Source: Oscillospiraceae bacterium
Lineage (GTDB): Bacteria > Bacillota > Clostridia > Oscillospirales > Acutalibacteraceae
Reading direction: 5' to 3'
DNA: 64,000 bases
Assembly (NCBI GenBank): GCA_910574935.1
Contig: CAJTCU010000008.1
Span: forward strand, 1 to 64,000
A program made the translations under genes and the position numbers. Shown piece by piece: positions 1 through 64,000 of this stretch (the stretch's first letter is position 1; every line of letters begins with the position of its first letter). The notes below the pieces were generated by a model, which was given only the letters and a program-made list of their open reading frames with translations, was not told the origin of the DNA and did no database searches.

Positions 1-1
1 G

Positions 2-154
2 AAGCTCTCTGTGCATACTGGGAATCTTCCTTATACGGCGCAGGATATCTCTCATAACATTCATTCATTTATGCGTCGGCTCCAGCATAATCCCTCTCGG
101 GTTATTCGTTTTTTCCTCCATCCGCTTCTTTCCTATCTTTCGGCGGAGGAGTAA
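2..154 (+). CDS. C-terminal fragment of an unidentified protein (truncated by window start)
   Basis: An open frame enters from the left edge and ends at a TAA at 152-154, followed by two more in-frame TAA codons. The 50 visible residues are basic in the middle and end with a hydrophobic stretch and the residues SAEE. I do not recognise the family. A transposase or recombinase tail is possible, but no catalytic motif is visible. Whether it is coding at all rests only on the open frame and the triple stop. Confidence 0.35.
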   Translation, partial: KLSVHTGNLPYTAQDISHNIHSFMRRLQHNPSRVIRFFLHPLLSYLSAEE

Positions 155-715
155 TAATAAAAAACCAACAGGGCGGAAACCAGGTTTGTCACCCATAACC
201 ATTGCTTTTAACAGGAAGGGGTGATATAATGGATTCGAAAGCAAGCGTTCACACCCAGGGAAAAGCCCTGAAACGTGAAACGAGAGTTACGCTTGCTGAA
301 CGCTTTCTCTTCTTGCTTTGTAAAAGCGCTGGCTTTCTCCCAGCGGATTTATAATATATCCATGAATTGTAAGAAATTTGCAATGGGAAAGGAGAGAAAA
401 CGTTGGCTGGGCCTTATAGAGCTGGATGGAGTTCCCACAGGGGGCGGAACAGCGAATCCGCCTTTGACGCGGGGGCTTTTGACGAAACCCTAGAGACAAA
501 TCTGGCTGCGGGCCGTCCAGTGTATGCGGCCTGTGGGAGCGTGGTGGAGGAGCAGCCTTGACAAATGGGTGCTGGAATCATAAAAACTGCGTCCTGGGCC
601 CCATTGGGAGCGAAAGTTTACATAGCGGCCGTCTGGGGGCAGCCCCCCGGCCATGGAGCTTTCTTTAAAGCTTCCCGAATCACAAGCAAATCATATGATA
701 AAAAGGAGTCGTTCC
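155..715. other. Non-coding stretch upstream of the malic enzyme gene
   Basis: No convincing gene is visible. A 72-codon open frame at 275-493 lacks a ribosome binding site and has unprotein-like composition. A GC-rich inverted repeat (GGCCG...CGGCC enclosing GGGGG-CA-CCCCC) lies at about 625-651, just upstream of the malic enzyme start, and could be a transcript-end or leader hairpin. No clear -35/-10 pair was found. Confidence 0.4.
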
Positions 716-1888
716 ATGGACTACAGTCAAAAAGCACTGGAAATGCACAAGGCCTGGCGGGGGAAAATCCGCGTGGAAGCCATTTGCCCTGTGGGCAGCC
801 AAGAGGAGCTTTCGGTGGCCTATACCCCGGGCGTGGCGGCCCCCTGTCTGGAGATTGCCAAAGATCCGGACCTTTCCTATCAATATACAGCCCGGGGCAG
901 CTTGGTGGCAGTGGTCACCGACGGCACTGCCGTGCTGGGCCTGGGCGATATTGGCCCAGAAGCCGGAATGCCGGTGATGGAGGGCAAGTGCGCCCTGTTC
1001 AAGCGCTTTGCCGGGGTGGACGCTTTCCCGCTGTGCGTCCGTTCCAAGGATGTGGACGAGATCGTCCGTACGGTGGAGCTGATTGCCGGGTCCTTTGGGG
1101 CTATAAATCTAGAAGATATTGCAGCGCCCCGCTGCTTTGAGGTGGAGCGTAAGCTGCAAGAACGCCTGGACATCCCGGTATTCCACGACGACCAGCACGG
1201 CACCGCCGTGGTAGTGGCCGCGGCTATGCTAAATGCTTTAAGGCTGGTGGGCAAAGAGATTGGAGAGGTCTCGGCAGTGGTCAACGGCGCTGGGGCGGCG
1301 GGTACGGCCTGCACCCGGCTGCTGATGTCCCTTGGACTGAAAAACGTGGTGGTCTGCGACCGCCAGGGGGTCCTTTGCCCAGGGCTGGAGGGGATGACCC
1401 CCGCCCAGGCCCAGCTGGCCGAAGAAACCAACCCCCAGAGGCTGCGGGGGAGCCTGGCCGACGCTATGAAGGGTGCGGATGTGTTTATGGGCTTTTCCGC
1501 CCCGGGCTGCGTTACCAAAGAGATGGTGCAAAGCATGGCCCGGGACGCGATTGTGTTTCCCTGCGCCAACCCGGTGCCTGAGATCTTCCCGGAGGAGGCC
1601 CTGGAGGCCGGAGCCCGGGTGGTGGGTTCCGGCCGGTCGGACCGGCCCAACCAGATTAACAATGTGTTGGCGTTCCCAGGCATTTTCAAGGGCGCGCTAA
1701 GCGTGCGGGCCCGGGAGATCAACAGCCGGATGAAGGTGGCCGCCGCACAGGCTCTGGCCGGGCTGATCAGCCAGCCTCGGGAGGACTCCATTATTCCCAG
1801 CGCCTTTGATGAGCGGGTGGCCCCGGCCATTGCGGCGGCAGTGGCCCAGGCGGCAGTGGAGACCGGCGTGGCCCGGGTCAAATCATGA
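716..1888 (+). CDS. NAD(P)-dependent malic enzyme (short bacterial form)
   Basis: Oxidatively decarboxylates L-malate to pyruvate and CO2 with reduction of NAD(P), linking C4 acids to pyruvate in the cytoplasm. The 390-residue length fits the short bacterial family without a phosphotransacetylase tail. Visible family blocks in order are YTPGVAAPC near the N-terminus, GDIGPEAGMPVMEGKCALFK, the metal-binding region INLEDIAAPRCFEVE, FHDDQHGTAVV, the Rossmann dinucleotide motif GAGAAG, FPCANPVPEI, and the C-terminal RPNQINNVLAFPG. The start was placed at the ATG at 716 because AAAAGGAG lies just before it; the same frame is open back to 653 but has no ribosome binding site there. It seems monocistronic and is followed directly by a family A repeat. 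Cofactor preference cannot be read from the sequence. Confidence 0.95.
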   Translation: MDYSQKALEMHKAWRGKIRVEAICPVGSQEELSVAYTPGVAAPCLEIAKDPDLSYQYTARGSLVAVVTDGTAVLGLGDIGPEAGMPVMEGKCALFKRFAGVDAFPLCVRSKDVDEIVRTVELIAGSFGAINLEDIAAPRCFEVERKLQERLDIPVFHDDQHGTAVVVAAAMLNALRLVGKEIGEVSAVVNGAGAAGTACTRLLMSLGLKNVVVCDRQGVLCPGLEGMTPAQAQLAEETNPQRLRGSLADAMKGADVFMGFSAPGCVTKEMVQSMARDAIVFPCANPVPEIFPEEALEAGARVVGSGRSDRPNQINNVLAFPGIFKGALSVRAREINSRMKVAAAQALAGLISQPREDSIIPSAFDERVAPAIAAAVAQAAVETGVARVKS

Positions 1889-1890
1889 TG

Positions 1891-2054
1891 AGGGTGTGTT
1901 GGAACATAGAGGAAATCAGGGATTTTGGGTCAGAAGTGGTCAGATCCCAGGAAAAAACCGCAAGACAACCGGCCGGTTGACGAGGATTTTTGACGCGGAA
2001 GATGGTCGCTTATGGGCAAAAGACGGCGTTTTAGATGTTTCAAACAAGCTCTAG
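1891..2054 (+). repeat. Dispersed structured repeat, family A, copy 1 (degenerate ends)
   Basis: About 164 bp that align with 31970-32137 and 57204-57368. Shared landmarks are an AAGGA/CAGGAAAAAACCGCAAG block, a short hairpin, GACGAGGATTTTTGACG and GAAGATG, then GGGCAAAA and TTTCAAACAAGC at the right end. The internal hairpin here is CAACC-GGCC-GGTTG, different in sequence from the other copies but still paired. The terminal inverted repeats have decayed (AGGGTGTGTTGGAA against CTTGTTTGAA). It starts three bases after the malic enzyme stop codon. Confidence 0.8.
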
Positions 2055-2334
2055 GCTCTTGTGAAAATTATCTTTATTGAGGAATAAGAAACTGCCAGGA
2101 GATCACTTACTGGTTTGGCGGGGTCAGAACGAGAGGAATGCTTTTGCAGGAACTTTTCGCCACGGGAGGGCCTGTTTACGTCTTACGGCAAGACCTTTGA
2201 CCTTGGGGCGTGGAGATTCCAGTGCTGACTACGTCAAGGGACCAGCGGTCCTGGTCTTAACCGCGGTCTGGGGATTTTGCCCTGGACCCGCCGATTTCCC
2301 AAAAGGCATATTGATAGAGGAGGGGATGATTCCC
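2055..2334 (+). other. Leader region before the ECF transporter gene
   Basis: About 280 bp without a gene. It contains a small inverted repeat (GACCAG-CGGTC-CTGGTC near 2241-2257). I checked by eye for conserved cores of the TPP, THF and preQ1 riboswitches, which often precede ECF S components, and did not see any. An in-frame upstream extension of the ECF gene to 2077 exists but lacks a ribosome binding site. Confidence 0.35.
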
Positions 2335-2916
2335 ATGGAAAATCAAACCAAGCATAAAAAAGTTTCTGTCTACCAGCTGGCGCTGCTGGGGCTGTTTGCG
2401 GCCCTGGTGTTCGCGGGCAGTAAAATTGAGGTGCCCATTCCCGTGGCCATTGGCGACGTTAGCCGTATTCACTTGGGCAATATCTTCTGCCTGCTTTCCG
2501 GCTTTGTGCTGGGGCCGGTGTATGGAGGCCTGGCGGCGGGCATTGGCTCGGCGCTGTACGATATGATGAATCCAGCGTACATTACCTCGGCTCCCTTTAC
2601 CTTTGTATTCAAGTTCGCGCTGGCGGCGGTATGTGGGCTAATTGCCTATGCCGGGCAGCATAAAGGCGAGCACCACGGGCTGAACATTGCCGCGGCGGTG
2701 GGTGGCAGCGTGACCTATATGGCGCTGTACCTGGGAAAAAGCTTTGTACAAGGGCTGCTGCTGGGCAGCGAAATGGGCGCGGTGCTGACAGCCCTGGCCA
2801 CCAAACTGGTGACGTCCAGCGTGAATGCGGCCATTGCGGTGGCGGTTTCGGTACCGCTGTATACAGTGGTGCGGCTGGCCCTGAAGAGAAGCCACCTGCT
2901 GGAGAAAATGGTGTAA
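2335..2916 (+). CDS. ECF transporter S component (substrate-binding membrane subunit)
   Basis: A 193-residue membrane protein with about five to six hydrophobic segments. It is the type that captures a vitamin or similar micronutrient and docks on a shared EcfT/EcfA1A2 energising module encoded elsewhere. Typical S-component features are the short charged N-terminus, a first helix beginning VYQLALLGLFAALVF, the stretch GDVSRIHLGNIFCLL, a glycine-rich helix (GPVYGGLAAGIGSALYD) and a lysine-rich C-terminus. The ATG at 2335 was chosen because GAGGAGGGG ends about ten bases upstream; the ATG at 2326 is too close to it. The substrate cannot be told from the sequence, and no riboswitch was recognised to give a clue. 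A strong hairpin terminator follows. Confidence 0.8.
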   Translation: MENQTKHKKVSVYQLALLGLFAALVFAGSKIEVPIPVAIGDVSRIHLGNIFCLLSGFVLGPVYGGLAAGIGSALYDMMNPAYITSAPFTFVFKFALAAVCGLIAYAGQHKGEHHGLNIAAAVGGSVTYMALYLGKSFVQGLLLGSEMGAVLTALATKLVTSSVNAAIAVAVSVPLYTVVRLALKRSHLLEKMV

Positions 2917-2930
2917 ACAAGAACGGTAAA

Positions 2931-2977
2931 AAAGAGCGCTGCACAGTAGAAACTCGCTGTGCAGCGCTCTTTAAATT
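2931..2977. terminator. Bidirectional intrinsic terminator between convergent genes
   Basis: A perfect 16-bp stem (2931-2946 pairs with 2957-2972) with a 10-base loop. It is bordered by an A-run on the left and TTTAAATTTTT on the right, so it can end transcripts from both the ECF gene and the minus-strand membrane protein gene. Confidence 0.9.
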
Positions 2978-2990
2978 TTTGGGGGCGGCC

Positions 2991-4046
2991 TTATTGGCCG
3001 TCCTCTTTCCCTTTGTAGATCAGCTGGTCCACTACCACCAGCAGCGCCCCGGCAATAACCACCAAGTAATAGGTAAAGAACCGCCATACCATTACAGCGG
3101 CGTACAGGTCGTTATTTACAAAATACGGCCGCAGAAAGTTGGAGAAGCCGATCTCTTGGGCCCCCGAAGCCCCAGGCATGGGCATAAAAGACACTGAAAC
3201 CTGCAAAAGGCTCTGCATGGCCACAATTTCCCCGTAGCCAACCTGCCCATAGCCAAAGGCCCGGTATACAAAGTACAGTACGCTCATCTGTAAAATGAAC
3301 TGGGGGATGGACAGCAGAATCCCCCACAGTACACTCCATTTCTTCGTTTTAAAGTCATCGGTGTAGCTGTCGAAGTCCGCCTCGAACTTGTCGATGGTTT
3401 CGGCAAAGTGGAACCGGGCGGAGAGCTTTTTAAAACGCCCGGCCAGCCACTTGGCAAAACGGCAGATGACCCCCAGCACCGGCCGGCAGAACATGGAGCC
3501 AAAAAACAGAATGGAGCCGCCGTTGATCAGCAGGCCCACCACGATGAAGGGGAGGATCCGGGGGTTTTCCCGGGCAATTTTGTCATGCATCAAGAAAAAG
3601 GCCACCGCTGAACACAGCACAAACGCGCACTGGTAGCAAAAGAATTTCATAATGAGTACCGCGGTGGAAAGGCCCACGGGAATCTTGTCCCGGCGCAGAT
3701 AGGCGGCCTGCATGGGCTGGCCGCCGGTGGAGCTGGGGGTAATATAGGAATAATAGATGCCGATCAGGCTAATTTTCAAGCTGGTGCCCCAGCTCATGGG
3801 CAGGCTTTGGCTGCGCATCAAAAGCCGGATAATGCCGCCCTCGAAAAAGAAAAACACCACAGTGACCACCACGCCGGTAAAAAGGAAACCGGGGGTCAGG
3901 TGGGTAAGGGTATAGAACACGTTGGAAAATTCCCGGTTAAAGATACCGAAAAGCACCACGGCCACAATGGTGGCCCCGATGTAGAGAAGGCTCCAGGGGA
4001 TTTTTTTCTTTTTTGAGGAGATTTCTGTGGGGTTCAAGTTCTGCAT
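2991..4046 (-). CDS. Lysylphosphatidylglycerol synthase/flippase-like membrane protein (YbhN/UPF0104 family)
   Basis: A 351-residue integral membrane protein with about eight hydrophobic segments, matching the membrane domain of MprF (LPG_synthase_TM, also called UPF0104/YbhN) but lacking any cytosolic aminoacyl-transferase domain. Family hallmarks are TPSSTGGQPMQAAYL at about residues 103-117 and the second conserved turn MPMPGASGAQE at about 290-300. Members without the transferase domain are thought to flip lipids or glycolipids; what this one moves is unknown. The N-terminus begins with a lysine-rich stretch. It is transcribed toward the ECF gene, shares its bidirectional terminator, and lies downstream of mreB on the same strand with a 120-bp gap. 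Confidence 0.85.
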   Translation of the reverse strand: MQNLNPTEISSKKKKIPWSLLYIGATIVAVVLFGIFNREFSNVFYTLTHLTPGFLFTGVVVTVVFFFFEGGIIRLLMRSQSLPMSWGTSLKISLIGIYYSYITPSSTGGQPMQAAYLRRDKIPVGLSTAVLIMKFFCYQCAFVLCSAVAFFLMHDKIARENPRILPFIVVGLLINGGSILFFGSMFCRPVLGVICRFAKWLAGRFKKLSARFHFAETIDKFEADFDSYTDDFKTKKWSVLWGILLSIPQFILQMSVLYFVYRAFGYGQVGYGEIVAMQSLLQVSVSFMPMPGASGAQEIGFSNFLRPYFVNNDLYAAVMVWRFFTYYLVVIAGALLVVVDQLIYKGKEDGQ

Positions 4047-4166
4047 CCTTCCTTCCGTGCTGGTTTATTATAAGGAACGGGTCCGCTTTCGGCAGGATAA
4101 AAGCTCCTGCCGAAAGCTTTATCAAAATGGTGTCGCGCCATTTCAAATAGACGCCCAAGCCGGCCT

Positions 4167-5186
4167 TTACAGGGACATTAGCGGGTTAATGCGCCCGTGC
4201 TCGCCCCGGTCCATTTTATCTATGTATTTAATGGCCCGCCCCGCCCCAATGACCACGCAGTTTTCTGGGCTGTCAAAGCTGACTACCGGAATTTTGGTCT
4301 TTTTTGAGAGCAGAATGGAGAGGCCGTACAGGTTGGCGGAACCGCCGGTAAGATAAATGCCGTCGGTAAAAATGTCTGCCAGCAGCTCTGGCGGGGTGGC
4401 CTCCAGGGTGGCCTGCACAGTACGCACAATGGCAATGGCGGGCTCAATAAGGGCCTCGATCATGTCGTCTGAGGTCATGACCGTGGTCTGGGGCAGGCCG
4501 GTGACCATGTCCAGCCCCTTTAGGGTATAGGTGGTCAGCTGGCGGCGGGGGTAGGCACAGCCAATAGCAATTTTAGCGGCCTCAGCCATACGGTCTCCAA
4601 TAATTAGATTAAACTTACGGCGCACATATTTGATGATTGCCTCATTGAAATCGTCCCCGGCAATATGGGTAGAGTTAGCTATGGCAATGCCGTTTAAGGA
4701 GATCACAGCCATATCCGTAGTGCCCTCGCCCACGTCTACAATCATGCAGCCATGGGGAGCGGCAATGTCCACCCCGGCTCCAATAGCGGCGGCCACAGGC
4801 TCTTCAATCAGACAGACCTTCCGCACCCCGGCCGCGCCAATGGCATCCACCACGGCGCGCTTTTCCACCTCGGTGACCCCGCAGGGTACGCTGACCACCA
4901 CCCGGGGCATAAACACCCGGCTGCGGCCTACCTGCCGCAGGTAGTAGGCGATTAGATGCTCGGCCAGGGATAGATCAGAGATCACGCCGTTGCACATGGG
5001 GTGGGCAACCGTGACCCGGTCCGAGGTGCGGCCCAGCATGGCGTAGGCCTCGGTGCCGATGGCAATGATCTCATCGGTCATATTGTCCACGGCAATAATG
5101 GCGGGCTCGTTTAAAACAATGCCCTTGCCGTCTTGATAGACCTTGAACCGGGCGGTGCCCAGGTCTATGGCGATGTCGTTTCCCAT
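4167..5186 (-). CDS. MreB/Mbl-family actin-like cell-shape protein
   Basis: A cytoskeletal ATPase that forms membrane-bound filaments guiding lateral cell-wall synthesis. The 339-residue protein carries the actin-fold blocks: phosphate-1 IDLGTARFKVY near the N-terminus, the VVVSVPCGVTEVEKRAV segment, IEEPVAAAIGAG, phosphate-2 DVGEGTTDMAVISL and the adenosine block LTGGSANLYGLS. Phosphate-2 is normally DIGGGT; here the second glycine is glutamate. The ATG at 5186 was chosen because AGGAAGG lies about ten bases upstream; the TTG at 5207 would overlap that site. A good promoter is found on the minus strand at 5268-5296. It stands alone, without mreC/mreD, so it may be an Mbl/MreBH-type paralogue rather than the main mreB. 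Confidence 0.9.
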   Translation of the reverse strand: MGNDIAIDLGTARFKVYQDGKGIVLNEPAIIAVDNMTDEIIAIGTEAYAMLGRTSDRVTVAHPMCNGVISDLSLAEHLIAYYLRQVGRSRVFMPRVVVSVPCGVTEVEKRAVVDAIGAAGVRKVCLIEEPVAAAIGAGVDIAAPHGCMIVDVGEGTTDMAVISLNGIAIANSTHIAGDDFNEAIIKYVRRKFNLIIGDRMAEAAKIAIGCAYPRRQLTTYTLKGLDMVTGLPQTTVMTSDDMIEALIEPAIAIVRTVQATLEATPPELLADIFTDGIYLTGGSANLYGLSILLSKKTKIPVVSFDSPENCVVIGAGRAIKYIDKMDRGEHGRINPLMSL

Positions 5187-5267
5187 GGAATCCTTGTCCT
5201 TCCTCAAGACCCTAACGATGCTATAAATTGGGTCCCAGTACTTCTCCCAAGCAATATATATAGAGTT

Positions 5268-5296
5268 ATTATAACACAGTATGCGGGATATTTCAA
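5268..5296 (-). promoter_or_regulatory. SigmaA-type promoter for the MreB-family gene
   Basis: On the minus strand TTGAAA (5291-5296) and TATAAT (5268-5273) are separated by 17 bases, about 80 bases upstream of the start codon. Confidence 0.75.
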
Positions 5297-5312
5297 CAGG
5301 GAATCGTGGGGT

Positions 5313-5452
5313 GAGAGTCCAAAAGAAGAGTTTGTGACGAAAGAGTGGCCTCCGGCGGTTTAGGGGTTCTACCCCTAAAAACCCCGCAACCTTTGAAAAG
5401 GTTGACGAAACTTTTACCGCTCGCCTTTAAACCCTTCATTTTGGACACGCCC
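5313..5452 (+). repeat. Dispersed structured repeat, family C, copy 1
   Basis: Bounded by GTCCAAAA (5317-5324) and its inverse TTTTGGAC (5439-5446). Inside are GAAGAGTTTGTGACGAAAGA, GGCCTCCGGCGG, a hairpin AGGGGTTCTACCCCT, ACCCCGCAACC and a hairpin AACCTTTGAAAAGGTT followed by GACGAAACTTTT. The same order occurs at 54418-54860, and a reverse-oriented fragment lies at 16842-16893. It occupies most of the 350-bp gap between the MreB gene and the next gene. Confidence 0.75.
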
Positions 5453-5536
5453 TCGTGGGGGAGGGGGGCGCTTAAAAACGTTCCCGGCGCCTGTGGCATA
5501 TACTGTTACTAAAAAATATCCCGGGAGGGACATGCA

Positions 5537-5971
5537 ATGGACCATTCGTTTGGCCTTTATCCCCAAAAAACCCCTAAGAGCCAGGTGGAAATCTCTAAGG
5601 ATGCGTTGGCCAGTGGGATTCAATTGATCGACCAGTCCCAAAGCTACCTGCGCACCATTATGCTGGGACTGGCGCTGCAATATAAATCCCTATCTATGGA
5701 ACGGGAGACGCTGATGGGCTGCCAGGAGGCAGGGCCAGACCCGGTGAACGTGCAGGCGGCGGCCTCGCTGGTGACCCTTTGCGCGTTGTTTGGCTTTCAA
5801 CGGCAGACCCAGAACTTGGCAGCGCAAGCGGCTCAAGCTGGGGGAATCTGTGATCAAACAGACATAAATCTGGGTGCGGTCAGCATTTTGGTGACTATGA
5901 TGCGGCTTTTGCGGCTATTTGGACAGAAAGGAGAGAACGAGCTGGAGGAGCTGGATGATCCAATAGTATAA
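5537..5971 (+). CDS. Hypothetical protein, 144 residues
   Basis: I do not recognise this family. The start is supported by GGAGGG seven bases before the ATG. The protein is predicted largely alpha-helical, with two moderately hydrophobic stretches (about 45-60 and 78-95), a run of Gln/Ala (QTQNLAAQAAQAGG) and an acidic C-terminus (ELEELDDP). There is no signal peptide or obvious catalytic motif. It stands alone between a family C repeat and an intrinsic terminator, so it is probably a genuine monocistronic gene. Confidence 0.7.
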   Translation: MDHSFGLYPQKTPKSQVEISKDALASGIQLIDQSQSYLRTIMLGLALQYKSLSMERETLMGCQEAGPDPVNVQAAASLVTLCALFGFQRQTQNLAAQAAQAGGICDQTDINLGAVSILVTMMRLLRLFGQKGENELEELDDPIV

Positions 5972-5999
5972 AGACTTAGAGCTAAACCTACAAAACAAG

Positions 6000-6036
6000 A
6001 AAATCTGCGGGGAGGCGCTCCTGGGCAGATTTTTTT
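6000..6036 (+). terminator. Intrinsic terminator after the 144-residue gene
   Basis: AAATCTGC (6001-6008) pairs with GCAGATTT (6025-6032), with an inner GGAG/CTCC stem and a following run of T residues. Confidence 0.85.
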
Positions 6037-6176
6037 GTATAAATCGTTCAAGCATATCGGAACGGCACGGGTAGAAACTGATATAATAAAGCGAAAATAA
6101 TGAATAAACAGTTACAAAATGGTGAAGAGAGCAAGAACTACCGTAAATATGTCCTGCTAATCGTAGAATTTTACTC

Positions 6177-6205
6177 TTTCATTGCGGTGATTCTAGCTAT
6201 ATAAT
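6177..6205 (+). promoter_or_regulatory. Probable promoter of the sugar ABC transporter genes
   Basis: TTTCAT (6177-6182) and TATAAT (6200-6205) with a 17-base spacer, about 40 bases before the first permease gene. The -35 hexamer is weak, which fits an activator-dependent promoter. A second TATAAT at 6082-6087 has no good -35 box. Confidence 0.5.
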
Positions 6206-6244
6206 GTAAGCACGTGATATAAAATTTTGTAAGGAGGAACGTCA

Positions 6245-7171
6245 ATGAAGAAGTATGGGTTCTTTCACGAGCTGAAGAAGAACAAAGCATTGTTCTTGAT
6301 GGCCGCGCCATCCATTCTCCTCACATTCTTTTTGTCGTATCTGCCCATGTCCGGCCTAGTGCTGGCGTTTAAGAACTATCGCTACGACAAAGGCATTTTT
6401 GGCAGCGACTGGAATGGCTTTGACAACTTCGCCTATCTCTTCCAGTCCGGCGCGGGGTGGACCATTACTCGCAACACCATTTTGTACAACCTGCTGAACC
6501 TGATTACCTCTCAGCTGCTGGCCGTTATCGTGGCCATTGTAATCTCTGAGATGATCGGCAAGCTGTACAAGCGCGTGGTGCAGTCTGTTATTTTCCTGCC
6601 CTATTTCATTTCCTGGGTTATTGTGGGGGTGTTCGCCTTTAACCTGTTCAACTATGAGACAGGCGCTGTGAACAACCTGCTGCATATGCTGGGCATGGAG
6701 CCCATGAACTTCTATACCGCGGAAAACGCCTGGTGGTGGGTCATTATTATATGTTGCTTTAATATGTGGAAGTGGACTGGCTATAACTCCATCATCTACA
6801 TAGCGGCCATTACCAGCATCGACGCCGAGTGCTACGAGGCCGCGGATATTGACGGAGCCAACATCTTCCAGAAGATCTGGTACATCACTTTCCCAGCCAT
6901 CAAGCCCACCATTATTACCATGATTCTCCTTCAGGTGGGGCGCATTCTGCGGGGCGACTTTGAGATGTTCTACCAGCTGATTGGCAGCAACGGCCAGCTG
7001 TTTGACATGACCGACGTGATCGACACCTACGTGTTCCGTTCGCTGACCACCAGCGCGAACCTGGGTATGACTGCCGCCGCTTCTTTCTACCAGTCAGCCC
7101 TATGCTTTATCATTATTATGGTGGTAAACCAGGTGGTCCGCAAGATAGAAGAAGAGTACGCGCTCTTTTAA
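6245..7171 (+). CDS. Carbohydrate ABC transporter permease, LplB type
   Basis: First membrane subunit of a CUT1-type sugar importer. The 308 residues contain six hydrophobic helices, an N-terminus FFHELKKNKALFLMAAPS typical of LplB/YteP permeases and the cytoplasmic EAA loop (YEAADIDGANIFQKIWYITF) that contacts the ATPase. A strong AAGGAGG precedes the ATG. It is followed after 27 bases by the partner permease and then by the binding protein. No ATPase gene is present, as is usual for this class, which shares an MsmX-like ATPase encoded elsewhere. The neighbouring GH42, GH5 and GH30 genes suggest oligosaccharide import. Confidence 0.93.
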   Translation: MKKYGFFHELKKNKALFLMAAPSILLTFFLSYLPMSGLVLAFKNYRYDKGIFGSDWNGFDNFAYLFQSGAGWTITRNTILYNLLNLITSQLLAVIVAIVISEMIGKLYKRVVQSVIFLPYFISWVIVGVFAFNLFNYETGAVNNLLHMLGMEPMNFYTAENAWWWVIIICCFNMWKWTGYNSIIYIAAITSIDAECYEAADIDGANIFQKIWYITFPAIKPTIITMILLQVGRILRGDFEMFYQLIGSNGQLFDMTDVIDTYVFRSLTTSANLGMTAAASFYQSALCFIIIMVVNQVVRKIEEEYALF

Positions 7172-7198
7172 AAACCCTGAGAAAAGGAGGTTTGAGCT

Positions 7199-8113
7199 AT
7201 GCCAGCCACTACTTCTGTTCAGTCCAATAAGATTAAGGTTGCCGGCGCGACAGTGGTGTTTAATATCATTGGCTATATTCTGATTACCATTTTGGCGCTG
7301 ATTTGTCTTATGCCGTTTATCATTCTAATATCCGGCTCGTTCTCCTCGGAGCAGGCGGTCCGCTTCAATGGTCTGGGCCTGCTGCCCCAGGAGTTTACCA
7401 CCGAAGCCTATGAGTATGTGTTCCGCGAGCCCTGGACGATTATCAATGCCTACGGCATCACCATTTTGATCACTGCCATTGGTACCGGCATAGGCCTGAT
7501 TTTGCTAACCATGACGGCTTTCGTGATCAGCCGCAAGGACTTTAAATACCGCAACAAGATTTCCTTCTTCTTTTACTTTACCACTTTATTTAATGGCGGT
7601 ATGGTCTGTACTTACATTTTCTACATCCAGTACTTCCACTTAAAGGACAGTCTTTTGGCCCTGATCTTGCCTGGTCTGACCCCGGTATTTTATATGCTCA
7701 TCATGCGCAACTTCGTAACAGGCATTCCTTCAGCGCTCATTGAGTCCGCCAAGATCGACGGCGCGGGCGAGTTCCGCATCTTCTTCCAGATCGTTCTGCC
7801 CCTTTTGGGCTCTGGCCTTGCTACGATTGGCCTGTTTATGGCCTTGGGGTATTGGAACGACTGGTACAACGCCATGCTGTACATCAACACAGAGTGGAAA
7901 TATCCGCTGCAATACATGCTGTACAACATGACCCAGCAGACCGCCGCTTTGGCCCGCATTGCCAGCCTTTTGGGCATTCAGGTGGAAAACCTGCCCTCTA
8001 CCACCTTGAAGCTGGCCATGGCCGTAATTGCCACCGGTCCTATCGTTCTGCTGTATCCCTTCCTTCAGAAGTACTTTGTTAAAGGTGTTACAATTGGTTC
8101 TGTAAAGGGCTGA
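7199..8113 (+). CDS. Carbohydrate ABC transporter permease, YtcP/LplC type
   Basis: Second membrane subunit of the sugar importer, 304 residues with six hydrophobic helices. The EAA loop is seen at about residues 183-200 (IESAKIDGAGEFRIFFQIV). The C-terminal GVTIGSVKG is the standard ending of the YtcP/LplC family. AAAAGGAGG lies just upstream of the ATG. The two permeases should form a heterodimer with the channel between them. The short spacings to the genes on either side indicate a single transcript. Confidence 0.93.
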   Translation: MPATTSVQSNKIKVAGATVVFNIIGYILITILALICLMPFIILISGSFSSEQAVRFNGLGLLPQEFTTEAYEYVFREPWTIINAYGITILITAIGTGIGLILLTMTAFVISRKDFKYRNKISFFFYFTTLFNGGMVCTYIFYIQYFHLKDSLLALILPGLTPVFYMLIMRNFVTGIPSALIESAKIDGAGEFRIFFQIVLPLLGSGLATIGLFMALGYWNDWYNAMLYINTEWKYPLQYMLYNMTQQTAALARIASLLGIQVENLPSTTLKLAMAVIATGPIVLLYPFLQKYFVKGVTIGSVKG

Positions 8114-8155
8114 TTTGTAATATATATTTCAAACATTTTAGGAGGTAAAATTTCC

Positions 8156-9733
8156 ATGAAGAAAACCAAACAGATCTTGGCCTTGCTTCTGGCTTTGGCC
8201 ATGGTACTGGCTCTGGCGGCTTGCGGAGGAGACGGAAACTCGTCCACAGGCAGTACCGCCAGCACAGGTGGAAGCACCAGCTCCACCGGCGGGGACGCCA
8301 GCGAGCCCGAGGCGGCCACCTTGGACACTTCCAAAGAAGTGAACCTGATCATGTACTTCATTAGCGACAAGCCCGGTAAATACGACGAGGTGGAGGCAAA
8401 CTACAACAAGCTTTTTAAAGAGAAGCTGAACTGCACCCTGACCACCCAGTGGATCCCCTGGTCTGACTATGCCAACAAGTATCCTCTGCTGTTCTCTTCT
8501 GGCGAAGAGTTTGACCTGGCTTACACCGCCACTTGGCTAAGCTATGCCTCGCTGGCGCAGAAGGGCGCTTTTAAAGAGCTGGATGAACTGTGGCCCCAGT
8601 ACGCGCCCAACAACTGGGCCCAGCAGTCTGACGCCGCCAAGGTGCAGGCCACTGTAAACGGCCACTACTACTGCATCCCCACCCTGCTGGCTACTTACAG
8701 CGCCTATGGCCCCTATTACCGCACGGACATCCTCACCGAGGACCAGTGGGACGGCAAGATGGAGAACTTTGAGGACCTGGAGAAGTACCTGGACGCCGTA
8801 AAGGCCAATGTGCCCGAGATGGAGCCTTACAACGTGTACTCTTCCGGCTCTGAGGTGGACGACATGTGGCTGGGCGCCAACAGCCTGTACGCCATTCGCG
8901 GCACCTCTTGGCTGCACCTGGACCCCTTCGCTGACAAGGCCGAGCTGAAAACCTGGTATCAGTATGACGGCGCTATGGACTTTTTGACCATGATGAAGCG
9001 CTGGTGTGACAAGGGCTTCTACTCTAAGTCCGCCCTGGCCGACACCGATTCTACCAAGCCCAACAACGGCAAGGCTGCCTGCGGCATCCACAATGTGGAT
9101 ACTTACAATGGCCGCGTAGTAGACGACTACAACAATGGCCGCGACTGGACCTGGGGCTTTAAGAACTTTGTTACCGATGTCTCCAACCTGCCCTTTACCC
9201 AGGATGCCTGCGTGGTGCCCACCACCAGCAAGAACCCCGAGCGCGCCCTGGCTCTGTACGACCTGATCACCACCAATGAGGAAGCCTACCGTGTCTTTAT
9301 GAACGGCATCGAGGGCACTACCTATGAGATCGTGGACGGCCAGTCCAAGACTCTGAATGCCGATCAGGACTACGGCAGCACCGGCATGTGGGCTGCCCGC
9401 AACAGTCTGTTCAACCTGGATACCGTGGGTTCCGCTGCGGATCTGAATGACATGAAGGCTGAGTGGGACGCTTACATTGAGAAGAATGGCAACACCCACA
9501 GCCAGTACTACGCTGGTTTTACCATTGATACCTCCAGCATTGAGACCGAGTACGCTGCCTGCCAGAACGTGGTGCAGCAGTACTGGTGGCCCCTGGAGCT
9601 GGGCTACACCGAGGATCTGGAAGCCGGCTTGAATGACTTCCAGGCCAAGATGGAAGCCGCCGGTGTGCAGAAGGTTATCGACACCCTGCAAGGCCAGCTG
9701 GACGCTTACTGTGAGCAGTTCCCGCAGGGCTGA
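8156..9733 (+). CDS. Extracellular sugar-binding lipoprotein (LplA-like)
   Basis: Substrate-binding component of the importer encoded by the two preceding genes. The 525-residue protein starts with a lipoprotein signal (basic MKKTK, hydrophobic core, lipobox ending at Cys23) followed by a Gly/Ser/Thr-rich linker. The mature part resembles large LplA-type binding proteins of CUT1 systems, with many aromatic residues expected in a sugar-binding cleft (for example WIPWSDYANKYP and QYDGAMDFLTMMKRWCDKGF). AGGAGG lies about ten bases before the ATG. A terminator follows, so the operon probably ends here and the glycosidases start from their own promoters. The specific glycan is not deducible. Confidence 0.92.
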   Translation: MKKTKQILALLLALAMVLALAACGGDGNSSTGSTASTGGSTSSTGGDASEPEAATLDTSKEVNLIMYFISDKPGKYDEVEANYNKLFKEKLNCTLTTQWIPWSDYANKYPLLFSSGEEFDLAYTATWLSYASLAQKGAFKELDELWPQYAPNNWAQQSDAAKVQATVNGHYYCIPTLLATYSAYGPYYRTDILTEDQWDGKMENFEDLEKYLDAVKANVPEMEPYNVYSSGSEVDDMWLGANSLYAIRGTSWLHLDPFADKAELKTWYQYDGAMDFLTMMKRWCDKGFYSKSALADTDSTKPNNGKAACGIHNVDTYNGRVVDDYNNGRDWTWGFKNFVTDVSNLPFTQDACVVPTTSKNPERALALYDLITTNEEAYRVFMNGIEGTTYEIVDGQSKTLNADQDYGSTGMWAARNSLFNLDTVGSAADLNDMKAEWDAYIEKNGNTHSQYYAGFTIDTSSIETEYAACQNVVQQYWWPLELGYTEDLEAGLNDFQAKMEAAGVQKVIDTLQGQLDAYCEQFPQG

Positions 9734-9779
9734 TAGCGCGATAAAAGCTGAATAATGGCTTGCCCCATAGGCAGGCTAG

Positions 9780-9819
9780 AAAAGGGACGGCGGGGGAAAT
9801 GCTTCGCCGCCCCTTTTTG
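9780..9819 (+). terminator. Intrinsic terminator after the sugar-binding protein gene
   Basis: AAAAGGGACGGCG pairs with CGCCGCCCCTTTT across a 12-base loop with one internal mismatch, followed by TTTTTG. Confidence 0.75.
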
Positions 9820-9892
9820 TGGTTTTTGGTGTTTTTTGTTAATAGTGCCTATATCTTTTTGCGAGGATATGGGATATAATAGACGGAACGAC

Positions 9893-9983
9893 AGGGGGCG
9901 GGGGAAAGAGCGCAGGGAGCTGGTCTTGTCTACCGACTCCATCAGGTCGGAGCAATCGCGATTGGTGATTTTCCCCGCCCCTT
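9893..9983 (+). other. Possible structured RNA upstream of the GH42 gene
   Basis: A 15-bp stem closes a 91-base segment: 9893-9907 pairs with 9969-9983, with two G-U pairs. Inside are a CCGAC/GTCGG hairpin (9933-9950) and a perfect 12-base palindrome CAATCGCGATTG (9953-9964). A TATAAT at 9875-9880 sits about 13 bases upstream, but no good -35 box is seen. This accounts for most of the 318-bp gap between the binding protein and GH42 genes. It could be a leader element or small RNA; I cannot assign it to a known class. Confidence 0.4.
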
Positions 9984-10051
9984 AACTGTGTTCGCGCTTC
10001 ACGTACTGCCTTTTGCTGATTTTGCCACTTATATCACAAGGAGGAATTACT

Positions 10052-12055
10052 TTGGACCATCTGCTATACGGTGTGGCTTATTATGATGAGTACATGCCCT
10101 ACGAACGCCTGGACAAGGACATGGAGATGATGCGGGAGGCGGGGATTAACGTCATCCGCATTGCCGAGTCCACCTGGGCCAGCGAGGAGCCCGAGGAGGG
10201 TGTATTTGACTTTACTCATGTGGAACGGGCCCTAGCCGCGGCCCAAAAGGCGGGCATCTCGGTGATTGTGGGTACGCCCACCTATGCGGTGCCCCCCTGG
10301 CTGGCCGCCCGCCACCCAGAGGTAATCGCCATTACCGCCCGGGGACAGGGCAAGTACGGAGCCCGCCAGAACATGGATATCACAGCCCCGGCCTACCGTT
10401 TTCACGCTGAAAAAGTGATTCGCAGGCTGGTAGAGTGCGTGCAGAAGTACCCCAATGTCATTGGTTTTCAGATTGACAACGAAACAAAGCACTATGGTAC
10501 CGCGGGGCCCAATGTGCAAAAGCGTTTTGCCGCTTATCTGCGGGAAAAGTTCGGCACAGTGCAGGCTATGAACGCCGCGTTCGGTTTCAACTACTGGAGC
10601 AACCGGGTGGACTGCTGGGAAAACCTGCCGGACGTAACTGGTACCATCAACTTTAGCTATGCCGCTGAGTTTGCCAAGTTCCAGCGGGGGCTGGTGGATG
10701 AGTTCCTCAGCTGGCAGGCGGACATTGTCCGGGAGTACCTGCGGCCCCAGCAGTTTATTACCCATAACTTTGATTACGAGTGGCGGGGCCACTCCTTTGG
10801 CGTCCAGCCAGATGTGGACCACAAGTCTGCCGCCCGGTGCCTAACCTTGGCTGGCTGCGACATCTACCATGAGACCCAAGACCGCCTGACCGGCAAGGAG
10901 ATTGCCTTTGGCGGGGCGATGTGCCGCAGCCTGAAGCGGGACAACTACTTAGTAATAGAGACCAACGCCCAGGGACATGTGACCTGGACCCCCTACCCGG
11001 GCCAGCTGCGGCTACAGGCCTTTAGCCATGTGGCCAGCGGGGCCAACGGGGTGATGTACTGGCACTGGCATTCCATCCATAATTCCTTTGAGACCTACTG
11101 GAAGGGGCTTTTGAGCCATGACCTACAGCCCAACGCCGCCTACCGGGAGGCCTGCACCATTGGCGCGGACTTCGCCCGGCTTAGCGAAAAGCTGACAGGA
11201 CTGAAAAAACACAGCCGGGTGGCCATGCTGGTGAGCAACCAGGCCCTAACTGCCCTGAACCTGTTCCGCCTGCCGGACGGAAAGACAAAATATAACGACG
11301 TGGTGCGCTGGCTGTATGACGCTCTTTATGAGATGAATGTGGAGTGCGACATGCTGTTTCCAGAGGATGAGGACTTTAACAGCTATGATGTGCTGGTAGT
11401 TCCCGCCCTATACAGCGCGCCCCAGGGCCTGCTGGAGCGCCTGAAGATTTTTGTGGAGCAGGGCGGCGAACTTATCGCCACTTTTAAGACCGGATTTTCC
11501 GACGAACACCTGAAAGTGTATGCCGAGGTGCAGCCCGCTCTTCTGGCCGAGTGCTTTGGCATTGCCTACGACCAGTTTACGCTGCCCCAGGACGTGCCGC
11601 TGAAAAGCGATGTGCTGAGCCTGGAAGGAAGTGACCGCCAGGCAAAGGTGTGGATGGAGCTGGCGCGGCCCCAGGGGGCGGAAGTGCTGGCCCAGTATGA
11701 CCACAAATTCTGGGGGGAGTACGCGGCTATCACCGAAAACAGCTGGGGCAAGGGCATGGCCACCTACCTGGCTACCATGACGGACCCAGCCCTGCTGAAG
11801 CAAGTTCTGCGCCGGGTGCTGGAGCGGGCTGGATTGTGGGGAGTCGAGCAGGGCGCGGCGTTCCCCATGCGCATTGTCAGCGCGGAGAACCAGGCGGGCC
11901 GGCAGCTGCGGTTCTACTTCAATTATTCCGGAGAGGATGTCACCCAAGCCTACCTGCACGGTGCGGGGACCGAACTGCTTAGCGGCAAAACTGTGCGGCC
12001 CGGGGAGCAGCTGAAGCTGGGGCCTTGGGGTTTTGCAATGGTGGAAGAGGAATAA
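10052..12055 (+). CDS. GH42 family beta-galactosidase
   Basis: Cytoplasmic glycosidase (no signal peptide) of family GH42, about 667 residues, expected to release terminal beta-galactose from imported oligosaccharides. The TIM-barrel N-terminal half shows GVAYYDEYMP at the start, the conserved GINVIRIAESTWASEEP, the acid/base glutamate in GFQIDNET and the likely nucleophile glutamate in LVIETNAQG. Trimerisation-like and C-terminal beta domains follow. The start was placed at the TTG at 10052, with AAGGAGG seven bases upstream; an upstream TTG at 10013 has no such site. It lies between the sugar importer and a GH5 gene on the same strand. The nucleophile context differs from the usual GH42 pattern, so galactosidase specificity should be treated as probable. 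Confidence 0.85.
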   Translation: MDHLLYGVAYYDEYMPYERLDKDMEMMREAGINVIRIAESTWASEEPEEGVFDFTHVERALAAAQKAGISVIVGTPTYAVPPWLAARHPEVIAITARGQGKYGARQNMDITAPAYRFHAEKVIRRLVECVQKYPNVIGFQIDNETKHYGTAGPNVQKRFAAYLREKFGTVQAMNAAFGFNYWSNRVDCWENLPDVTGTINFSYAAEFAKFQRGLVDEFLSWQADIVREYLRPQQFITHNFDYEWRGHSFGVQPDVDHKSAARCLTLAGCDIYHETQDRLTGKEIAFGGAMCRSLKRDNYLVIETNAQGHVTWTPYPGQLRLQAFSHVASGANGVMYWHWHSIHNSFETYWKGLLSHDLQPNAAYREACTIGADFARLSEKLTGLKKHSRVAMLVSNQALTALNLFRLPDGKTKYNDVVRWLYDALYEMNVECDMLFPEDEDFNSYDVLVVPALYSAPQGLLERLKIFVEQGGELIATFKTGFSDEHLKVYAEVQPALLAECFGIAYDQFTLPQDVPLKSDVLSLEGSDRQAKVWMELARPQGAEVLAQYDHKFWGEYAAITENSWGKGMATYLATMTDPALLKQVLRRVLERAGLWGVEQGAAFPMRIVSAENQAGRQLRFYFNYSGEDVTQAYLHGAGTELLSGKTVRPGEQLKLGPWGFAMVEEE

Positions 12056-12273
12056 AGAGCGTAAAAGGAGGAAAGGGGCAGTGCCCCTTCCCGCTAGACA
12101 TTGCAGGAAAACAACGCGCCGCGCCGAATGATTGACAAAAGAAAAACAGCGGCCCGGCGGATATGGGTGAGGGCAAAGCGTTTCGTTCTTTTAAGCCAGA
12201 AATTTGCCAGACCGCACCCCGACCAATGGAGCAAGCCCAATGGAACATAACAAAAATAAGGAGGACGTGACCT

Positions 12274-13368
12274 ATGGAAAAAATACATGGCGTAAATTTG
12301 GGCAACTGGCTGGTGCTGGAAAAATGGATGCATCCAGACCTGTTTGCCGGAGTGGACGCGGAGGATGAGGACGCACTGTGCCGCCTGCTGCCCCGGCCCC
12401 AGCTGGAAGCCCGGCTGAAGCAGCACCGGGACACCTACATTACCCTGGAGGACTTTCAGTGGATTAAGGCCCACGGCCTAAATACCGTGCGAATTCCAGT
12501 GCCCCATTTTATCTTTGGAGATGACCCGGCTTTTTGCGACCCCTACGTGCCCTGCATTGAATACCTGGACAAGGCCTTTGACTGGGCCGAGGAGGTGGGG
12601 CTGAAAGTTCTCATCGACCTGCACACCGCCCCTGAAAGTCAGAATGGCTTTGATAACGGCGGGATTTGCGGCGTATGCAAGTTCTGGCAAAAGCCGGAGA
12701 TTGTGGACCGGGTTATTAAAGTGCTAAGTATGCTCTCTGAGCGCTATGCCCAGCGAGAGGGGCTCTTTGGCATACAGATTCTTAACGAGCCGGTCTCGCC
12801 CGAGCTGTGGGAGTTCATAAAAAAGCGCTACCCCCCTGCGGACCCCCAGCGGGCCGAAGGCAGCGGCCCGGTGCCCATTATCTTCCTCTATGACTTCTAC
12901 ACCCGGGCATACCATGCCATCCGCCAGTACTTAGGGGAAGAAAAAGTGGTAATGTTCCATGACGGTTTTCGGCTGAAGATGTGGAAGGAGTTTATGCGGA
13001 GCCCAGAGTTTAAGAATGTTTGGCTGGATACCCATATCTATATGATGGGGGCCCCTGGCAGTAACGAGAGCAAGGATATGGTGGGCTCTGTGCTGGGGCG
13101 GCTGCGCGGCGATATTCAAGAGATGTCCCAGTACTTCCCAGTGGTGGTGGGCGAGTGGTGCCTCTCTCACAGCCCAGAGGGCATGGAGGAAATGAGTGCC
13201 TGGGAGAAGAAGCTCTCCTTCCGCATGATGGCCGACGCCCAGCTGACAGCCTGGGACCAGAGCGCGGGCTTCTTCTTCTGGAGTTACAAGCTGATCTCTG
13301 AGCCGGACGGATGGGATTTCCGCAAGTGCGTGGAAAAGGGATGGATGCCGGAAGTGATTGGCCAGTAA
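12274..13368 (+). CDS. GH5 family glycoside hydrolase (glucanase-like)
   Basis: A 364-residue TIM-barrel hydrolase without signal peptide. The N-terminus HGVNLGNWLVLEKWM is typical of the exo-1,3-beta-glucanase/glucosidase branch of GH5. The TVRIPVPH strand, the acid/base glutamate in IQILNEP and the nucleophile glutamate in VVVGEW are all present, as is a C-terminal aromatic block (FFFWSYKL). AAGGAGGACGTG precedes the ATG. The location between GH42 and an AraC regulator points to intracellular trimming of imported beta-glucan or mixed oligosaccharides. The exact linkage is not deducible. Confidence 0.88.
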   Translation: MEKIHGVNLGNWLVLEKWMHPDLFAGVDAEDEDALCRLLPRPQLEARLKQHRDTYITLEDFQWIKAHGLNTVRIPVPHFIFGDDPAFCDPYVPCIEYLDKAFDWAEEVGLKVLIDLHTAPESQNGFDNGGICGVCKFWQKPEIVDRVIKVLSMLSERYAQREGLFGIQILNEPVSPELWEFIKKRYPPADPQRAEGSGPVPIIFLYDFYTRAYHAIRQYLGEEKVVMFHDGFRLKMWKEFMRSPEFKNVWLDTHIYMMGAPGSNESKDMVGSVLGRLRGDIQEMSQYFPVVVGEWCLSHSPEGMEEMSAWEKKLSFRMMADAQLTAWDQSAGFFFWSYKLISEPDGWDFRKCVEKGWMPEVIGQ

Positions 13369-13399
13369 ACCCAGTTGAGTGTAGAGGAGGTGCCGGGCC

Positions 13400-14494
13400 G
13401 TGGTGGAGCTGCCCACGTGGAGCCAGTGCAGAAAGGCGCTGGGCCCAGTAGAACATGGTTTTCCGTGCTATCGGCTTTGTCTACTGCTGTTCCGGCAGCC
13501 GCTGGAAAAGCACGCGAGGCTGCAAGAGCAGCTGGAGCTTGTTTGGAAAAGCTTGGGCGAAAGCACCGGGTGCTTTTTGTGGGGAAGTCCCTGGGGCAGC
13601 CGCTGCTTGTGCGTGGCGTTGGCCGGAAGCCAGGGGGCCATCAATGACGAGAGTCTTGTTATGAGGAAGCTGCGTCCGCTAACCGGGGATATGACCTTTT
13701 ATAGCAGGCAATGGTTTTTGGCCTGCGGTGGAATGGTGGAGAAGCCCCAAAAGCTGGAGCGGTCCTTTTGGCAGTGCAGGCGCAGCGCCCAGGACCTGTT
13801 CTTTAAGGGATGGGGGGGCTGGTCTGCCCGGCAGTGGGACGATCCCTACATACCGCTTTTTATAGACTTTGGGCTCTTGGCCCGGTTTTCCCTGGCTGTG
13901 AGCCGAAGAGAAGAGACGGCGGCTTTTGCCGCGCTGGACGCCATTTACCGGGAGGTGGCAAAAAAACCGGAGGGAAATCCAGAAATAGCCCGGGGAATCT
14001 ATTATGCGATGTGGTCCTTAATTAACGCGGAATTTGCCCGCTGGCGAGAAGAGGCCTATTTTCCCAGTCAAGTGGAGCTGCGGGCCGCAGAAACGCTGGA
14101 AAGCCTGCAAGAGCTGCTAAAGCGGCAGACCCAGACGCTGCTGGCCCCACCCGCTGGGCAGGAAGTATGCCCGGCTGTGGCCACCGTGGTACGGCTGATG
14201 CGGGAAAATTTTTCCGATAAGAACCTGACGGTGCGCCGCCTGGCAGAAGAGGTGTACCTAACGCCCTCCTACTTGTCAGGACTGTTTAAGAAGCACACGG
14301 GCAAGACCATTAGCCAATACCTGACCGAAATTCGCATCGAGTACTCGATGAATCTGCTTATGGATAAGCAGATTAAGATTTCCCGTATAGCGGAGATGGC
14401 GGGGTATAATGACGCGAATTATTTGACCAAAACCTTTAAAAGCCATGTGGGTATGACGCCGACAGAGTATAGAAATCGTTATAGAAAGAAATAA
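13400..14494 (+). CDS. AraC-family transcriptional regulator of the glycan locus
   Basis: A 364-residue protein with an unassigned N-terminal region (about 1-260) and a C-terminal AraC/XylS DNA-binding domain of about 100 residues carrying two helix-turn-helix units: LTVRRLAEEVYLTPSYLSGL and ISRIAEMAGYNDANYLTKTF, then GMTPTEYRNRYRKK. The GTG at 13400 was chosen because AGAGGAGG is nine bases upstream. The N-terminal part contains many Cys and Trp residues and may bind a sugar ligand. The start lies 31 bases after the GH5 gene, so the two are probably co-transcribed. It likely activates the weak promoters of the sugar genes around it; this is inferred from position only. Confidence 0.88.
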   Translation: MVELPTWSQCRKALGPVEHGFPCYRLCLLLFRQPLEKHARLQEQLELVWKSLGESTGCFLWGSPWGSRCLCVALAGSQGAINDESLVMRKLRPLTGDMTFYSRQWFLACGGMVEKPQKLERSFWQCRRSAQDLFFKGWGGWSARQWDDPYIPLFIDFGLLARFSLAVSRREETAAFAALDAIYREVAKKPEGNPEIARGIYYAMWSLINAEFARWREEAYFPSQVELRAAETLESLQELLKRQTQTLLAPPAGQEVCPAVATVVRLMRENFSDKNLTVRRLAEEVYLTPSYLSGLFKKHTGKTISQYLTEIRIEYSMNLLMDKQIKISRIAEMAGYNDANYLTKTFKSHVGMTPTEYRNRYRKK

Positions 14495-14593
14495 TAGATG
14501 GAATTTTCTGCGTCTGGATGGATTGGCCGAAAAACAGAGCTTTATGAGGAAAAGAACAGTGGGGGTTGTGGAAGAAAATAGCAAAAAAGCCAC

Positions 14594-14622
14594 TTGACTT
14601 TCTCTGCTTACTATGATAGAAT
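14594..14622 (+). promoter_or_regulatory. Promoter of the GH30 gene
   Basis: TTGACT (14594-14599) and TAGAAT (14617-14622) with a 17-base spacer, about 64 bases before the start codon. Confidence 0.65.
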
Positions 14623-14685
14623 GCACGAAAGCTTTTTAAAAGAAGCGCGGCAGAAATATTATTCATTTTTAAAAGGAGTATCCTC

Positions 14686-16023
14686 ATGTACAAAAATACA
14701 CTGTATCAGTCCACAATGGGCAAGCCCATGGAGAAGAGCCAGGTAAGCTTTACATACAAGCCCCAGGCCGAAAACAAGGTGGTGAACCTGTACCCCAAGA
14801 TAAAGTACCAGCGGGTCCAGGGCTTTGGCAGCGCTCTTACTGAATCCTCTGCGGTGAACTACGACGCCATGCCCGCGGCCACTCGTGCTAAGTTTATGAA
14901 GCTGTTCTTTGACCGCCAGGAGGGCCTGGGCCTTAACCTGTGCCGCACCCATATCCACTCCTGTGACTTTTCCGAGGGCTGTTACACCTATGTAGAAGAG
15001 GGGGACAAGCAGCTGAACACCTTTTCCATTGCCCACGACGAGAAGTGCATAATCCCCTTTATCAAGGACTCCATTGCCGCCTGCACAGATGGGCTGATGC
15101 TGTTCTGCTCTCCTTGGTCGCCTCCGGCGTTTATGAAGTCCAACAATGATATGCTCCACGGCGGCAAGCTGCTGCCGGAATACTACGAGGCATGGGCCCG
15201 GTACTACGTGAAGTACATCCAGGCCTATCAGGCCCACGGGGTGGAGTTCTTTGCTCTAACTGTGCAGAACGAGGCCATGGCAACCCAAACCTGGGAGAGC
15301 TGTGTGTACACCGCTGAGGAGACTGCGCTGTTTGTCCGGGACTATCTGTATCCCCAGCTGAAAAAGGCCGGGCTGGACACCAAGGTATTGATTTGGGACC
15401 ACAACAAGGAGCATGTGGTGGACTGGGTAGAAGGCCTGCACAGCGTAGTGGGGGCCCGGGAGACAGTGGCGGGCGTGGCTTTCCACTGGTACTCGGGAGA
15501 ACATTTTGACGCTCTGCGCATGGCCCACGAGCTGGACCCGGACCTAATGCTGCTGGAGACGGAGTTCTGCTCCATGCTGTGCAAAACCCTGGAGCAGGAG
15601 TGGAAGGTGGCCATGCGGTATGCCTATGAGATCATCGGCAACCTAAACAACTATGCCCACGGCCTTACCGAGTGGAACATCCTGCTGGACCAGAACGGTG
15701 AGCCCCGCCACGATGCGGACGGCGGCTGCGGCGCTATGGCCCATTATAACAAGGATACGGACCAGCTGCATCTAAGCCAGGTATACTATGCTATGGGGCA
15801 CTTCTCCAAGTTCATCCAGCGGGGAGCGGTGCGTCTGGGCAGCAGCAAATACCGCCAGGACCTTTTGGTTACGGCTCTGGAAAACCCAGACGGCAGCATT
15901 GTGGTTGTGCTGGAAAACCAGGGTGCGGCGGACACCATAGAGCTGCGTCTTAATGACTACGCGGGCAAGGTAGAGCTGGCGGAGTCCTCTATTACGACTC
16001 TTGTCATTGAGGCCGAACCGTAA
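14686..16023 (+). CDS. GH30 family glycosidase (glucosylceramidase-like beta-glucosidase)
   Basis: A 445-residue enzyme of GH30, subfamily 1-like: a TIM barrel plus a beta-sandwich split between both ends of the chain. Visible blocks are QRVQGFGSALTESSA near the start, FCSPWSPPAFMKSN, the acid/base glutamate in ALTVQNEAMATQTWESC, the nucleophile glutamate in LLETEFC, and YYAMGHFSKFIQRGAVRLGS preceding the C-terminal sandwich. It lacks a signal peptide and so acts in the cytoplasm. AAAAGGAG precedes the ATG, and it has its own promoter. It probably cleaves beta-linked glucose or xylose from imported oligosaccharides. Confidence 0.9.
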   Translation: MYKNTLYQSTMGKPMEKSQVSFTYKPQAENKVVNLYPKIKYQRVQGFGSALTESSAVNYDAMPAATRAKFMKLFFDRQEGLGLNLCRTHIHSCDFSEGCYTYVEEGDKQLNTFSIAHDEKCIIPFIKDSIAACTDGLMLFCSPWSPPAFMKSNNDMLHGGKLLPEYYEAWARYYVKYIQAYQAHGVEFFALTVQNEAMATQTWESCVYTAEETALFVRDYLYPQLKKAGLDTKVLIWDHNKEHVVDWVEGLHSVVGARETVAGVAFHWYSGEHFDALRMAHELDPDLMLLETEFCSMLCKTLEQEWKVAMRYAYEIIGNLNNYAHGLTEWNILLDQNGEPRHDADGGCGAMAHYNKDTDQLHLSQVYYAMGHFSKFIQRGAVRLGSSKYRQDLLVTALENPDGSIVVVLENQGAADTIELRLNDYAGKVELAESSITTLVIEAEP

Positions 16024-16050
16024 GATAAGCGGGAATACCTGCACATAAGA

Positions 16051-16089
16051 AAAAAAGCCGGCCCTTCATAGAGAGGGCTGGCTTTTTTT
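16051..16089. terminator. Bidirectional intrinsic terminator between GH30 and ppa
   Basis: AAAAAAGCCGGCCCT (16051-16065) pairs with AGGGCTGGCTTTTTT (16074-16088), one G-U pair, 8-base loop. It serves both convergent genes. Confidence 0.9.
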
Positions 16090-16133
16090 GATTGCGAATG
16101 AGTGAAGAGGACAGGGATATACTTTGAAAAGGC

Positions 16134-16670
16134 TTAGGCCATACAGAAGTCGGTTAGGTAGCGCTCCAAACAGGAGGTGATAACCTTTTTTGCCTCTTCC
16201 GGCCCCCGGGCCTCGCTAATCTCTGTATCCTTGTCATTTTCCAGCTGCTTGTATACTTTGAAGAAGTGGCGCATTTCCTCAAAGATGTGGGTGGGCAGCT
16301 GGGAGATGCTCTTGTAACTGTTATAGGTAGGGTCATCAAAGGGAATGGCGATAATTTTCTCATCCTCTTTGCCAGAGTCATCCATTATAATGACCCCGAT
16401 GGGGTAGCAGCGCACCAGGGACATGGGAATGATGTTCTCAGAGCAAAGCACCAGCACGTCCAGTGGGTCGCCGTCATTAGCGTAGGTGCGGGGGATAAAG
16501 CCGTAGTTGGCTGGGTAGTGGGTAGAGGTGTACAGCACCCGGTCCAGGCGCAGCAGGCCGGTCTCTTTGTCCATCTCATACTTGGACTTGCTGCCCTTTG
16601 TGATCTCAATGACCGCGTAAAAATCGTCGCACTTAATGCGCTTGGGGGAAATGTCGTGCCAAATGTTCAT
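16134..16670 (-). CDS. ppa: Inorganic pyrophosphatase, family I
   Basis: Hydrolyses pyrophosphate to two phosphates, driving biosynthetic reactions. The 178-residue length and motifs fit the soluble Mg-dependent family I: EITKGSKSKYEMDKETG, the metal-binding signature DGDPLDVLVL, PANYGFIPRT and a C-terminal FFKVYK block. The start ATG at 16670 gives MNIWHDISPKRI, matching the family's usual N-terminus, with AGAGGG upstream; the frame is open for another 450 bases but these lack protein-like content and include a repeat fragment. Confidence 0.95.
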   Translation of the reverse strand: MNIWHDISPKRIKCDDFYAVIEITKGSKSKYEMDKETGLLRLDRVLYTSTHYPANYGFIPRTYANDGDPLDVLVLCSENIIPMSLVRCYPIGVIIMDDSGKEDEKIIAIPFDDPTYNSYKSISQLPTHIFEEMRHFFKVYKQLENDKDTEISEARGPEEAKKVITSCLERYLTDFCMA

Positions 16671-16841
16671 GGTGATACCCTCTTTCTTTTTTATTCTGGG
16701 GCATATGCTTAGCCCAAAGGGCATAGACATCAAATAGGGGGATTTTTTTCGTGGCAGACCAAAAGCGTCCCGGTCCCACCCGGCGCTCGGCTTCCTAGCA
16801 GAGGCCGGCTGGTCAACATCAGAAAAAAGTCGGAATACAGG

Positions 16842-16893
16842 CTTTCGTCCACCTTTTTCAAAGGGTGGTGGGGTGCGGGGTAAAATCCCCGCG
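16842..16893 (-). repeat. Fragment of family C repeat, reverse orientation
   Basis: TTTCGTCCACC...GGTGG followed by TGCGGGGT is the reverse complement of the central part of the copies at 5313-5452 and 54418-54860. The hairpin stem differs in sequence (CCACC/GGTGG) but remains paired. A second small hairpin, GCGGGG-TAAAAT-CCCCGC, follows. It lies in the 244-bp gap between ppa and the YmxH-like gene. Confidence 0.6.
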
Positions 16894-16914
16894 GCCCTGA
16901 AAGGAGGAATGGCC

Positions 16915-17205
16915 ATGAGCTGCCGGATGGGAGAGCTTCGCAGCAAGGAAGTAATCAGTGTAAAGGACGGCGGGCGGCTGGGGTACGTGTGCGACCTGGA
17001 GCTGGATACAGACACCGCTGCCGTTACCGCACTGGTGGTATATGGCCGGGGGCGGCTGCTGGGTCTTTTAGGCCGGGAGCAGGACACGGTGATCCCCTGG
17101 AAGGACATTGAAATGATCGGTGGGGACATTGTGCTGGTCCGCTGCGCCGCCCCCCAGCGCCGCCCGGGCTTTTTCGCTAAACTGTGGGAGAGGCTTACGT
17201 CCTAA
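16915..17205 (+). CDS. PRC-barrel sporulation protein, YlmC/YmxH family
   Basis: A 96-residue PRC-barrel protein. The N-terminal MSCRMGELRSKEVISV and the continuation GRLGYVCDLELD are characteristic of the YlmC/YmxH family, which is conserved in endospore formers and expressed during sporulation, with no defined biochemical role. The second ATG (16915) was chosen because AGGAGG is seven bases upstream; the ATG at 16909 is directly adjacent to it. The 3' end overlaps the convergent patatin gene by 11 bases. Confidence 0.85.
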   Translation: MSCRMGELRSKEVISVKDGGRLGYVCDLELDTDTAAVTALVVYGRGRLLGLLGREQDTVIPWKDIEMIGGDIVLVRCAAPQRRPGFFAKLWERLTS

Positions 17206-18055
17206 GCCCCAGATACTCCCGTAGGGCGGGCAGCTGGCGGCGGCAGACCGCCTGGCCCTGCTGGTACAGGTTTTGCAGTTTTTCTACATCCTTTTCCGTG
17301 CGGCGGACCGTGACCGGCTCTGCTGGACGCAGGACAAAGAGCTTCCCTTGGGCCTCCAGGCGGTCGATGGCATCCATCTCGGCGTTATAGTGCCTGGGCA
17401 CGTTCAGAATGGCCCGTACCAACTGGGGATATTTCCGGTAAAACCGGGCGTACATCCGGGCGGCGGGACGGGAAACCGGGGCTTTGCGGTAGCCATGCTC
17501 CCGGGTGGTAACCACCACAATTTTTTGGTAGCCCAGGTCCAGGGGCCGCTGAAAGGGCACAGAAACCGCCAGGCCCCCGTCCAGGCAGGGCTCGCCCTGT
17601 ACATCCACAATGGGGGCCAGCAGGGGCAGGCTGGCACTGGCACGGATGGCTGCGTAGATATCTTTGCAGGTGCTTTTATCATAATAAAGGGCCTGGCCGG
17701 TGCGGCAGCTGGCAGCTACGGCAGTGTATTCGCAGGGCGAGGCGGTAAAGGCTTCTCGGTCCAGGGGAATGAGGGTGTCGCTGATCTCGCCAAAAAGAAA
17801 ATCAAAGTTAAAGATACTGCGGTTTTTAATAAGGCTGCGCATCCCCATATAGCGGGGGTCGTTGACAAAGCGCAGGTTGATCTCGGCGGTGCGGCCGGCC
17901 TGGCCGGAGACAAAGTTGACGCCGGTAAAGGCCCCGGCAGAGACGCCAAACACATGTTGGAAGCTAATGCCCTCTTGCAGCATTACGTCAGTGACCCCGG
18001 CGGAAAACAGGCAGCGCAGAGAGCCGCCCTCCAGGGCCAAGGCAGTTTTTATCAA
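17195..18055 (-). CDS. Patatin-like phospholipase family protein
   Basis: A 286-residue serine acyl hydrolase with a Ser-Asp dyad. The oxyanion glycines are seen in ALEGGSLRCLFSAGV, the nucleophile elbow is GVSAGA at about residues 38-43, and the catalytic Asp lies in the LDGGLAVSVP motif. A FRKYPQLVRAILN segment and a C-terminal block (EKDVEKLQNLYQQG) match the YjjU/RssA-like cytoplasmic group. There is no signal peptide or membrane helix. It probably hydrolyses lipid acyl esters; the substrate is unknown. It is transcribed alone from downstream of a pair of strong palindromes. Confidence 0.9.
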   Translation of the reverse strand: MIKTALALEGGSLRCLFSAGVTDVMLQEGISFQHVFGVSAGAFTGVNFVSGQAGRTAEINLRFVNDPRYMGMRSLIKNRSIFNFDFLFGEISDTLIPLDREAFTASPCEYTAVAASCRTGQALYYDKSTCKDIYAAIRASASLPLLAPIVDVQGEPCLDGGLAVSVPFQRPLDLGYQKIVVVTTREHGYRKAPVSRPAARMYARFYRKYPQLVRAILNVPRHYNAEMDAIDRLEAQGKLFVLRPAEPVTVRRTEKDVEKLQNLYQQGQAVCRRQLPALREYLGLRT

Positions 18056-18079
18056 AAAGAATCACAATCCTTTCTAAGA

Positions 18080-18162
18080 GTTCGTCTAAAAAACCAGCGT
18101 TGCAGGTTTTTTAGACGAACTTTTCAGCGCTAAAGAGACGGATAACAGAGCTCTTTAGCGCT
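18080..18162. repeat. Two adjacent perfect palindromes
   Basis: A 16-bp perfect inverted repeat (18080-18095 with 18105-18120) is followed at once by a 12-bp perfect inverted repeat (18126-18137 with 18151-18162). They lie between the divergent patatin and secreted-protein genes. The first is followed by TTTT on the + strand, the second by ATTTT. Confidence 0.8.
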
Positions 18163-18268
18163 ATTTTACACCATTTGAAGTGGATATTCAAGTCTATTTT
18201 GGGCGAAGAGACAAGTCTATGGCCGAAAAAGCAATGAGTGGAAATATGGTAAATTTGCTCTTCAAGGC

Positions 18269-18295
18269 TTGACAATGGCAGGACAATATTATAAG
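18269..18295 (+). promoter_or_regulatory. Probable promoter of the secreted-protein pseudogene
   Basis: A consensus TTGACA (18269-18274) is followed after 15 bases by TATAAG (18290-18295). The spacer is short. Together with the palindromes this explains the 320-bp gap. Confidence 0.5.
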
Positions 18296-18379
18296 TATAT
18301 ATACCATAATTTCGATACACGAGGAAGGTGGAGTTGCTGGTATCAGAGTGGTGCTTAAGTATATTAGGAGGCTGACAGG

Positions 18380-19181
18380 ATGAAAAAAGTAATCTATGCG
18401 CTACTTGTACTGATGCTGATAGGCACATTTACTATGACGGCTTCAGCGGCAGAGTCTGACGATATGAAAGAATCTGTCCGTCAGCGTTATCTGGCACGGG
18501 GATATACAGAAGTATTTCCTGAAGAAACGGCTGCGCTTCAGGAAAATATCCCGGCAGAAGTTCTGGAACTAGCCTATAGCGACATGGATAAAGCGGACGA
18601 AGAAATGAAAGCGAAGATTTTAGATGCGCGAAATAAGGTGATTAGTCATTATGACTATGCTGCGGATGACGTAGTTGGCTGTGATTTTAATGATGAAAAC
18701 CGTACTTTTTGTTTTACACCCAAATTTGGCGATTTGTTCCCCGACTGGGATTTGCCAGTGGTAAATACTTCTGCGCAGCAAGGAGAAGTCCCCCGGAACG
18801 AACGTTATCGGGAAGAAGTAATTGTATTCTATGGAGAACCTGTCACGACACAATGGAATTACTATGATGTGCTGATACCAAAAGCCGTGGATGGCGTGAT
18901 TGCAGGCTCATTTAAAGTAATAAATTCTGTAAAGAATAATAACTACTATAATGATTTTAGAGCGGTAGCTACATCTTTGCCGTCAGGAATTACGAAGTAT
19001 AATTTGGGCTTTACAGATGAAAACACAGGAAAGTCAATCATTTCCCGTAGAAATTTAGAGGTTAACCATGGTCATGAGATTACAGGTTGATATTCGAACA
19101 TATGGTAAAGTGGGCATACGCACCAGCAACTATGTGAAAGATGGCTATGGAGACTTTGTAGTGCAAAGGACAGCACAATAG
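18380..19181 (+). pseudogene. Secreted protein of unknown family, paralogue 1, frameshifted near the 3' end
   Basis: The main frame (18380-19090, 236 residues) starts with a clear signal peptide (MKKVIYALLVLMLIGTF..., cleavage near ASA-A) and AGGAGG upstream. Residues about 55-120 match the protein encoded at 30727-31787 on the minus strand, including LAYSDMDKADEEMK against LAYMDLDQTPEDLK and FTPKFGDLFPDW against ITPRFSDLFPGW. The frame stops at 19090, but one base out of phase the sequence continues to 19181 as VDIRTYGKVGIRTSNYVKDG, which aligns with the tail of the paralogue. One extra G near 19085 would explain this. The gene is distinctly more AT-rich than its neighbours, suggesting transfer. 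It could be a true pseudogene or a sequencing error. Confidence 0.65.
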
Positions 19182-19191
19182 GTGTACGGTC

Positions 19192-19226
19192 GGGTCCGCC
19201 TCTGGTAAGGGGCGGGTCCTTTTTTG
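19192..19226 (+). terminator. Intrinsic terminator after paralogue 1
   Basis: GGGTCCGCCTCT pairs with AGGGGCGGGTCC (three G-U pairs) around a GGTA loop, followed by a run of T residues. Confidence 0.75.
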
Positions 19227-19233
19227 TGTGGGC

Positions 19234-19262
19234 TTGATTTTCTATCTCAAAGCCGTTATAAT
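19234..19262 (+). promoter_or_regulatory. Promoter of trmB
   Basis: TTGATT (19234-19239) and TATAAT (19257-19262), spacer 17 bases, 33 bases before the chosen start codon. Confidence 0.75.
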
Positions 19263-19295
19263 CATATTATCAAGTTTTGGGGGGATATGCAATTC

Positions 19296-19943
19296 ATGCG
19301 AATGAGAAAAAAAGCCTGGGCCAGGCCCGAACTGGCCCAGTGCGATTATTATGTGCCGGACCCAGCGGCCCTGCGGGGCCACTGGGCTGAGCATTTTGCC
19401 CAAAAGGGCAGGCCCCTGCACCTGGACCTGGGCTGCGGAAAATGCGTGTTTTTGGCCGGGGCGGCAGTCCGCTGGCCAGAGGCGAACTTTGTGGGCATTG
19501 ACATCAGCTATGATATTTTGGGAGTGGGGCGGCGGAATATCCAGGCCCGGTTTGACCCCCGCCAGCCGGGAAATATTCTGCTTTGCTACTATAACATAGA
19601 GCGGCTGGGGGAGCTGTTTGCCCCCGGCGAGGCGGACAGGCTGTACATCAACTTTTGCAACCCCTGGCCCGCAGCGGGCTGCCACAAGCGCCGGCTGACC
19701 CACACCCGCCAGCTGGAGGCTTATAAACCCCTGCTGGCCCCAGGGGGAGAGATCTGGTTTAAAACCGATAACCAGGACCTGTACCTGGCCACCCGGCGTT
19801 ATTTGGGGGAAGCGGGCTTTACTGTGTTTTTCGACACAGAGGACCTGCATGCCCAGGAGGACCCAGAAAATGTGCTGACCGAGCACGAGATCCTCTTCAG
19901 CGGGCAAGGCCTGAAAATTAAGGCCCTCCGGGCCCGCCTGTGA
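19296..19943 (+). CDS. trmB: tRNA (guanine-N7-)-methyltransferase
   Basis: Methylates N7 of G46 in the variable loop of tRNA using S-adenosylmethionine. The 215-residue protein starts MRMRKKAWARPEL, close to the conserved start of Firmicutes TrmB. The SAM-binding motif HLDLGCGKCVFLAG, the VGIDISYDI acidic strand, FCNPWPAAGCHKRRLTH (equivalent to the catalytic DPWPKKRH...RRL block) and a C-terminal TEHE motif are visible. The usual DPWPK is CNPWPA here. The ATG at 19296 is preceded by GGGGGA; an upstream ATG at 19287 is possible. It is followed by a MATE exporter on the same strand. Confidence 0.92.
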   Translation: MRMRKKAWARPELAQCDYYVPDPAALRGHWAEHFAQKGRPLHLDLGCGKCVFLAGAAVRWPEANFVGIDISYDILGVGRRNIQARFDPRQPGNILLCYYNIERLGELFAPGEADRLYINFCNPWPAAGCHKRRLTHTRQLEAYKPLLAPGGEIWFKTDNQDLYLATRRYLGEAGFTVFFDTEDLHAQEDPENVLTEHEILFSGQGLKIKALRARL

Positions 19944-20057
19944 CCTCCGGAAGCGGGTAAAAATGGGCGGAGCCTCCCTCTGCCCCCATCGCTCTACTTC
20001 ACGATACCAGTTAATTGACTGCTTCATTGAATGATCTCGATTGAGAAAGGAGCCCCT

Positions 20058-21422
20058 ATGGCAGAAAACAGCAAAACTCTGCTCTTTGAGAAAACCCCTG
20101 TTCCCCGGGCTGTGATGACCCTGGCAATTCCCACCATTCTTAGCTCTTTGGTCATGGTGCTGTACCATCTGGCGGATACTTACTTTGTAGGAATGCTGGA
20201 CGATCCCATCCAGAACGCCGCGCTAACCCTTTCGGGGCCGGTGCTTCTGGCTTTTAACGCGGTGAACAATCTGTTTGGCGTGGGGTCCTCCAGCATGATG
20301 AGCCGGGCGCTGGGCGCAAAGGACCATGACACTGTATACAGAAGCTCGGCGTTTGGCTTTTACGGTTCGCTGCTTAGCGGCGTGCTCTTTTCAGGATTAT
20401 ATGCCGCCTTTCGTTCTCCTCTGCTGACCATGATCGGTACGGACGCCACTACGGTAGCCGCTACCAGTGATTATCTGCTGTGGACGGTGGCTTTTGGCGC
20501 GGCCCCGGCCATCCTCAACGTGGTGCTGGCCTATTTGGTGCGTTCCGAGGGCTCCTCTCTCCATGCCAGTATTGGCACCATGAGCGGCTGCTTTCTCAAC
20601 ATTCTCCTGGACCCCATCTTCATCCTGCCATGGGGCCTAAACCTGGGCGCGGCCGGGGCGGGGCTGGCCACATTCCTTTCCAACTGTGTGGCTTGCCTAT
20701 ACTTTTTTGTGCTGCTCTTTGTGCGCAGGGGAAAGACTTTTGTGTGTGTCAAGCCCTCTATGTTTGGCTTTCGGCGGGGGATTGTGCTGGGCATTTTGGG
20801 GGTGGGAGTACCGGCCTCTATCCAGAACCTGCTAAACGTTACTGGCAAGACCGTGCTGAACAACTTCGCCTCTGGATATGGGTCGGATGCAGTGGCGGCC
20901 ATGGGCATAGCCACCACCATAGCCATGGTGCCGGTGCAGATCTTTTTTGGCCTTAGCCAGGGGGTAATGCCCCTGGTGAGCTATAACTATGCCAGCGGGA
21001 ACGCCAAACGGATGAAATCTACCGTGGACTTTACCATTTGGGTGGGGGGCGCCTTTATGGTGGTAACCACCGCCGCGCTGTTCTTTGCCTCCCGGCAGTT
21101 TACCCTGCTGTTTATCCAGAATGAGGCCGTGGTGGACTATGGCGAGGCGTTTTTACGGGCGCTTAGCCTTTCGCAGCCCTTCTTATGCATGGATTTTATC
21201 GCGGTGGGGGTGTTCCAGGCCTGCGGCATGGGAAAGAAGTCGCTGGTGTTCGCGGTGCTAAGGAAGATCGTGTTGGAGATACCGGCGCTGTTTGTGCTGG
21301 ACTGGCTGTGGCCCCTGTATGGCCTGGCGTACTCGCAGCTGGTAGCTGAGGTAATCCTCTCGGCGGTAGCGGTGGTGATTTTGATAAGGCTGTTCCAGCG
21401 CCTGGAAAAGCGGAACGAATAG
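20058..21422 (+). CDS. MATE family efflux transporter
   Basis: A 454-residue multidrug/toxin exporter with 12 hydrophobic helices in two homologous halves, driven by Na+ or H+. The opening helix PRAVMTLAIPTILSSLVMVLYHLADTYFVG and ALGAKDHDTVYRSS are typical of clostridial MATE proteins. The second-half repeat begins around PASIQNLLNVTGKTVLNNFA. The ATG at 20058 follows AAAGGAG. The substrate is unknown. It is separate in sequence from the second MATE gene at 59.2 kb. Confidence 0.92.
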   Translation: MAENSKTLLFEKTPVPRAVMTLAIPTILSSLVMVLYHLADTYFVGMLDDPIQNAALTLSGPVLLAFNAVNNLFGVGSSSMMSRALGAKDHDTVYRSSAFGFYGSLLSGVLFSGLYAAFRSPLLTMIGTDATTVAATSDYLLWTVAFGAAPAILNVVLAYLVRSEGSSLHASIGTMSGCFLNILLDPIFILPWGLNLGAAGAGLATFLSNCVACLYFFVLLFVRRGKTFVCVKPSMFGFRRGIVLGILGVGVPASIQNLLNVTGKTVLNNFASGYGSDAVAAMGIATTIAMVPVQIFFGLSQGVMPLVSYNYASGNAKRMKSTVDFTIWVGGAFMVVTTAALFFASRQFTLLFIQNEAVVDYGEAFLRALSLSQPFLCMDFIAVGVFQACGMGKKSLVFAVLRKIVLEIPALFVLDWLWPLYGLAYSQLVAEVILSAVAVVILIRLFQRLEKRNE

Positions 21423-21689
21423 GCGGAACAAATGCTGGGTGTGGCAGGGGGACAGCGTCTCATGGTTTTGATCTTGAGGGGACGCGAGAAAGAAAAGCCC
21501 CCATACCCCTAGATCACCGTCTGATAGCAGCGTGACAGCCCATTAGTTGGGAGAGCCGCCAAAGAGGGGGCGCCTTTATCAGCAAAGAGAAGGGATCTAT
21601 ACTTTTGGGGGGATTAGGGCTCCGGCCACGGAGGACGGCTTCTGGCGTCCTTTGCCACATAATCTTTACAGAAAGAGGGTATACTTTAT

Positions 21690-22007
21690 ATGGAACGTAT
21701 GGCTTGGAGAGGCCGTATCAAGCCCGGAAAAAAAGAAGAGTATGTGCGCCGCCACCGGGAAATTTGGCCCGAAATGGTGGCGCTGCTCAAGGCTGCCGGT
21801 ATTTGCAACTACACCATTTTTGCTGACGGGGACCTGCTATTTGGCTACTATGAATGTGAAAAGGGCGTGGCCTTTGCTGAAAAGACCCAGGCCCAAAGCC
21901 CGGTGGTGGACCGCTGGAACCAGTATATGGAGGATATTTTGGAGCTGGAAATGGACCCCGCTACCGGAGCCCAGCCAAAGCTGGAGCCTGTTTTCCGGCT
22001 GGACTGA
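21690..22007 (+). CDS. rhaM: L-rhamnose mutarotase
   Basis: A 105-residue ferredoxin-fold protein of the YiiL/RhaM family, which interconverts alpha and beta anomers of L-rhamnose or a similar 6-deoxy sugar. Key features are AWRGRIKPGKKEEYVRRH with the active-site His, IWPEMVALLKAAGICNYTIF with the conserved Tyr, and DRWNQYMEDI near the C-terminus. AAAGAGGG lies about ten bases before the ATG. It is followed after 17 bases by an amidohydrolase, with which it is probably co-transcribed. No rhamnose isomerase, kinase or aldolase gene is present in the window. Confidence 0.88.
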   Translation: MERMAWRGRIKPGKKEEYVRRHREIWPEMVALLKAAGICNYTIFADGDLLFGYYECEKGVAFAEKTQAQSPVVDRWNQYMEDILELEMDPATGAQPKLEPVFRLD

Positions 22008-22024
22008 AACTAGGAGGGAAGCTC

Positions 22025-22867
22025 ATGACCATTGACTTTCACACCCACACTTTCCCGGAAAAGATTGCCGCGTCTACCCTGGAAAAGCTTAGTGCCGCCA
22101 GCCACACCCAGCCCTTTACGAACGGTACCTGCCAGGGGCTTTTAAATTCCATGGAGAGGGCCGGGGTGGATCTTTCAGTGGTGTTGCCTGTGGCCACAGC
22201 GCCCCGCCAGGTGGAACACATTAACGATTCCGCCGCGCGGATTAATGCCGGCACGCCGGGGCTGCACTCCTTTGGGTGCATGCACCCAGACTATGAGGGG
22301 TGGCGCGCGGAGTTGGCCCGGATCAAGGACCTGGGCCTGAAAGGCGTGAAGCTGCACCCTGTGTACCAGGGGGTTAATTTTGACGACCCGCGCATTCTGC
22401 GGATTCTGGACCGGGCCGGGGAGCTGGGCCTGACAGTGGTGACCCACGCGGGGCTGGACGTGGGATTTCCGGGGGTGGAGCGGTGTTCGCCCCAGATGGT
22501 GCGCCGGGCACTGGCACAGGTGGGCCCGGTAAGGCTGGTGCTGGCCCACATGGGCGGCTGGCGCTGCTGGGACCAGGTGCTGGAGCTGCTGCCGGAGCTG
22601 CCGGTATACATTGATACAGCTTTTTCTGTGGGGAAAATGGTTCCCCTAAAGGACGGCTACTACGGGCCGGAGGACCTGCCCTTGCTGGACGGCCCGGGGT
22701 TCCGGCGGCTGGTGGAGGCTTTTGGAGCCAAGCGGGTGCTGTTTGGCAGTGACAGCCCCTGGAGCGGCCAGGCGGAGACCCTGGAATGGCTGCGGCGGGA
22801 GCTAAAGCCAGAGGAGGCCGGGCCCGTATTGGGCGAAAATGCCAGGGCACTGCTGGCACTGGAATAG
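22025..22867 (+). CDS. Amidohydrolase family protein (metal-dependent TIM-barrel hydrolase)
   Basis: A 280-residue member of the amidohydrolase superfamily (Amidohydro_2 type). Candidate metal and catalytic residues are the HTH of IDFHTHTFPE at the N-terminus, KLHP of GVKLHPVYQG, the His of VVTHAGLD, the His of VLAHMGGW and the Asp of LFGSDSPW. Such enzymes are often decarboxylases or lactonases; the substrate is unknown. AGGAGG precedes the ATG. The link with the mutarotase suggests sugar lactone or sugar acid chemistry, but this is inference from position only. Confidence 0.88.
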   Translation: MTIDFHTHTFPEKIAASTLEKLSAASHTQPFTNGTCQGLLNSMERAGVDLSVVLPVATAPRQVEHINDSAARINAGTPGLHSFGCMHPDYEGWRAELARIKDLGLKGVKLHPVYQGVNFDDPRILRILDRAGELGLTVVTHAGLDVGFPGVERCSPQMVRRALAQVGPVRLVLAHMGGWRCWDQVLELLPELPVYIDTAFSVGKMVPLKDGYYGPEDLPLLDGPGFRRLVEAFGAKRVLFGSDSPWSGQAETLEWLRRELKPEEAGPVLGENARALLALE

Positions 22868-22883
22868 ATGGTGAAAAAGAAGC

Positions 22884-22915
22884 AAAGGAGCGCCCCAGGG
22901 GTACGCTCCTTTTTT
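22884..22915 (+). terminator. Intrinsic terminator after the amidohydrolase gene
   Basis: AAAGGAGCG pairs with CGCTCCTTT, with an inner CCCC/GGGG stem, followed by a T run. Confidence 0.9.
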
Positions 22916-23027
22916 CCTATGGACTTATGTAAGAAAAATGCCGGCATGTTTTTTATATGTTTATTGGGATAGGCTCCCTGGTGGCCAGTCCCTGCGCCCG
23001 CTCTGTTTTGCAGAAAACCGGGGCACA

Positions 23028-23134
23028 TATAGTAAACGCACTTAAAAATCGGTACATATCGATTTTTGAGTTGGGCAGCTTTGCGGCCCAGCTCAAAAGA
23101 GGTGAAATACTTCTTTTGAACTGCGTTAACTATA
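23028..23134 (+). repeat. Dispersed structured repeat, family B, copy 1
   Basis: A 107-bp element bounded by TATAGTAAACGCA (23028-23040) and its near-inverse TGCGTTAACTATA (23122-23134). It holds three hairpins in series: AAAAATCG/CGATTTTT, AGTTGGGC/GCCCAGCT and AAAAGAGGT/ACTTCTTTT. The reverse complement occurs at 57371-57467. It lies in the 326-bp gap between the amidohydrolase and the minus-strand binding-protein gene; the rest of the gap holds the terminator and a weak GGGAGC/GCTCCC repeat near 23140-23172. Confidence 0.8.
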
Positions 23135-23193
23135 AAATATGGGAGCAGCCCCTATATGTTGGAGCGGCTCCCTGTATATTCTAGATGTGCCTT

Positions 23194-24492
23194 TTACTGC
23201 AAAGAGGCGTCTTGCAGCTGGTCAAAGGACGCCATGCACTCTTCCACGCTAGCTCCATTTAGCAGATCCCGCACAATACGGCAGGTGTTTCCCCACTGCT
23301 CTACCTTCATGCCCGCGTTAGAACCCAGTACATAAACGCCCTCATCAAATCGGTCGTTTAGGGGCTTCAGGGCGGGAACGCAGTCTACCTTCACGTTCCG
23401 GGAGGGAGAGATCACCTGGTTGGTCTCCGCGTAAAGCTGCAGCGCTTCGTCAGAGGTGATGACGTCCAGCACCTGGGCCGCGTCCTGGGCGTGTTCCGCG
23501 TTGGCTCCCACGCCAAAACCCGTCATGGACATCACCGGCATCTGCCCCCGGCTGCTGGGAAAGCCGATAACCATCATTTCAAAATCTGTTTTCCCATAGG
23601 CGGTTTTTGTGTTTGCCGCGCCCCAGTAGGCCATTACAATGGGGGTCTTTTGGTCTAAAAAATCCTGCCCCTCTCCCTCAATGGCCTCGCTAACCCGGGC
23701 TTTCTCCACGTCAATATATCCTTGGTCAATAAGTGTCTGCAAAAACGTAAAGCCTGGGCGCATATAGTCGCTGTACCTGGCCTTGCCGCTGTTCAGGGCC
23801 TCAATCTCCCCCTGGGTATTTCCGCCGTTGTACAGGTCCGCATAGGCTTGCGCAAAGACAAAGTTTTCCAGCCACCAGCGGTTGGCGCCCACAGGTGTTT
23901 CAACGCCGTTTTCTTTAAACACCCGGCAGCACTCTAAAAAATCCTCCGGGGTTTCTGGCAGTTCCAGGTGGTATTGGTCAAACATGGTTTTATTGATAAA
24001 CAGACCATAGGCCACCACCTCTTGGGGAATGGCTACCAGCTTGCCGTTTACCGTATTGGCGGTTCGCACAATATCCCGCAGATTTTTGGCGCTTTCCAGC
24101 CCCGAAAGGTCCATAAGCAGGTCTTCCGCTCCCAGGGCCAGCACGGTATCTGGGTTTAGTAGGTAAATGTCGTCCATATTATTACGGGCACGGTCCAGGG
24201 CCACTTGGTCGTATGTCTTATCCTGGTGATCTTCCGCGGTATAGGTGTGGTAAGTCACGGTAACGCCCAAAGCGTCCTCCGCCATGGCGATGGTCAGGTC
24301 CGAGGCGGTCCTGGCAAGGTTTTCCGCGTCGGGATCGGTTTTCTCCATGGGGCTGAATAGCTCAACGATTCTTTCTGGTTCATTCCTTTTGGAAATAAGG
24401 TTTGTCGGCGGGGAAGGTTCCGCGCAGGCCGGCATAAGAATCAGTGCCGCCATACAGAGGGCAAGCCCTATGCGGTGCAGTTTCTTCTTCAT
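23194..24492 (-). CDS. Extracellular solute-binding lipoprotein co-transcribed with a histidine kinase
   Basis: A 432-residue family-1-type solute-binding protein. The signal peptide ends with lipobox LMPAC (Cys at about residue 23). The body contains stretches typical of sugar/polyol binders such as DDIYLLNPDTVLALG, IPQEVVAYGLFINKTMFDQY and a C-terminal DLLNGASVEECMASFD. The gene starts eight bases after the stop of the upstream hybrid kinase on the same strand. There are no permease genes nearby, so it may feed ligand information to the kinase rather than to a transporter; this is inference. Confidence 0.88.
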   Translation of the reverse strand: MKKKLHRIGLALCMAALILMPACAEPSPPTNLISKRNEPERIVELFSPMEKTDPDAENLARTASDLTIAMAEDALGVTVTYHTYTAEDHQDKTYDQVALDRARNNMDDIYLLNPDTVLALGAEDLLMDLSGLESAKNLRDIVRTANTVNGKLVAIPQEVVAYGLFINKTMFDQYHLELPETPEDFLECCRVFKENGVETPVGANRWWLENFVFAQAYADLYNGGNTQGEIEALNSGKARYSDYMRPGFTFLQTLIDQGYIDVEKARVSEAIEGEGQDFLDQKTPIVMAYWGAANTKTAYGKTDFEMMVIGFPSSRGQMPVMSMTGFGVGANAEHAQDAAQVLDVITSDEALQLYAETNQVISPSRNVKVDCVPALKPLNDRFDEGVYVLGSNAGMKVEQWGNTCRIVRDLLNGASVEECMASFDQLQDASLQ

Positions 24493-24499
24493 GCTGATT

Positions 24500-27064
24500 T
24501 CACCGATCTTCCTTTCGTTTGCTGCATTGGCTGATAACCTTCTTCAAAAGCTCCATACTAAGGGGCTTTGGTACATGAGCGTCCATGCCGGCGCTTAGCG
24601 CTTCTTTCTCGTCCTCGGCAAAGGCGTTGGCCGTCATGGCTATAATGGGGATTTCCGCCGCATCCGCCCGCTGTAGGGCACGGATGGCTCTGGCAGCCTG
24701 GTGGCCGTTCATCACAGGCATTTGTACATCCAGCAAAATGGCGTCGAACTCTCCTGGTGCTGCCTGCTGGAAACGTTCCACCGCCAGCTGCCCATTTTCT
24801 GTTAGTTCGCAGGTAGCGCCCTCCAGCTCCAGCAGATCGGTAAGAATTTCCGCGTTAATGGCATTGTCCTCTGCCGCCAAGAAGTGAAGCCCCTGTAGGC
24901 TGTTGTCCGCTGGATTTTCCTGGCCTGTTTCCTCGTTGTCCCCCCACATCTCAGCCACCTTTTCTCGAAGCGCCGAGACAAAAAAGGGCTTTGTAAGCAG
25001 GCCCGTATGGCCTGCTGGAAGCGCCTCTTCCACGTCCAGGTCTCTGGGGTCTGCCAAAACCACCAGAGAGGTGGCGTCAGGCAGGGCGTCGCGCAGGGCT
25101 TTGGCCTGCTGCGCTCCGCTGCTCTCCCAGTCCAGCAGAACCAGCTGGCAGGTTTCGCCGCTGTTCAGCCAGTGGATAGCTTCCTCGATACTGGCGGCTT
25201 CGGAAAAGGAAAGGCTGGTGTCCTCCATTAGTGTACGGATATTTTCTAGGCTTTTTTGGTCCCCGTCGATTGCCAGGACCCGGGTGATTCCCTGCCGTTC
25301 CCAGAACTGCCGGTCCCGGTGCTCTTCCTGAATCCCCAGCTCCAGTTCCACCCGGAAGAGGGAGCCCTTGTCTACTTCACTGAATACCTCAATGGTGCCT
25401 CCCATCAGCTCCACAATGCTTTTGGTAATGGCCATACCCAGCCCAGTGCCTTGAATTTTGTTGGTAGTGCTGTTTTCCGCCCGGGTAAAGGCGTCAAAAA
25501 TATGGGTAAGATATTCCGGCGTCATGCCATAGCCAGTGTCCTCCACCTCAATACGGATATGCTCATACTGGCTGGAATGCTGCTTGAGGCCAACAACCCG
25601 CAGCCAAATATGGCCTTTGTCCGGCGTATATTTTACGGCGTTGGAAAGGAGATTAATTAAAATTTGGTTGATGCGCGTCTCGTCCCCCACCAGATACTCA
25701 TGCCGGACCCCAGACACATCTACGTGGAATTCCTGCCCTTTGGCTTTGGCCATGGGCTGGATAATGGCGTCTACAGAGGAGAGTACGTCGCTGAGGGCAA
25801 AACTTTCAAAGCTTAGGACCACTTTCCCGCTTTCAATTTTGGAAACATCCAAAATATCGTTAATTAGGCTGAGAAGGTGCTGGCCGGAAGCCATAATCTT
25901 TTTGGTGTATTCCCGTACCTTTACCGGATTTTCCGCGTCTGTGGAGAGCAGCGTCGCAAAACCAAGAACCGCGTTCATTGGCGTGCGGATGTCATGGGAC
26001 ATATTGGAAAGGAAGGTGGTCTTGGACTGGCTGGCGATCTGGGCGGCCTGTAGCGCCTCGGACAGCTGCTGGTTATGAAGCCGCCGTTCGGCCTCCCGTT
26101 CCTGCTGCAGTTTGTTCTGCTGTCTTCTGCTAAGATAATATAGACCAATACATAGGAAAAACGCGGCCAGCATGAACGCCACCACAAAGTAAATATTCTG
26201 GTTGACCGTCCGGCCCTCTTGCTGGATAGCCTCTACAGGCACATAACCCACCAAAAAGAGGGTGCCGTCGTTTACAGGCCACATATAGTTAAGGGCCTGT
26301 ACTTCCCGGATGTCATGGTAAAACAGAATAGGCTCTCCCTGCCTTAGGCATGCTTCCACCTCTGACTGAATGTCCAAATCCAGAATATTGTTTGCCCGGT
26401 AGAAATCGCTTAGGTTCAAATGGCCGGCGCTTCGCTGGCCCATTCCCTTGGGCTTTAGAACAAAGCGCTGGCTTTCTGCGTCCATGATGTAGAGGGTAGC
26501 CTGCTGGTTATAGAAGCCGTTGGGAAGGGAGCGGTCAATGGCATCGAACACGTATTCAGCGTAAAGGGTTCCAATTTCCCGGCCGTCCCGCTGAACAGGA
26601 GATTTTATGGTATAAGACCAGGTGCCCATATAATTGATATAGGCTTGCGAAACGGCGAATCCTCCCACCGTTCCTCCCGCGGAGAAGTCCAGCCCCTCTT
26701 CCGTAAAGGGCTCGCCGGTGTTGGAAACGCCCTGGTTTTTTCCAGAGAGGATGAGAGACATCTTTGACATGGTCTGGTTTTTTTCATAAGCACGGATATA
26801 AGACTCGGGGTCCTCCGCCCTTGCGATCTCCTGGGCGATTAGGGTCTGAAAGTCTGCCTCGCTGCGCAAAATAGCCTCGATAGTATATTGAATCAGGTCC
26901 AAGCTTTCACGCAGGTTCTGAATAGCGGAGGAAGACATTTCCTGGGAAATCTTTTGAGAAATGGTGTATACCACGGTTCCCAAAACGCAAAAGACCAACA
27001 CAATGGATACGAGAAGGATCTGGCCCTTCCAATTCATTCCTTTTCTGCTCGGCTTCGTTTTCAT
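24500..27064 (-). CDS. Membrane-bound hybrid sensor histidine kinase with two receiver domains
   Basis: An 854-residue sensor. In order: TM1 (about 14-35), a ~255-residue extracellular sensing region (Cache-like), TM2 (about 292-312), a coiled coil, HisKA with phosphoacceptor His357 in NMSHDIRTPMNA, HATPase with ILINLLSNAVKYTPD, DTGYGMTPEYLTHIFDAF and GTGLGMAI boxes, a partly degenerate receiver (IDGDQ, LLDWES, LLTKPF) and an intact receiver (AAEDNAINAEIL, phosphoacceptor Asp779 in LLDVQMPVMNG, KPLS). The ATG at 27064 was chosen because GGAG lies seven bases upstream. No separate response regulator is encoded nearby, so the output partner is unknown. The downstream binding protein is a likely sensory partner. 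Confidence 0.92.
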   Translation of the reverse strand: MKTKPSRKGMNWKGQILLVSIVLVFCVLGTVVYTISQKISQEMSSSAIQNLRESLDLIQYTIEAILRSEADFQTLIAQEIARAEDPESYIRAYEKNQTMSKMSLILSGKNQGVSNTGEPFTEEGLDFSAGGTVGGFAVSQAYINYMGTWSYTIKSPVQRDGREIGTLYAEYVFDAIDRSLPNGFYNQQATLYIMDAESQRFVLKPKGMGQRSAGHLNLSDFYRANNILDLDIQSEVEACLRQGEPILFYHDIREVQALNYMWPVNDGTLFLVGYVPVEAIQQEGRTVNQNIYFVVAFMLAAFFLCIGLYYLSRRQQNKLQQEREAERRLHNQQLSEALQAAQIASQSKTTFLSNMSHDIRTPMNAVLGFATLLSTDAENPVKVREYTKKIMASGQHLLSLINDILDVSKIESGKVVLSFESFALSDVLSSVDAIIQPMAKAKGQEFHVDVSGVRHEYLVGDETRINQILINLLSNAVKYTPDKGHIWLRVVGLKQHSSQYEHIRIEVEDTGYGMTPEYLTHIFDAFTRAENSTTNKIQGTGLGMAITKSIVELMGGTIEVFSEVDKGSLFRVELELGIQEEHRDRQFWERQGITRVLAIDGDQKSLENIRTLMEDTSLSFSEAASIEEAIHWLNSGETCQLVLLDWESSGAQQAKALRDALPDATSLVVLADPRDLDVEEALPAGHTGLLTKPFFVSALREKVAEMWGDNEETGQENPADNSLQGLHFLAAEDNAINAEILTDLLELEGATCELTENGQLAVERFQQAAPGEFDAILLDVQMPVMNGHQAARAIRALQRADAAEIPIIAMTANAFAEDEKEALSAGMDAHVPKPLSMELLKKVISQCSKRKEDR

Positions 27065-27219
27065 AGACAGTCTCCATTCCAACGCTTCGAAGGGCCGCAC
27101 CGGGGACAAAGTCTTTTGGAAAACCGATTTACGCTTTTAACTTAGGGCAGCGCTGTCTTTTCCGTGTTTCCGGTCCTGGGTGAGTCCGGCTTGATATTGC
27201 ATTTATGATACCGCATTAT

Positions 27220-27249
27220 ATTATACTATATGCCCGGTTTTAGTGTCAA
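27220..27249 (-). promoter_or_regulatory. Promoter of the hybrid kinase operon
   Basis: On the minus strand TTGACA (27244-27249) and TATAAT (27220-27225) are separated by 18 bases, giving a leader of about 150 bases. The remainder of the 386-bp gap contains only an imperfect GCCCC/GGGGC inverted repeat near 27321-27354. Confidence 0.7.
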
Positions 27250-27385
27250 TAGTTTCTGGTCGGGAGAGGGGATAAAGTGGGGTTGGTTTTTCCATGGAAA
27301 CAGGTGATCTCCAAAGAAAAGCCCCAGGGATTACAGGCGGCTTTTCCATGGGGCGACAGGGCCTGTGAATAAAAGCGAAATGCCC

Positions 27386-27414
27386 TTTTATTTTGCCGGG
27401 GTTTGTGCTATAAT
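27386..27414 (+). promoter_or_regulatory. Possible promoter of the radical SAM gene
   Basis: A consensus TATAAT (27409-27414) is present 37 bases before the start; the -35 candidate TTTTAT (27386-27391, 17-base spacer) is weak. Confidence 0.45.
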
Positions 27415-27450
27415 GATCCCCGGAGATCGTGAAACAGGAGGAAGCCTGTA

Positions 27451-28533
27451 ATGAAATATGAACGTCTCACCATTGCCCTGGATATGCACGGCTGCCCCAA
27501 CCGCTGCCGCCACTGCTGGCTGGGCTGGGGGCCCAACGCGGGCCTGGGGCCAGAGGACCTGCGCTTTGTGGCAGAGGCTTTTCGCCCACACACCCAGCGG
27601 CTGATTGTATACGACTGGTACCGGGAGCCGGACATGACCGGCGACTACCGGGAGCTTTGGCAGCTGTGCGGCGCGCTCTCTACTCCTGGGGAGAAGCGGG
27701 ATCATTTTGAGCTGGCCAGCGTGCCCCGTCTGGCCCGGGATAGGGACTACCCCCAGTGGCTGCGGTCCCTGGGAGTTAATGTGGTGCAGCTCACCTTTTT
27801 TGGAGGAGAAGAGGTTACCAACCGCATGAGCGGCCGTCCTGGGGCCTACCAGGACCTTTTGACCGCCATAGAGCGGCTGCTGGAAAATGGTTTGGCGCCC
27901 CGGATACAGGTGTTTGTCAACAAAAGCAACCTGGACCAGCTGCCCTTTTTAGACCAGCTGATAGACCGTTTAGCACTGCCTGCCCGCTGCCAGGCGGTGG
28001 GCAAAGAGTTTGTCTTTTTCCTGCATCAGGGCAGCTGCGACGGGAAAAACCGGGACTTCTACCCCCAGTGGCTGACCCCGGAGGACCTGGAGAAGATTCC
28101 GCCCCGGCTGGCGGCGTATTCCCTAAAGCACTGGGGCGCGGCGGACCTGTGGGAGGTGTTTGGCCGGCCGGAGGGGGAGCTGGTTGAGGAGCTGCTGGAG
28201 GACCCCACCACACAGAAAATGGCCCAGACAGAGCCAGTGCTGTATATTGACAGTTCTTTTTCTGTTTATCCCAATTTTACCGCGCCCTCTCCCCACTGGC
28301 TGCTGGGAAACCTGAAAGCCCCGGGCCGTTCTCCGGAAGAGAACGCGGGGGCCGCCCTGGAATTCTACGCCGAAAACCGCAGCCCTGGCCAGCACGCCCG
28401 GGCTACGGTACCAGTGGGGGAGCTGGCCCGGTGCTGCGGAGACAGAAAGAGCCGGCGGCTTTTTTGCAAGGGCGACTATATTGATTATTTGCTGGGGCGC
28501 TATTTGGAGCGGACAGCGCGTCAGGGGAATTAA
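27451..28533 (+). CDS. Uncharacterised radical SAM protein
   Basis: A 360-residue protein with an N-terminal CxxxCxxC cluster motif (Cys15, Cys19 and Cys22 in GCPNRCRHCWLGWGP) expected to hold a [4Fe-4S] cluster that cleaves S-adenosylmethionine. A further GGEEVTNRMSGRPGAY segment lies on the barrel. The C-terminus contains more cysteines (LARCCGD and RLFCKGDY) that might hold an auxiliary cluster, as in SPASM/twitch-type enzymes, although the spacing does not match those well. AGGAGG precedes the ATG. It lies 69 bases upstream of the histidine genes, but nothing links it to histidine synthesis. The function is unknown. Confidence 0.85.
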   Translation: MKYERLTIALDMHGCPNRCRHCWLGWGPNAGLGPEDLRFVAEAFRPHTQRLIVYDWYREPDMTGDYRELWQLCGALSTPGEKRDHFELASVPRLARDRDYPQWLRSLGVNVVQLTFFGGEEVTNRMSGRPGAYQDLLTAIERLLENGLAPRIQVFVNKSNLDQLPFLDQLIDRLALPARCQAVGKEFVFFLHQGSCDGKNRDFYPQWLTPEDLEKIPPRLAAYSLKHWGAADLWEVFGRPEGELVEELLEDPTTQKMAQTEPVLYIDSSFSVYPNFTAPSPHWLLGNLKAPGRSPEENAGAALEFYAENRSPGQHARATVPVGELARCCGDRKSRRLFCKGDYIDYLLGRYLERTARQGN

Positions 28534-28602
28534 GCCCCGGGTTTGCCGCTCCTGCCAGATGGGCCAAAAAGATTTTATGCGATATAGAAAGGGATGATAC
28601 CG

Positions 28603-29679
28603 ATGATTGTTTTACCAGCCATTGACCTGCATCAGGGCCGGTGTGTGCGCCTGCTGCGGGGAGACTATGCCACTGCCCAGGTGGTGGCCCCAGACCCGGT
28701 GGAGACCGCTTTACATTTTAAGGAGCAGGGGGCCCACTGGCTGCACATGGTGGACCTGGACGGAGCCAAAAGCGGCCGGCCCGAGAATATGGAGCTGATT
28801 CTGCGGGTAGCGGAAACGGTTAATATGAATATAGAGGTGGGCGGCGGCATCCGCGGCATGAAAACTGTGGCCGGGTACCTGGAAAAGGGGATTTCTCGGG
28901 TAATACTGGGATCTGCCGCCCTGGAGGACCCAGACTTTGTGCGGCAGGCGGTAAAGGCTTTTGGCAAGCAGGTTGCGGTGGGCATTGACGCCCTGGACGG
29001 CCGGGCCGCGGCCCAGGGCTGGACGAAGCAAAGCGGCACGGACTATATTGAGCTGGCCCGCCGGGTGGAGGACATGGGCGTGCAGTACATTATCTGTACG
29101 GACATCCGCCAGGATGGCACCCAGCAGGGCCCAAACCTGGAGATGCTGGACCGGCTGAATCAGGCGGTGGGCTGTAATATCGTGGCCAGCGGGGGGGTCA
29201 GCAGCCTACTGGATTTGATTGAGCTGTACGACCTGGGCCTGTACGGGGCCATTGCGGGCAAGGCTGTGTATGCCGGCGCCCTGGACTTAATGGAGGCGGT
29301 GGCAGTGTGCCACAAGATCTCTGGAAAAAAGCCCAAGACAGAGGGGGCCATAGCAGACGAACTGGACCGGTACTTTTCTAAGTCGGAGCTGATTCCCGCC
29401 ATTGTGCAGGACGCGGATACCCATCAGGTTTTAATGCTGGCCTATATGAACCGGGCGGCCCTGCGAAAGACCCTGGAGACCGGGTATACCTGGTTCTATA
29501 GCCGCAGCCGGAAGTCCCTGTGGAATAAGGGGGAGACCTCAGGAAACACCCAGCGGGTGGTAAGCGTTGCGGCGGACTGCGATGACGATACACTGCTGGT
29601 ACGGGTAAAGCCCAAGGGCCCGGCCTGCCATACAGGGAAAGAGAGCTGCTTTTATAAGTGGATTGCGGGCGAGAGCTGA
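28603..29679 (+). CDS. hisA: Bifunctional HisA-HisI fusion: ProFAR isomerase / phosphoribosyl-AMP cyclohydrolase
   Basis: Catalyses two non-adjacent steps of histidine biosynthesis. Residues 1-240 are the HisA (beta/alpha)8 barrel, with catalytic Asp in [40 protein letters not shown], the second Asp in [14 protein letters not shown] and the phosphate-binding VASGGV. A short linker is followed from about 255 by His[36 protein letters not shown], the metal-binding DCDDDTLL and [10 protein letters not shown]. The ATG at 28603 (MIVLPAID) has AAAGGG nine bases upstream. The usual fusion in bacteria is HisI-HisE; here HisI is attached to HisA and HisE is a separate downstream gene. No hisF, hisH, hisB or hisG is in the window. 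Confidence 0.92.
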
Positions 29680-29775
29680 AAGGAAAAACAGCGAGGGGCC
29701 GAGAGATTTGGCTAAAGCCAAGACCCGCAAAGGAGGCCCTTTATATAAAATTTTTTGCAGACGAGAGGTGTCATG

Positions 29776-30099
29776 ATGGAAGAACTTAAAGAGCTTTACG
29801 CCACGGTGCAAAGCCGGCAGGCCAGCGCCCAGGAGGGCTCGTACACAGGATATCTGTTTGCCCAGGGGCTGGACAAGATCCTGAAAAAATGCGCGGAGGA
29901 GTGCGGCGAGGTGATTATTGCCGCAAAAAACGGCAAAAATGAGGAGACTGTGCTGGAAATCAGCGACCTGCTGTACCACCTGACGGTGCTGATGGTTCAG
30001 CAGGGCATTACCCTGGAGCAGGTGGAACAGGAGCTCTCGAAGCGCGGCGGGAAAACCGGCAACCTGAAAACCTTTCACCAGGTGGACCGGAACAGCTGA
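29776..30099 (+). CDS. hisE: Phosphoribosyl-ATP pyrophosphatase
   Basis: Removes pyrophosphate from phosphoribosyl-ATP in the second step of histidine synthesis. The 107-residue MazG-fold protein has the helix-rich pattern LYATVQSRQ, DKILKKCAEECGEVIIAAKN (metal-binding EE..E) and EISDLLYHLTVLM with the second acidic pair. The ATG at 29776 is about six bases after GAGAGGTG; an in-frame ATG directly upstream is possible. The last base of its TGA is the first base of the next gene's ATG. Confidence 0.92.
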   Translation: MEELKELYATVQSRQASAQEGSYTGYLFAQGLDKILKKCAEECGEVIIAAKNGKNEETVLEISDLLYHLTVLMVQQGITLEQVEQELSKRGGKTGNLKTFHQVDRNS

Positions 30100-30602
30100 T
30101 GGCGGGGCTCAAGGAAAAGCTTCCCTGGAGCTATGAGCGAAAGGTCCGGGATTTCCTGCGGCCGGGGGTGCGCCTGCTGGATATGAGCGCCGGAGCCGGG
30201 GAGTTCCTTTTAGGATTGGGGCATCCACCGGCCCTAACGGCAGCTTTGGTACAGGACGAGGCGGAATTTCTGCTGTGCCAAAAGCGGCTGGGGTCGCCGG
30301 GGGCGGAGGTGTGCTGGTGGAGGGAAGGCCCTCTGCCTTTTGGGGACGGGTCCTTTGACCTGCTGCTGAACGACCGGGCCCCCCTGGACCCAGCGGAGGC
30401 TGCCCGGGTGCTGGGACCGGGGGGCTTTCTGGTGGCCCAGCAGACCGGCGGCCAGGAGGCCCCTTGGTTGGGGGAAGATTATAACCTGGAGAATGTGGCC
30501 CCCAGACTGGAGGCGGCTGGGTTTCGGCTGAACTATGCCCATCAGTTTTATGGAGAAGAGCCGCCCTGCCACCGGTTTATGCTGGTGGGGAAGAGGCGGT
30601 AA
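30099..30602 (+). CDS. SAM-dependent methyltransferase-like protein (short)
   Basis: A 167-residue class I methyltransferase fold. The SAM-binding motif I is LLDMSAGAGEFLLGLG (normally DxGxGxG), and LPFGDGSFDLLLNDR plus RVLGPGGFLVAQQ match motifs post-I to III. Acceptor-binding features are not distinct, and the protein is shorter than most. It overlaps hisE by one base (TGATG) and so is translationally coupled with it. The role is unknown; it may be in this operon only by chance. Confidence 0.75.
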   Translation: MAGLKEKLPWSYERKVRDFLRPGVRLLDMSAGAGEFLLGLGHPPALTAALVQDEAEFLLCQKRLGSPGAEVCWWREGPLPFGDGSFDLLLNDRAPLDPAEAARVLGPGGFLVAQQTGGQEAPWLGEDYNLENVAPRLEAAGFRLNYAHQFYGEEPPCHRFMLVGKRR

Positions 30603-30629
30603 GCCGCCCGGCCAGGCATGGAATAGACA

Positions 30630-30680
30630 AAAACAGGAGTCAGGCGGACCCCGAAGCCGGGGTGCCCGCTTGACTCCTGA
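30630..30680 (-). terminator. Terminator for the minus-strand secreted-protein pseudogene
   Basis: CAGGAGTCAGGCGG pairs with CCCGCTTGACTCCTG around a GC-rich inner hairpin (ACCCCG...CGGGGT). Read on the minus strand it is followed by a T run (the AAAAAC at 30631-30635), so it suits the gene to its right. Confidence 0.75.
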
Positions 30681-30726
30681 AATGGAACGTTTTAGCCGCC
30701 TGCCAATTTTTTAGAATTGCTAGCTG

Positions 30727-31787
30727 TTACGCAAGATACTTAGACAATTTAATATTGAAGTTCCCGTTATTGGGAACGCTATAAGTACTTGCACGTAGCC
30801 CAATGGTACATTGCGCATCTTTGTTTGTTATGCGACACGTTTGCGTAGGGCTAGCGGTTGTTAGCCTTGGCCAGTAGGCATAAGATTCATTCCAAGTGGT
30901 ATTTGTGATACCAAAATTGCAGCTGGTTGTAGAGGGGAAGATAAGAGACTTTTACCGCATATTCGTATGTTCCGTACGAAAGCGCGGGAAAAGTCATGAA
31001 GGGAGCGGTATACATCCTGGTCTTTGGATTATCCAAATAAACAATTTTGTTGTATACATCAGGGTGTTCCGCCCATGCGAGTCCCCGCAAATATCGCCGC
31101 GCTGCGCAGCCCGGCCTTGTCCGCTGTGGCGGCGGAGCTAGTTTGCAGGAAGCTGGCGGAAGCGTCCTGGAGGCTGGCCAAAGCCTCTTCGGGCGCGTCT
31201 TTCCAGTCCGGCAGCTCCAGGTCTATCTGGGGCTCATACCAGCCGGGGAACAGGTCGCTAAAGCGCGGGGTGATCTCAAAGGTATGGTCCTCCCTAGGCT
31301 CAATGCTGTAGCACATGGTCTTGTCGGCGGGGTCCGCTGTCCAGGCGAACTGGTAGATCACGGCCCGCCGGGCAGAGAGGATATAGTCCTTTAGATCTTC
31401 GGGGGTCTGGTCCAGGTCCATGTAGGCCAGGCGCACTGCTTTTTGGTCCATCTCCCGGTTTACGGTTTCCCAAACCTGGGCGGCGGTGTGGGGCATGGTA
31501 GATACTTCCCGCCAGCCGTTTTTCTGGTACTCGTCCCGGATGATCTGATCCACATACTCCCGCTTGGCACTGGGAGACAGGGCTTCGCCCTGGGGCGCTA
31601 TGCCCGCGGCCCGCTGCTGGCGGGAGCCCAGCAGCAAATCATTGACGCGCAGAGTGATATTTTGGGAGATTTCATCGCGCTGGGCGGCGGGAGCGTCATT
31701 TTCCATGGCCTGGGCAGAGAGGGAAAAGGCCAAGGCCATAGCCAGTACGGCAGTGGTTGCAAGGAGCTTTTTTAACATTTTAAACAT
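30727..31787 (-). pseudogene. Secreted protein of unknown family, paralogue 2, with at least two frameshifts
   Basis: The first frame (31787 down to 31059) gives a signal peptide (MFKMLKKLLATTAVLAMALA..., cleavage near AQA) and a domain matching paralogue 1 at 18380. After its stop, a second frame (about 31090-30985) reads DNPKTRMYTAPFMTFPALSY, and a third continues from the CNFGIT block to a TAA at 30727-30729, ending with TIGLRASTYSVPNNGNFNIK. The last two segments align with the C-terminal part of paralogue 1, for example CNFGITNTTW with YNLGFTDENT. The 5' part is GC-rich like the chromosome; the 3' part is AT-rich like paralogue 1, so the locus looks chimeric. A good promoter and a terminator frame it. 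The ATG at 31778 is an alternative start. Confidence 0.6.
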
Positions 31788-31844
31788 ACCGCCTTTCTGA
31801 AAAAAATTGAAATTGGCAGAAATGGCTAAAGCTTCCATGGTTTT

Positions 31845-31873
31845 ATCATAACACAACGATTTTTGTTTGTCAA
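31845..31873 (-). promoter_or_regulatory. Promoter of paralogue 2
   Basis: On the minus strand TTGACA (31868-31873) and TATGAT (31845-31850) with a 17-base spacer. Confidence 0.7.
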
Positions 31874-31969
31874 GAGAAGTAAATGATTAAGTCAAAAAAG
31901 AATATGATAAATCCTCTAAAAAATAAAGAAAACCAGAACATGCGCGGTTTGACGCGCTCGCAAAAAATC

Positions 31970-32137
31970 CTAGGGCGTGTTCCCATAAGCAGAGTATGCG
32001 GATTTTGGAATAAATTTTTGTCAGATTCAAGGCGAAAATTCGCAGACGTACTCGCGTACTTCAAGAATTTTCAACGAAGAAGATGACAAAGATTTGCCAA
32101 AAAGACGCGTACGAACGCTTATGTGAACACGCCCTAG
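31970..32137 (+). repeat. Dispersed structured repeat, family A, copy 2
   Basis: A 168-bp element with near-perfect terminal inverted repeats of about 21 bp: CTAGGGCGTGTTCCCATAAG on the left against the complement of CTTATGTGAACACGCCCTAG on the right, one mismatch. The interior holds a GAAAATTC/GAATTTTC stem enclosing GTAC-TCGC-GTAC, and the conserved GAAGATGACA. It ends 85 bases before the GTPase start codon. Confidence 0.85.
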
Positions 32138-32222
32138 AGGGGCAAATTGGCGCCGGTGCTTGGAGAAAGATCCATTTTTAAAGGCGCTGGCAGGCAGAAA
32201 CAACAGGGAAAGTAGGGACAGC

Positions 32223-34295
32223 ATGACGGAGAAAATTCTGAACCTGGGCATTGTGGCCCACGCCGACGCGGGCAAGACCACCCTGACCGAGCAGATATTG
32301 TACCGCGCTGGGGCCATCCGCGCGGCGGGCAGCGTGGACCAGGGAACGGCCTCGACGGATGGGATGGCCATTGAGCGCCAGCGGGGCATTTCGGTGCGCA
32401 CGGCCTGCGCCTCTGTGCTGTGGCGGGGCGTCCGGCTGAACCTGATCGATGCCCCCGGCCACGCCGACTTCCTTAGCGAGGTCCAGCGCAGTCTGGCCGT
32501 GCTGGACGCGGCGGTGCTGGTGGTTTCGGCGGTAGAAGGCGTCCAGCCCCAGACCCGCCTGCTGCTGGAGGCCGTCCACCGGGCGCGGCTGCCCTGCTTT
32601 CTGTTCTTCAACAAGCTGGACCGGGCTGGTAGCCATTGGCGCCAGGCCCTGGCCCAGGCGGAGAAGGAGGCGGGCGGAGCCTGCCTGCCCCTGTGCCAGG
32701 TATCGGGAGAAGGGGAGGCGGGCGTGGCGGCCTCTTTTGTGGACGGCGTTTCTCCTGCCTGGGTGGAGCAGGCGGTACTGGCCTGCGGCGACGACCAGCT
32801 TTTAGAGAATTTTTTGGAGGAGGGTGCGCCCAGCGGCCTGGGCGGGGCGTTAAAAGCAAGGATTGCCCAGGGAGAGCTGTACCCGGTCCTGTGCGGGGCC
32901 ACCAAGTTTGGCCTGGGAGTAGACTTGCTGCTGGATGCTTTGGCAGAGCTGCTGCCCCAGCCCGCGCCCCTGGGCGGGGAGCTGTGCGCCCGGGTCTACA
33001 AGGTAGAGCAGGACCCCGCCCTGGGTAAGGCCGCCTATGTGCGGCTGTTTGCCGGGAAGCTGGGCAACCGCCAAGAGGTGACAGTATGCCGCCAGGAAAC
33101 AGAGAGCGGTGAACTTATACAAAAGAAAGAGGAGAATTCCCTGGAAAGGACCGGGCCGGAGGATGATTGTAGTGAAAATAGCCAGAAAGCCCAGCTGAAA
33201 AACTATGGGATGCGTCAAGCGGCCCAGGAAAAAACCACCCGGGTGCGCCGGGTGGAGGGACGGCGGCTGGAGGACGCGGAACGCATTGGCGAAAACCAAA
33301 TTGGCGTGGTGTACGGCTTGGGGTCCGTTCGGGCAGGGGACCTGCTGGGGCGGCCTTTGCCCGGCATGCGGGCTTATCATTTGACCGAGCCCCTGATGCT
33401 CTCTAAGGTAACAGCCCTGGACCCGGCCCAGCAGCCGCTATTAAACGAGGCCCTGCGCCAGCTGGAGGACGAGGACCCCCTGCTGCAATGCAGCTGGAAC
33501 CAGGAAAAGCGAGAGGTATGGGCCCGGCTGACCGGGCGCTTGCAGGTGGAAGTGCTGGAAGCTCTGCTGCGGGAGCGCTGGGGCGTGGACGCAAGCTTTA
33601 GTGAACCCTCGGTGATTTATAAAGAGACCCCGGCGGGGGTGGGAGAGGGGTTTGAGTCTTACACCTGGCCCAAGCCCTGCTGGGCGGAGGTGCGGTTTTT
33701 AGTGGAGCCGCTCCCCAGGGGCAGCGGGTTTCAGTATGAGTGCCGGGTGAGCCCAGGCCGGCTGCCCTACCGGTATCAGGCCCATGTGGAGACAGCGGTG
33801 CCCAGGGCCCTGGAGCAAGGCCTGAAGGGCTGGCAGGTGACGGACCTGAAGGTGACCCTGGTGGACGGCACCCATCATCATGTGCATACCCACCCCCTGG
33901 ACTTTTTTGTGGCCACGCCCATGGGGGTGATGAATGCCCTGCAAAGCTGCGGCACCAAGCTGCTGGAGCCTGTTTTGCGGGCGGAATTTTCCGGGCCGGA
34001 GGACTGCCTGGGAAAGGCCCTGGGGCTAATCTCCAACCGGCGGGCCAGCTTTTCGGCCCCCCAGGTGGAGGCGGGGCGTTTTCGCTTTGAAGCGGAGATA
34101 CCCGCCGCAGAGGCCATGGACCTGCCCGTGGAGTTTGCGGCGGCCACCGGGGGCCGGGGGGTGTACGGCTCGCGCTTTTCTCATTATGCCGACTGCCCGG
34201 ATGGCATGGGCGTGGACCGGGAGCGGATGGGAGTGGACCCCCTAGACCGGCCCAGGTTTATCCTGGCGGCGCGGCAGGCCCTGGCCGGGGAATAG
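32223..34295 (+). CDS. Tet(M)-like translation-factor GTPase (EF-G superfamily)
   Basis: A 690-residue ribosome-binding GTPase resembling tetracycline ribosomal protection proteins. The G domain shows AHADAGKTTLTEQ (G1), GSVDQGTASTDGMAIERQRG (switch I), DAPGHADF (G3) and FFNKLD (G4). Domains II-V follow, including KEPTVIY-like SEPSVIYKE and GWQVTDLKVTL. Two differences stand out. A ~50-residue charged insertion lies in domain II (about residues 300-350, GELIQKKEENSLERTG...). The domain IV loop that contacts the decoding centre in Tet(M), SPVSTPADF, reads HHVHTHPLDF here. It is therefore uncertain that it confers tetracycline resistance; it could be a housekeeping relative. No leader-peptide attenuator of the tet(M) type was seen. 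Confidence 0.85.
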   Translation: MTEKILNLGIVAHADAGKTTLTEQILYRAGAIRAAGSVDQGTASTDGMAIERQRGISVRTACASVLWRGVRLNLIDAPGHADFLSEVQRSLAVLDAAVLVVSAVEGVQPQTRLLLEAVHRARLPCFLFFNKLDRAGSHWRQALAQAEKEAGGACLPLCQVSGEGEAGVAASFVDGVSPAWVEQAVLACGDDQLLENFLEEGAPSGLGGALKARIAQGELYPVLCGATKFGLGVDLLLDALAELLPQPAPLGGELCARVYKVEQDPALGKAAYVRLFAGKLGNRQEVTVCRQETESGELIQKKEENSLERTGPEDDCSENSQKAQLKNYGMRQAAQEKTTRVRRVEGRRLEDAERIGENQIGVVYGLGSVRAGDLLGRPLPGMRAYHLTEPLMLSKVTALDPAQQPLLNEALRQLEDEDPLLQCSWNQEKREVWARLTGRLQVEVLEALLRERWGVDASFSEPSVIYKETPAGVGEGFESYTWPKPCWAEVRFLVEPLPRGSGFQYECRVSPGRLPYRYQAHVETAVPRALEQGLKGWQVTDLKVTLVDGTHHHVHTHPLDFFVATPMGVMNALQSCGTKLLEPVLRAEFSGPEDCLGKALGLISNRRASFSAPQVEAGRFRFEAEIPAAEAMDLPVEFAAATGGRGVYGSRFSHYADCPDGMGVDRERMGVDPLDRPRFILAARQALAGE

Positions 34296-34727
34296 GCGGA
34301 GCAAACGCTTGGCTGGGTCCAGGGCCTTAGAGGGGGCGGCAGACCCTGGAGAGATTCCTATATAATAGATAAAGAAAGCGGGTGGTTTCGGTTAATTTGA
34401 AATAAAAAAAATAATTCCTGCATTCCGGAAAAATGCACAAAAACCCTCACCGTGCCACGCTTTTTACGATGGTATCAATCAAAATGCCCCTTTTGCCGCC
34501 AAGGGTCTTGACAGGACGTTGGTTTGCGGGTATAATATTATACAACATTTAGGGCGGCGTTCAGCCTGATTTGAAAAAAATGCAATTTTACTGGCAGAAA
34601 GTTGCAGCTGGCTTTAAGAACCCCGCGAAAAGGCCCGCTGGCGCGGGCTTTATGAGCTTATTTGGGTTGTTGGCAAGGGGTGGAGCCCCTGCTTTACAGC
34701 ATAGATTAAACTCAGCAGAAAGGACGA
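34296..34727 (+). other. Regulatory gap before the peptide importer operon
   Basis: 432 bp without a gene. It contains the promoter at 34508-34536 and a ~185-base leader. In the leader a GCCCGC-TGGC-GCGGGC hairpin (34633-34648) is flanked by A and T residues and could attenuate transcription. A further TATAAT lies near 34362-34367 without a good -35 box. Confidence 0.45.
34508..34536 (+). promoter_or_regulatory. Strong consensus promoter of the Ami/Opp-type operon
   Basis: A perfect TTGACA (34508-34513) and perfect TATAAT (34531-34536) separated by 17 bases. Confidence 0.85.
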
Positions 34728-37019
34728 ATGAAAACCATGAACAAGACTGCAAAGCGCGTTTTGGCGCTGGTGCTGGCTCTTATGATGATGGTCTCCGTGT
34801 TCGCGGCCTGCGGCAACGACAGCGGAAACTCTTCTACCAGCAGCACCCCGGAATCCTCTACACCCGAAAGCAGCTCAAGTGAGCCTGCCGGCAAGAGCAG
34901 CGAGGTAAGCGGCGAAGAGCCCAGCGACACTGCCTGGGAAGCTCCCCAGCCTCCTGAGGGAGACGACTATGACGCGATTTCTGATTACTACTACGATTAT
35001 ACCCTGGGCGATTTCTGGGCTATCTATCAGAACGCCACCGCCGAGGTGGACAACATGAGCCTGCGCTATGCCCAGGAGGCCATTGCCGAGGCCAAGCTGC
35101 TGGAGAGCGGCATTATGATGCCCACCACCGGTTACGGCGGCAACTACGCCATTAGCCGCGCGGTGCCTGGCTCTTTGACCACTCATGCTTTTGGCAGCGA
35201 CCAGCATCGTTTTCAGTACGCCATTGTGGCGGACAAGCTGGTGAAGAAGGAAGACCGCGACGAGGTTAAGAAAATCCTGAACGAGAACAAGGGCACTGGT
35301 ACTGCCCGCCAGAAGATTCAGGATTACCTCACCGGCGCGGGCTATCAGCTGATGGACAAGTACGTGACCACCTTCAGTGAGCTGCCCTCCACCTGGGACG
35401 TCCATAACTCCAGCTCTGCCTCTGACACAGAGCCTCTGGTCAAGACCATTGACGGCCTGCTGTTCTTTGACTGCGAGGACCGGGAGCTGCCCGCCCTGGC
35501 CGAGAGCTATGAGGTCAGCGAGGACGGCCTGACCTACACCTTCCACATCCGCAAGGGCGTGAAGTGGGTGGACTCTCAGGGCCGCGAGGTGGCCGAAGTG
35601 AAGGCTGACGACTGGGTAGCCGGCTTGCAGCACGCCGCCGACTGTGGCCAGGGCCTGGCCGACCTGTTCATTGGCATTCTGCCCGGCATTGAGGACTACA
35701 TCAACGGCAAAACCAATGACTTCTCTACTGTGGGCATTTCCGCTCCGGACGACTACACGCTGGTGTATACGCTGGAGAAAAAGGCCCCCTTCTTTACCAC
35801 CATGCTGCACTACAGCAATGCCCTGCCCATGTGCCGGTCCTATTATGAGTCTCAGGGCGGCAAGTTTGGCGTCGACTTCGATCCCGAGCCGGACAGCTAT
35901 CAGTACGCTTCTGACCCCGACCATATTCTGTACTGCGGCGCTTTCCTGATTACCAACGCCACTGAGGGCAACTCCATTGACTATAAGCTGAATCCTACCT
36001 ACTGGGACGCTGAGAATGTTACCATCAAAGAGTTTAAGTATATGTATAATGATGGCAGCGATGTGCTGAAGTCCTACAATGATACCCTGGCGGGCACCCA
36101 GACTGGCGCTGGCCTTAACGCTTCCGCTATGGCCCAGGCCAAGCAGGATACCCTGGAGGGTGACGCGGCCACTATTTTTGAGACCTATGGGTATGTGGCG
36201 TACCCCACGGTGACCACCTATGTGAACTTTACCAACGTGAACCGCCAGCGCTTTGGCAACTACACGGATGAGACCAAGGTGGTTTCTTCCCAGAGCGAGG
36301 AGGAGGCAGCCCGGACCCATCTTGCGATCAATAACCGCCACTTCCGCTTGGCTCTGGCTATGGCAGCTGACCGGATTGCCTGGAACGCCCAGAACGTAGG
36401 CGATGACCTGGCCGCTGTGTCTGTGCGCAACAGCTATACCCCCGCCACCTTCTGTGAGCTGGAGGAGGAAGTGACCGTTGATATTAACGGAACACCCACC
36501 ACCTTCCCGGCTGGCACGGATTACGGCGAGATCGTCCAGGCTCAGCTGGACGCCGACGGCATGAAGATTACCGTTTATAAGAAGGATCCCAACGCCGAGA
36601 ACGGCAAGGGCACCGGCGACGGCTTTGACGGCTGGTACAATCCCACTGAGGCGGCCGCCGAGCTGGAACTGGCCATTGCCGAGCTGGAGACCGCAGGCGT
36701 GACCATTGACGAGAACAACCCCATTCAGCTGGACCTGCCCGCTTTTGTGGGCGGCACCGTGTATCTGAACCGCGCCAACGCCTATAAGCAGAGCGTGGAG
36801 GCCAGTCTGGGCGGTAAGGTAACGATTAATATCACAGCTGCCGAGCAGCTAAGTGAGTGGTACGACGCTGTGTACCTCCCGAAGGTCGGTTCTGACATGA
36901 ACTATGACCTGAATGACTTCTCTGGCTGGGGCCCCGACTATCTGGATCCCTGCTCTTACCTGGATACCATGCGGCCCAACTACAACAGCTTCATGACCAG
37001 GACCTTGGGCATCTACTAA
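34728..37019 (+). CDS. oppA: Oligopeptide-binding lipoprotein, AmiA/OppA-like, apparently circularly permuted
   Basis: A 763-residue lipoprotein (lipobox VFAAC, Cys28, then a Ser/Thr/Glu-rich linker) that should capture oligopeptides for the importer encoded downstream. Residues from about 207 to the end match SBP_bac_5/AmiA proteins: IDGLLFFDCEDRELPALAES, GLTYTFHIRKGVKW, DFSTVGISAPDDYTLVYTL and DFSGWGPDYLDPCSYLD. In AmiA the last match is followed by ~140 further residues including a RYxxYAxAxxWLTDSSxxIPTT-like block. Here the protein stops soon after, and the equivalent (RYAQEAIAEAKLLESGIMMP, then SRAVPGS) is found at residues 113-149, before the normal N-terminal lobe. The simplest reading is a circular permutation. 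The ATG at 34728 follows AAAGGA; the ATG at 34737 is possible. Confidence 0.9.
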   Translation: MKTMNKTAKRVLALVLALMMMVSVFAACGNDSGNSSTSSTPESSTPESSSSEPAGKSSEVSGEEPSDTAWEAPQPPEGDDYDAISDYYYDYTLGDFWAIYQNATAEVDNMSLRYAQEAIAEAKLLESGIMMPTTGYGGNYAISRAVPGSLTTHAFGSDQHRFQYAIVADKLVKKEDRDEVKKILNENKGTGTARQKIQDYLTGAGYQLMDKYVTTFSELPSTWDVHNSSSASDTEPLVKTIDGLLFFDCEDRELPALAESYEVSEDGLTYTFHIRKGVKWVDSQGREVAEVKADDWVAGLQHAADCGQGLADLFIGILPGIEDYINGKTNDFSTVGISAPDDYTLVYTLEKKAPFFTTMLHYSNALPMCRSYYESQGGKFGVDFDPEPDSYQYASDPDHILYCGAFLITNATEGNSIDYKLNPTYWDAENVTIKEFKYMYNDGSDVLKSYNDTLAGTQTGAGLNASAMAQAKQDTLEGDAATIFETYGYVAYPTVTTYVNFTNVNRQRFGNYTDETKVVSSQSEEEAARTHLAINNRHFRLALAMAADRIAWNAQNVGDDLAAVSVRNSYTPATFCELEEEVTVDINGTPTTFPAGTDYGEIVQAQLDADGMKITVYKKDPNAENGKGTGDGFDGWYNPTEAAAELELAIAELETAGVTIDENNPIQLDLPAFVGGTVYLNRANAYKQSVEASLGGKVTINITAAEQLSEWYDAVYLPKVGSDMNYDLNDFSGWGPDYLDPCSYLDTMRPNYNSFMTRTLGIY

Positions 37020-37024
37020 GACGA

Positions 37025-37070
37025 GTTTTCAGTCTGAAAACAGTCCTCATGAAACAGACACTGTTTCATG
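37025..37070 (+). other. Two hairpins just after the binding-protein stop codon
   Basis: GTTTTCAG/CTGAAAAC (37025-37041) and CATGAAACAG/CTGTTTCATG (37048-37070, 3-base loop) follow the stop codon. Neither has a T run, so they probably protect the upstream message from decay rather than terminate. Confidence 0.55.
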
Positions 37071-37143
37071 ATAGAGATTGTCTGCAAAAAGAAGCCGCAT
37101 ACCGCGGCGGAGCATAACAGTTATCCTGGCGGGTAGCTGTCAA

Positions 37144-37206
37144 AATAGAGATGGGCTGGGGCCGGTGGGTTCCATGCCCAATCTCTATATGTTGGTTTTT
37201 TCCATT
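37144..37206 (+). terminator. Probable partial terminator between binding-protein and permease genes
   Basis: ATAGAGATGGGC pairs with GCCCAATCTCTAT with a one-base bulge, followed by a T-rich stretch (GGTTTTTTCC). It would let the binding protein be made in excess over the membrane components, as is common in such operons. Confidence 0.55.
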
Positions 37207-37281
37207 TTATCCTTTCTTGGTTCATTTTTGGCAGAAAGTGAAGCGCATGTTGCATGAAACTATAGAGAAGTAGATGATATT

Positions 37282-38856
37282 ATGACAAAATATATATTGA
37301 AACGCCTCATTCATGGCCTGCTGTCCATTGTGGTGGTAGTGGGCATTGTGATGGTGCTGGTCTATACGGCGCTGAACCGGCAGTTAATTTTTGCCGCGGA
37401 CCAGAACTACACAAAACTGCAAAATAACGCCCAGACGGTGTATACCTACCGAAAATGGCAGGAATACGGCTATTTGGACTACGTCACCTACGCCGATTAC
37501 CTGACGGACCAGGTTCACCAGGGCAAAATGACCCCCGAAGAGCGGGAAGAGGCCATAGGCTTTGGCCGCAAGCCCGAGGACGACAGCGAGGTAGTGGCCA
37601 AGTACGTAAAGCAGTTTACCGAAGAGTACGAGAAAAAGGGCTTTACCGTGCAGCGGCTAAACGCCAAGGTCTCCCGGCGGAAGGTGGCCAGCGGCGGCGG
37701 CCAGCAGCTGTTTGCCCACCGGGACCGGCCCCTTATTTACCGGCTGATCTCTTACTTTGCCAGCATCCTTACAGTGGACAATATCCACTATGTGGACGAG
37801 GATATTGACATTGGGCCCCGGGGCCTGACCTTTACCTGGCACGACCCGGTGTACGGGAGCGAGAAGTTCTCGCCGGCCATTATTGGCAACGGCAGCCAGC
37901 ACAAGTACCTGCTCTATTTTGACAACCACTTCCCCTTTGTGCACCAGAATCTTTTGACCATCACCCTGGGTAAGTCCTACGCGGTAAACTACGGTGTGGA
38001 TGTTTTGCAGACCATGACCGTTACCCAGGGCGCTTACGTAATGAGCCCCACCATCTACCCCACGGGTTTGCGGGAGGACAGCGCCGATGACCTGCACACC
38101 GCGACCTATATGGAGAACTCTCGAGAGGCTACGCCTGTAACAGAAGCCCGGTATACCGACGACTATACCGTGGTAGTGAACGAGCGCAGCGGTAAATCGA
38201 AGATGGGATACTCCTTCTCCATTGGCATTTTGGCCACCTTAATGGCCTATGTGCTGGGCGTACCCTTAGGCATCTTTATGGCCCGGCATAAGGATGGCAT
38301 AGTAGACAAGCTGGGTACCGTGTATATTGTTTTTATTATCGCGGTGCCTTCCCTGGCCTATATCTTTATGTTCAAGGCCATTGGCGGCTCCTTTGGCCTG
38401 CCCACCACCTTTGACGTAACCATTAACAGTAAGCTGATGTATGTGCTGCCCATTGTCTCTTTGGCCCTGCCCTCTGTGGCCAATCTGATGAAGTGGCTGC
38501 GGCGCTATATGGTGGACCAGATGAACTCGGACTATGTGAAATTTGCCCGGTCCGGCGGCCTCTCTGAGAATGAAATCTTCTTTAAGCACATCTTTAAAAA
38601 CGCCGCCATTCCCATTGTCCACGGCATTCCGGGCAGCGTGCTCTTTGCGCTGACCGGCGCGATTATCACAGAGCGGGTTTATGTGGTGCCTGGCACCGGC
38701 AACCTGCTCACCTATGCCATTAATCAGTACGACAATGGCGTGATAGTGGGCGTGACCCTATTCTATGCGCTGTTATCCGTACTGTCTATTATTCTGGGAG
38801 ATGTGCTGATGGCTATGGTGGACCCGAGAATTTCGTTCTCCAGCGAGAGCAGGTAA
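37282..38856 (+). CDS. oppB: Oligopeptide ABC transporter permease, AmiC/OppB-like with large ectodomain
   Basis: First membrane subunit of the peptide importer, 524 residues. TM1 is at about 9-30. It is followed by a ~278-residue extracellular domain (31-308), then TM2 at about 310-333 and further helices. Ordinary OppB proteins are near 310 residues; streptococcal AmiC (about 500) has a comparable large external domain, so this is an AmiC-type subunit. The cytoplasmic coupling loop near NSDYVKFARSGGLSENEIFF contacts the ATPase. The C-terminus ends VDPRISFSSESR. It lies 17 bases before the second permease gene. Confidence 0.92.
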   Translation: MTKYILKRLIHGLLSIVVVVGIVMVLVYTALNRQLIFAADQNYTKLQNNAQTVYTYRKWQEYGYLDYVTYADYLTDQVHQGKMTPEEREEAIGFGRKPEDDSEVVAKYVKQFTEEYEKKGFTVQRLNAKVSRRKVASGGGQQLFAHRDRPLIYRLISYFASILTVDNIHYVDEDIDIGPRGLTFTWHDPVYGSEKFSPAIIGNGSQHKYLLYFDNHFPFVHQNLLTITLGKSYAVNYGVDVLQTMTVTQGAYVMSPTIYPTGLREDSADDLHTATYMENSREATPVTEARYTDDYTVVVNERSGKSKMGYSFSIGILATLMAYVLGVPLGIFMARHKDGIVDKLGTVYIVFIIAVPSLAYIFMFKAIGGSFGLPTTFDVTINSKLMYVLPIVSLALPSVANLMKWLRRYMVDQMNSDYVKFARSGGLSENEIFFKHIFKNAAIPIVHGIPGSVLFALTGAIITERVYVVPGTGNLLTYAINQYDNGVIVGVTLFYALLSVLSIILGDVLMAMVDPRISFSSESR

Positions 38857-38873
38857 GGAAGGGGAATTTATAG

Positions 38874-39851
38874 ATGACAAAAGAATTGAAAAACCTAAAG
38901 GAGCTGGGCCTGCCCGAAGAGGAGCTGTTCTCCTTTGTGACACATAATGACACAGAAGCGGAGAAAATCACCGCGCCCCGGTACTCTTACTGGCACTCGG
39001 TATTTCGGGTATTCTTTAAGAATAAACTGAATCTCATTATTTTGGCGCTTTTAGTGGTTATCATTATTTTCGCCTATGTATATCCGTCAATGATTGAATA
39101 CGACCGTTTCGCAAACCTGACAGACTCCAGCGCCAAGCACCTGACGCCTTTGAAAGCTATGGAGAAGTTCGGGTATAACCTCCACTGGATTCTGGGCGCC
39201 GGCGCCCAGGGCGAACCCACCTTTGACGCCATGTGGGTGGGCTCCAAGATCTCCATCTCCCTGGCGCTGATCTGCGCTTTGATCAACATGTCCATCGGCG
39301 TGGTGCTGGGGGCCCTGTGGGGCTTCTCCAAAAAGGTGGACATGATCATGATGGAGGTCTACAACATCGTGGCCAATGTACCCTATATCCTGCTGATTGC
39401 CGTGCTGGTAATGACCCTTTCCGCCAGTTTTTGGACCATGGTCTTCGCCATGACGGTCACCGGCTGGCTGGGCATTGCCTACGCCATACGCATCCAGGTA
39501 ATTATTATTCGAGACCGGGAATATAACCTGGCCTCACGCTGCCTGGGCACCTCTCTATTCCGCATTGCTATTAAGAATATTCTGCCTTTTATGACTTCCA
39601 TTATCGTGACCATGGCCGCCACGGAGATCCCCTCTTACATTTCCTACGAGGTGTTCCTTAGCTATATCGGCATCGGCCTCTCGGATATGTCACTGGGCAA
39701 GCTGATCTTTGAGGCGGAGCCCGCCATGCTCACCAGCGGCTGGCAGTTTGAGTTCTGGAGCCCCGTGGTGCTGGCCTCTATCATTACCGTGGTGCTGTAC
39801 GTGGCTGGCCAAAACCTGGGCGACGCTTCCGACCCCAGGACCCATATGTAA
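38874..39851 (+). CDS. oppC: Oligopeptide ABC transporter permease, AmiD/OppC-like
   Basis: Second membrane subunit, 325 residues. A cytoplasmic N-terminus (LPEEELFSFVTHNDTEAEKI) precedes six helices. The coupling loop is REYNLASRCLGTSLFRIAIKN-like, close to the OppC pattern, and the C-terminus DASDPRTHM matches the NDALDPR-type end of this family. Genes are tightly packed: 17 bases after the AmiC-type permease and 12 bases before the ATPase gene. Residues 60-110 between TM1 and TM2 form a modest external loop. Confidence 0.92.
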   Translation: MTKELKNLKELGLPEEELFSFVTHNDTEAEKITAPRYSYWHSVFRVFFKNKLNLIILALLVVIIIFAYVYPSMIEYDRFANLTDSSAKHLTPLKAMEKFGYNLHWILGAGAQGEPTFDAMWVGSKISISLALICALINMSIGVVLGALWGFSKKVDMIMMEVYNIVANVPYILLIAVLVMTLSASFWTMVFAMTVTGWLGIAYAIRIQVIIIRDREYNLASRCLGTSLFRIAIKNILPFMTSIIVTMAATEIPSYISYEVFLSYIGIGLSDMSLGKLIFEAEPAMLTSGWQFEFWSPVVLASIITVVLYVAGQNLGDASDPRTHM

Positions 39852-39863
39852 GGAGGCGCCCCC

Positions 39864-41600
39864 ATGGAACAGAAAAAAGTATTGCTTTCGATTAAGGACC
39901 TAGAGGTCAAGTTCCGGGTGCGCGGACGCATCCTTACCGCCATTCGGGGAATTTCCCTGGATATTTACGAAAACGAGTCCATTGCCATTGTGGGCGAGTC
40001 TGGCTCCGGCAAGTCGGTGTTTACCAAGACCTTTGCCGGTATGCTGGATTCCAACGGCCTTATTGACCGGGGCAGTATTATTTTTAACGACGAGGAGCTG
40101 GCGGATACCCACGTAAAGCTGGCGGGCGCGGCCAGGAGTATCCTTGTTAAAGTGAAGAAAAAGCTGGATGAGTATTCCAAGCTGGAGCCCGGCGCAGCCA
40201 CTTTCCGGAAGATTGTGGAGCTGGAAAGTGAGCGCCGGCAGAAAATGGCTCTTCCCCCCCAGGAAGAGCAGGCCCACCAGGAGCGCCTGGAAGACCTGCG
40301 CTACCGGCGCGCCGAGGCCTTTAACCTGCGCCAGACCCTGAATGCCAAAGAGGACCAGGCCCGCTATAAAGAACTGGGCATGGAGATCAAGGGAATGGAT
40401 AACGAGCTAAAGCGCCTGGAGGAGGAGTATCAGGGAAAGATAAAGGCCAGCGCCGCCGCTGTGAAGAACAACGCCGCGTATAATGCCGCATACAACAAAC
40501 GCATGGAAGAGCTGAAAGCCCAGTATGCCAAAGAGACCGCCGCCGGGCCCAGCGCCGCTGCCCAAAAGCGCAACGAAGTGCTGGCCAAGGAGGTCTACCT
40601 TTCTGTGGGCCGCTATCCTTTCCACAAGCGGATGCAGCTGATTCACGGACTTTTAGGAGAGATCAAAAAGGCCATGGAGCTGGGCGTGGACCCTATGAGC
40701 GACGAAGTGTTTGCCAAAGTGGTGTTCCGGGTACGATACCTGGATGAAACCGCCGATACCCTGCATGGCACCTGCACCCTGGACCTGGCCAATGTTAAGT
40801 TTAGCAAGGACTGGGGGCAGATTCGCGGCCGGCGTATTGCCACAGTGTTCCAGGACCCCATGACCTCCCTGAACCCCATTATCACCATTGGCAAGCAGAT
40901 TACCAGTATCATTTTAAAGCACCAGAATTGCTCCGAGGTAGAGGCCCGCGCCCGTGCCATTGAGCTGATGCACAAGGTGGGGATTCCCAACCCCGAAGCC
41001 CGGTTTGACGACTACCCCTTCCAGTACTCCGGCGGTATGCGCCAGCGCATTGTAATTGCCATTGCCCTTTCCTGCCAGCCGAAAATTCTGATCTGTGACG
41101 AGCCCACCACGGCCCTGGACGTGACCATACAGGCCCAGATCATCAAGCTTTTGAAGGATCTGCAAAAGGAGTTCAACTATACCATTGTGTTCATCACCCA
41201 CGACCTGGGCGTGGTGGCCAACGTGGCCGACCGGGTGGCGGTGCTGTACGCTGGCCAGGTGGTGGAGCTGGGCCAGGTGGAGGAGGTATTCTATGATCCC
41301 CGCCACCCCTATACCTGGGCGCTGCTTTCCAGCCTGCCCCAGCTGGCCCAGCGGAACACCAAGCTATATTCTATCACCGGCACGCCCCCTTCGCTGTATA
41401 ACCAGATTGTGGGCGACCCCTTCGCCCCGCGGAATCCCTATTGCCTCAAGCTGGACACCCTGATGGAGCCCCCCATGTTCCCGGTAACAGAGACCCACTC
41501 TGCCAAAACCTGGCTGCTGGACCCCCGGGCGCCCAAGATTGAAAAGCCGGAGGCAATACAGGATATTCACGAAAAGCTGATGAAAGCTTTCAATATATAG
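39864..41600 (+). CDS. oppD: Oligopeptide ABC transporter ATPase, AmiE/OppD-like with a ~220-residue insertion
   Basis: One of the two ATPases powering peptide import. Visible elements are Walker A GESGSGKS (44-51), Q-loop [10 protein letters not shown] (from 329), signature YSGGMRQR (388-395), Walker B ILICDEP (408-414), H-loop His446 and the OppD tail ([21 protein letters not shown], ending LMKAFNI). The core reads like streptococcal AmiE (about 355 residues), but between [16 protein letters not shown] and [16 protein letters not shown] an insertion spans about 84-305. It is rich in Lys, Glu, Arg, Gln and Ala, with heptad-like leucines, and is predicted coiled coil, ending near a [13 protein letters not shown] segment. 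AAGGAGG precedes the ATG. Confidence 0.92.
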
Positions 41601-41613
41601 AGGAGGGCCTGGC

Positions 41614-42921
41614 GTGAATAACACAAAGACAAAAACAGAAACAGGCGCGAAAGTGCGCCATCTTCCCCCGCACGGCCCGATTGACGAAAACGGCCGGGAG
41701 GTGCTTTTGTCCATCCGCAATGTGGACATCACTTTTGGCAAAGGAGACAGCGCCGTACGGGCGGTGAAGGACGCGTCCTTCGACATTTATAAGGGAGAGA
41801 CCTTCTCTCTGGTGGGGGAGTCCGGCTCGGGCAAAACCACCATTGGCCGGGCGGTGATTCGGGTTAATCCCTGTGCCGCTGGTGAGATCCTCTATAAGGG
41901 CGTGCCCATTACCGGCAAGATTCCCCACTCTTTGGACCGGGAGGTCATCCGCAACATTCAGATGGTGTTCCAGGACCCGGCGGCTTCTCTTAACGAGCGC
42001 GCCACCGTGGACTACATTGTCAGCGAAGGGCTCTATAACTTCCACCTGTTTAAAAATGAAGCCGACCGGGTGGAAAAGGTGCGCAATATGATCACCGAGG
42101 TGGGGCTGTTGCCGGAACACCTGACCCGCTACCCCCACGAGTTCTCCGGTGGGCAGCGCCAGCGCATTGGCCTGGCCCGGGCCATGGTCATGGAGCCCGA
42201 GCTGGTGGTGGCCGACGAGCCCATCTCCGCTTTGGACGTATCCATTCGGGCCCAGGTGCTGAACCTGCTAAAGAAGTTCCAGCAGGAGCGGGACGTCACC
42301 TACCTGTTCATTGCCCACGACCTTTCCATTGTGCGGTTTATCTCAGACCGCATTGGCGTTATCTATAAGGGCAATATCGTAGAGATTGCCGCAGCGGAGG
42401 AACTGTTCAATTACCCGCTGCATCCTTACACCCGTTCGCTGATTTCCGCCATTCCCATCCCAGACCCCCAGCTGGAAAAGAACAAGGTGCTGTTTACCTA
42501 TGACCCCAGCGTACATGACTATTCGGTGGACAAGCCAGTGATGACGGATATTGGCCACAACCACTTTGTCTATGGCAGCGCCAAGGAGATCGAGGAGTAT
42601 CAGGCCATTCGTGAAAAGGGCGTGCCCATTAAGTCCATAACCATCCGCGACGCGGATGCTCCGGAAGAAGAACCGGTAGAGGAGCCGGTGGATACCAGCG
42701 CCATCCTTAGTGCGCCCATCCATGATACGGGCAATATTTGGTACACGTTCTTTTCCCTGCTTCTGCCCATTATCGGTATCATTGCGGCAGTACTGTTCCG
42801 GAAGAAGAATTATATCAAAAACTACCGGGCCTGTGTGAAGGGCGCAAAGGCAGGATTCATTATTATAGGTGCCATTATAGCGCTGTTCCTCATTCTGCTG
42901 CTTTTGGCTGTTGTGCTGTAG
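41614..42921 (+). CDS. oppF: Oligopeptide ABC transporter ATPase, AmiF/OppF-like with C-terminal membrane helices
   Basis: The partner ATPase. Walker [12 protein letters not shown] (68-78), Q-loop [17 protein letters not shown], signature FSGGQRQR (177-184), Walker B VVADEP (198-203) and H-loop His235 are intact, followed by the OppF end block ([24 protein letters not shown]). Normal AmiF/OppF proteins stop at about 310-330. Here a further 105 residues follow: an acidic linker (EEEPVEEP) and two hydrophobic helices (about 374-395 and 412-434) separated by a basic loop. The GTG at 41614 has AGGAGGG seven bases upstream. The tail would anchor the ATPase in the membrane. Confidence 0.92.
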
Positions 42922-42922
42922 C

Positions 42923-44170
42923 ATGGGCCGAAACGCGAAGGAACGGAGAAGCCCGGCCCCCCGGCCAGTGGAAAAGGTGGAGGTAAACGAGCGGCATATT
43001 GGCCGAAGAACCGTGCTGTTTTTTGTGTGCCTAACAGTGGCCCTAACCAGCCTGGGATATGGGGTCTATATGCTGCTTAGTGCAGAGCCTGGCTGGACCC
43101 GGATTGAGAGTGGAGGCAGTGGGTTCAGCACGGAAGAGGACTTTACTTTTGAATATCTGGTGTCCCAGGGCGGACTTTCCGGCAGCGATGAGCTGCGGCA
43201 GGTGCGCGGGCTGTACACCCAGCTTTTAGCCAACGCGCATATGCTGTTTAGCGCGGATGTCCAGCCAAAAGAGCCAGACGTACACAATATGTGGTATATT
43301 AACAGCCACCCCAACGAGGAGATAGAGGTGGACCCTCTTCTCTACCAGGCTTTTTCCATGTTGGAAGAGGCAGGAAATCGTGGGGTATACTTGGGCCCTG
43401 TGTATGAGCTGTATACCGACCTGTTTTTTGCCCAGGACGCCCACGAGGCTGCTCTGCTGGACCCCTGGCAGGACCCGGATATGGGCCGCTTTTGCCAGGA
43501 GGCGGCTGACTATGCCCAAAGCCCAAACCAGGTGAACGTAGAGCTCTTAGGGGAAAACCGTCTATGTTTGCGTGTTTCAGAAGAATACAGGCGTTTTGTG
43601 GAAGAGAACGGCGCCACAAAATATGTGGATTTTTACCGGCAAAAAAACGCCTTTATCCTGGATTATTTTGTAGAAGAGCTGGCAAAGGCAGGGTTTCAGG
43701 AGGGGGTGCTTTCCAGTGCCGACGGATGTGTTCGCTGCCTGCCGGGGACCAGTGCCGGTACGGTTTTCAACCTGCTGGACTGGCGTCAGGACCAGGCCGT
43801 GGCAGCGGCACAGGCTCCCTTTGACCAGCCGGTGGCCTTGGTGTATATGCGCAGTTTCCCGGTGGGGGAGAGGGACCAGGGGTGGTATCAACCAGTGGAA
43901 GAGGGAGTGTTTCGCCACCCCTACGTGGACATTGCGGACGGCAGGTGCCGCGCCGCGGCCCGTTCGTTGGCAGTGTATGCCCCGAAGGGCTCTTGTGCGC
44001 AGCTGATGCTGGCCGCGGAGCCGGTGTTTATTGCCCAAGACCTGGACCTGGCGGCCCTTTCGGGCTGCAAGGCTCTGGCGGTGACAGGAGAGAGCCAAAT
44101 CCTCTCCACAGATAAAGAACAGCGGCTGGAAAATATCTATAAAGGATATAGCCGAAAGGATGTACCATAA
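42923..44170 (+). CDS. Membrane-anchored protein of unknown function, last gene of the peptide importer operon
   Basis: About 415 residues. A basic N-terminus and one TM helix (about 29-51, VLFFVCLTVALTSLGYGVYMLL) are followed by a large extracellular domain. I do not recognise the family with certainty. Stretches such as EIEVDPLLYQAFSMLEEAG, LYLGPVYELYTDLFF-like text, and KNAFILDYFVEELAKAGF are weakly reminiscent of ApbE-type FMN transferases, but the ApbE metal and flavin motifs are not evident, so this is only a guess. The ATG is two bases after the oppF stop, with no spacer for a strong ribosome binding site, suggesting translational coupling. A terminator follows. Confidence 0.7.
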   Translation: MGRNAKERRSPAPRPVEKVEVNERHIGRRTVLFFVCLTVALTSLGYGVYMLLSAEPGWTRIESGGSGFSTEEDFTFEYLVSQGGLSGSDELRQVRGLYTQLLANAHMLFSADVQPKEPDVHNMWYINSHPNEEIEVDPLLYQAFSMLEEAGNRGVYLGPVYELYTDLFFAQDAHEAALLDPWQDPDMGRFCQEAADYAQSPNQVNVELLGENRLCLRVSEEYRRFVEENGATKYVDFYRQKNAFILDYFVEELAKAGFQEGVLSSADGCVRCLPGTSAGTVFNLLDWRQDQAVAAAQAPFDQPVALVYMRSFPVGERDQGWYQPVEEGVFRHPYVDIADGRCRAAARSLAVYAPKGSCAQLMLAAEPVFIAQDLDLAALSGCKALAVTGESQILSTDKEQRLENIYKGYSRKDVP

Positions 44171-44185
44171 GCTTGTAAAACGAAG

Positions 44186-44212
44186 AAAAGCCTCCGTTTG
44201 GAGGCTTTTTTC
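44186..44212 (+). terminator. Terminator of the peptide importer operon
   Basis: Perfect stem AAAAGCCTCC/GGAGGCTTTT with a GTTT loop and following T run. Confidence 0.95.
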
Positions 44213-44369
44213 TATGGGAATCATCCCGCGCGGGCAGAGGGTTTCTTACAAATTTCTGATGTCCCCGACTTTTTAGGAAAACCTCGCTCTCTAGGGGGGG
44301 GGAACGCATCCACCACAGTTTATAGTGCCAAAAACCCGTAACCAGGCGGAGAAAAGCCAAAAAGGGGGG

Positions 44370-44398
44370 TTGCAAAATCCGAAAAACTGTGGTAAAAT
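44370..44398 (+). promoter_or_regulatory. Promoter of the SLH wall-protein gene
   Basis: TTGCAA (44370-44375) and TAAAAT (44393-44398) with a 17-base spacer. The rest of the 327-bp gap from 44171 holds the preceding terminator and no gene. Confidence 0.6.
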
Positions 44399-44497
44399 GT
44401 AACCAATTTGTAACACTTGCTGTTTTTAGCCACTCAAAAAAGTCCTGTGTTTTCGGGCTTTTTCAGCGGCAATTACTGAGATTGAGAGGTACTCTAT

Positions 44498-46327
44498 ATG
44501 ACCAAATGCAACCCTATGAAAAAGCGGCTCTGCCTGTTTTTGGCGGTTCTTCTGCTCGTTGGCGGTTTGCCTGTGCTGGGGCTTTCGGCCCGGGCGGCGG
44601 GCACGCCTACCTCGCTAGGGCTGGCCCAGCATGGGCTGAACGCCTATAACGACGGCTGGCAGTACTCCTTTGGCTCCAAAGGAGAGACTATAAATGGAGT
44701 ACGCTATTCCGACTGCGCCGGCCTGCTCTACGCCTATTTTTCAGACCTGGGCGTGGGGGGCTGTGCCGGGGGAGCTACATCCCAGGTAAACCAGAACTGC
44801 ATCTTCTCCGGCAGCATTGACGAAGGAGTGCCCCGCATCCACGGCCTGGCGGTTACAGTGTTCGACCGCTATGACCCGGAAAGCGGCATTTATGGTCACA
44901 TTGGTATCTACATAGGCAATAATGAGGCAGTGGATAACTCTGACTATGGCACCAATATGGTGCGCGGCTCTGTTTACACCCGTGACTGGGGTTCCTGGCA
45001 TCTTTTCGACAATGGTGTGATGTATCCCCGGAACGGCTGGTTTGAGTTTGACGGCAAAATGGTGCACTATACCAACTACGAGTATGACGTAAATACCAAT
45101 GTAGAGGGCTACGACATCGGTGAGGACGGATTTGCCCTGATGAACGGCCAGTACGCTCCAATAGAGCCCTTGTTGCTGTCTAACGACTGGGCCCCGGCCA
45201 GCGAGGTACGGGATTGGCTTTCCTCCATGGGCTGGAGCGGTACCGATAATTATTACCCAGAGGAGCCCAGCGACCCGGGATCCGACGATCCAGGCAATCT
45301 CTTCAGTTATGACGCCCAGGTAAGCGCCACTTCGGTAATCCTGCGGTCCGAGGCCACTACAGCTTCCTCGGTAGTAGCTGTGCTCCACAAGGGCGCCCAG
45401 CTTCAGTTGGAGGAGACCGTAGAGGGTGGACAGGCTTCGGTGGGGGGGCAGACCTCCACCACCTGGTATAAAGTGACTACCTCCAGCGGGATTAGCGGCT
45501 ACATTTCTTCCCTTTTGATAGAGGTGCAGCTGCCCACTGTGTCCATTACCAGCAGTGGTGAGGCGGTGAGTATGTCGGCGGGCAACGCCAACATTTATTA
45601 TACTACCGATGGCAGCGAGCCTACCTTAGACAGCGACCTTTATGCAGTGCCCATTTATCAGCTGGGGGTTACCTATAAAGCGATGGCCGTAAAGGGTACA
45701 GTACCCGGGCCGGTAAGCGTAGCGACGGTGCTGAGTAACGGCGCCCTTTTCACAGACTTTACCTATGCCAACTGGTACGCCGAGACAGTAGACGAGGCAG
45801 TGGCCAGGGGGATTTTCAAGGGAACAGGAGACAACATGTTCTCTCCCAACAAGGTGATGACCCGGGCGCAGTTTATCACAGCCTTGTCCAATATTTCCGG
45901 CGAGGATGTAAACAGTTTTGAATTTACAGACGGTGGCTTTACAGATGTGACCGGAGGATACTACTACCACCCAGTGGCCTGGGCAACCAGCAAAGGAATT
46001 ATTTCTGGGGGCGGCGGGGCCAAGTTCAATCCCAATGATCCCATTACCCGGGAGCAAATGTGCGTGATGCTCTCCCGCTATATGGATTCTCTGGGTATGG
46101 ACGAGCCCACCGGAGAACACGAGCTTTTTGCCGACCACCAGGATATTAGCGCTTACGCCCGGGACGCGGTGTACAGGCTGCGGGCGCATGGGGTTGTCAA
46201 CGGCATGGGCGGCAATAAATTTGAGCCCATGGGTACGGCCAACCGGGCCACCGCCTGCACGGTATTGATTAATTTCATTCATGAGGTGATGCCCGAAGAA
46301 GCGGGCAGTGTCGATATGGGGTATTGA
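44498..46327 (+). CDS. Secreted NlpC/P60-like wall protein with SH3-like, chitobiase-like and SLH domains
   Basis: A 609-residue exported protein. After a signal peptide (MKKRLCLFLAVLLLVGGL..., cleavage near ARA-A) comes an NlpC/P60-like peptidase region with candidate Cys in YSDCAGLLYAYF and His in YGHIGIYIG. An SH3b-like domain (about 270-345, SATSVILRSEATTASSVVAV), a chitobiase/FN3-like repeat (IYYTTDGSEPTLDSDLY) and three SLH repeats (about 415-600; FTDFTYANWYAETVDEAVARG, FTDVTGGYYYHPVAWATSKG, FADHQDISAYARDAVYRLRA) follow. SLH domains bind secondary wall polymers, so it should be displayed on the cell surface and cut or bind peptidoglycan. It is monocistronic with its own promoter. Confidence 0.85.
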   Translation: MTKCNPMKKRLCLFLAVLLLVGGLPVLGLSARAAGTPTSLGLAQHGLNAYNDGWQYSFGSKGETINGVRYSDCAGLLYAYFSDLGVGGCAGGATSQVNQNCIFSGSIDEGVPRIHGLAVTVFDRYDPESGIYGHIGIYIGNNEAVDNSDYGTNMVRGSVYTRDWGSWHLFDNGVMYPRNGWFEFDGKMVHYTNYEYDVNTNVEGYDIGEDGFALMNGQYAPIEPLLLSNDWAPASEVRDWLSSMGWSGTDNYYPEEPSDPGSDDPGNLFSYDAQVSATSVILRSEATTASSVVAVLHKGAQLQLEETVEGGQASVGGQTSTTWYKVTTSSGISGYISSLLIEVQLPTVSITSSGEAVSMSAGNANIYYTTDGSEPTLDSDLYAVPIYQLGVTYKAMAVKGTVPGPVSVATVLSNGALFTDFTYANWYAETVDEAVARGIFKGTGDNMFSPNKVMTRAQFITALSNISGEDVNSFEFTDGGFTDVTGGYYYHPVAWATSKGIISGGGGAKFNPNDPITREQMCVMLSRYMDSLGMDEPTGEHELFADHQDISAYARDAVYRLRAHGVVNGMGGNKFEPMGTANRATACTVLINFIHEVMPEEAGSVDMGY

Positions 46328-46390
46328 CATATAGATAATGACCCAATGGTTGAGGAGGGGCAAAGGCCCTGATCAGCGTAAATATAAATG

Positions 46391-46422
46391 AAAAAGTCGG
46401 CTCCCTTGGGGGCCGGCTTTTT
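46391..46422 (+). terminator. Intrinsic terminator after the SLH gene
   Basis: AAAAAGTCGGCTCCC pairs with GGGGGCCGGCTTTTT, with G-U pairs. Confidence 0.8.
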
Positions 46423-46576
46423 GGCAAGGAGGAGGGCGCTACACGGAATTATGGAACTGCTGCGCCAGGAGGTTTTGTCTTGCGGCGGCCTGCCGAACCG
46501 CTGCCGGCCAAGAGCTTCGTTTTGTAAAACTTGGCTTTCCGCGTAACGAAGTATCACAGGTCTCCCATAAAAAGTA

Positions 46577-46605
46577 TTGCAAATCCGCTAGGACTGTGGT
46601 ATACT
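46577..46605 (+). promoter_or_regulatory. Promoter of the SRP RNA
   Basis: TTGCAA (46577-46582) and TATACT (46600-46605) with a 17-base spacer, about 20 bases upstream of the RNA stem. Confidence 0.75.
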
Positions 46606-46625
46606 ATCAATAAATAAAACCAAGA

Positions 46626-46752
46626 GATGGGATATGTGGACGGACAGGTCTGCGCGGCGGGATGCCGTGAACCATGTCAGGCGGGGAACCGAGCAGCATT
46701 AAGCGGATTTTCCCGGGCGATGCAGGTCGCCTGTCCGTTCACATATCCCATC
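46626..46752 (+). ncRNA. ffs: Signal recognition particle RNA (4.5S-like, small bacterial type)
   Basis: A long hairpin: GATGGGATATGTGGACGGACAGG at the 5' side (first 12 bases 46626-46637) pairs with CCTGTCCGTTCACATATCCCATC at the 3' side. The apical part holds the conserved SRP core ATGTCAGG...GGAA...GAGCAGCA (46674-46702). About 127 bases, lacking the Alu domain of the 270-base Bacillus type. A T run follows. Location directly upstream of dnaX is common in Firmicutes. It supports co-translational membrane targeting with Ffh. Confidence 0.9.
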
Positions 46753-46778
46753 ATTTTTCCAGGAAAAGGGACGCAGCC

Positions 46779-48497
46779 ATGTACAAGGTGCTCTACCGAA
46801 AATACCGCCCCCGGTTTTTTGCCGACGTGGTGGGCCAGCCCCAGGTGACCATAACCCTGAAAAACCAGCTGACCCGGGGCAGAATTGCCCATGCTTACCT
46901 GTTCACCGGCTCTCGGGGAACAGGTAAGACTACGTGTGCCAAAATACTGGCCCGGGCAGTGAATTGTCTTGCTCCCGTGGATGGCGACCCCTGCGGCAAG
47001 TGCGATATCTGCCGGGGGCTGGAGGAAGGCTCTCTGATGGACGTGGTGGAGATTGACGCAGCCAGTAACAATGGAATTGAAAATATCCGCTCCTTGATTG
47101 AGGAGGCGGCCTTTACCCCCGCTGGGGCCAAGTACCGGGTTTATATTATTGACGAGGTGCACATGCTAAGTGTGCAGGCCTTTAACGCGCTCCTTAAAAC
47201 CTTGGAGGAGCCCCCGCCCCATGTGGTCTTTATTTTAGCCACTACAGAGGTGCACAAGCTGCTGCCCACCATTCTTTCCCGATGCCAGCGCTTCGACTTC
47301 CACCGTATTGACCCCCAGGCCATGGCGGGCCGCCTGCTGGAGGTGGCCGAAAAGGAGGAGGCCCAGCTGGACCAGGATGCCGCCGCCCTTATTGCGCGCA
47401 TAGCGGACGGGGCCCTGCGGGACGCTCTCTCTTTGCTGGACCAGTGTCTAGGCCGGGGGCGCCACGTGACGTTAGAGGTGGTCTACGCCGCCGCGGGGGT
47501 GGCTGCGCGGGACTACCTGGAACATCTGGCGGGCTATGTAAAGGACCGAAATGCTGCCGGGGCGCTGGAAATTATTGACCGGCTTTACAAGGAATCCAAG
47601 GACCTAAGCCGCCTGTGCCAGGAGCTGGCGGAGCATTTCCGCAGCCTTATGCTGTGCAAGACCATGAAAGACCCTGGAGACCTGCTGCACGCTGTGGGCA
47701 AGGAGCGGGAGACCCTTCTTGACCAAGCCAAAACTATGAGCCTGGCGGACATCCTCCACGGTATGGACGTGCTGGAAGAGGCCTTAAATAAAATGCGCTA
47801 TGGCAGCCAGCGCACGATTTTGGAGATGGCCCTGGTAAGGCTGTGCTCGCCCCAGCTGGACAGCACCCCCGAGGCCCTGCTGCGCCGGCTGGAGGCCCTG
47901 GAAAGCGGCGCGCCGGTAATGAACCGGCAGGCGGATTTACCCAAAAAGGAGCAGCCCCGGCCCCAAAAGGAGCCTTTGGATGAGGAGAAAGCCTTGGCAG
48001 ACGCTTTGGCAGCGCTGGACGACCCGGAGCCTCCACGGCCGGCGGCCCCAGCCCCCACGCCCCGGCAAGAGCCCCCGACAGACCCAGAACCTTTGCCCGG
48101 GCCCTTGCCCCCCAAGGAGCCCCGGGAGGAGCCCGATATTGAGGCTTTGTCCGCAGAGGCCAAACGCCTGCGGGAGTGGCCGGAAATTTTGGCGCGGTTT
48201 ACAGCGGTCAAAAGCACGGCGATGGCTTTTGAGGGCAGCTCGGCCTATGTAAACGGGGAGTATATGCTCATCGACGCCCCAGAGATTGCCTTTGAGCTAC
48301 TAAAAAAACACGAGCAGCGGGACCGGCTGCGCCAGGCGGTGCGGCAGGTGACTGGCCGTGTGTATAAGCTGGGCCCCTACCGCCAGGGACAAAAAGGACA
48401 GGCCGACCCCCTGGAGGATCTGCTGCAACGGGCTAGGGAGGCGGGCGTACCGGTGGAGGAGGCGGGGCAGGATGATGAGGATAGCCCCAAAGGATGA
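46779..48497 (+). CDS. dnaX: DNA polymerase III subunits gamma and tau
   Basis: Clamp-loader ATPase that loads the beta clamp and couples the replicase to the helicase. The 572-residue protein has Walker A GSRGTGKTTCAK at about residues 45-56, a four-Cys zinc module (CLAPVDGDPCGKCDIC), Walker B VYIIDEVHML, sensor 1 ILATTEVHKLLPTILSRCQ, and the SRC motif. A Pro/Glu-rich linker (about 390-450) leads to a C-terminal tau-like domain. The start ATG at 46779 gives MYKVLYRKYRPRFF, typical of the family, with AGGAAAAGGG upstream. It lies just downstream of the SRP RNA and upstream of ybaB-recR. Confidence 0.96.
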   Translation: MYKVLYRKYRPRFFADVVGQPQVTITLKNQLTRGRIAHAYLFTGSRGTGKTTCAKILARAVNCLAPVDGDPCGKCDICRGLEEGSLMDVVEIDAASNNGIENIRSLIEEAAFTPAGAKYRVYIIDEVHMLSVQAFNALLKTLEEPPPHVVFILATTEVHKLLPTILSRCQRFDFHRIDPQAMAGRLLEVAEKEEAQLDQDAAALIARIADGALRDALSLLDQCLGRGRHVTLEVVYAAAGVAARDYLEHLAGYVKDRNAAGALEIIDRLYKESKDLSRLCQELAEHFRSLMLCKTMKDPGDLLHAVGKERETLLDQAKTMSLADILHGMDVLEEALNKMRYGSQRTILEMALVRLCSPQLDSTPEALLRRLEALESGAPVMNRQADLPKKEQPRPQKEPLDEEKALADALAALDDPEPPRPAAPAPTPRQEPPTDPEPLPGPLPPKEPREEPDIEALSAEAKRLREWPEILARFTAVKSTAMAFEGSSAYVNGEYMLIDAPEIAFELLKKHEQRDRLRQAVRQVTGRVYKLGPYRQGQKGQADPLEDLLQRAREAGVPVEEAGQDDEDSPKG

Positions 48498-48630
48498 CCC
48501 ATTGGGCGGTGAAGGAAGGGGAAAAAGGAGAAGCCAGCACCTATGAATAAGCATTTTGTACACATCCCATTTTGGGAACTTTGATGCACTCTTATAACAT
48601 AAAATAGCAATTGAGAAAGGAAGTACCCCT

Positions 48631-48981
48631 ATGAAAGCAAGATTACCCCAAGGCTACCAGACACCCGGCGCGGCGAATTTACAGCAGCTAGCCCGGCAGG
48701 CCCAGAAAATGCAGGAGCAGATGGAGGCTGTGACCGCGGAGCTGGAACAAAAGGAATATACCGCCACAGCTGGCGGCGACGCGGTGAAGGCGGTGGTTAC
48801 CGGCAAGCTGGAAGTGAAGCAGGTGGAGATACAGCCCGAGGTGATTGACCCCGACGACGCCGAGATGCTGGGCGACCTGGTTACCGCTGCGGTTAACGAG
48901 GCCTTACGGGCTGCGGCTAAGGAAAAAGACGAGGCCCTTTCGGCAGTATCTGGCGGCATGAGTGTGCCGGGGATGTTCTGA
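48631..48981 (+). CDS. YbaB/EbfC family nucleoid-associated protein
   Basis: A 116-residue DNA-binding dimer that coats the nucleoid. Features are an N-terminal helix with repeated Gln/Met ([19 protein letters not shown]), a beta-sheet with the conserved [20 protein letters not shown] and a C-terminal helix ending with Gly/Met-rich [19 protein letters not shown] site precedes the ATG. The stop overlaps the recR start (TGATG), as in many bacteria. Confidence 0.95.
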
Positions 48982-49580
48982 TGGCAGGCTATCATGTAGC
49001 CCCTTTGGAGGCGCTGATTGACAAGTTTGAGGCCCTGCCCGGCATTGGCCCTAAAACGGCCCAAAGGCTGGCCTATTATGTGCTGGACATGGACAGCGGA
49101 GACGCCAAGGCCTTTGCCGGGGCCATTGTAGAGGCCCATGAGAAGATTCACTACTGCTCGGTATGCTGTAACCTGACCGATGGGGAACTGTGCCCCATTT
49201 GCGGCAATAGCGCCCGGGAGCGGTCCACCATCTGTGTGGTGGAGGATCCCAAGGATGTGTTTGCCCTGGAGCGGGCCGGAGACTACGCGGGAAGCTACCA
49301 CGTGCTGCATGGGGCCATCTCTCCTCTTTCGGGGGTGGGGCCGGAGGAGCTGAAAATTAAGGAGTTATTGGCCCGGGTAACGCCGGAGGTGCGGGAGGTC
49401 ATTATGGCCACCAACCCCACAGTAGAGGGCGAGGCCACGGCCATGTATTTATCCCGGCTGTTAAAGCCTCTGGGGGTACGGGTGACTAGGCTGGCCTATG
49501 GCATTCCGGTGGGAGGCGACCTGGAATACGCGGACGAGGTGACCCTGCAGCGGGCCATGGAGGGCCGCAGAGAACTGTAA
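48981..49580 (+). CDS. recR: Recombination mediator RecR
   Basis: Acts with RecO and RecF to load RecA at single-strand gaps. The 199-residue protein shows a helix-hairpin-helix ([20 protein letters not shown]), a four-Cys zinc finger ([16 protein letters not shown]), a Toprim domain ([14 protein letters not shown]...) and the Walker-like C-terminus [16 protein letters not shown]. It overlaps ybaB by one base, implying coupled translation. Confidence 0.97.
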
Positions 49581-49594
49581 GGAGGTGTGGCAAA

Positions 49595-50062
49595 ATGCAG
49601 ACGAAAGCTGCCACAAAGACCATTGCGCAAAACAAAAAGGCCTACCACGACTACTTTGTGGAAGAGTCCCTGGAGGCCGGCATTGAGCTGGTGGGCACAG
49701 AGGTAAAGTCCCTGCGCCAGGGCCGGGCCAATCTAAAGGACGCCTGGTGCTCGGTGGTAGAGGGCGAAATGCTGATGAACGGCTGCCACATCAGCCAGTA
49801 CGACTTTGGAAATATTTTTAATAAGGACCCCATGCGGGTGCGCCGCCTGCTGCTGCACAAGCGGGAGATTATGCGGCTGTACGGCCTGGTAAAGCAGCAG
49901 GGATATTCCTTGATTCCCCTGTCTCTGTACTTTAAAGGGAGCCGGGTCAAGGTGCAGGTGGGTCTGTGCAAGGGTAAAAAGCTGTATGACAAGCGGGCTG
50001 ATATGGCGGAGAAAGCGGCCAAGCGGGACATAGAACGCACCATAAAAGAGCGCAACCGCTGA
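49595..50062 (+). CDS. smpB: SsrA-binding protein SmpB
   Basis: Binds tmRNA and delivers it to stalled ribosomes for trans-translation. The 155-residue protein has the family blocks [38 protein letters not shown], the [10 protein letters not shown] loop, [20 protein letters not shown] and the basic C-terminal tail ending in [13 protein letters not shown] that enters the ribosome. AAGGAGG precedes the ATG, 14 bases after recR. The tmRNA gene itself was not seen in the window. Confidence 0.97.
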
Positions 50063-50078
50063 CATGCGGCCAGAAAGT

Positions 50079-50112
50079 AAAAGCTTTCTCTGCCCGGGCG
50101 CGGGGCTTTTTT
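50079..50112 (+). terminator. Probable terminator after smpB
   Basis: AAAGC...GCTTTTTT with an inner CCCG-GGCG-CGGG stem, ending in six T residues. Confidence 0.55.
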
Positions 50113-50127
50113 GAGACTTGGCACTAT

Positions 50128-50167
50128 AAAGAAAGACAGCAGGGGTGCTCCCTCGCTGTCTTTCTTT
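50128..50167. terminator. Bidirectional intrinsic terminator between smpB and spoVAD
   Basis: AAAGAAAGACAGC (50128-50140) pairs perfectly with GCTGTCTTTCTTT (50155-50167), with an inner AGGG/CCCT stem. Confidence 0.9.
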
Positions 50168-50170
50168 GTG

Positions 50171-51205
50171 TTATTCCCCGGCCACCAGCTGTACCACGTG
50201 GCAGACGCCAGGGGTGCTTTCTCCCTGCTGCTGGGAGGTGGTGGACATCAGCGCCCCGGTGGGGCAGAAGAGGATGTTTTTCAGCTGGCCCCGCTCCATC
50301 TGGTTCAGCAGGTGTCCGCACAGTACGCTGGCGCAGCATCCACAGCCCGAGCCCCCGGCGTGCGTGTCCTGCTTCTCTCGGTCATAAAGCAGCAGGCCGC
50401 AGTCTTTGTGTACCCGCCGCAGGTCCACGCCGTTTTCCAAAAGCATCTCAATCAGCAGGTTAGATCCCACCAGTCCCAGGTCGCCGGTAACAACGCAGTC
50501 GTAGTCGCCAGGGGAGGTGCCAGTATCCTCTAAAAATTGAAAAATGCTGTCTGCCGCTGCCGGGGCCATAGCCGCACCCATATTGGCCGGGTCCTTCACG
50601 CCCAGGTCCACAATCTTTCCAAAAAGTCCCCGGGCCACCTGAACCCTGCCCCCTTCGCCCATAATGACACAGCCCGCGGCCGTGGCGGTCCACTGGGCTG
50701 TGGGGGTGCGCTGGGCGCCATATTCCAGGGGGGTGCGGAACTGCCGTTCGGCAGTGCAGAAGTGGGAGCTGGTCACGGCCGCTGCCCGGCTGGCTGTCCC
50801 AGATTCTACCATAATAGAGGCCAGCAGAAGGGCCTGGGCCATGGTGGAGCAGGCCCCATACTGGCCCAAAAAGGGCAGGCCGAACTCCCGCAGGCCGAAG
50901 GTGGAGGAGATGCACTGGTTTAGCAGGTCCCCGGCAAAGATCATGTCCACCTGGCCCTGCCCAGCGGCTTCTAGCGCCAAGGAAACCGCCTCTTTTTGCA
51001 GCTGCGCCTCCGCTTTTTCCCAGCTGTCCATACCCAGCTTAGTGTCGTCAAAGGTTTGGTGGAACTCTGCCCCCAGGGGGCCCTGGGCCTCCTTGCGCCC
51101 GCCCACGGCGGCCCGGCCCAAAATGCCTGGCCGCCGGTCAAACTGAAAACTGCTTTTGCCAACTCGTTTCATAAACCCTGCCCAGCCTTTCCAAAAGAAA
51201 TCCAT
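50171..51205 (-). CDS. spoVAD: Stage V sporulation protein AD
   Basis: A thiolase-fold protein that takes part in loading dipicolinic acid into the forespore and in its release at germination. The 344-residue length fits. Recognisable blocks are FDRRPGILGRAAVGG-like N-terminal text, FAGDLLNQCISSTFGLREFG, GQYGACSTMAQALLL, AVTSSHFCTAERQFRTPLEYG, VTGDLGLVGSNLL and GSGCGCCASVL near the C-terminus. The ATG at 51205 has AAAGGG seven bases upstream; a TTG at 51211 is less likely. Its usual partners spoVAC and spoVAE are not adjacent. It places the organism among endospore formers. Confidence 0.95.
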   Translation of the reverse strand: MDFFWKGWAGFMKRVGKSSFQFDRRPGILGRAAVGGRKEAQGPLGAEFHQTFDDTKLGMDSWEKAEAQLQKEAVSLALEAAGQGQVDMIFAGDLLNQCISSTFGLREFGLPFLGQYGACSTMAQALLLASIMVESGTASRAAAVTSSHFCTAERQFRTPLEYGAQRTPTAQWTATAAGCVIMGEGGRVQVARGLFGKIVDLGVKDPANMGAAMAPAAADSIFQFLEDTGTSPGDYDCVVTGDLGLVGSNLLIEMLLENGVDLRRVHKDCGLLLYDREKQDTHAGGSGCGCCASVLCGHLLNQMERGQLKNILFCPTGALMSTTSQQQGESTPGVCHVVQLVAGE

Positions 51206-51505
51206 GCGCAAGCCCTTTGCGCTTTTTTCTAGTTTGTACGGAGGGGCGGGGATTATGCGGACTTTCGTTGATAACGATTTTGCGGATTCCCTGCTCCCTT
51301 TTTTGGATGCTGTGGGCCGCTAGGGAGGGGACGCTGCCACAGAAAAACGCGCTGGCTATGCTGGCCGGTTACCACCCAGGTAGGGCGGGGCCGCGCCCGG
51401 CTCCGCGAAGGAGGTTCAGCGCTTGCGCTGGAAAAAAGACCTTTTACATTTTGGCTATTTGTGGTATAATAAGGATACTATCTTGTAAAGGAATGTGATC
51501 CATCC
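51206..51505. other. Gap between divergent spoVAD and zinc-ribbon genes
   Basis: About 300 bp without a gene. Apart from the promoter at 51443-51470 I see nothing notable; a sigmaG-type promoter for spoVAD was not recognised. Confidence 0.35.
51443..51470 (+). promoter_or_regulatory. Promoter of the zinc-ribbon membrane protein gene
   Basis: TTTACA (51443-51448) and TATAAT (51465-51470) with a 16-base spacer. Confidence 0.65.
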
Positions 51506-52432
51506 ATGAAATGTCCCCAATGCGGATATACGGTGCGCAAAGGTAACTTCTGCCCTAACTGTGGGACCAAGTTTCTGCGGGCCAAATACTGCCGCAACTG
51601 TGAGGAAATTATTGACGCAAACGCAGAGGTGTGCCCCTTCTGCAACGCTTCCCAGCAGTCCCCCGCCCCAGTGTTCCAGTGGTGGTACGCCCTGGTGCTG
51701 GCCGGGGTGCTGCTTGTGGGCATTGCCGCCGGTATTGGCATTCATATGGCGGTTTCCGCCCAGGCCCTGCCCCAGGACACCGGGGCCTCGCTGCCCTCCC
51801 TTCAGGTGGACCCAAACCCGGACTATGAAGTTACCTACCAGCGGGACTGGGTCTACCGGGATGTGCTGGACGATGTTTGTTGCTACGCCCTGGTGGAGGT
51901 GGAAAACACAGGCAATGTAAACCTGCGGCTGGGCCGGGGGCAGTTCCAATTCCGGAGCCCCCAGGGGGAGAAGATTACCACCTACCACGGGGTCTCCTCT
52001 TTCCCCAGTATTATTGCTCCGGGGGAAAAGGGCTATTTCTACTGTAACATGGGGGCGCTGAAGGATATGGACGAGAACACCCCCTATGTGATGACCCCGC
52101 AGCTGACCCTGGAAGAGACCAGCCAAGACCCCCACAGCTACCCAGTGGCCGGGGTGGAAAAGGTGTCGGGAGACCTGTTTGCCCCCTGGCACCTGGACGG
52201 ATGGGTGAAAAACGACAGCCAGGAGCTTTTGGAAACCCTGCAAGTGGACTGCTTGATTTTTGATGAGGAAAGCAAGCCCTTGGCCGTGTGCGGCGCTATG
52301 TTGCAGGAGGTAAAGGCGGGAGAAAGCGCCCGCTTTGCGGTAAGTTCTGTGCTTTTGGGGGACATGGACCTGACTTTGGAGGATGTGAAGGAGTTCCAGT
52401 TTTTTGCCTATGACCCCTCGGCTGGAAAGTAG
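51506..52432 (+). CDS. Zinc-ribbon domain membrane protein
   Basis: A 308-residue protein with two N-terminal zinc ribbons: CPQCGYTVRKGNFCPNCG (3-20) and CRNCEEIIDANAEVCPFC (29-46). One TM helix (about 62-84) is followed by an extracellular beta-rich part of ~215 residues that looks like two FxLYD-type immunoglobulin-like domains (ALVEVENTGNVNLRLGRGQF and HLDGWVKNDSQELLETLQVD). The ribbons would be cytoplasmic and the rest outside. Such proteins are common in Firmicutes and not functionally defined. It is monocistronic with a promoter and a bidirectional terminator. Confidence 0.8.
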   Translation: MKCPQCGYTVRKGNFCPNCGTKFLRAKYCRNCEEIIDANAEVCPFCNASQQSPAPVFQWWYALVLAGVLLVGIAAGIGIHMAVSAQALPQDTGASLPSLQVDPNPDYEVTYQRDWVYRDVLDDVCCYALVEVENTGNVNLRLGRGQFQFRSPQGEKITTYHGVSSFPSIIAPGEKGYFYCNMGALKDMDENTPYVMTPQLTLEETSQDPHSYPVAGVEKVSGDLFAPWHLDGWVKNDSQELLETLQVDCLIFDEESKPLAVCGAMLQEVKAGESARFAVSSVLLGDMDLTLEDVKEFQFFAYDPSAGK

Positions 52433-52514
52433 ACGGCTGTACATAGAGCCCAACCGTTTGGCCCGGCAAAAAAGTCCGGCCCACGGAATGATTCTGAACG
52501 CTTTTGGCCAGCAT

Positions 52515-52556
52515 AAAAGCTCCCCGCGGGATTTTAAGCGGGGAGCTTTGGTTTTA
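52515..52556. terminator. Bidirectional terminator between the zinc-ribbon and apbE genes
   Basis: AAAGCTCCCCGC pairs perfectly with GCGGGGAGCTTT around a 10-base loop, with A residues before and T residues after. Confidence 0.92.
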
Positions 52557-52592
52557 TCCAGAATGTGGCGGGTTTGATGAAAAAAGCATGGA

Positions 52593-53606
52593 TTATAAGG
52601 GGCTGGTAAGGGTAAACGTCTCCTTTAGGGGGCCGGTGGCGGTTATAACGCCCTTTTCGGTTACGAACACGCCCCCCGCGCCGAACGCCTCCAGAAGTTG
52701 TGTGCCTTTTTCTTGCCCCAGCACAAAGCAGGCTGTGGCCAGGCCATCGCTGAGAGCCCCGCTCTCCATGTGCCAGACAGTGACAGACACCAGCCCGCTC
52801 TGGGCAGGATATCCGGTGGCAGGGTCCAGCAGGTGGCAGTAGGTTTTGCCCTCTTGTTCGAAAAACTTTTCATAGCTGCCGGAGGTGGAAACAAAGCCGC
52901 CCTCCAGGCGCAATATTCCCAAGGAACCTACGCCCTCTGGGTCCCGGACGCTCACCTGCCAGGGGGAGCCTCCGGGTTTTTGGCCCCATAGCCCCACGCT
53001 GCCGCCCACAGCCACCACGGCGGCCTGTACGCCCTTTTCCCGGTAGCAGGCCACAGCGGCGTCGCAGGCCGCGCCTTTGCCCACGGCGCCCAGGTCTACC
53101 TGCATTCTGGCCTGCTGTAGGCTGGCGCGGCCCTCTTCCGACAGGTCCAGGGCCCGGTAGTCCACCAGGGCCAGGGCCCCGGCCAGCTCTTTTTCGTTGG
53201 GCAGGCGGGGGCTTCCGTCAAAATCCCACAGGCGGGTTAGGGGACCCAGGGTGGGGTCCAGGGCCCCGCCGCTTTTTTCACTGATGAGAAGGGTCTGCTC
53301 CAGCACAGCCGCCGCCTGGGGGGAGAGCACCACCTCGCCGCCGCCCGCCGCCTGGTTCATCTGGGCGATGGAGCCCTGCCGCCGCCAAGAAATTTCGTTT
53401 TCCAGGGCAGCCACAGCCCCGCTGGCCTCTTGGGCGGCAGTTTCTTCCCCGCCCCATAGGCTTTGCTGCATATAGGAGCCCATGGCAAAGGTCTCCAGCC
53501 GCATGGGCTCGGGATCTTTGTGCCAGTATAGGGTCGCCGCGCCGCCCACCAGCCCGAAAAATAGGAGGCCCGCCAAAATCCGGCGGGCCGTAAACTTCTC
53601 TTTCAT
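52593..53606 (-). CDS. apbE: FAD:protein FMN transferase, ApbE family
   Basis: Transfers FMN from FAD to Thr/Ser residues of target flavoproteins, usually outside the membrane. The 337-residue protein has an N-terminal signal anchor (about 10-27) and ApbE motifs: FAMGSYMQQSLWG, EISWRRQGSIAQMNQAAGG, SGGALDPTLGPLTRLWDF, the flavin-binding DLGAVGKGAACDAA, VSTSGSYEKFF, HLLDPATGYPAQ and the metal-binding SGALSDGLATACFVLG. No Rnf or Nqr subunit gene, the common target, is in the window. The start overlaps the stop of the upstream kinase gene by four bases (ATGA), so the two are coupled. Confidence 0.93.
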   Translation of the reverse strand: MKEKFTARRILAGLLFFGLVGGAATLYWHKDPEPMRLETFAMGSYMQQSLWGGEETAAQEASGAVAALENEISWRRQGSIAQMNQAAGGGEVVLSPQAAAVLEQTLLISEKSGGALDPTLGPLTRLWDFDGSPRLPNEKELAGALALVDYRALDLSEEGRASLQQARMQVDLGAVGKGAACDAAVACYREKGVQAAVVAVGGSVGLWGQKPGGSPWQVSVRDPEGVGSLGILRLEGGFVSTSGSYEKFFEQEGKTYCHLLDPATGYPAQSGLVSVTVWHMESGALSDGLATACFVLGQEKGTQLLEAFGAGGVFVTEKGVITATGPLKETFTLTSPL

Positions 53607-54220
53607 CGGTCCAGCTTCCGGGCGGCGTCCAGCAGCAGCTCTACCGTGTCGTCAATGCTGAATCGGGAGGTGTCGATGGAGATGTCGTAGTTTTGCAGGT
53701 CGTCCCAGCGCTTGTTGGAATAGAAGTTATAGTAATTGGCCCGCTGTTTATCCTTTTTAGTGACAAAATCGGTCGCTTTTCTTTCTTCGCAGTCCTTTTT
53801 TTCAATGGAGCGCCGGACACGGGTCTCCTTGTTGGCATGAATAAACACGTTCAGGCAGTTGGGGTGTTCCCGCAGAATATAGTCCGCGCAGCGGCCAATA
53901 ACCACGCAGGGCCCTTCGGCGGCGGCTTTTTTGATAATATCGGACTGGATGATAAAGAGCTTGTCGTTAATAGGCATTTCGTTGATGCCGGGCACCCGGG
54001 CCCCAAAGGAGTAATTGCCCATGACCATGGAGTACAAAAGGCTGCTGGTGGCCTTTTCATCCGCGTGGGCGAACACTTCTTCAGAAAGGCCGCTCTGCTT
54101 GGCGGCCATGGCGATGAGGGCCTTGTCATAAAAGGGCACGTTCAGCTGGCGGGCCAGCCGCTCGCCTACCTCGTGGCCTCCGCTTCCAAACTGGCGGGAG
54201 ATTGTAATGACTGGCAGCAT
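53603..54220 (-). CDS. Cytidylate kinase-like family protein
   Basis: A 205-residue P-loop protein of the cytidylate-kinase-like (AAA_33/Cytidylate_kin2) family, common in Clostridia and distinct from true Cmk. The P-loop region is ITISRQFGSGGHEVGERLA at the N-terminus, followed by FYDKALIAMAAKQSGL. CVVIGRCADYILREHPNCLNVFIHA gives the Walker B region, and the lid carries several Arg/Lys (ETRVRRSIEKKDC). The C-terminus YDISIDTSRFSIDDTVELLL is typical. The substrate is not established for the family. AAAAGGAGG precedes the start, and a good promoter lies upstream. Confidence 0.88.
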   Translation of the reverse strand: MLPVITISRQFGSGGHEVGERLARQLNVPFYDKALIAMAAKQSGLSEEVFAHADEKATSSLLYSMVMGNYSFGARVPGINEMPINDKLFIIQSDIIKKAAAEGPCVVIGRCADYILREHPNCLNVFIHANKETRVRRSIEKKDCEERKATDFVTKKDKQRANYYNFYSNKRWDDLQNYDISIDTSRFSIDDTVELLLDAARKLDR

Positions 54221-54300
54221 GATGGTATCCTCCTTTTATGTTCATAAAGTATAGTAATCTGTTGCGTACAGGGCGGTTTATGGGTAATTTATCTATGTAT

Positions 54301-54329
54301 ATTATAACTCGTTTGGGGGGAAAAGTCAA
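54301..54329 (-). promoter_or_regulatory. Promoter of the kinase-like/apbE operon
   Basis: On the minus strand TTGACT (54324-54329) and TATAAT (54301-54306) with a 17-base spacer. Confidence 0.75.
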
Positions 54330-54417
54330 TATGGTTTCCATAGGATTTTTTGCCCTGGGGGCAGGGGGGATGGGGTGAAAGGAAGCGGCATAATCAAGTA
54401 TTTTATGACGATATTTT

Positions 54418-54860
54418 GGCCTCCGGCGGCTCAGGGGCGTTGCCCCTAAGGAGCCACCACTTTTGAAAAAGTGGACAAAACGTTTGCTTTGCCGCTGCCA
54501 GAACAGCGTGCGTAAAACAACGTGTTCGGGCGCTTTCCGGGCGAAGGGAGTGTCCGAAAAGAAGAGTTTATGACAAAAGAGTGGAGTCGCACCTGCCGAT
54601 GAAATCGGCTGGGTTCGGTGGGGTCAGGGCGCTCCCCAGTGGGGAGCTTTCCCCTCCGGCGGTGGAGAGTTGGCAAATAAATCCAAGCCTCCAAACCCCG
54701 CAACCTTTGAAAAGGGCGAGGGTCGCCATGTGGCAAAGAGTGGATGCTTTGCATCAACTCTCGTCCTGAGCCGACCGAAGCGGCAGCGGAGACGACGAAA
54801 CTTTTCATGGCGCTCGCCGGGAGCTTGTTTTTTATCTCCTCGTTTTGGGCACTCCCCGGG
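54418..54860 (+). repeat. Family C repeat, composite copy 2
   Basis: A partial copy at 54418-54482 (GGCCTCCGGCGG, AGGGGC/GCCCCT hairpin, CCACTTTTGAAAAAGTGG hairpin) is followed by a longer copy from about 54541 to 54860, bounded by GGGAGTGTCCGAAAA and its inverse TTTTGGGCACTCCC. The longer copy contains GAAGAGTTTATGACAAAAGA as in copy 1, then some 250 bp of extra sequence with several short hairpins, then ACCCCGCAACCTTTGAAAAGG and GACGAAACTTTTC. It fills most of the 719-bp gap between the kinase-like gene and purC. Open frames inside it are not credible genes. Confidence 0.75.
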
Positions 54861-54871
54861 CGAAAGCCCCC

Positions 54872-54900
54872 TTGCAAAAAATGGCGGGATACGTTATACT
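54872..54900 (+). promoter_or_regulatory. Promoter of purC
   Basis: TTGCAA (54872-54877) and TATACT (54895-54900) with a 17-base spacer. It begins 12 bases after the family C repeat ends. Confidence 0.7.
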
Positions 54901-54939
54901 AGTTAAAAAATCCCACATACAGAAAGGGCGGCTATTTTT

Positions 54940-55788
54940 ATGGAAAAGCTTATCAGTGGCAAGGTTCGGGAGGTCTACCAGGTGGCACCAGACCAGCTGG
55001 CCATTGTTACTACCGACCGGGTCTCGGCCTTTGACGTGATTCTTCCCACCCCCATTACGGACAAGGGCCGGGTCCTCAACGACCTGTCCTCCTTCTGGTT
55101 CCGCTACACCCAGGACATTGTGCCCAACCATATGATCTCCGAAAACCCGGAGGACATGCCCCCCCAGCTGCGGGGGGAGGAGTTCCAGGGGCGCACTATC
55201 CTGGTGAAAAAGCTGAAGATGCTGCCCTTTGAGTTCATTGTGCGGGGATACCTGTTCGGCTCTATGTGGAAGGCCTACCAGAAGGAGGGCGCTTTCTGCG
55301 GCACGCCCCTGCCCGACGGGATGCAGCAGGCCCAGCAGTTGGAAAAGCCCATCTTAACCCCCTCTATCAAGGCGGCCGAAGGTCATGACGTGAATGTTTC
55401 GGTGGAGTACATGGCCGAAAAGCTGGGGGCCGAAATGGCCAAAAAGCTGGAGGAGACCGCTATGGCTCTTTACCAGCGCTGCTTTGACTACGCCTATGAG
55501 CGGGGCATTATCATCGCGGACACGAAAGTAGAGTTCGGCCTGGACCAAGAGGGCGGGCTGGTGCTGGCCGACGAGGTGTTTACCCCGGACTCCAGCCGCT
55601 TCTGGAGCCGGGAGGCCTATCAGGTGGGTACATCCCCTAAAAGCTTCGACAAGCAGTTCTTGCGGGACTGGCTGACCGAAAAGGGCTTTGCGGGCCAGGA
55701 CCCTGGGCCCGAAATTCCTGCCGAAGTGGCGGCGAAGACCCGGGAAAAGTACCTGGAGTGCCGGCAGAGGCTGGTTCCCCAAGCATAA
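54940..55788 (+). CDS. purC: Phosphoribosylaminoimidazole-succinocarboxamide synthase
   Basis: Joins aspartate to CAIR in purine synthesis using ATP. The 282-residue protein shows ISGKVREVYQVAPDQLAIVTTDRVSAFD, the VVRGYL-like FIVRGYLFGSMWKAYQKEG, the ATP/Mg segment GIIIADTKVEFGLD and DEVFTPDSSRFWSREAY. It belongs to the longer purC form with a C-terminal extension. It is followed after 11 bases by dtd. Other pur genes are absent from the window. Confidence 0.96.
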   Translation: MEKLISGKVREVYQVAPDQLAIVTTDRVSAFDVILPTPITDKGRVLNDLSSFWFRYTQDIVPNHMISENPEDMPPQLRGEEFQGRTILVKKLKMLPFEFIVRGYLFGSMWKAYQKEGAFCGTPLPDGMQQAQQLEKPILTPSIKAAEGHDVNVSVEYMAEKLGAEMAKKLEETAMALYQRCFDYAYERGIIIADTKVEFGLDQEGGLVLADEVFTPDSSRFWSREAYQVGTSPKSFDKQFLRDWLTEKGFAGQDPGPEIPAEVAAKTREKYLECRQRLVPQA

Positions 55789-55799
55789 GGAGGCTTCCC

Positions 55800-56246
55800 A
55801 TGCGCGCGGTGGTGCAGCGGGCCGCCTGGGCGGCGGTAAGTATTAACGGAGGCCAGCCCCGGCAGATGGGCCCGGGTCTGGTGGTGTTTTTGGGTGTGAT
55901 GAAGGGCGACGGCCTGGAAGAGGTCCGGCGCATGGCGGAAAAGATCTGGAGCCTGCGGGTGTTTTCCGATGAGGAGGGCAAGATGAACCTCTCTGTGGAT
56001 CAGACAGGGGGTTCGCTGATGGTGATTTCCAATTTCACCTTGGGCACAGACTGCAAAAAGGGGCGGCGGCCCTCCTTTGACCAGGCCGCGCCCCCGGACC
56101 AGGCAGAGCCCCTTTATGAAGATTTTGTGGCCCGGGCCCAGGCCCTGGGGGCCACGGTGGTGACTGGGGAATTTGGCGCGGAGATGCGGGTACGGGTGGA
56201 GAACGACGGGCCGGTGACCCTAATATTGGATACGGACAAGCTATAG
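55800..56246 (+). CDS. dtd: D-aminoacyl-tRNA deacylase
   Basis: Removes D-amino acids and misacylated glycine from tRNA as a proofreading dimer. The 148-residue protein starts MRAVVQRAAWAAVSINGG, typical of Dtd, contains GLVVFLGVMKGD, EKIWSLRVFSDEEGKMNLSV, and the cross-subunit Gly-Pro motif in NDGPVTLILDT. The usual SQFTL motif at the active site reads SNFTL here. The ATG at 55800 has AAGGAGG about six bases upstream. It is co-transcribed with purC. Confidence 0.92.
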   Translation: MRAVVQRAAWAAVSINGGQPRQMGPGLVVFLGVMKGDGLEEVRRMAEKIWSLRVFSDEEGKMNLSVDQTGGSLMVISNFTLGTDCKKGRRPSFDQAAPPDQAEPLYEDFVARAQALGATVVTGEFGAEMRVRVENDGPVTLILDTDKL

Positions 56247-56303
56247 GCTGGCGCATGCTGGGCCTGGAGGCAGGGGGATTCCCTTTAAGAAAGGAAAAAT
56301 ACT

Positions 56304-57206
56304 ATGAACCTAAATTTTTTGGAGAGCTTTATGGAGCGTACGGACTTTCCCCCAGAGGCTGCGGAGGCCTTTATGCAGGCCGGGGGCCAGCTGCGCCGGG
56401 GCGGCTGGGAGGAGGCCATGGACGGGGTGGTGGAATTCTTTTATGAAAACGGTTTCTCTGTGGCAACGACCCAGCCGCTTATTGACGATCTGGCCCAAAA
56501 CACTGGCCTTTCCCCCTACACCTTATGGGAGCTGGCGCTGATTTTTGCCGCAGAGACCGCCCGGACCGCTTACCTGGAGCGGGGCACCAGCGAAGAGATC
56601 TTCTACGATACCTTCTGCGACCTGCGCTACAAGGCCCTGGAGTGTAAGCGGGTGAAGGGGGTATGGGGGAATTTTGTGGCTTTTTGGTACCCCATTTTCT
56701 ACACCTGCGATATTGTAAAGCTGGGCCGCTTGGAATATGAAACCCGCGTGTACAACGGGCCGGCTTTTCAGGGGAAAGGTTTTTCGCTAATGCCTGGGGA
56801 CCGGGTGAAGAGCATCCATATTCCCTCCAGTGGGGAGCCCTTTGACCAGCGGGCCCGGCTGGAATCTTACCGGAAAGCCTATCAATTCTTTCAAGAAGAG
56901 TTGGCGGGCGGGCCATTGGTGTGCATGTGCCATTCCTGGCTTTTATACCCCGAGTACCGGAATGTGCTGCCGGAGGGGTCCAATATCCTAAGCTTTATGG
57001 AGGATTTCCACATTCTAAAGGTAGAGGACAGCCCGATGGACGACGCGTGGCGGGTGTTTGGTGCGTCCGGAGAGGGGTCCGCAGAACACTGGCCCCAAGA
57101 GACCCGGATGCAGCGGGCGTTCCGGTCCCATGTGCTGGCCGGGGGAAAAACCGGCAGTGCCCTGGGCGTGCTGGCTTTTGACGGGGAAAAACTGCTGTAT
57201 AGCTAG
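56304..57206 (+). CDS. Acyltransferase domain-containing protein (GNAT-like C-terminal domain)
   Basis: A 300-residue protein with an N-terminal helical region (1-130) and a C-terminal GNAT-like acyltransferase domain. Landmarks are CDLRYKALECKRVKGVWG, the central RLEYE and HIPSSGEPFDQRARLESYRK, and VCMCHSWLLYPEYRNVLPEG. Similar proteins occur widely in gut Firmicutes and are annotated as acyltransferase domain proteins without known substrates. AAGAAAGG precedes the ATG. It starts 57 bases after dtd and may share the transcript. Its TAG stop codon is the first three bases of a family A repeat. Confidence 0.75.
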   Translation: MNLNFLESFMERTDFPPEAAEAFMQAGGQLRRGGWEEAMDGVVEFFYENGFSVATTQPLIDDLAQNTGLSPYTLWELALIFAAETARTAYLERGTSEEIFYDTFCDLRYKALECKRVKGVWGNFVAFWYPIFYTCDIVKLGRLEYETRVYNGPAFQGKGFSLMPGDRVKSIHIPSSGEPFDQRARLESYRKAYQFFQEELAGGPLVCMCHSWLLYPEYRNVLPEGSNILSFMEDFHILKVEDSPMDDAWRVFGASGEGSAEHWPQETRMQRAFRSHVLAGGKTGSALGVLAFDGEKLLYS

Positions 57207-57368
57207 GGCTTGTTTGAAAATAGAGGAAATGACGGATTTTTGTCCAGAATCGGCCAGCTTCAAGGAAAAAACCGCAAGGAATACTTGCGTATTACGAGGA
57301 TTTTCGACGCAGAAGATGACCCCTTCTGGGCAAAAAGACAGTGTTTTCGATTTTTCAAACAAGCCCTA
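57204..57368 (+). repeat. Dispersed structured repeat, family A, copy 3 (most intact ends)
   Basis: 165 bp with a 17-bp perfect terminal inverted repeat: TAGGGCTTGTTTGAAAA on the left and its complement at the right end. The interior holds AAGGAAAAAACCGCAAGG, a hairpin AATAC-TTGC-GTATT, ACGAGGATTTTCGACG and GAAGATGACC. Compared with copies at 1891 and 31970 the inner stem has changed on both sides while staying paired. Confidence 0.85.
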
Positions 57369-57370
57369 AC

Positions 57371-57467
57371 CCGGTTCAAAAGAGGTATTTCACCTCCTTT
57401 GAACCGGGCAGCTTTGCTGCCCAGCTTAAAAATCGGCATGTACTGATTTTTAAGTGCGTTTACTATA
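57371..57467 (-). repeat. Dispersed structured repeat, family B, copy 2
   Basis: The reverse complement of the element at 23028-23134, with better stems: GGTTCAAAAGAGGT/ACCTCCTTTGAACC, GGGCAGC/GCTGCCC and CTTAAAAATC/GATTTTTAAG. The end TGCGTTTACTATA matches the terminal repeat; the other end is missing where the family A copy abuts it. The remaining bases to 57653 hold no gene or recognisable signal. Confidence 0.8.
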
Positions 57468-57653
57468 AGGGAGCGTCTGGGGCTGTGGCCCGGCCCTGTC
57501 ATAATACGGGCTGAAGTACCGTGCATCAGTTTTTTGCGCCTATCTGCATTTTGCGGGTGGGCGCTGGTTTTTTCAGAAAATAATTAGCTTCTTGAAATGG
57601 TGGGATAAACAGCCGGGCCATCCTGGCGGGCCCGCCCTTTTTCGCCAAATCCC

Positions 57654-57682
57654 TTGCATTCTATTCAGGGGTTTGTTATAAT
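57654..57682 (+). promoter_or_regulatory. Promoter of the BtuF-like lipoprotein gene
   Basis: TTGCAT (57654-57659) and TATAAT (57677-57682) with a 17-base spacer, about 74 bases before the start codon. Confidence 0.75.
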
Positions 57683-57755
57683 AAAAAAGTATTTGCGAAC
57701 GCGCCCTTATGGGGCGGTTTTTGGCGAGAACTACAGAAAGCGAGCGATTTATTTT

Positions 57756-59048
57756 ATGAGAAAATATGTGCTAATCCTTCGTGCCCTGGCAGCGGCCCTG
57801 GCGCTGTGCCTGGTCTGCGGGTCCCTGGGGGCCTGCTCCCAGGTGAACGACCTGGTTTCCGGCGTGGCCGCCGGAGAGTTTCCCGTGGAGGTGGACGGGG
57901 TGACCATTCATGCCAAGCCTCAGCGGGTGGCAGTGCTTTCCCCCAGCTTGGCGGACGTGGTGCTGGCCTTGGGCTGTGAGACCCAGCTGGCCGGCGGGGC
58001 CCAGGACTGCACCCAGCAGGAGCTTCGGGACATGCAAAAGGTGGACCCTGCCGACGCCCAGGCGGTCGCGGGTCTAAACCCGGACCTGGTGCTGCTGGAC
58101 CCTTCCAGCGCCGGAGCAGAACAGGCCCTGCGGGACGCGGGCTGCGTGGTGCTGAATGTGGCCCCCGCGGTGGACCGCAGAGACTACGAGCGGCTGTTCG
58201 CCCAGGTCTCTACAGCCCTAAACGGCGGTGGGCCTGGCTATGACCAGGGGATTGCGGCGGCACAAAATGTTTTTACCACCCTGGACGACATTAACCGCCT
58301 GGTGCCCGGGGACCGGGTGACCACGGCCTGTTATTTATACGACCTAAACGGCCAGGGCGTTACCGGTGATATGCTGGGGAGCACCATTATGACCTATTCT
58401 GGCGTGACCAACGCCTTTAAGAGCCTGACCGGCGGCCAGTATGACTACGACTCCCTGCGGGTCTCCAACCCAGACTTCATTTTCTGCGCCCCAGGGATTA
58501 AGGCCGAGCTGGAGAGTGACAGCCGCTTTTCCGCTTTTCAGGCCGTGCGGGAGGGCAACGTGGTGGAGCTGGAGCCCAGGCTGATGGAGTGGCAGGGCCG
58601 TACGATTGTGGAGTGCGCCCTGGAGATATGCGGCAAAGCCTTTCCAGAGCTGCTGGAGGAGAACTCTATGAAGGTGACAGACCCCACGGAGAGCATTGAT
58701 TCGGCGGTGAGCTCGGCCTTGGCCAGCCCGCAGCCAGAGGATGACCCTCAATATGAGACCCTGGAAGAGGGAGATCAGGGGGACCAGGTGCTGGCTATGC
58801 AGAGCCGCCTGGACCGGCTGGGGTATCTGGACACAGACTATGACGGACATTTTGGAGAGTATACTGCCAGCTGCCTACGGGACTTTCAGCGGGAAAACGG
58901 TCTGGAAGCCACCGGTGTGGCGGACCCTGCCACCCAGCGGGCGCTGTTTGCCGACTCGGCCAAGGCCAAGCCCAGCGGGGACGCCAGCGGGAGCAGTGAG
59001 GAAGACGGAAGCCAAGATAGCGGTAGCTCGGAGGATGAGGGCGAGTAG
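57756..59048 (+). CDS. BtuF-like periplasmic-binding lipoprotein fused to a peptidoglycan-binding domain
   Basis: A 430-residue lipoprotein (lipobox SLGAC, Cys27). Residues about 45-335 form a class III substrate-binding (Peripla_BP_2) domain of the type used for cobalamin, heme or siderophores: PQRVAVLSPSLADVVLALGC, GLNPDLVLLDPSSAG, RDAGCVVLNVAP and DYDSLRVSNPDFIFCAPGIK. From about 365 to 425 lies a PG_binding_1 repeat (GDQVLAMQSRLDRLGYLDTD, DFQRENGLEATGVADPATQ), then an acidic Ser-rich tail. No FecCD permease or ATPase is next to it. The fusion would tie the binder to both membrane and wall. The ATG at 57756 has a weak AGAAAGCGAG site. Confidence 0.85.
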   Translation: MRKYVLILRALAAALALCLVCGSLGACSQVNDLVSGVAAGEFPVEVDGVTIHAKPQRVAVLSPSLADVVLALGCETQLAGGAQDCTQQELRDMQKVDPADAQAVAGLNPDLVLLDPSSAGAEQALRDAGCVVLNVAPAVDRRDYERLFAQVSTALNGGGPGYDQGIAAAQNVFTTLDDINRLVPGDRVTTACYLYDLNGQGVTGDMLGSTIMTYSGVTNAFKSLTGGQYDYDSLRVSNPDFIFCAPGIKAELESDSRFSAFQAVREGNVVELEPRLMEWQGRTIVECALEICGKAFPELLEENSMKVTDPTESIDSAVSSALASPQPEDDPQYETLEEGDQGDQVLAMQSRLDRLGYLDTDYDGHFGEYTASCLRDFQRENGLEATGVADPATQRALFADSAKAKPSGDASGSSEEDGSQDSGSSEDEGE

Positions 59049-59213
59049 GACGGCGGGGCAAAAGACGTTCAGGGGAAGCGGCCCCTGCTCTAGTTTGGCT
59101 GGAAAGCGCTGGGATAAGACGGCGCGGACCTGTACTTTACCGCCCCTTTTATCGCTCTTTCCCCGGACAATGTACCGGCCTTGAGACACGGTATATCTAT
59201 GAGGAGACATATT

Positions 59214-60590
59214 ATGGCAATTTTTACCAAGGACAAGTCCTTTTACAGGACCCTTGTGGCTTTGGCCATCCCGATTTCTTTACAAAATCTCATTACCTTC
59301 GCGGTGGGGTTTGCCGATAATCTGATGATCGGACGGCTGGGAGACGACGCTATTTCCGGCGTGTATGTGGGCAACCAGCTTCAGACTGTGGTGCAAATGT
59401 TCATTGGCGGCATTGAGGGGGCCATTCTCATCCTTTCGGCCCAGTACTGGGGCAAAAAGGACAGTGACAGTATCCGCAAAGTAGTCTCTATTGGGGTGCG
59501 GGCGGCCTTTGTGGTGGGCCTGGCCTTTACCCTGGCGGGGGTGCTGTTTCCCGGGGCCATTATCGGCATTTTTACCAAAGACCCCGGCGTGCTGCAAGAA
59601 GGCGCGGCCTACCTACAAATTGTGGGCTTTACTTATCTGTTTTTCAGCGTCTCCCAGGTGATGATTGCCGCTATGCGCAGTGTGGAGACCGCTAAAATCG
59701 GCCTGTACATCTCCATTATGGCCTTGGTGGTAAATGTGGGCCTGAACTATGTGCTAATTTTTGGTAAGCTGGGCCTGCCCGCCCTGGGGGTGCGGGGTGC
59801 GGCGGTGGCCACGCTGATCTCCCGGATACTGGAAATGTCCGTCAGCCTGGGGTATGTGCTGTGGGTAGATAAGAAGCTGCGCTTCTCCTTTCGGGACCTG
59901 TTGGGCACAGACCGCCAGCTGCTAAAGGACTTTTTGCGCTATGGCCTGCCGGTGATTGGCGGGCAGGTGGTGTGGTCGTTTAATATGCTGGCAAATACCA
60001 AGATTATGGGCTTTTACAGCGCCGGGGTTATGGCCGCCGTAAGCATTACCGGAATGCTGCACAACCTGATTTATGTATGGATGAACGGCCTGTCCTCTGC
60101 GGTGGGGATTATCACAGGAAAAACGGTGGGGGCTGGCCAGTATGAAAAAATGAAGGAGTATGCCAAGACCGTGCAGGCCATCTTCCTGGTGGTGGGGCTG
60201 GTTTCCGGGGGGCTGATACTGCTGTTCCGGGACGGCTTTATTGGCCTGTACAACGCTACCCCAGAGGCCAGAGGCTACTCGTACCAGTTTATCAACGTAA
60301 TCTCCGTCACGATTGTGGGCACCTGCTACCAGGCGGCATGTCTGTTTGGTCTGGTGAAGTCCGGGGGAGACATCTCCTTTGTGTTCAAAAACGATACCAT
60401 CTTCGTGTTCCTGGTGGTAATTCCCTCGGCCCTAGTGGCCTGGTGGCTGGGTGCAGCCCCATGGATAGTGTTCGCGTGCCTAAAGTGTGACCAGATATTG
60501 AAGTGTTTTGTGGCTGTGGTAAAGATTAACCGCTACAACTGGATGAAGAACCTGACCCGGGAAACGGAGCCTGCCCATGAGCAGGGCTAA
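59214..60590 (+). CDS. MATE family efflux transporter (second copy)
   Basis: A 458-residue exporter with 12 hydrophobic helices. The opening FYRTLVALAIPISLQNLITFAVGFADNLMIGRLGDDAISGV and the second-half start GLPVIGGQVVWSFNMLANTKIMGF are typical of MATE. The ATG at 59214 was chosen because GAGGAG is seven bases upstream. The last 14 bases overlap the next transporter gene, so both are translated from one message. Substrate unknown. Confidence 0.92.
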   Translation: MAIFTKDKSFYRTLVALAIPISLQNLITFAVGFADNLMIGRLGDDAISGVYVGNQLQTVVQMFIGGIEGAILILSAQYWGKKDSDSIRKVVSIGVRAAFVVGLAFTLAGVLFPGAIIGIFTKDPGVLQEGAAYLQIVGFTYLFFSVSQVMIAAMRSVETAKIGLYISIMALVVNVGLNYVLIFGKLGLPALGVRGAAVATLISRILEMSVSLGYVLWVDKKLRFSFRDLLGTDRQLLKDFLRYGLPVIGGQVVWSFNMLANTKIMGFYSAGVMAAVSITGMLHNLIYVWMNGLSSAVGIITGKTVGAGQYEKMKEYAKTVQAIFLVVGLVSGGLILLFRDGFIGLYNATPEARGYSYQFINVISVTIVGTCYQAACLFGLVKSGGDISFVFKNDTIFVFLVVIPSALVAWWLGAAPWIVFACLKCDQILKCFVAVVKINRYNWMKNLTRETEPAHEQG

Positions 60591-61542
60591 GGGTCTGGGA
60601 GCCGGGCTGCTGGTTCTGACGGCGCTGATTTGGGGTACGGCTTTTGTGGCCCAGAGCATGGGCATGGACCATGTGGGCCCCTGCGCCTTTAACGCTGCCC
60701 GAAACTTTATTGGCTGCGCTGCCCTGCTGCCAGTGATTTTTGTGAGCGGCCGCCGCAGGACCGGAGCCCTGGAAAAAAGCGGGGCAAAGGCCCCTTCGGC
60801 CGCCTCCTTTGCCTGGAGAAATCCGGTGCTGTTGACAGGGGGTGTGCTGTGTGGGCTGTTTTTGGGAGTGGCCAGTCTTTTGCAGCAGGCGGGCTTGCAG
60901 TCTACCGGGGCGGGGAAAGCTGGATTTTTGACCTCTCTGTACATTGTGCTGGTGCCGGTGCTGGGCATCTTCTTGGGCCGCAGGGCTGGGGGAAAGGTCT
61001 GGCTGGCGGTGGCTCTGGCCTTGGCAGGAGCGTACTTTCTTAGTGTGGCCGGAAACGAAGGGGCCTGGGGAATGGGCCTGGGAGACGCCCTGGTGCTGGC
61101 CAGTGCGGTGTTCTTTTCCTTCCATATTTTGGTGATTGACCGCTTTTCCCCCCGGGTGGACTGTGTAAAGCTCTCTTGCATCCAGTTTTTTGTGGCGGGG
61201 CTGCTCTCTGCTGTGCTGGCCATAGCGCTGGAGAGCGGCAGCTTTTATTGGCAAGATCTGTTGGCCAGCTGGGGGCCCCTGCTGTATACAGGCGTGCTGT
61301 CCAGCGGGGTGGCGTACACCTTGCAGATTGTGGGGCAGAAGCGGGTGCAGCCCACGGTGGCCTCCCTCATTATGAGCCTGGAGTCCGTGTTCGCGGCGGT
61401 TTCCGGGTGGCTGGTGCTGGGCCAGCCCCTTTCAGGCCGGGAACTGCTGGGCTGTGGGCTGGTATTTGCGGGAGTAGTTCTGGCCCAGATAGGCGGACAG
61501 AGGGAACCCAAAAGTGAGCTGGGCCCTAAAGAAGGCCAGTGA
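60577..61542 (+). CDS. EamA/DMT superfamily transporter
   Basis: A 321-residue protein with ten hydrophobic helices in two EamA repeats. The first starts LVLTALIWGTAFVAQSMGMDHVGPCAFNAARNF; the second includes LVLASAVFFSFHILVIDRFS. The helix with SGVAYTLQIVGQKRVQPTVASLIMSLESVFAAVSGWLVLGQ is a strong family match. It probably exports small metabolites or amino acids. Its start lies inside the end of the MATE gene. Confidence 0.9.
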   Translation: MSRAKGLGAGLLVLTALIWGTAFVAQSMGMDHVGPCAFNAARNFIGCAALLPVIFVSGRRRTGALEKSGAKAPSAASFAWRNPVLLTGGVLCGLFLGVASLLQQAGLQSTGAGKAGFLTSLYIVLVPVLGIFLGRRAGGKVWLAVALALAGAYFLSVAGNEGAWGMGLGDALVLASAVFFSFHILVIDRFSPRVDCVKLSCIQFFVAGLLSAVLAIALESGSFYWQDLLASWGPLLYTGVLSSGVAYTLQIVGQKRVQPTVASLIMSLESVFAAVSGWLVLGQPLSGRELLGCGLVFAGVVLAQIGGQREPKSELGPKEGQ

Positions 61543-61705
61543 GAGGGAAGGATAAAGGCCGCTGCTGGCGGATGTTCTGAACCGACCGGGCGGCGGGTGA
61601 AAGGGCCCCCTGGCGGAGCCCCGTATGCTTACGCTTTTTTGCTATGTGGGGCGCGGCTGTTTCGCGCCTGCAAAATAAATATCTCCTAATAGAAAGGAAA
61701 AGATC

Positions 61706-62413
61706 ATGAGAATCATCAAGGTGGACAGCTACGACAAAATGAGCGCCCTGGCGGCAGACATCATCGGCGCGCAGGTGCTGCTAAAGCCCCGCTGCGTGCT
61801 AGGCCTTGCCACAGGCTCTTCACCTATTGGGACCTACCAGAGGCTGGCTGCGGCCTGCCGGGAGGGACGGCTGGATTTTTCCCAGGTGCGCACTGTAAAC
61901 CTGGACGAGTACTGCGGCTTGGACGCTGCCAACCCCCAGAGTTACCGGTATTTTATGGATAGCAATCTCTTTGGCCAGGTGAATGTGAACCCAGAGAACA
62001 CTTTTTTGCCAAACGGTACGGCGGCGGATATGGAGGCGGAGTGCGCCCGGTACGAGGCCCTGGTAGAGGGCCTGGGCTGGCCGGACTTGCAGCTGCTGGG
62101 CATTGGGCACAACGGGCACATTGGCTTTAATGAGCCGGACAGCGCCTTTGCCCCCCGGGTGCACACCGTCCAGCTGACAGAGAGCACCATAGCGGCCAAT
62201 TCCCGGCTGTTTGACCGGAAAGAGGATGTGCCCACCCAGGCGGTGACCATGGGCATTGGCACCATTATGAAAGCTAAGCGGGTGCTGCTTATTGCCGGGG
62301 CGGACAAGAAGGAGATTGTGGAAAAGGCCTTTTATGGACCGGTAACCCCGGAAGTGCCCGCCTCGGTTTTGCAGCTGCACCGGGATGTGACAGTGATTTT
62401 AAGCGAGAACTAA
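61706..62413 (+). CDS. nagB: Glucosamine-6-phosphate deaminase
   Basis: Converts glucosamine-6-phosphate to fructose-6-phosphate and ammonia. The 235-residue length fits Firmicutes NagB. Motifs include LGLATGSSPIGTYQRL (phosphate binding), VRTVNLDEYCGLDAANPQSYRYFM, and the active-site block LQLLGIGHNGHIGFNEPDSAF with catalytic Asp/His/Glu. GAAAGGAAAAG precedes the ATG. It stands alone; nagA is not in the window. Confidence 0.95.
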   Translation: MRIIKVDSYDKMSALAADIIGAQVLLKPRCVLGLATGSSPIGTYQRLAAACREGRLDFSQVRTVNLDEYCGLDAANPQSYRYFMDSNLFGQVNVNPENTFLPNGTAADMEAECARYEALVEGLGWPDLQLLGIGHNGHIGFNEPDSAFAPRVHTVQLTESTIAANSRLFDRKEDVPTQAVTMGIGTIMKAKRVLLIAGADKKEIVEKAFYGPVTPEVPASVLQLHRDVTVILSEN

Positions 62414-62481
62414 GCGCCAGCCCCAAGCCCCCACAGCCATTCACCTTACACGCTTTTGCCGCATAGCATGGAAAGAGCGAG

Positions 62482-62832
62482 GTGGTGTACGTGAATGTAG
62501 TGTTTTATGTGGCGGGTATGGCACTGATGGTACTGGGTGCGGTGGAGCTGATTCGCACTTTGGTTTTTTGGTGGCACAGGCCCGGGGGAAGCAAAAAGGA
62601 GGGGCGGCTGGTCCTGCTGGTATTGCCGGATGGCGAGGAGGACTGCGAGGCCATGGTGCGGGTGGCCGCGGAGCGGGTGAACTGGATGTCCCTGCGGCCC
62701 CCCTGCCGCCTGGTTTGCCTGGAGTTTCCGCAGACCAGGGAAGTGCTGGACCGGCTTAGCTGGGATATGCCCGGCCTGGAGCGCTGCACCCCAGACCGTT
62801 TGGCAGAGGTCCTGCTGGACCCGGAGAAGTAA
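62482..62832 (+). CDS. Small membrane-anchored hypothetical protein
   Basis: About 116 residues from a GTG start. One N-terminal membrane helix (about 5-31, VFYVAGMALMVLGAVELIRTLVF) is followed by a cytoplasmic domain with a beta-strand LVLLVLPDGEEDCEAMVRVA and PPCRLVCLEFPQTREVLDRL. I do not recognise the family. The exact start among several in-frame GTG codons (62482, 62485, 62491) is uncertain. It lies 58 bases before recD2 and may be co-transcribed with it. Confidence 0.65.
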   Translation: MVYVNVVFYVAGMALMVLGAVELIRTLVFWWHRPGGSKKEGRLVLLVLPDGEEDCEAMVRVAAERVNWMSLRPPCRLVCLEFPQTREVLDRLSWDMPGLERCTPDRLAEVLLDPEK

Positions 62833-62890
62833 GTATAGTGTGTGAACCCATACTGCGCACACGGTTTTTTTGGGAGGGGAGGGAGACACT

Positions 62891-64000
62891 GTGGAAGGCC
62901 TTTTGGAGCTGTACGGCGAAGTGGAGCAGGTGGTGTACCGCAATGAGAATAATCAATATACTGTGCTGCAAATGCTTAGTGGGGACGATATGGTCACTGT
63001 GGTGGGCTCTTTTCCCATGGTGGGCGCCGGGGAAGAACTGCGGGTGTATGGAAGGTGGGAGTCCCACGCGGCATACGGGCCTCAGTTCCGGGCCGAGGCA
63101 TTTCAGCGGGACCGGCCCGCCACCACTGGGGCCATGCTGAAGTACCTGGCCTCCGGGGCTATTCGGGGGGTGGGCCCGGCGCTGGCCGCCCGTATTGTGG
63201 AGGCCTTTGGGGTAAACGCTTTGGAGGTTATTGAGGAGGACCCGGAGCGCCTGGCCCAGGTAAAAGGCATTACCCAGCAAAAGGCCCTGGAAATTAGCGA
63301 AGAGCTCCGGCGGGTCAACGGGGTGCGGGAGCTGATGGCGTACTTGGGGGAGTTTGGCGTGGCCCCAGAAAGCGCCCTGCTGGTTTGGAAGCAGTATGGA
63401 GAGGAGTCCATTGGCTGTGTGCAGGAAGAGCCCTACCTGCTGTGCGCCCCGGAGATTGGCCTAAGCTTTGGGATAGCGGACTCGGTGGCCCAGTCTATGG
63501 AGTGCCCCCCGGACGACATAGGCCGGGTAATGGCCGGGGTTCTCTATGTGCTAAGGCACAACCTGGACAACGGCCACACCTGCCTGCCCAAAGACCGGCT
63601 TTTTGTTACCGCGGCTAAGATGCTGGGGGTACACCAGGAGCTGGTGGAAGAGGCGGTGGACAACCTTTTGGGCAATTTTCAGCTGATGGAAGAGGAAATG
63701 GGGGGCAAGCGGACCTGCTTTCTTCAGCAGCAGCATATTTGCGAAGAGTACATTGCCGGGCGGATGCGGGCTATGCTGGCCTCGCCGGCGGTGCGTCTGC
63801 CTGGGGCCAGCGTGCAGATCGGCCTGATTGAGGAGCGCCAGGGAATCCGCTACGCGGACAAGCAGCGGGCGGCCATTCAGGCAGCCATGGAACAGGGAAT
63901 TCTCATCCTCACCGGGGGCCCGGGCACAGGCAAGACCACTACCCTGAACGCGATGATTCACATTCTAAAGCTGGCGGGGGAGCGGGTGCTTTTGGCTGCG
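62891..64000 (+). CDS. recD2: RecD-like DNA helicase RecD2 (5' part; runs off the window)
   Basis: ATP-dependent 5'-3' DNA helicase of the RecBC-independent RecD2 type. The 370 visible residues cover the N-terminal OB-like domain (VEQVVYRNENNQYTVLQML, VGSFPMVGAGEELRVYGRWE), the helix-hairpin-helix region (GAIRGVGPALAARIVEAFG, LAQVKGITQQKALEISEEL) and the start of the first motor domain with Walker A ILTGGPGTGKTTTLNAMI. A GTG start with GGAGGGAG upstream was chosen. The frame is open to the last base, so roughly the C-terminal half is missing. Confidence 0.93.
   Translation, partial: MEGLLELYGEVEQVVYRNENNQYTVLQMLSGDDMVTVVGSFPMVGAGEELRVYGRWESHAAYGPQFRAEAFQRDRPATTGAMLKYLASGAIRGVGPALAARIVEAFGVNALEVIEEDPERLAQVKGITQQKALEISEELRRVNGVRELMAYLGEFGVAPESALLVWKQYGEESIGCVQEEPYLLCAPEIGLSFGIADSVAQSMECPPDDIGRVMAGVLYVLRHNLDNGHTCLPKDRLFVTAAKMLGVHQELVEEAVDNLLGNFQLMEEEMGGKRTCFLQQQHICEEYIAGRMRAMLASPAVRLPGASVQIGLIEERQGIRYADKQRAAIQAAMEQGILILTGGPGTGKTTTLNAMIHILKLAGERVLLAA

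Follow-up and report, generated by a model that had tools for sequence, protein, structure and literature searches.

The closest described relatives of the protein considered here are AmiA and AliA-AliD, the oligopeptide-binding proteins of cluster C (PF00496; PMC11192437). According to the domain limits set out for AliD in that paper, domain I is made up of residues 29-63, 191-296 and 583-617, domain II of residues 64-190 and domain III of residues 297-582, with domains I and II forming lobe 1 and domain III forming lobe 2; helix alpha-19 spans residues 622-652. The pair W498/D501 binds the peptide by holding its N-terminus (PMC11192437). In the pneumococcal transporter, the permease AmiC has 498 residues with a long N-terminal part, and this outer part has been modelled wedging between the two lobes and resting on lobe 1, with AmiD touching lobe 2 (PMC11192437).

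A natural circular permutation of a substrate-binding protein has been described for TpMglB-2 (Tp0684) of Treponema, a glucose-binding lipoprotein of cluster B for which the name cluster Bc was proposed (PMC4990184). This was the one natural permutation of a substrate-binding protein found in a search of the open literature, and no natural permutation of an OppA/AmiA-type protein was among the matches listed (titles and abstract openings, with few subscription journals or preprints). A permutation in cluster C would be new by this measure, natural permutation of a substrate-binding protein as such being already known from the account of TpMglB-2.

The window analysed here is a stretch of 64,000 nucleotides of DNA from an Oscillospiraceae bacterium (contig CAJTCU010000008.1). 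In it, the gene of a peptide-binding lipoprotein heads an operon of the Opp/Ami type (Table 1). The initial annotation had proposed that this protein is a circular permutation of AmiA/OppA, based on a comparison with AmiA. That likeness is borne out by phmmer and profile searches against the PDB, which return AmiA, AliB, AliC and AliD.

Table 1. Positions in the window of the permuted binding protein, its parts and the operon genes downstream of it.
Feature	Position	Strand	Description	Basis
Circularly permuted AmiA/OppA-type oligopeptide-binding lipoprotein	34728..37019	+	763 aa	ORF; Pfam SBP_bac_5; two exchanged stretches against AmiA
Signal peptide and lipobox	34728..34811	+	Lipobox VFAAC (residues 24-28), predicted lipidated Cys28	Sequence
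Linker	34812..34976	+	Residues 29-83, Ser/Glu/Pro-rich	Sequence
Transposed C-terminal segment	34977..35342	+	Residues 84-205: end of domain III, last part of domain I, helix alpha-19 equivalent, start of new connection	Segment profile against PDB; hhalign with shuffled controls; normal-built profile
N-lobe to WGPDYLDP block and new C-terminus	35343..37016	+	Residues 206-763: domains I, II and most of III	phmmer against AmiA; hhalign E 6e-111
OppB/AmiC-type permease	37282..38856	+	524 aa; long N-terminal part followed by BPD_transp_1 (Pfam) at residues 326-518	
OppC-type permease	38874..39851	+		Profile matches; operon position
OppD-type ATPase	39864..41600	+	578 aa, extra stretch inside ABC domain	NF043079
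OppF-type ATPase	41614..42921	+	435 aa, longer than in normal-order loci	Profile matches
Divergent ApbE-like protein	42911..44170	+	Last operon gene; one N-terminal hydrophobic stretch, then about 370 aa	

A phmmer search of the whole protein against the PDB sequences aligned residues 215-757 to positions 19-505 of the AmiA chain (8a42_A) and residues 95-188 to positions 526-623, and the same exchanged pattern of two stretches was found for AliC, AliB and AliD. The second stretch is weak when a single sequence is searched (i-E values of 0.0033 for AmiA, 0.055 for AliC, 0.25 for AliB and 40 for AliD). A profile of the segment (A6; residues 84-205, 32 rows) was searched alone against 177,635 distinct PDB sequences. 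Just five matched at E <= 10, being AliC (1e-13), AmiA (7.7e-12), AliD (7.2e-10), AliB (4e-9) and DppE (0.097). All five matches fall in the C-terminal part of the chain, with positions 9-115 of the 121 in the segment aligning to AliC 519-630 of 633. By these matches residues 84-205 are homologous to the C-terminus of AmiA, the matching stretch running from about residue 88 to about 195, and the possibility raised at the outset that the front of the protein is an unrelated domain is not borne out. The counterpart of the helical AmiA segment had been placed at residues 113-149 and is indeed there, starting with RYAQ at residue 113 and reaching SRAVPGS at residues 143-149.

Comparison by hhalign gave the same arrangement. 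The segment (36 rows) scored 116.7 against columns 544-642 of a 656-column profile built from 25 normal-order relatives, with scores of no more than 22.1 in 100 column shuffles and 16.4 when reversed. The rest of the permuted protein aligned to columns 67-530 of the same profile, leaving 13 columns between the two and no overlap. A second copy of the segment was not seen within the permuted protein, the segment scoring just 13.3 against the rest of it.

The order of the parts is consistent in both directions. With profiles built from the normal-order proteins, the C-part precedes the N-part in all 36 permuted proteins, and with profiles built from the permuted proteins it follows the N-part in all 25 normal-order proteins, each part being present once in every case. 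In the window protein itself the normal-built profile matches residues 96-189 (E 4.5e-16 for one sequence). Some of the 25 normal-order rows are nearly identical to one another (L017 and L019, for example); L105, which is cut by a contig end, the partial L020 and L002-L010, which are other proteins from the window's own genome, were excluded. As had been proposed, all parts thus occur once and in changed order.

The lengths of the chain ends agree with this. The bulk of the protein, said in the initial annotation to follow AmiA/OppA from about residue 207 as far as the WGPDYLDP block and then to stop, matches from residue 206 to 763. Every one of the 36 permuted proteins stops 20-23 residues past the WGPDxxD block, and every one of the 25 normal-order proteins 123-150 residues past the matching block. 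An additional C-terminal segment in the normal place was found neither in these lengths nor by hhalign or the order profiles; the segment with the end of domain I and the helix alpha-19 is present once, at the front.

Sequence comparison confirms that the open reading frame at 34728-37019 encodes an AmiA-type protein with about 100 C-terminal residues moved to the front. An AmiA-type protein is defined by the linear order of N-lobe, domain III and C-terminal segment, and with this order exchanged in 36 of 36 proteins the protein is a permuted variant rather than a regular AmiA-type member. The initial annotation did not note the conservation of the permutation across a clade.

Automatic annotation can overlook a permutation of this kind. 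The Pfam family SBP_bac_5 matches residues 255-752 with 128.4 bits against a cut-off of 32.4, placing the protein in the family, and the match stops at position 364 of 368 in the model, near the WGPDYxDP block, so that the missing C-terminus is invisible in the Pfam annotation. All 32 rows of A1 match SBP_bac_5 at E <= 0.001 and contain no other Pfam family. Since the model covers the middle of the protein and stops at the WGPD block, the 32 proteins that were scanned look ordinary. Among solved structures, the relatives identified by sequence are SBP_bac_5-type binders of peptides, nickel, heme and similar substrates, with AmiA and AliC the best. The window protein does not belong to the cluster B (type I) sugar-binding fold. 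It differs from TpMglB-2, which has that fold. Natural circular permutation of a lipid-tethered substrate-binding protein, read in the window protein from the order of its sequence, is common to a group of relatives in both cases, so far as TpMglB-2 is described in PMC4990184.

The mycoplasma Opp system (NF043077 to NF043081) was also considered, as a similar transporter whose OppA might be permuted. This was rejected, as positions in the NF043077 profile show the normal order. Segment fragments match at positions 783-888 of 896 in four of the five proteins tested (E 7e-7 for L048, 2.3e-6 for L011, 0.0013 for L054 and a weak 0.06 for the window protein), the fragment of L012 having no match to this profile, and the N-part fragment of the window protein matches positions 49-127. 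The C-termini of the normal-order L059 and L063 fall in the same region as the segment fragments. The mycoplasma OppA model, unlike the permuted proteins, has the segment at the end and the N-part at the start.

Permuted proteins were collected from 34 genomes, including that of the window and carrying ten family codes, and from two MAGs, one labelled Oscillospiraceae (L011) and one labelled Acetatifactor (L012), making 36 in total. Full-length permuted homologs are present in 9 of 300 genomes drawn from the family, again including the window's own; 12 genomes matched at 1e-30, and the other three hold normal-order relatives. In the order they are present in 24 of 394 genomes (cut-off 1e-40), in the class in 5 of 391 (13 matches at 1e-60, eight of them in normal order) and in the phylum in 2 of 299 (7 genomes matched at 1e-60). 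The four draws overlap and each is a sample of a larger group. A scan of viral contigs gave no relative. It was also considered that a normal AmiA might be present in the same genome as the permuted protein, and this was rejected. None of the 14 other matches there (E <= 0.001) is of AmiA-like strength, 12 of them lying within residues 2-118 of the query, which are mostly signal peptide and linker, and two being short N-lobe matches (220-384 and 240-292).

A quick maximum-likelihood tree was made from the N-part of 36 permuted and 25 normal-order proteins, and in it the permuted proteins make up one side of a single branch (SH-aLRT 98). Closest to them among the normal-order rows are L059 and, from one genome (G1311), four AmiA-like proteins; the group of these and the permuted proteins has a support of 100. 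The tree was drawn with a midpoint root rather than an inferred one, and it includes a long row, L059, as well as seven rows whose composition is unusual. The normal order, being that of the PDB proteins as well as of the 25 normal relatives, is taken as ancestral. A single origin of the permuted form fits this tree, and the route was probably a partial duplication, or a fusion of neighbouring binding-protein genes, followed by trimming.

When the segment is moved back to the end, the alignment of permuted and normal-order proteins (8 and 10, respectively) runs through. The break lies in a loop between the stretches '..LG(F/I/L)' and '(D)(E)Y..L', and the length of this loop varies among the normal proteins. 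In the normal-order L059 (genome G891) the sequence at the breakpoint, GYYLKAMGLG...VGLLDYDKL, resembles both of the new ends in the permuted proteins, which makes this protein, long-branched as it is on the tree, a useful reference for the break.

By homology, the start of the segment falls near AliD residue 534 and the new C-terminus near AliD residue 525. The positions of the AliD chain in the PDB searches are 25 below the numbering of the published description, so that W473/D476 are W498/D501. Both new ends would then lie within domain III, that is in lobe 2, as compared with the chain start of AliD in domain I of lobe 1, if the domain limits given in PMC11192437 apply. With the new ends mapped to AliD domain III, the tether is expected to enter at lobe 2, a placement that comes from homology and not from a model, and the lipid tether would have shifted there from lobe 1. 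The suggestion in the initial annotation that the tethered side may change is supported by this mapping onto the AliD domain limits.

The linker is longer as well. The lipobox pattern was found in 33 of the 36 permuted proteins, which are predicted to be lipoproteins; of the remaining three, two are truncated by contig ends, and the pattern misses the LCACG of L011. From the cysteine to the segment there are 55 residues in the window protein and a median of 53 (18-87) in the 33 permuted proteins. From the cysteine to the N-lobe there is a median of 15.5 residues (6-42) in 24 of the 25 normal-order proteins, L107 having no lipobox match and standing outside this count.

Aside from the order of its parts, the lobe-2 tether predicted by homology and the longer linker, the permuted protein resembles AmiA and AliA-AliD as they are described in PMC11192437. 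It is homologous to them over all parts, including the C-terminal segment with the alpha-19 equivalent, it is a predicted lipoprotein, and it has the same W..D block for the peptide N-terminus. The AliD pair W498/D501 aligns by phmmer with W734/D737 of the window protein, in a WGPD motif that is kept in all 36 permuted proteins. The nearest normal-order proteins on the tree are likewise AmiA-like. The permuted protein should therefore work like an AmiA-type receptor.

Taken together, the results make it very probable that a cluster C lipoprotein of the AmiA type has here undergone natural circular permutation, with the segment refolding in cis, the tether attached to lobe 2 and the protein serving as a working Opp receptor. 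The circular permutation itself is established at the level of sequence. The old chain ends, the C-terminal helix and the first strand, which are both in lobe 1, would have been joined by a short connection; new ends would have been opened in the loop past the WGPDYxDP block, and a lipoprotein signal and linker placed ahead of the new N-terminus. The segment would then refold in cis at its usual site, completing domains III and I. By the AliD mapping it contributes part of domain III, the last part of domain I and the alpha-19 equivalent, and is therefore expected to be needed for the fold. The family, the kept WGPD residues and the operon suggest that the protein may still close on oligopeptides and pass them to an OppBCDF transporter, in which case it would work as an ordinary oligopeptide receptor with a longer linker tying lobe 2 to the membrane.

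Structure prediction adds little to this. AlphaFold2 models made with 15 rows (mean pLDDT 60.3, pTM 0.45) and with 3 rows (mean pLDDT 44.5, pTM 0.35) are too poor to judge the docking of the segment, probably due to the small number of input sequences. The four top matches of the 15-row model in Foldseek were AliC, AmiA, AliB and AliD, at TM-scores (by query length) of just 0.25-0.28, too low to build on. Given the quality of the models, we infer both the docking in cis and the position of the tether.

It is conceivable, though improbable, that the front segments are instead exchanged between two molecules, each completing the fold of the other in trans as a domain-swapped dimer. The related AliC has been reported as such a dimer in the crystal and in solution, but the swap described involves whole lobes rather than this segment (PMC11192437). 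By homology, the alpha-19 equivalent and the first strand would be connected within lobe 1, which makes closure in cis the simpler interpretation.

Another reading is that the front segment is the C-terminus of an upstream binding protein that became fused to a truncated copy and is unused in the fold, so that the fusion would be damaged or only half functional. Such a protein could plausibly arise when tandem genes fuse, and the poor models cannot show docking. However, the segment is kept in all 36 proteins, with a mean column identity of 53% in A6 (32 rows), the same as in A1 (32 rows). The block of residues 84-205, comprising the segment plus the beginning of the connection, hardly varies in length, at 121-124 residues across the 36 proteins. 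This conservation and constancy, along with the uniform chain ends past the WGPD block, argue against a useless segment and make this reading very improbable. That the order is an assembly or frame artefact of the window genome, a draft of 109 contigs, is a negligible prospect, as the same order is found in 35 further proteins (33 other genomes and the two MAGs), each in one open frame.

If the circular permutation with a lobe-2 tether is correct, the receptor would be anchored at the opposite lobe during its docking and opening on the permease, and these proteins would provide a natural test of whether the position of the tether has any bearing on the hand-over of substrate. The comparison would be a clean one, within the same family and with the same kind of transporter, the lipid being on a different chain end. 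It also concerns a permutation in cluster C that is common to many species and can still be read by sequence.

The adjacent OppBCDF-type genes putatively form the joint transporter of the permuted receptor. Outside the window, 17 permuted loci were read, and genes for OppB, OppC, OppD and OppF are downstream in all of them; in two (L011 and L012), the stretch ends within OppF. The long N-terminal part of the permease is shared with AmiC as described in PMC11192437. Seven of eight normal-order loci have an OppB open frame of 319-349 aa, and the eighth (L087) has one of 498 aa; this locus and the 498 residues of pneumococcal AmiC indicate that a long OppB is not unique to the permuted kind. The OppD open frame is 347-399 aa in all eight normal-order loci. 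For OppF, open frames of 436-475 aa are found in 12 of the 15 longer permuted loci and of 319-359 aa in the other three (L071, L078 and L079); in normal-order loci they are 314-349 aa in seven, the eighth being cut.

The enlarged OppD and an ApbE-like last gene distinguish this operon from the Ami system. Residues 7-574 of the window OppD match positions 1-557 of 561 in the mycoplasma OppD model NF043079, with 697.1 bits, below the cut-off of 740, and the model covers the extra stretch; the window OppC is also similar to its mycoplasma counterpart (320.2 bits, the cut-off being 370). The fit of OppD to a mycoplasma model is nearly end to end, though the relatives found are clostridial. When NF043079 was searched in the phylum, 13 of 398 genomes matched at 1e-140. 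Just two of these, the window's own and G680, match over positions 1-557, and in the other 11 the match starts from about position 291.

The ApbE-like gene is at the end of the operon in 14 of the 15 longer permuted loci (not in L080) and in that place in none of the eight normal-order loci, one of which is cut before it. The ApbE family PF02424 is weakly matched by two of 15 members of the last-gene family (best E 0.0011), and the copy in the window has no Pfam match above chance, to PF02424 or otherwise. The best PDB match of the last-gene family profile is 1vrm, TM1553 (E 0.019), which we take to be an ApbE homolog. The last gene may encode a degenerate FMN-transferase-like partner of the peptide importer. 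We would suggest only tentatively, with somewhat more doubt than belief, that the clostridial peptide importers with a lobe-2-tethered receptor, long OppB, enlarged OppD and ApbE-like outer partner form a separate importer class.

Upstream of the operon, positions 32160-34295 of the window encode an elongation-factor-G-like GTPase of 711 aa with the EF-Tu GTP domain and EFG domains III, IV and C, a set that presumably also fits factors of the ribosome-protection type.
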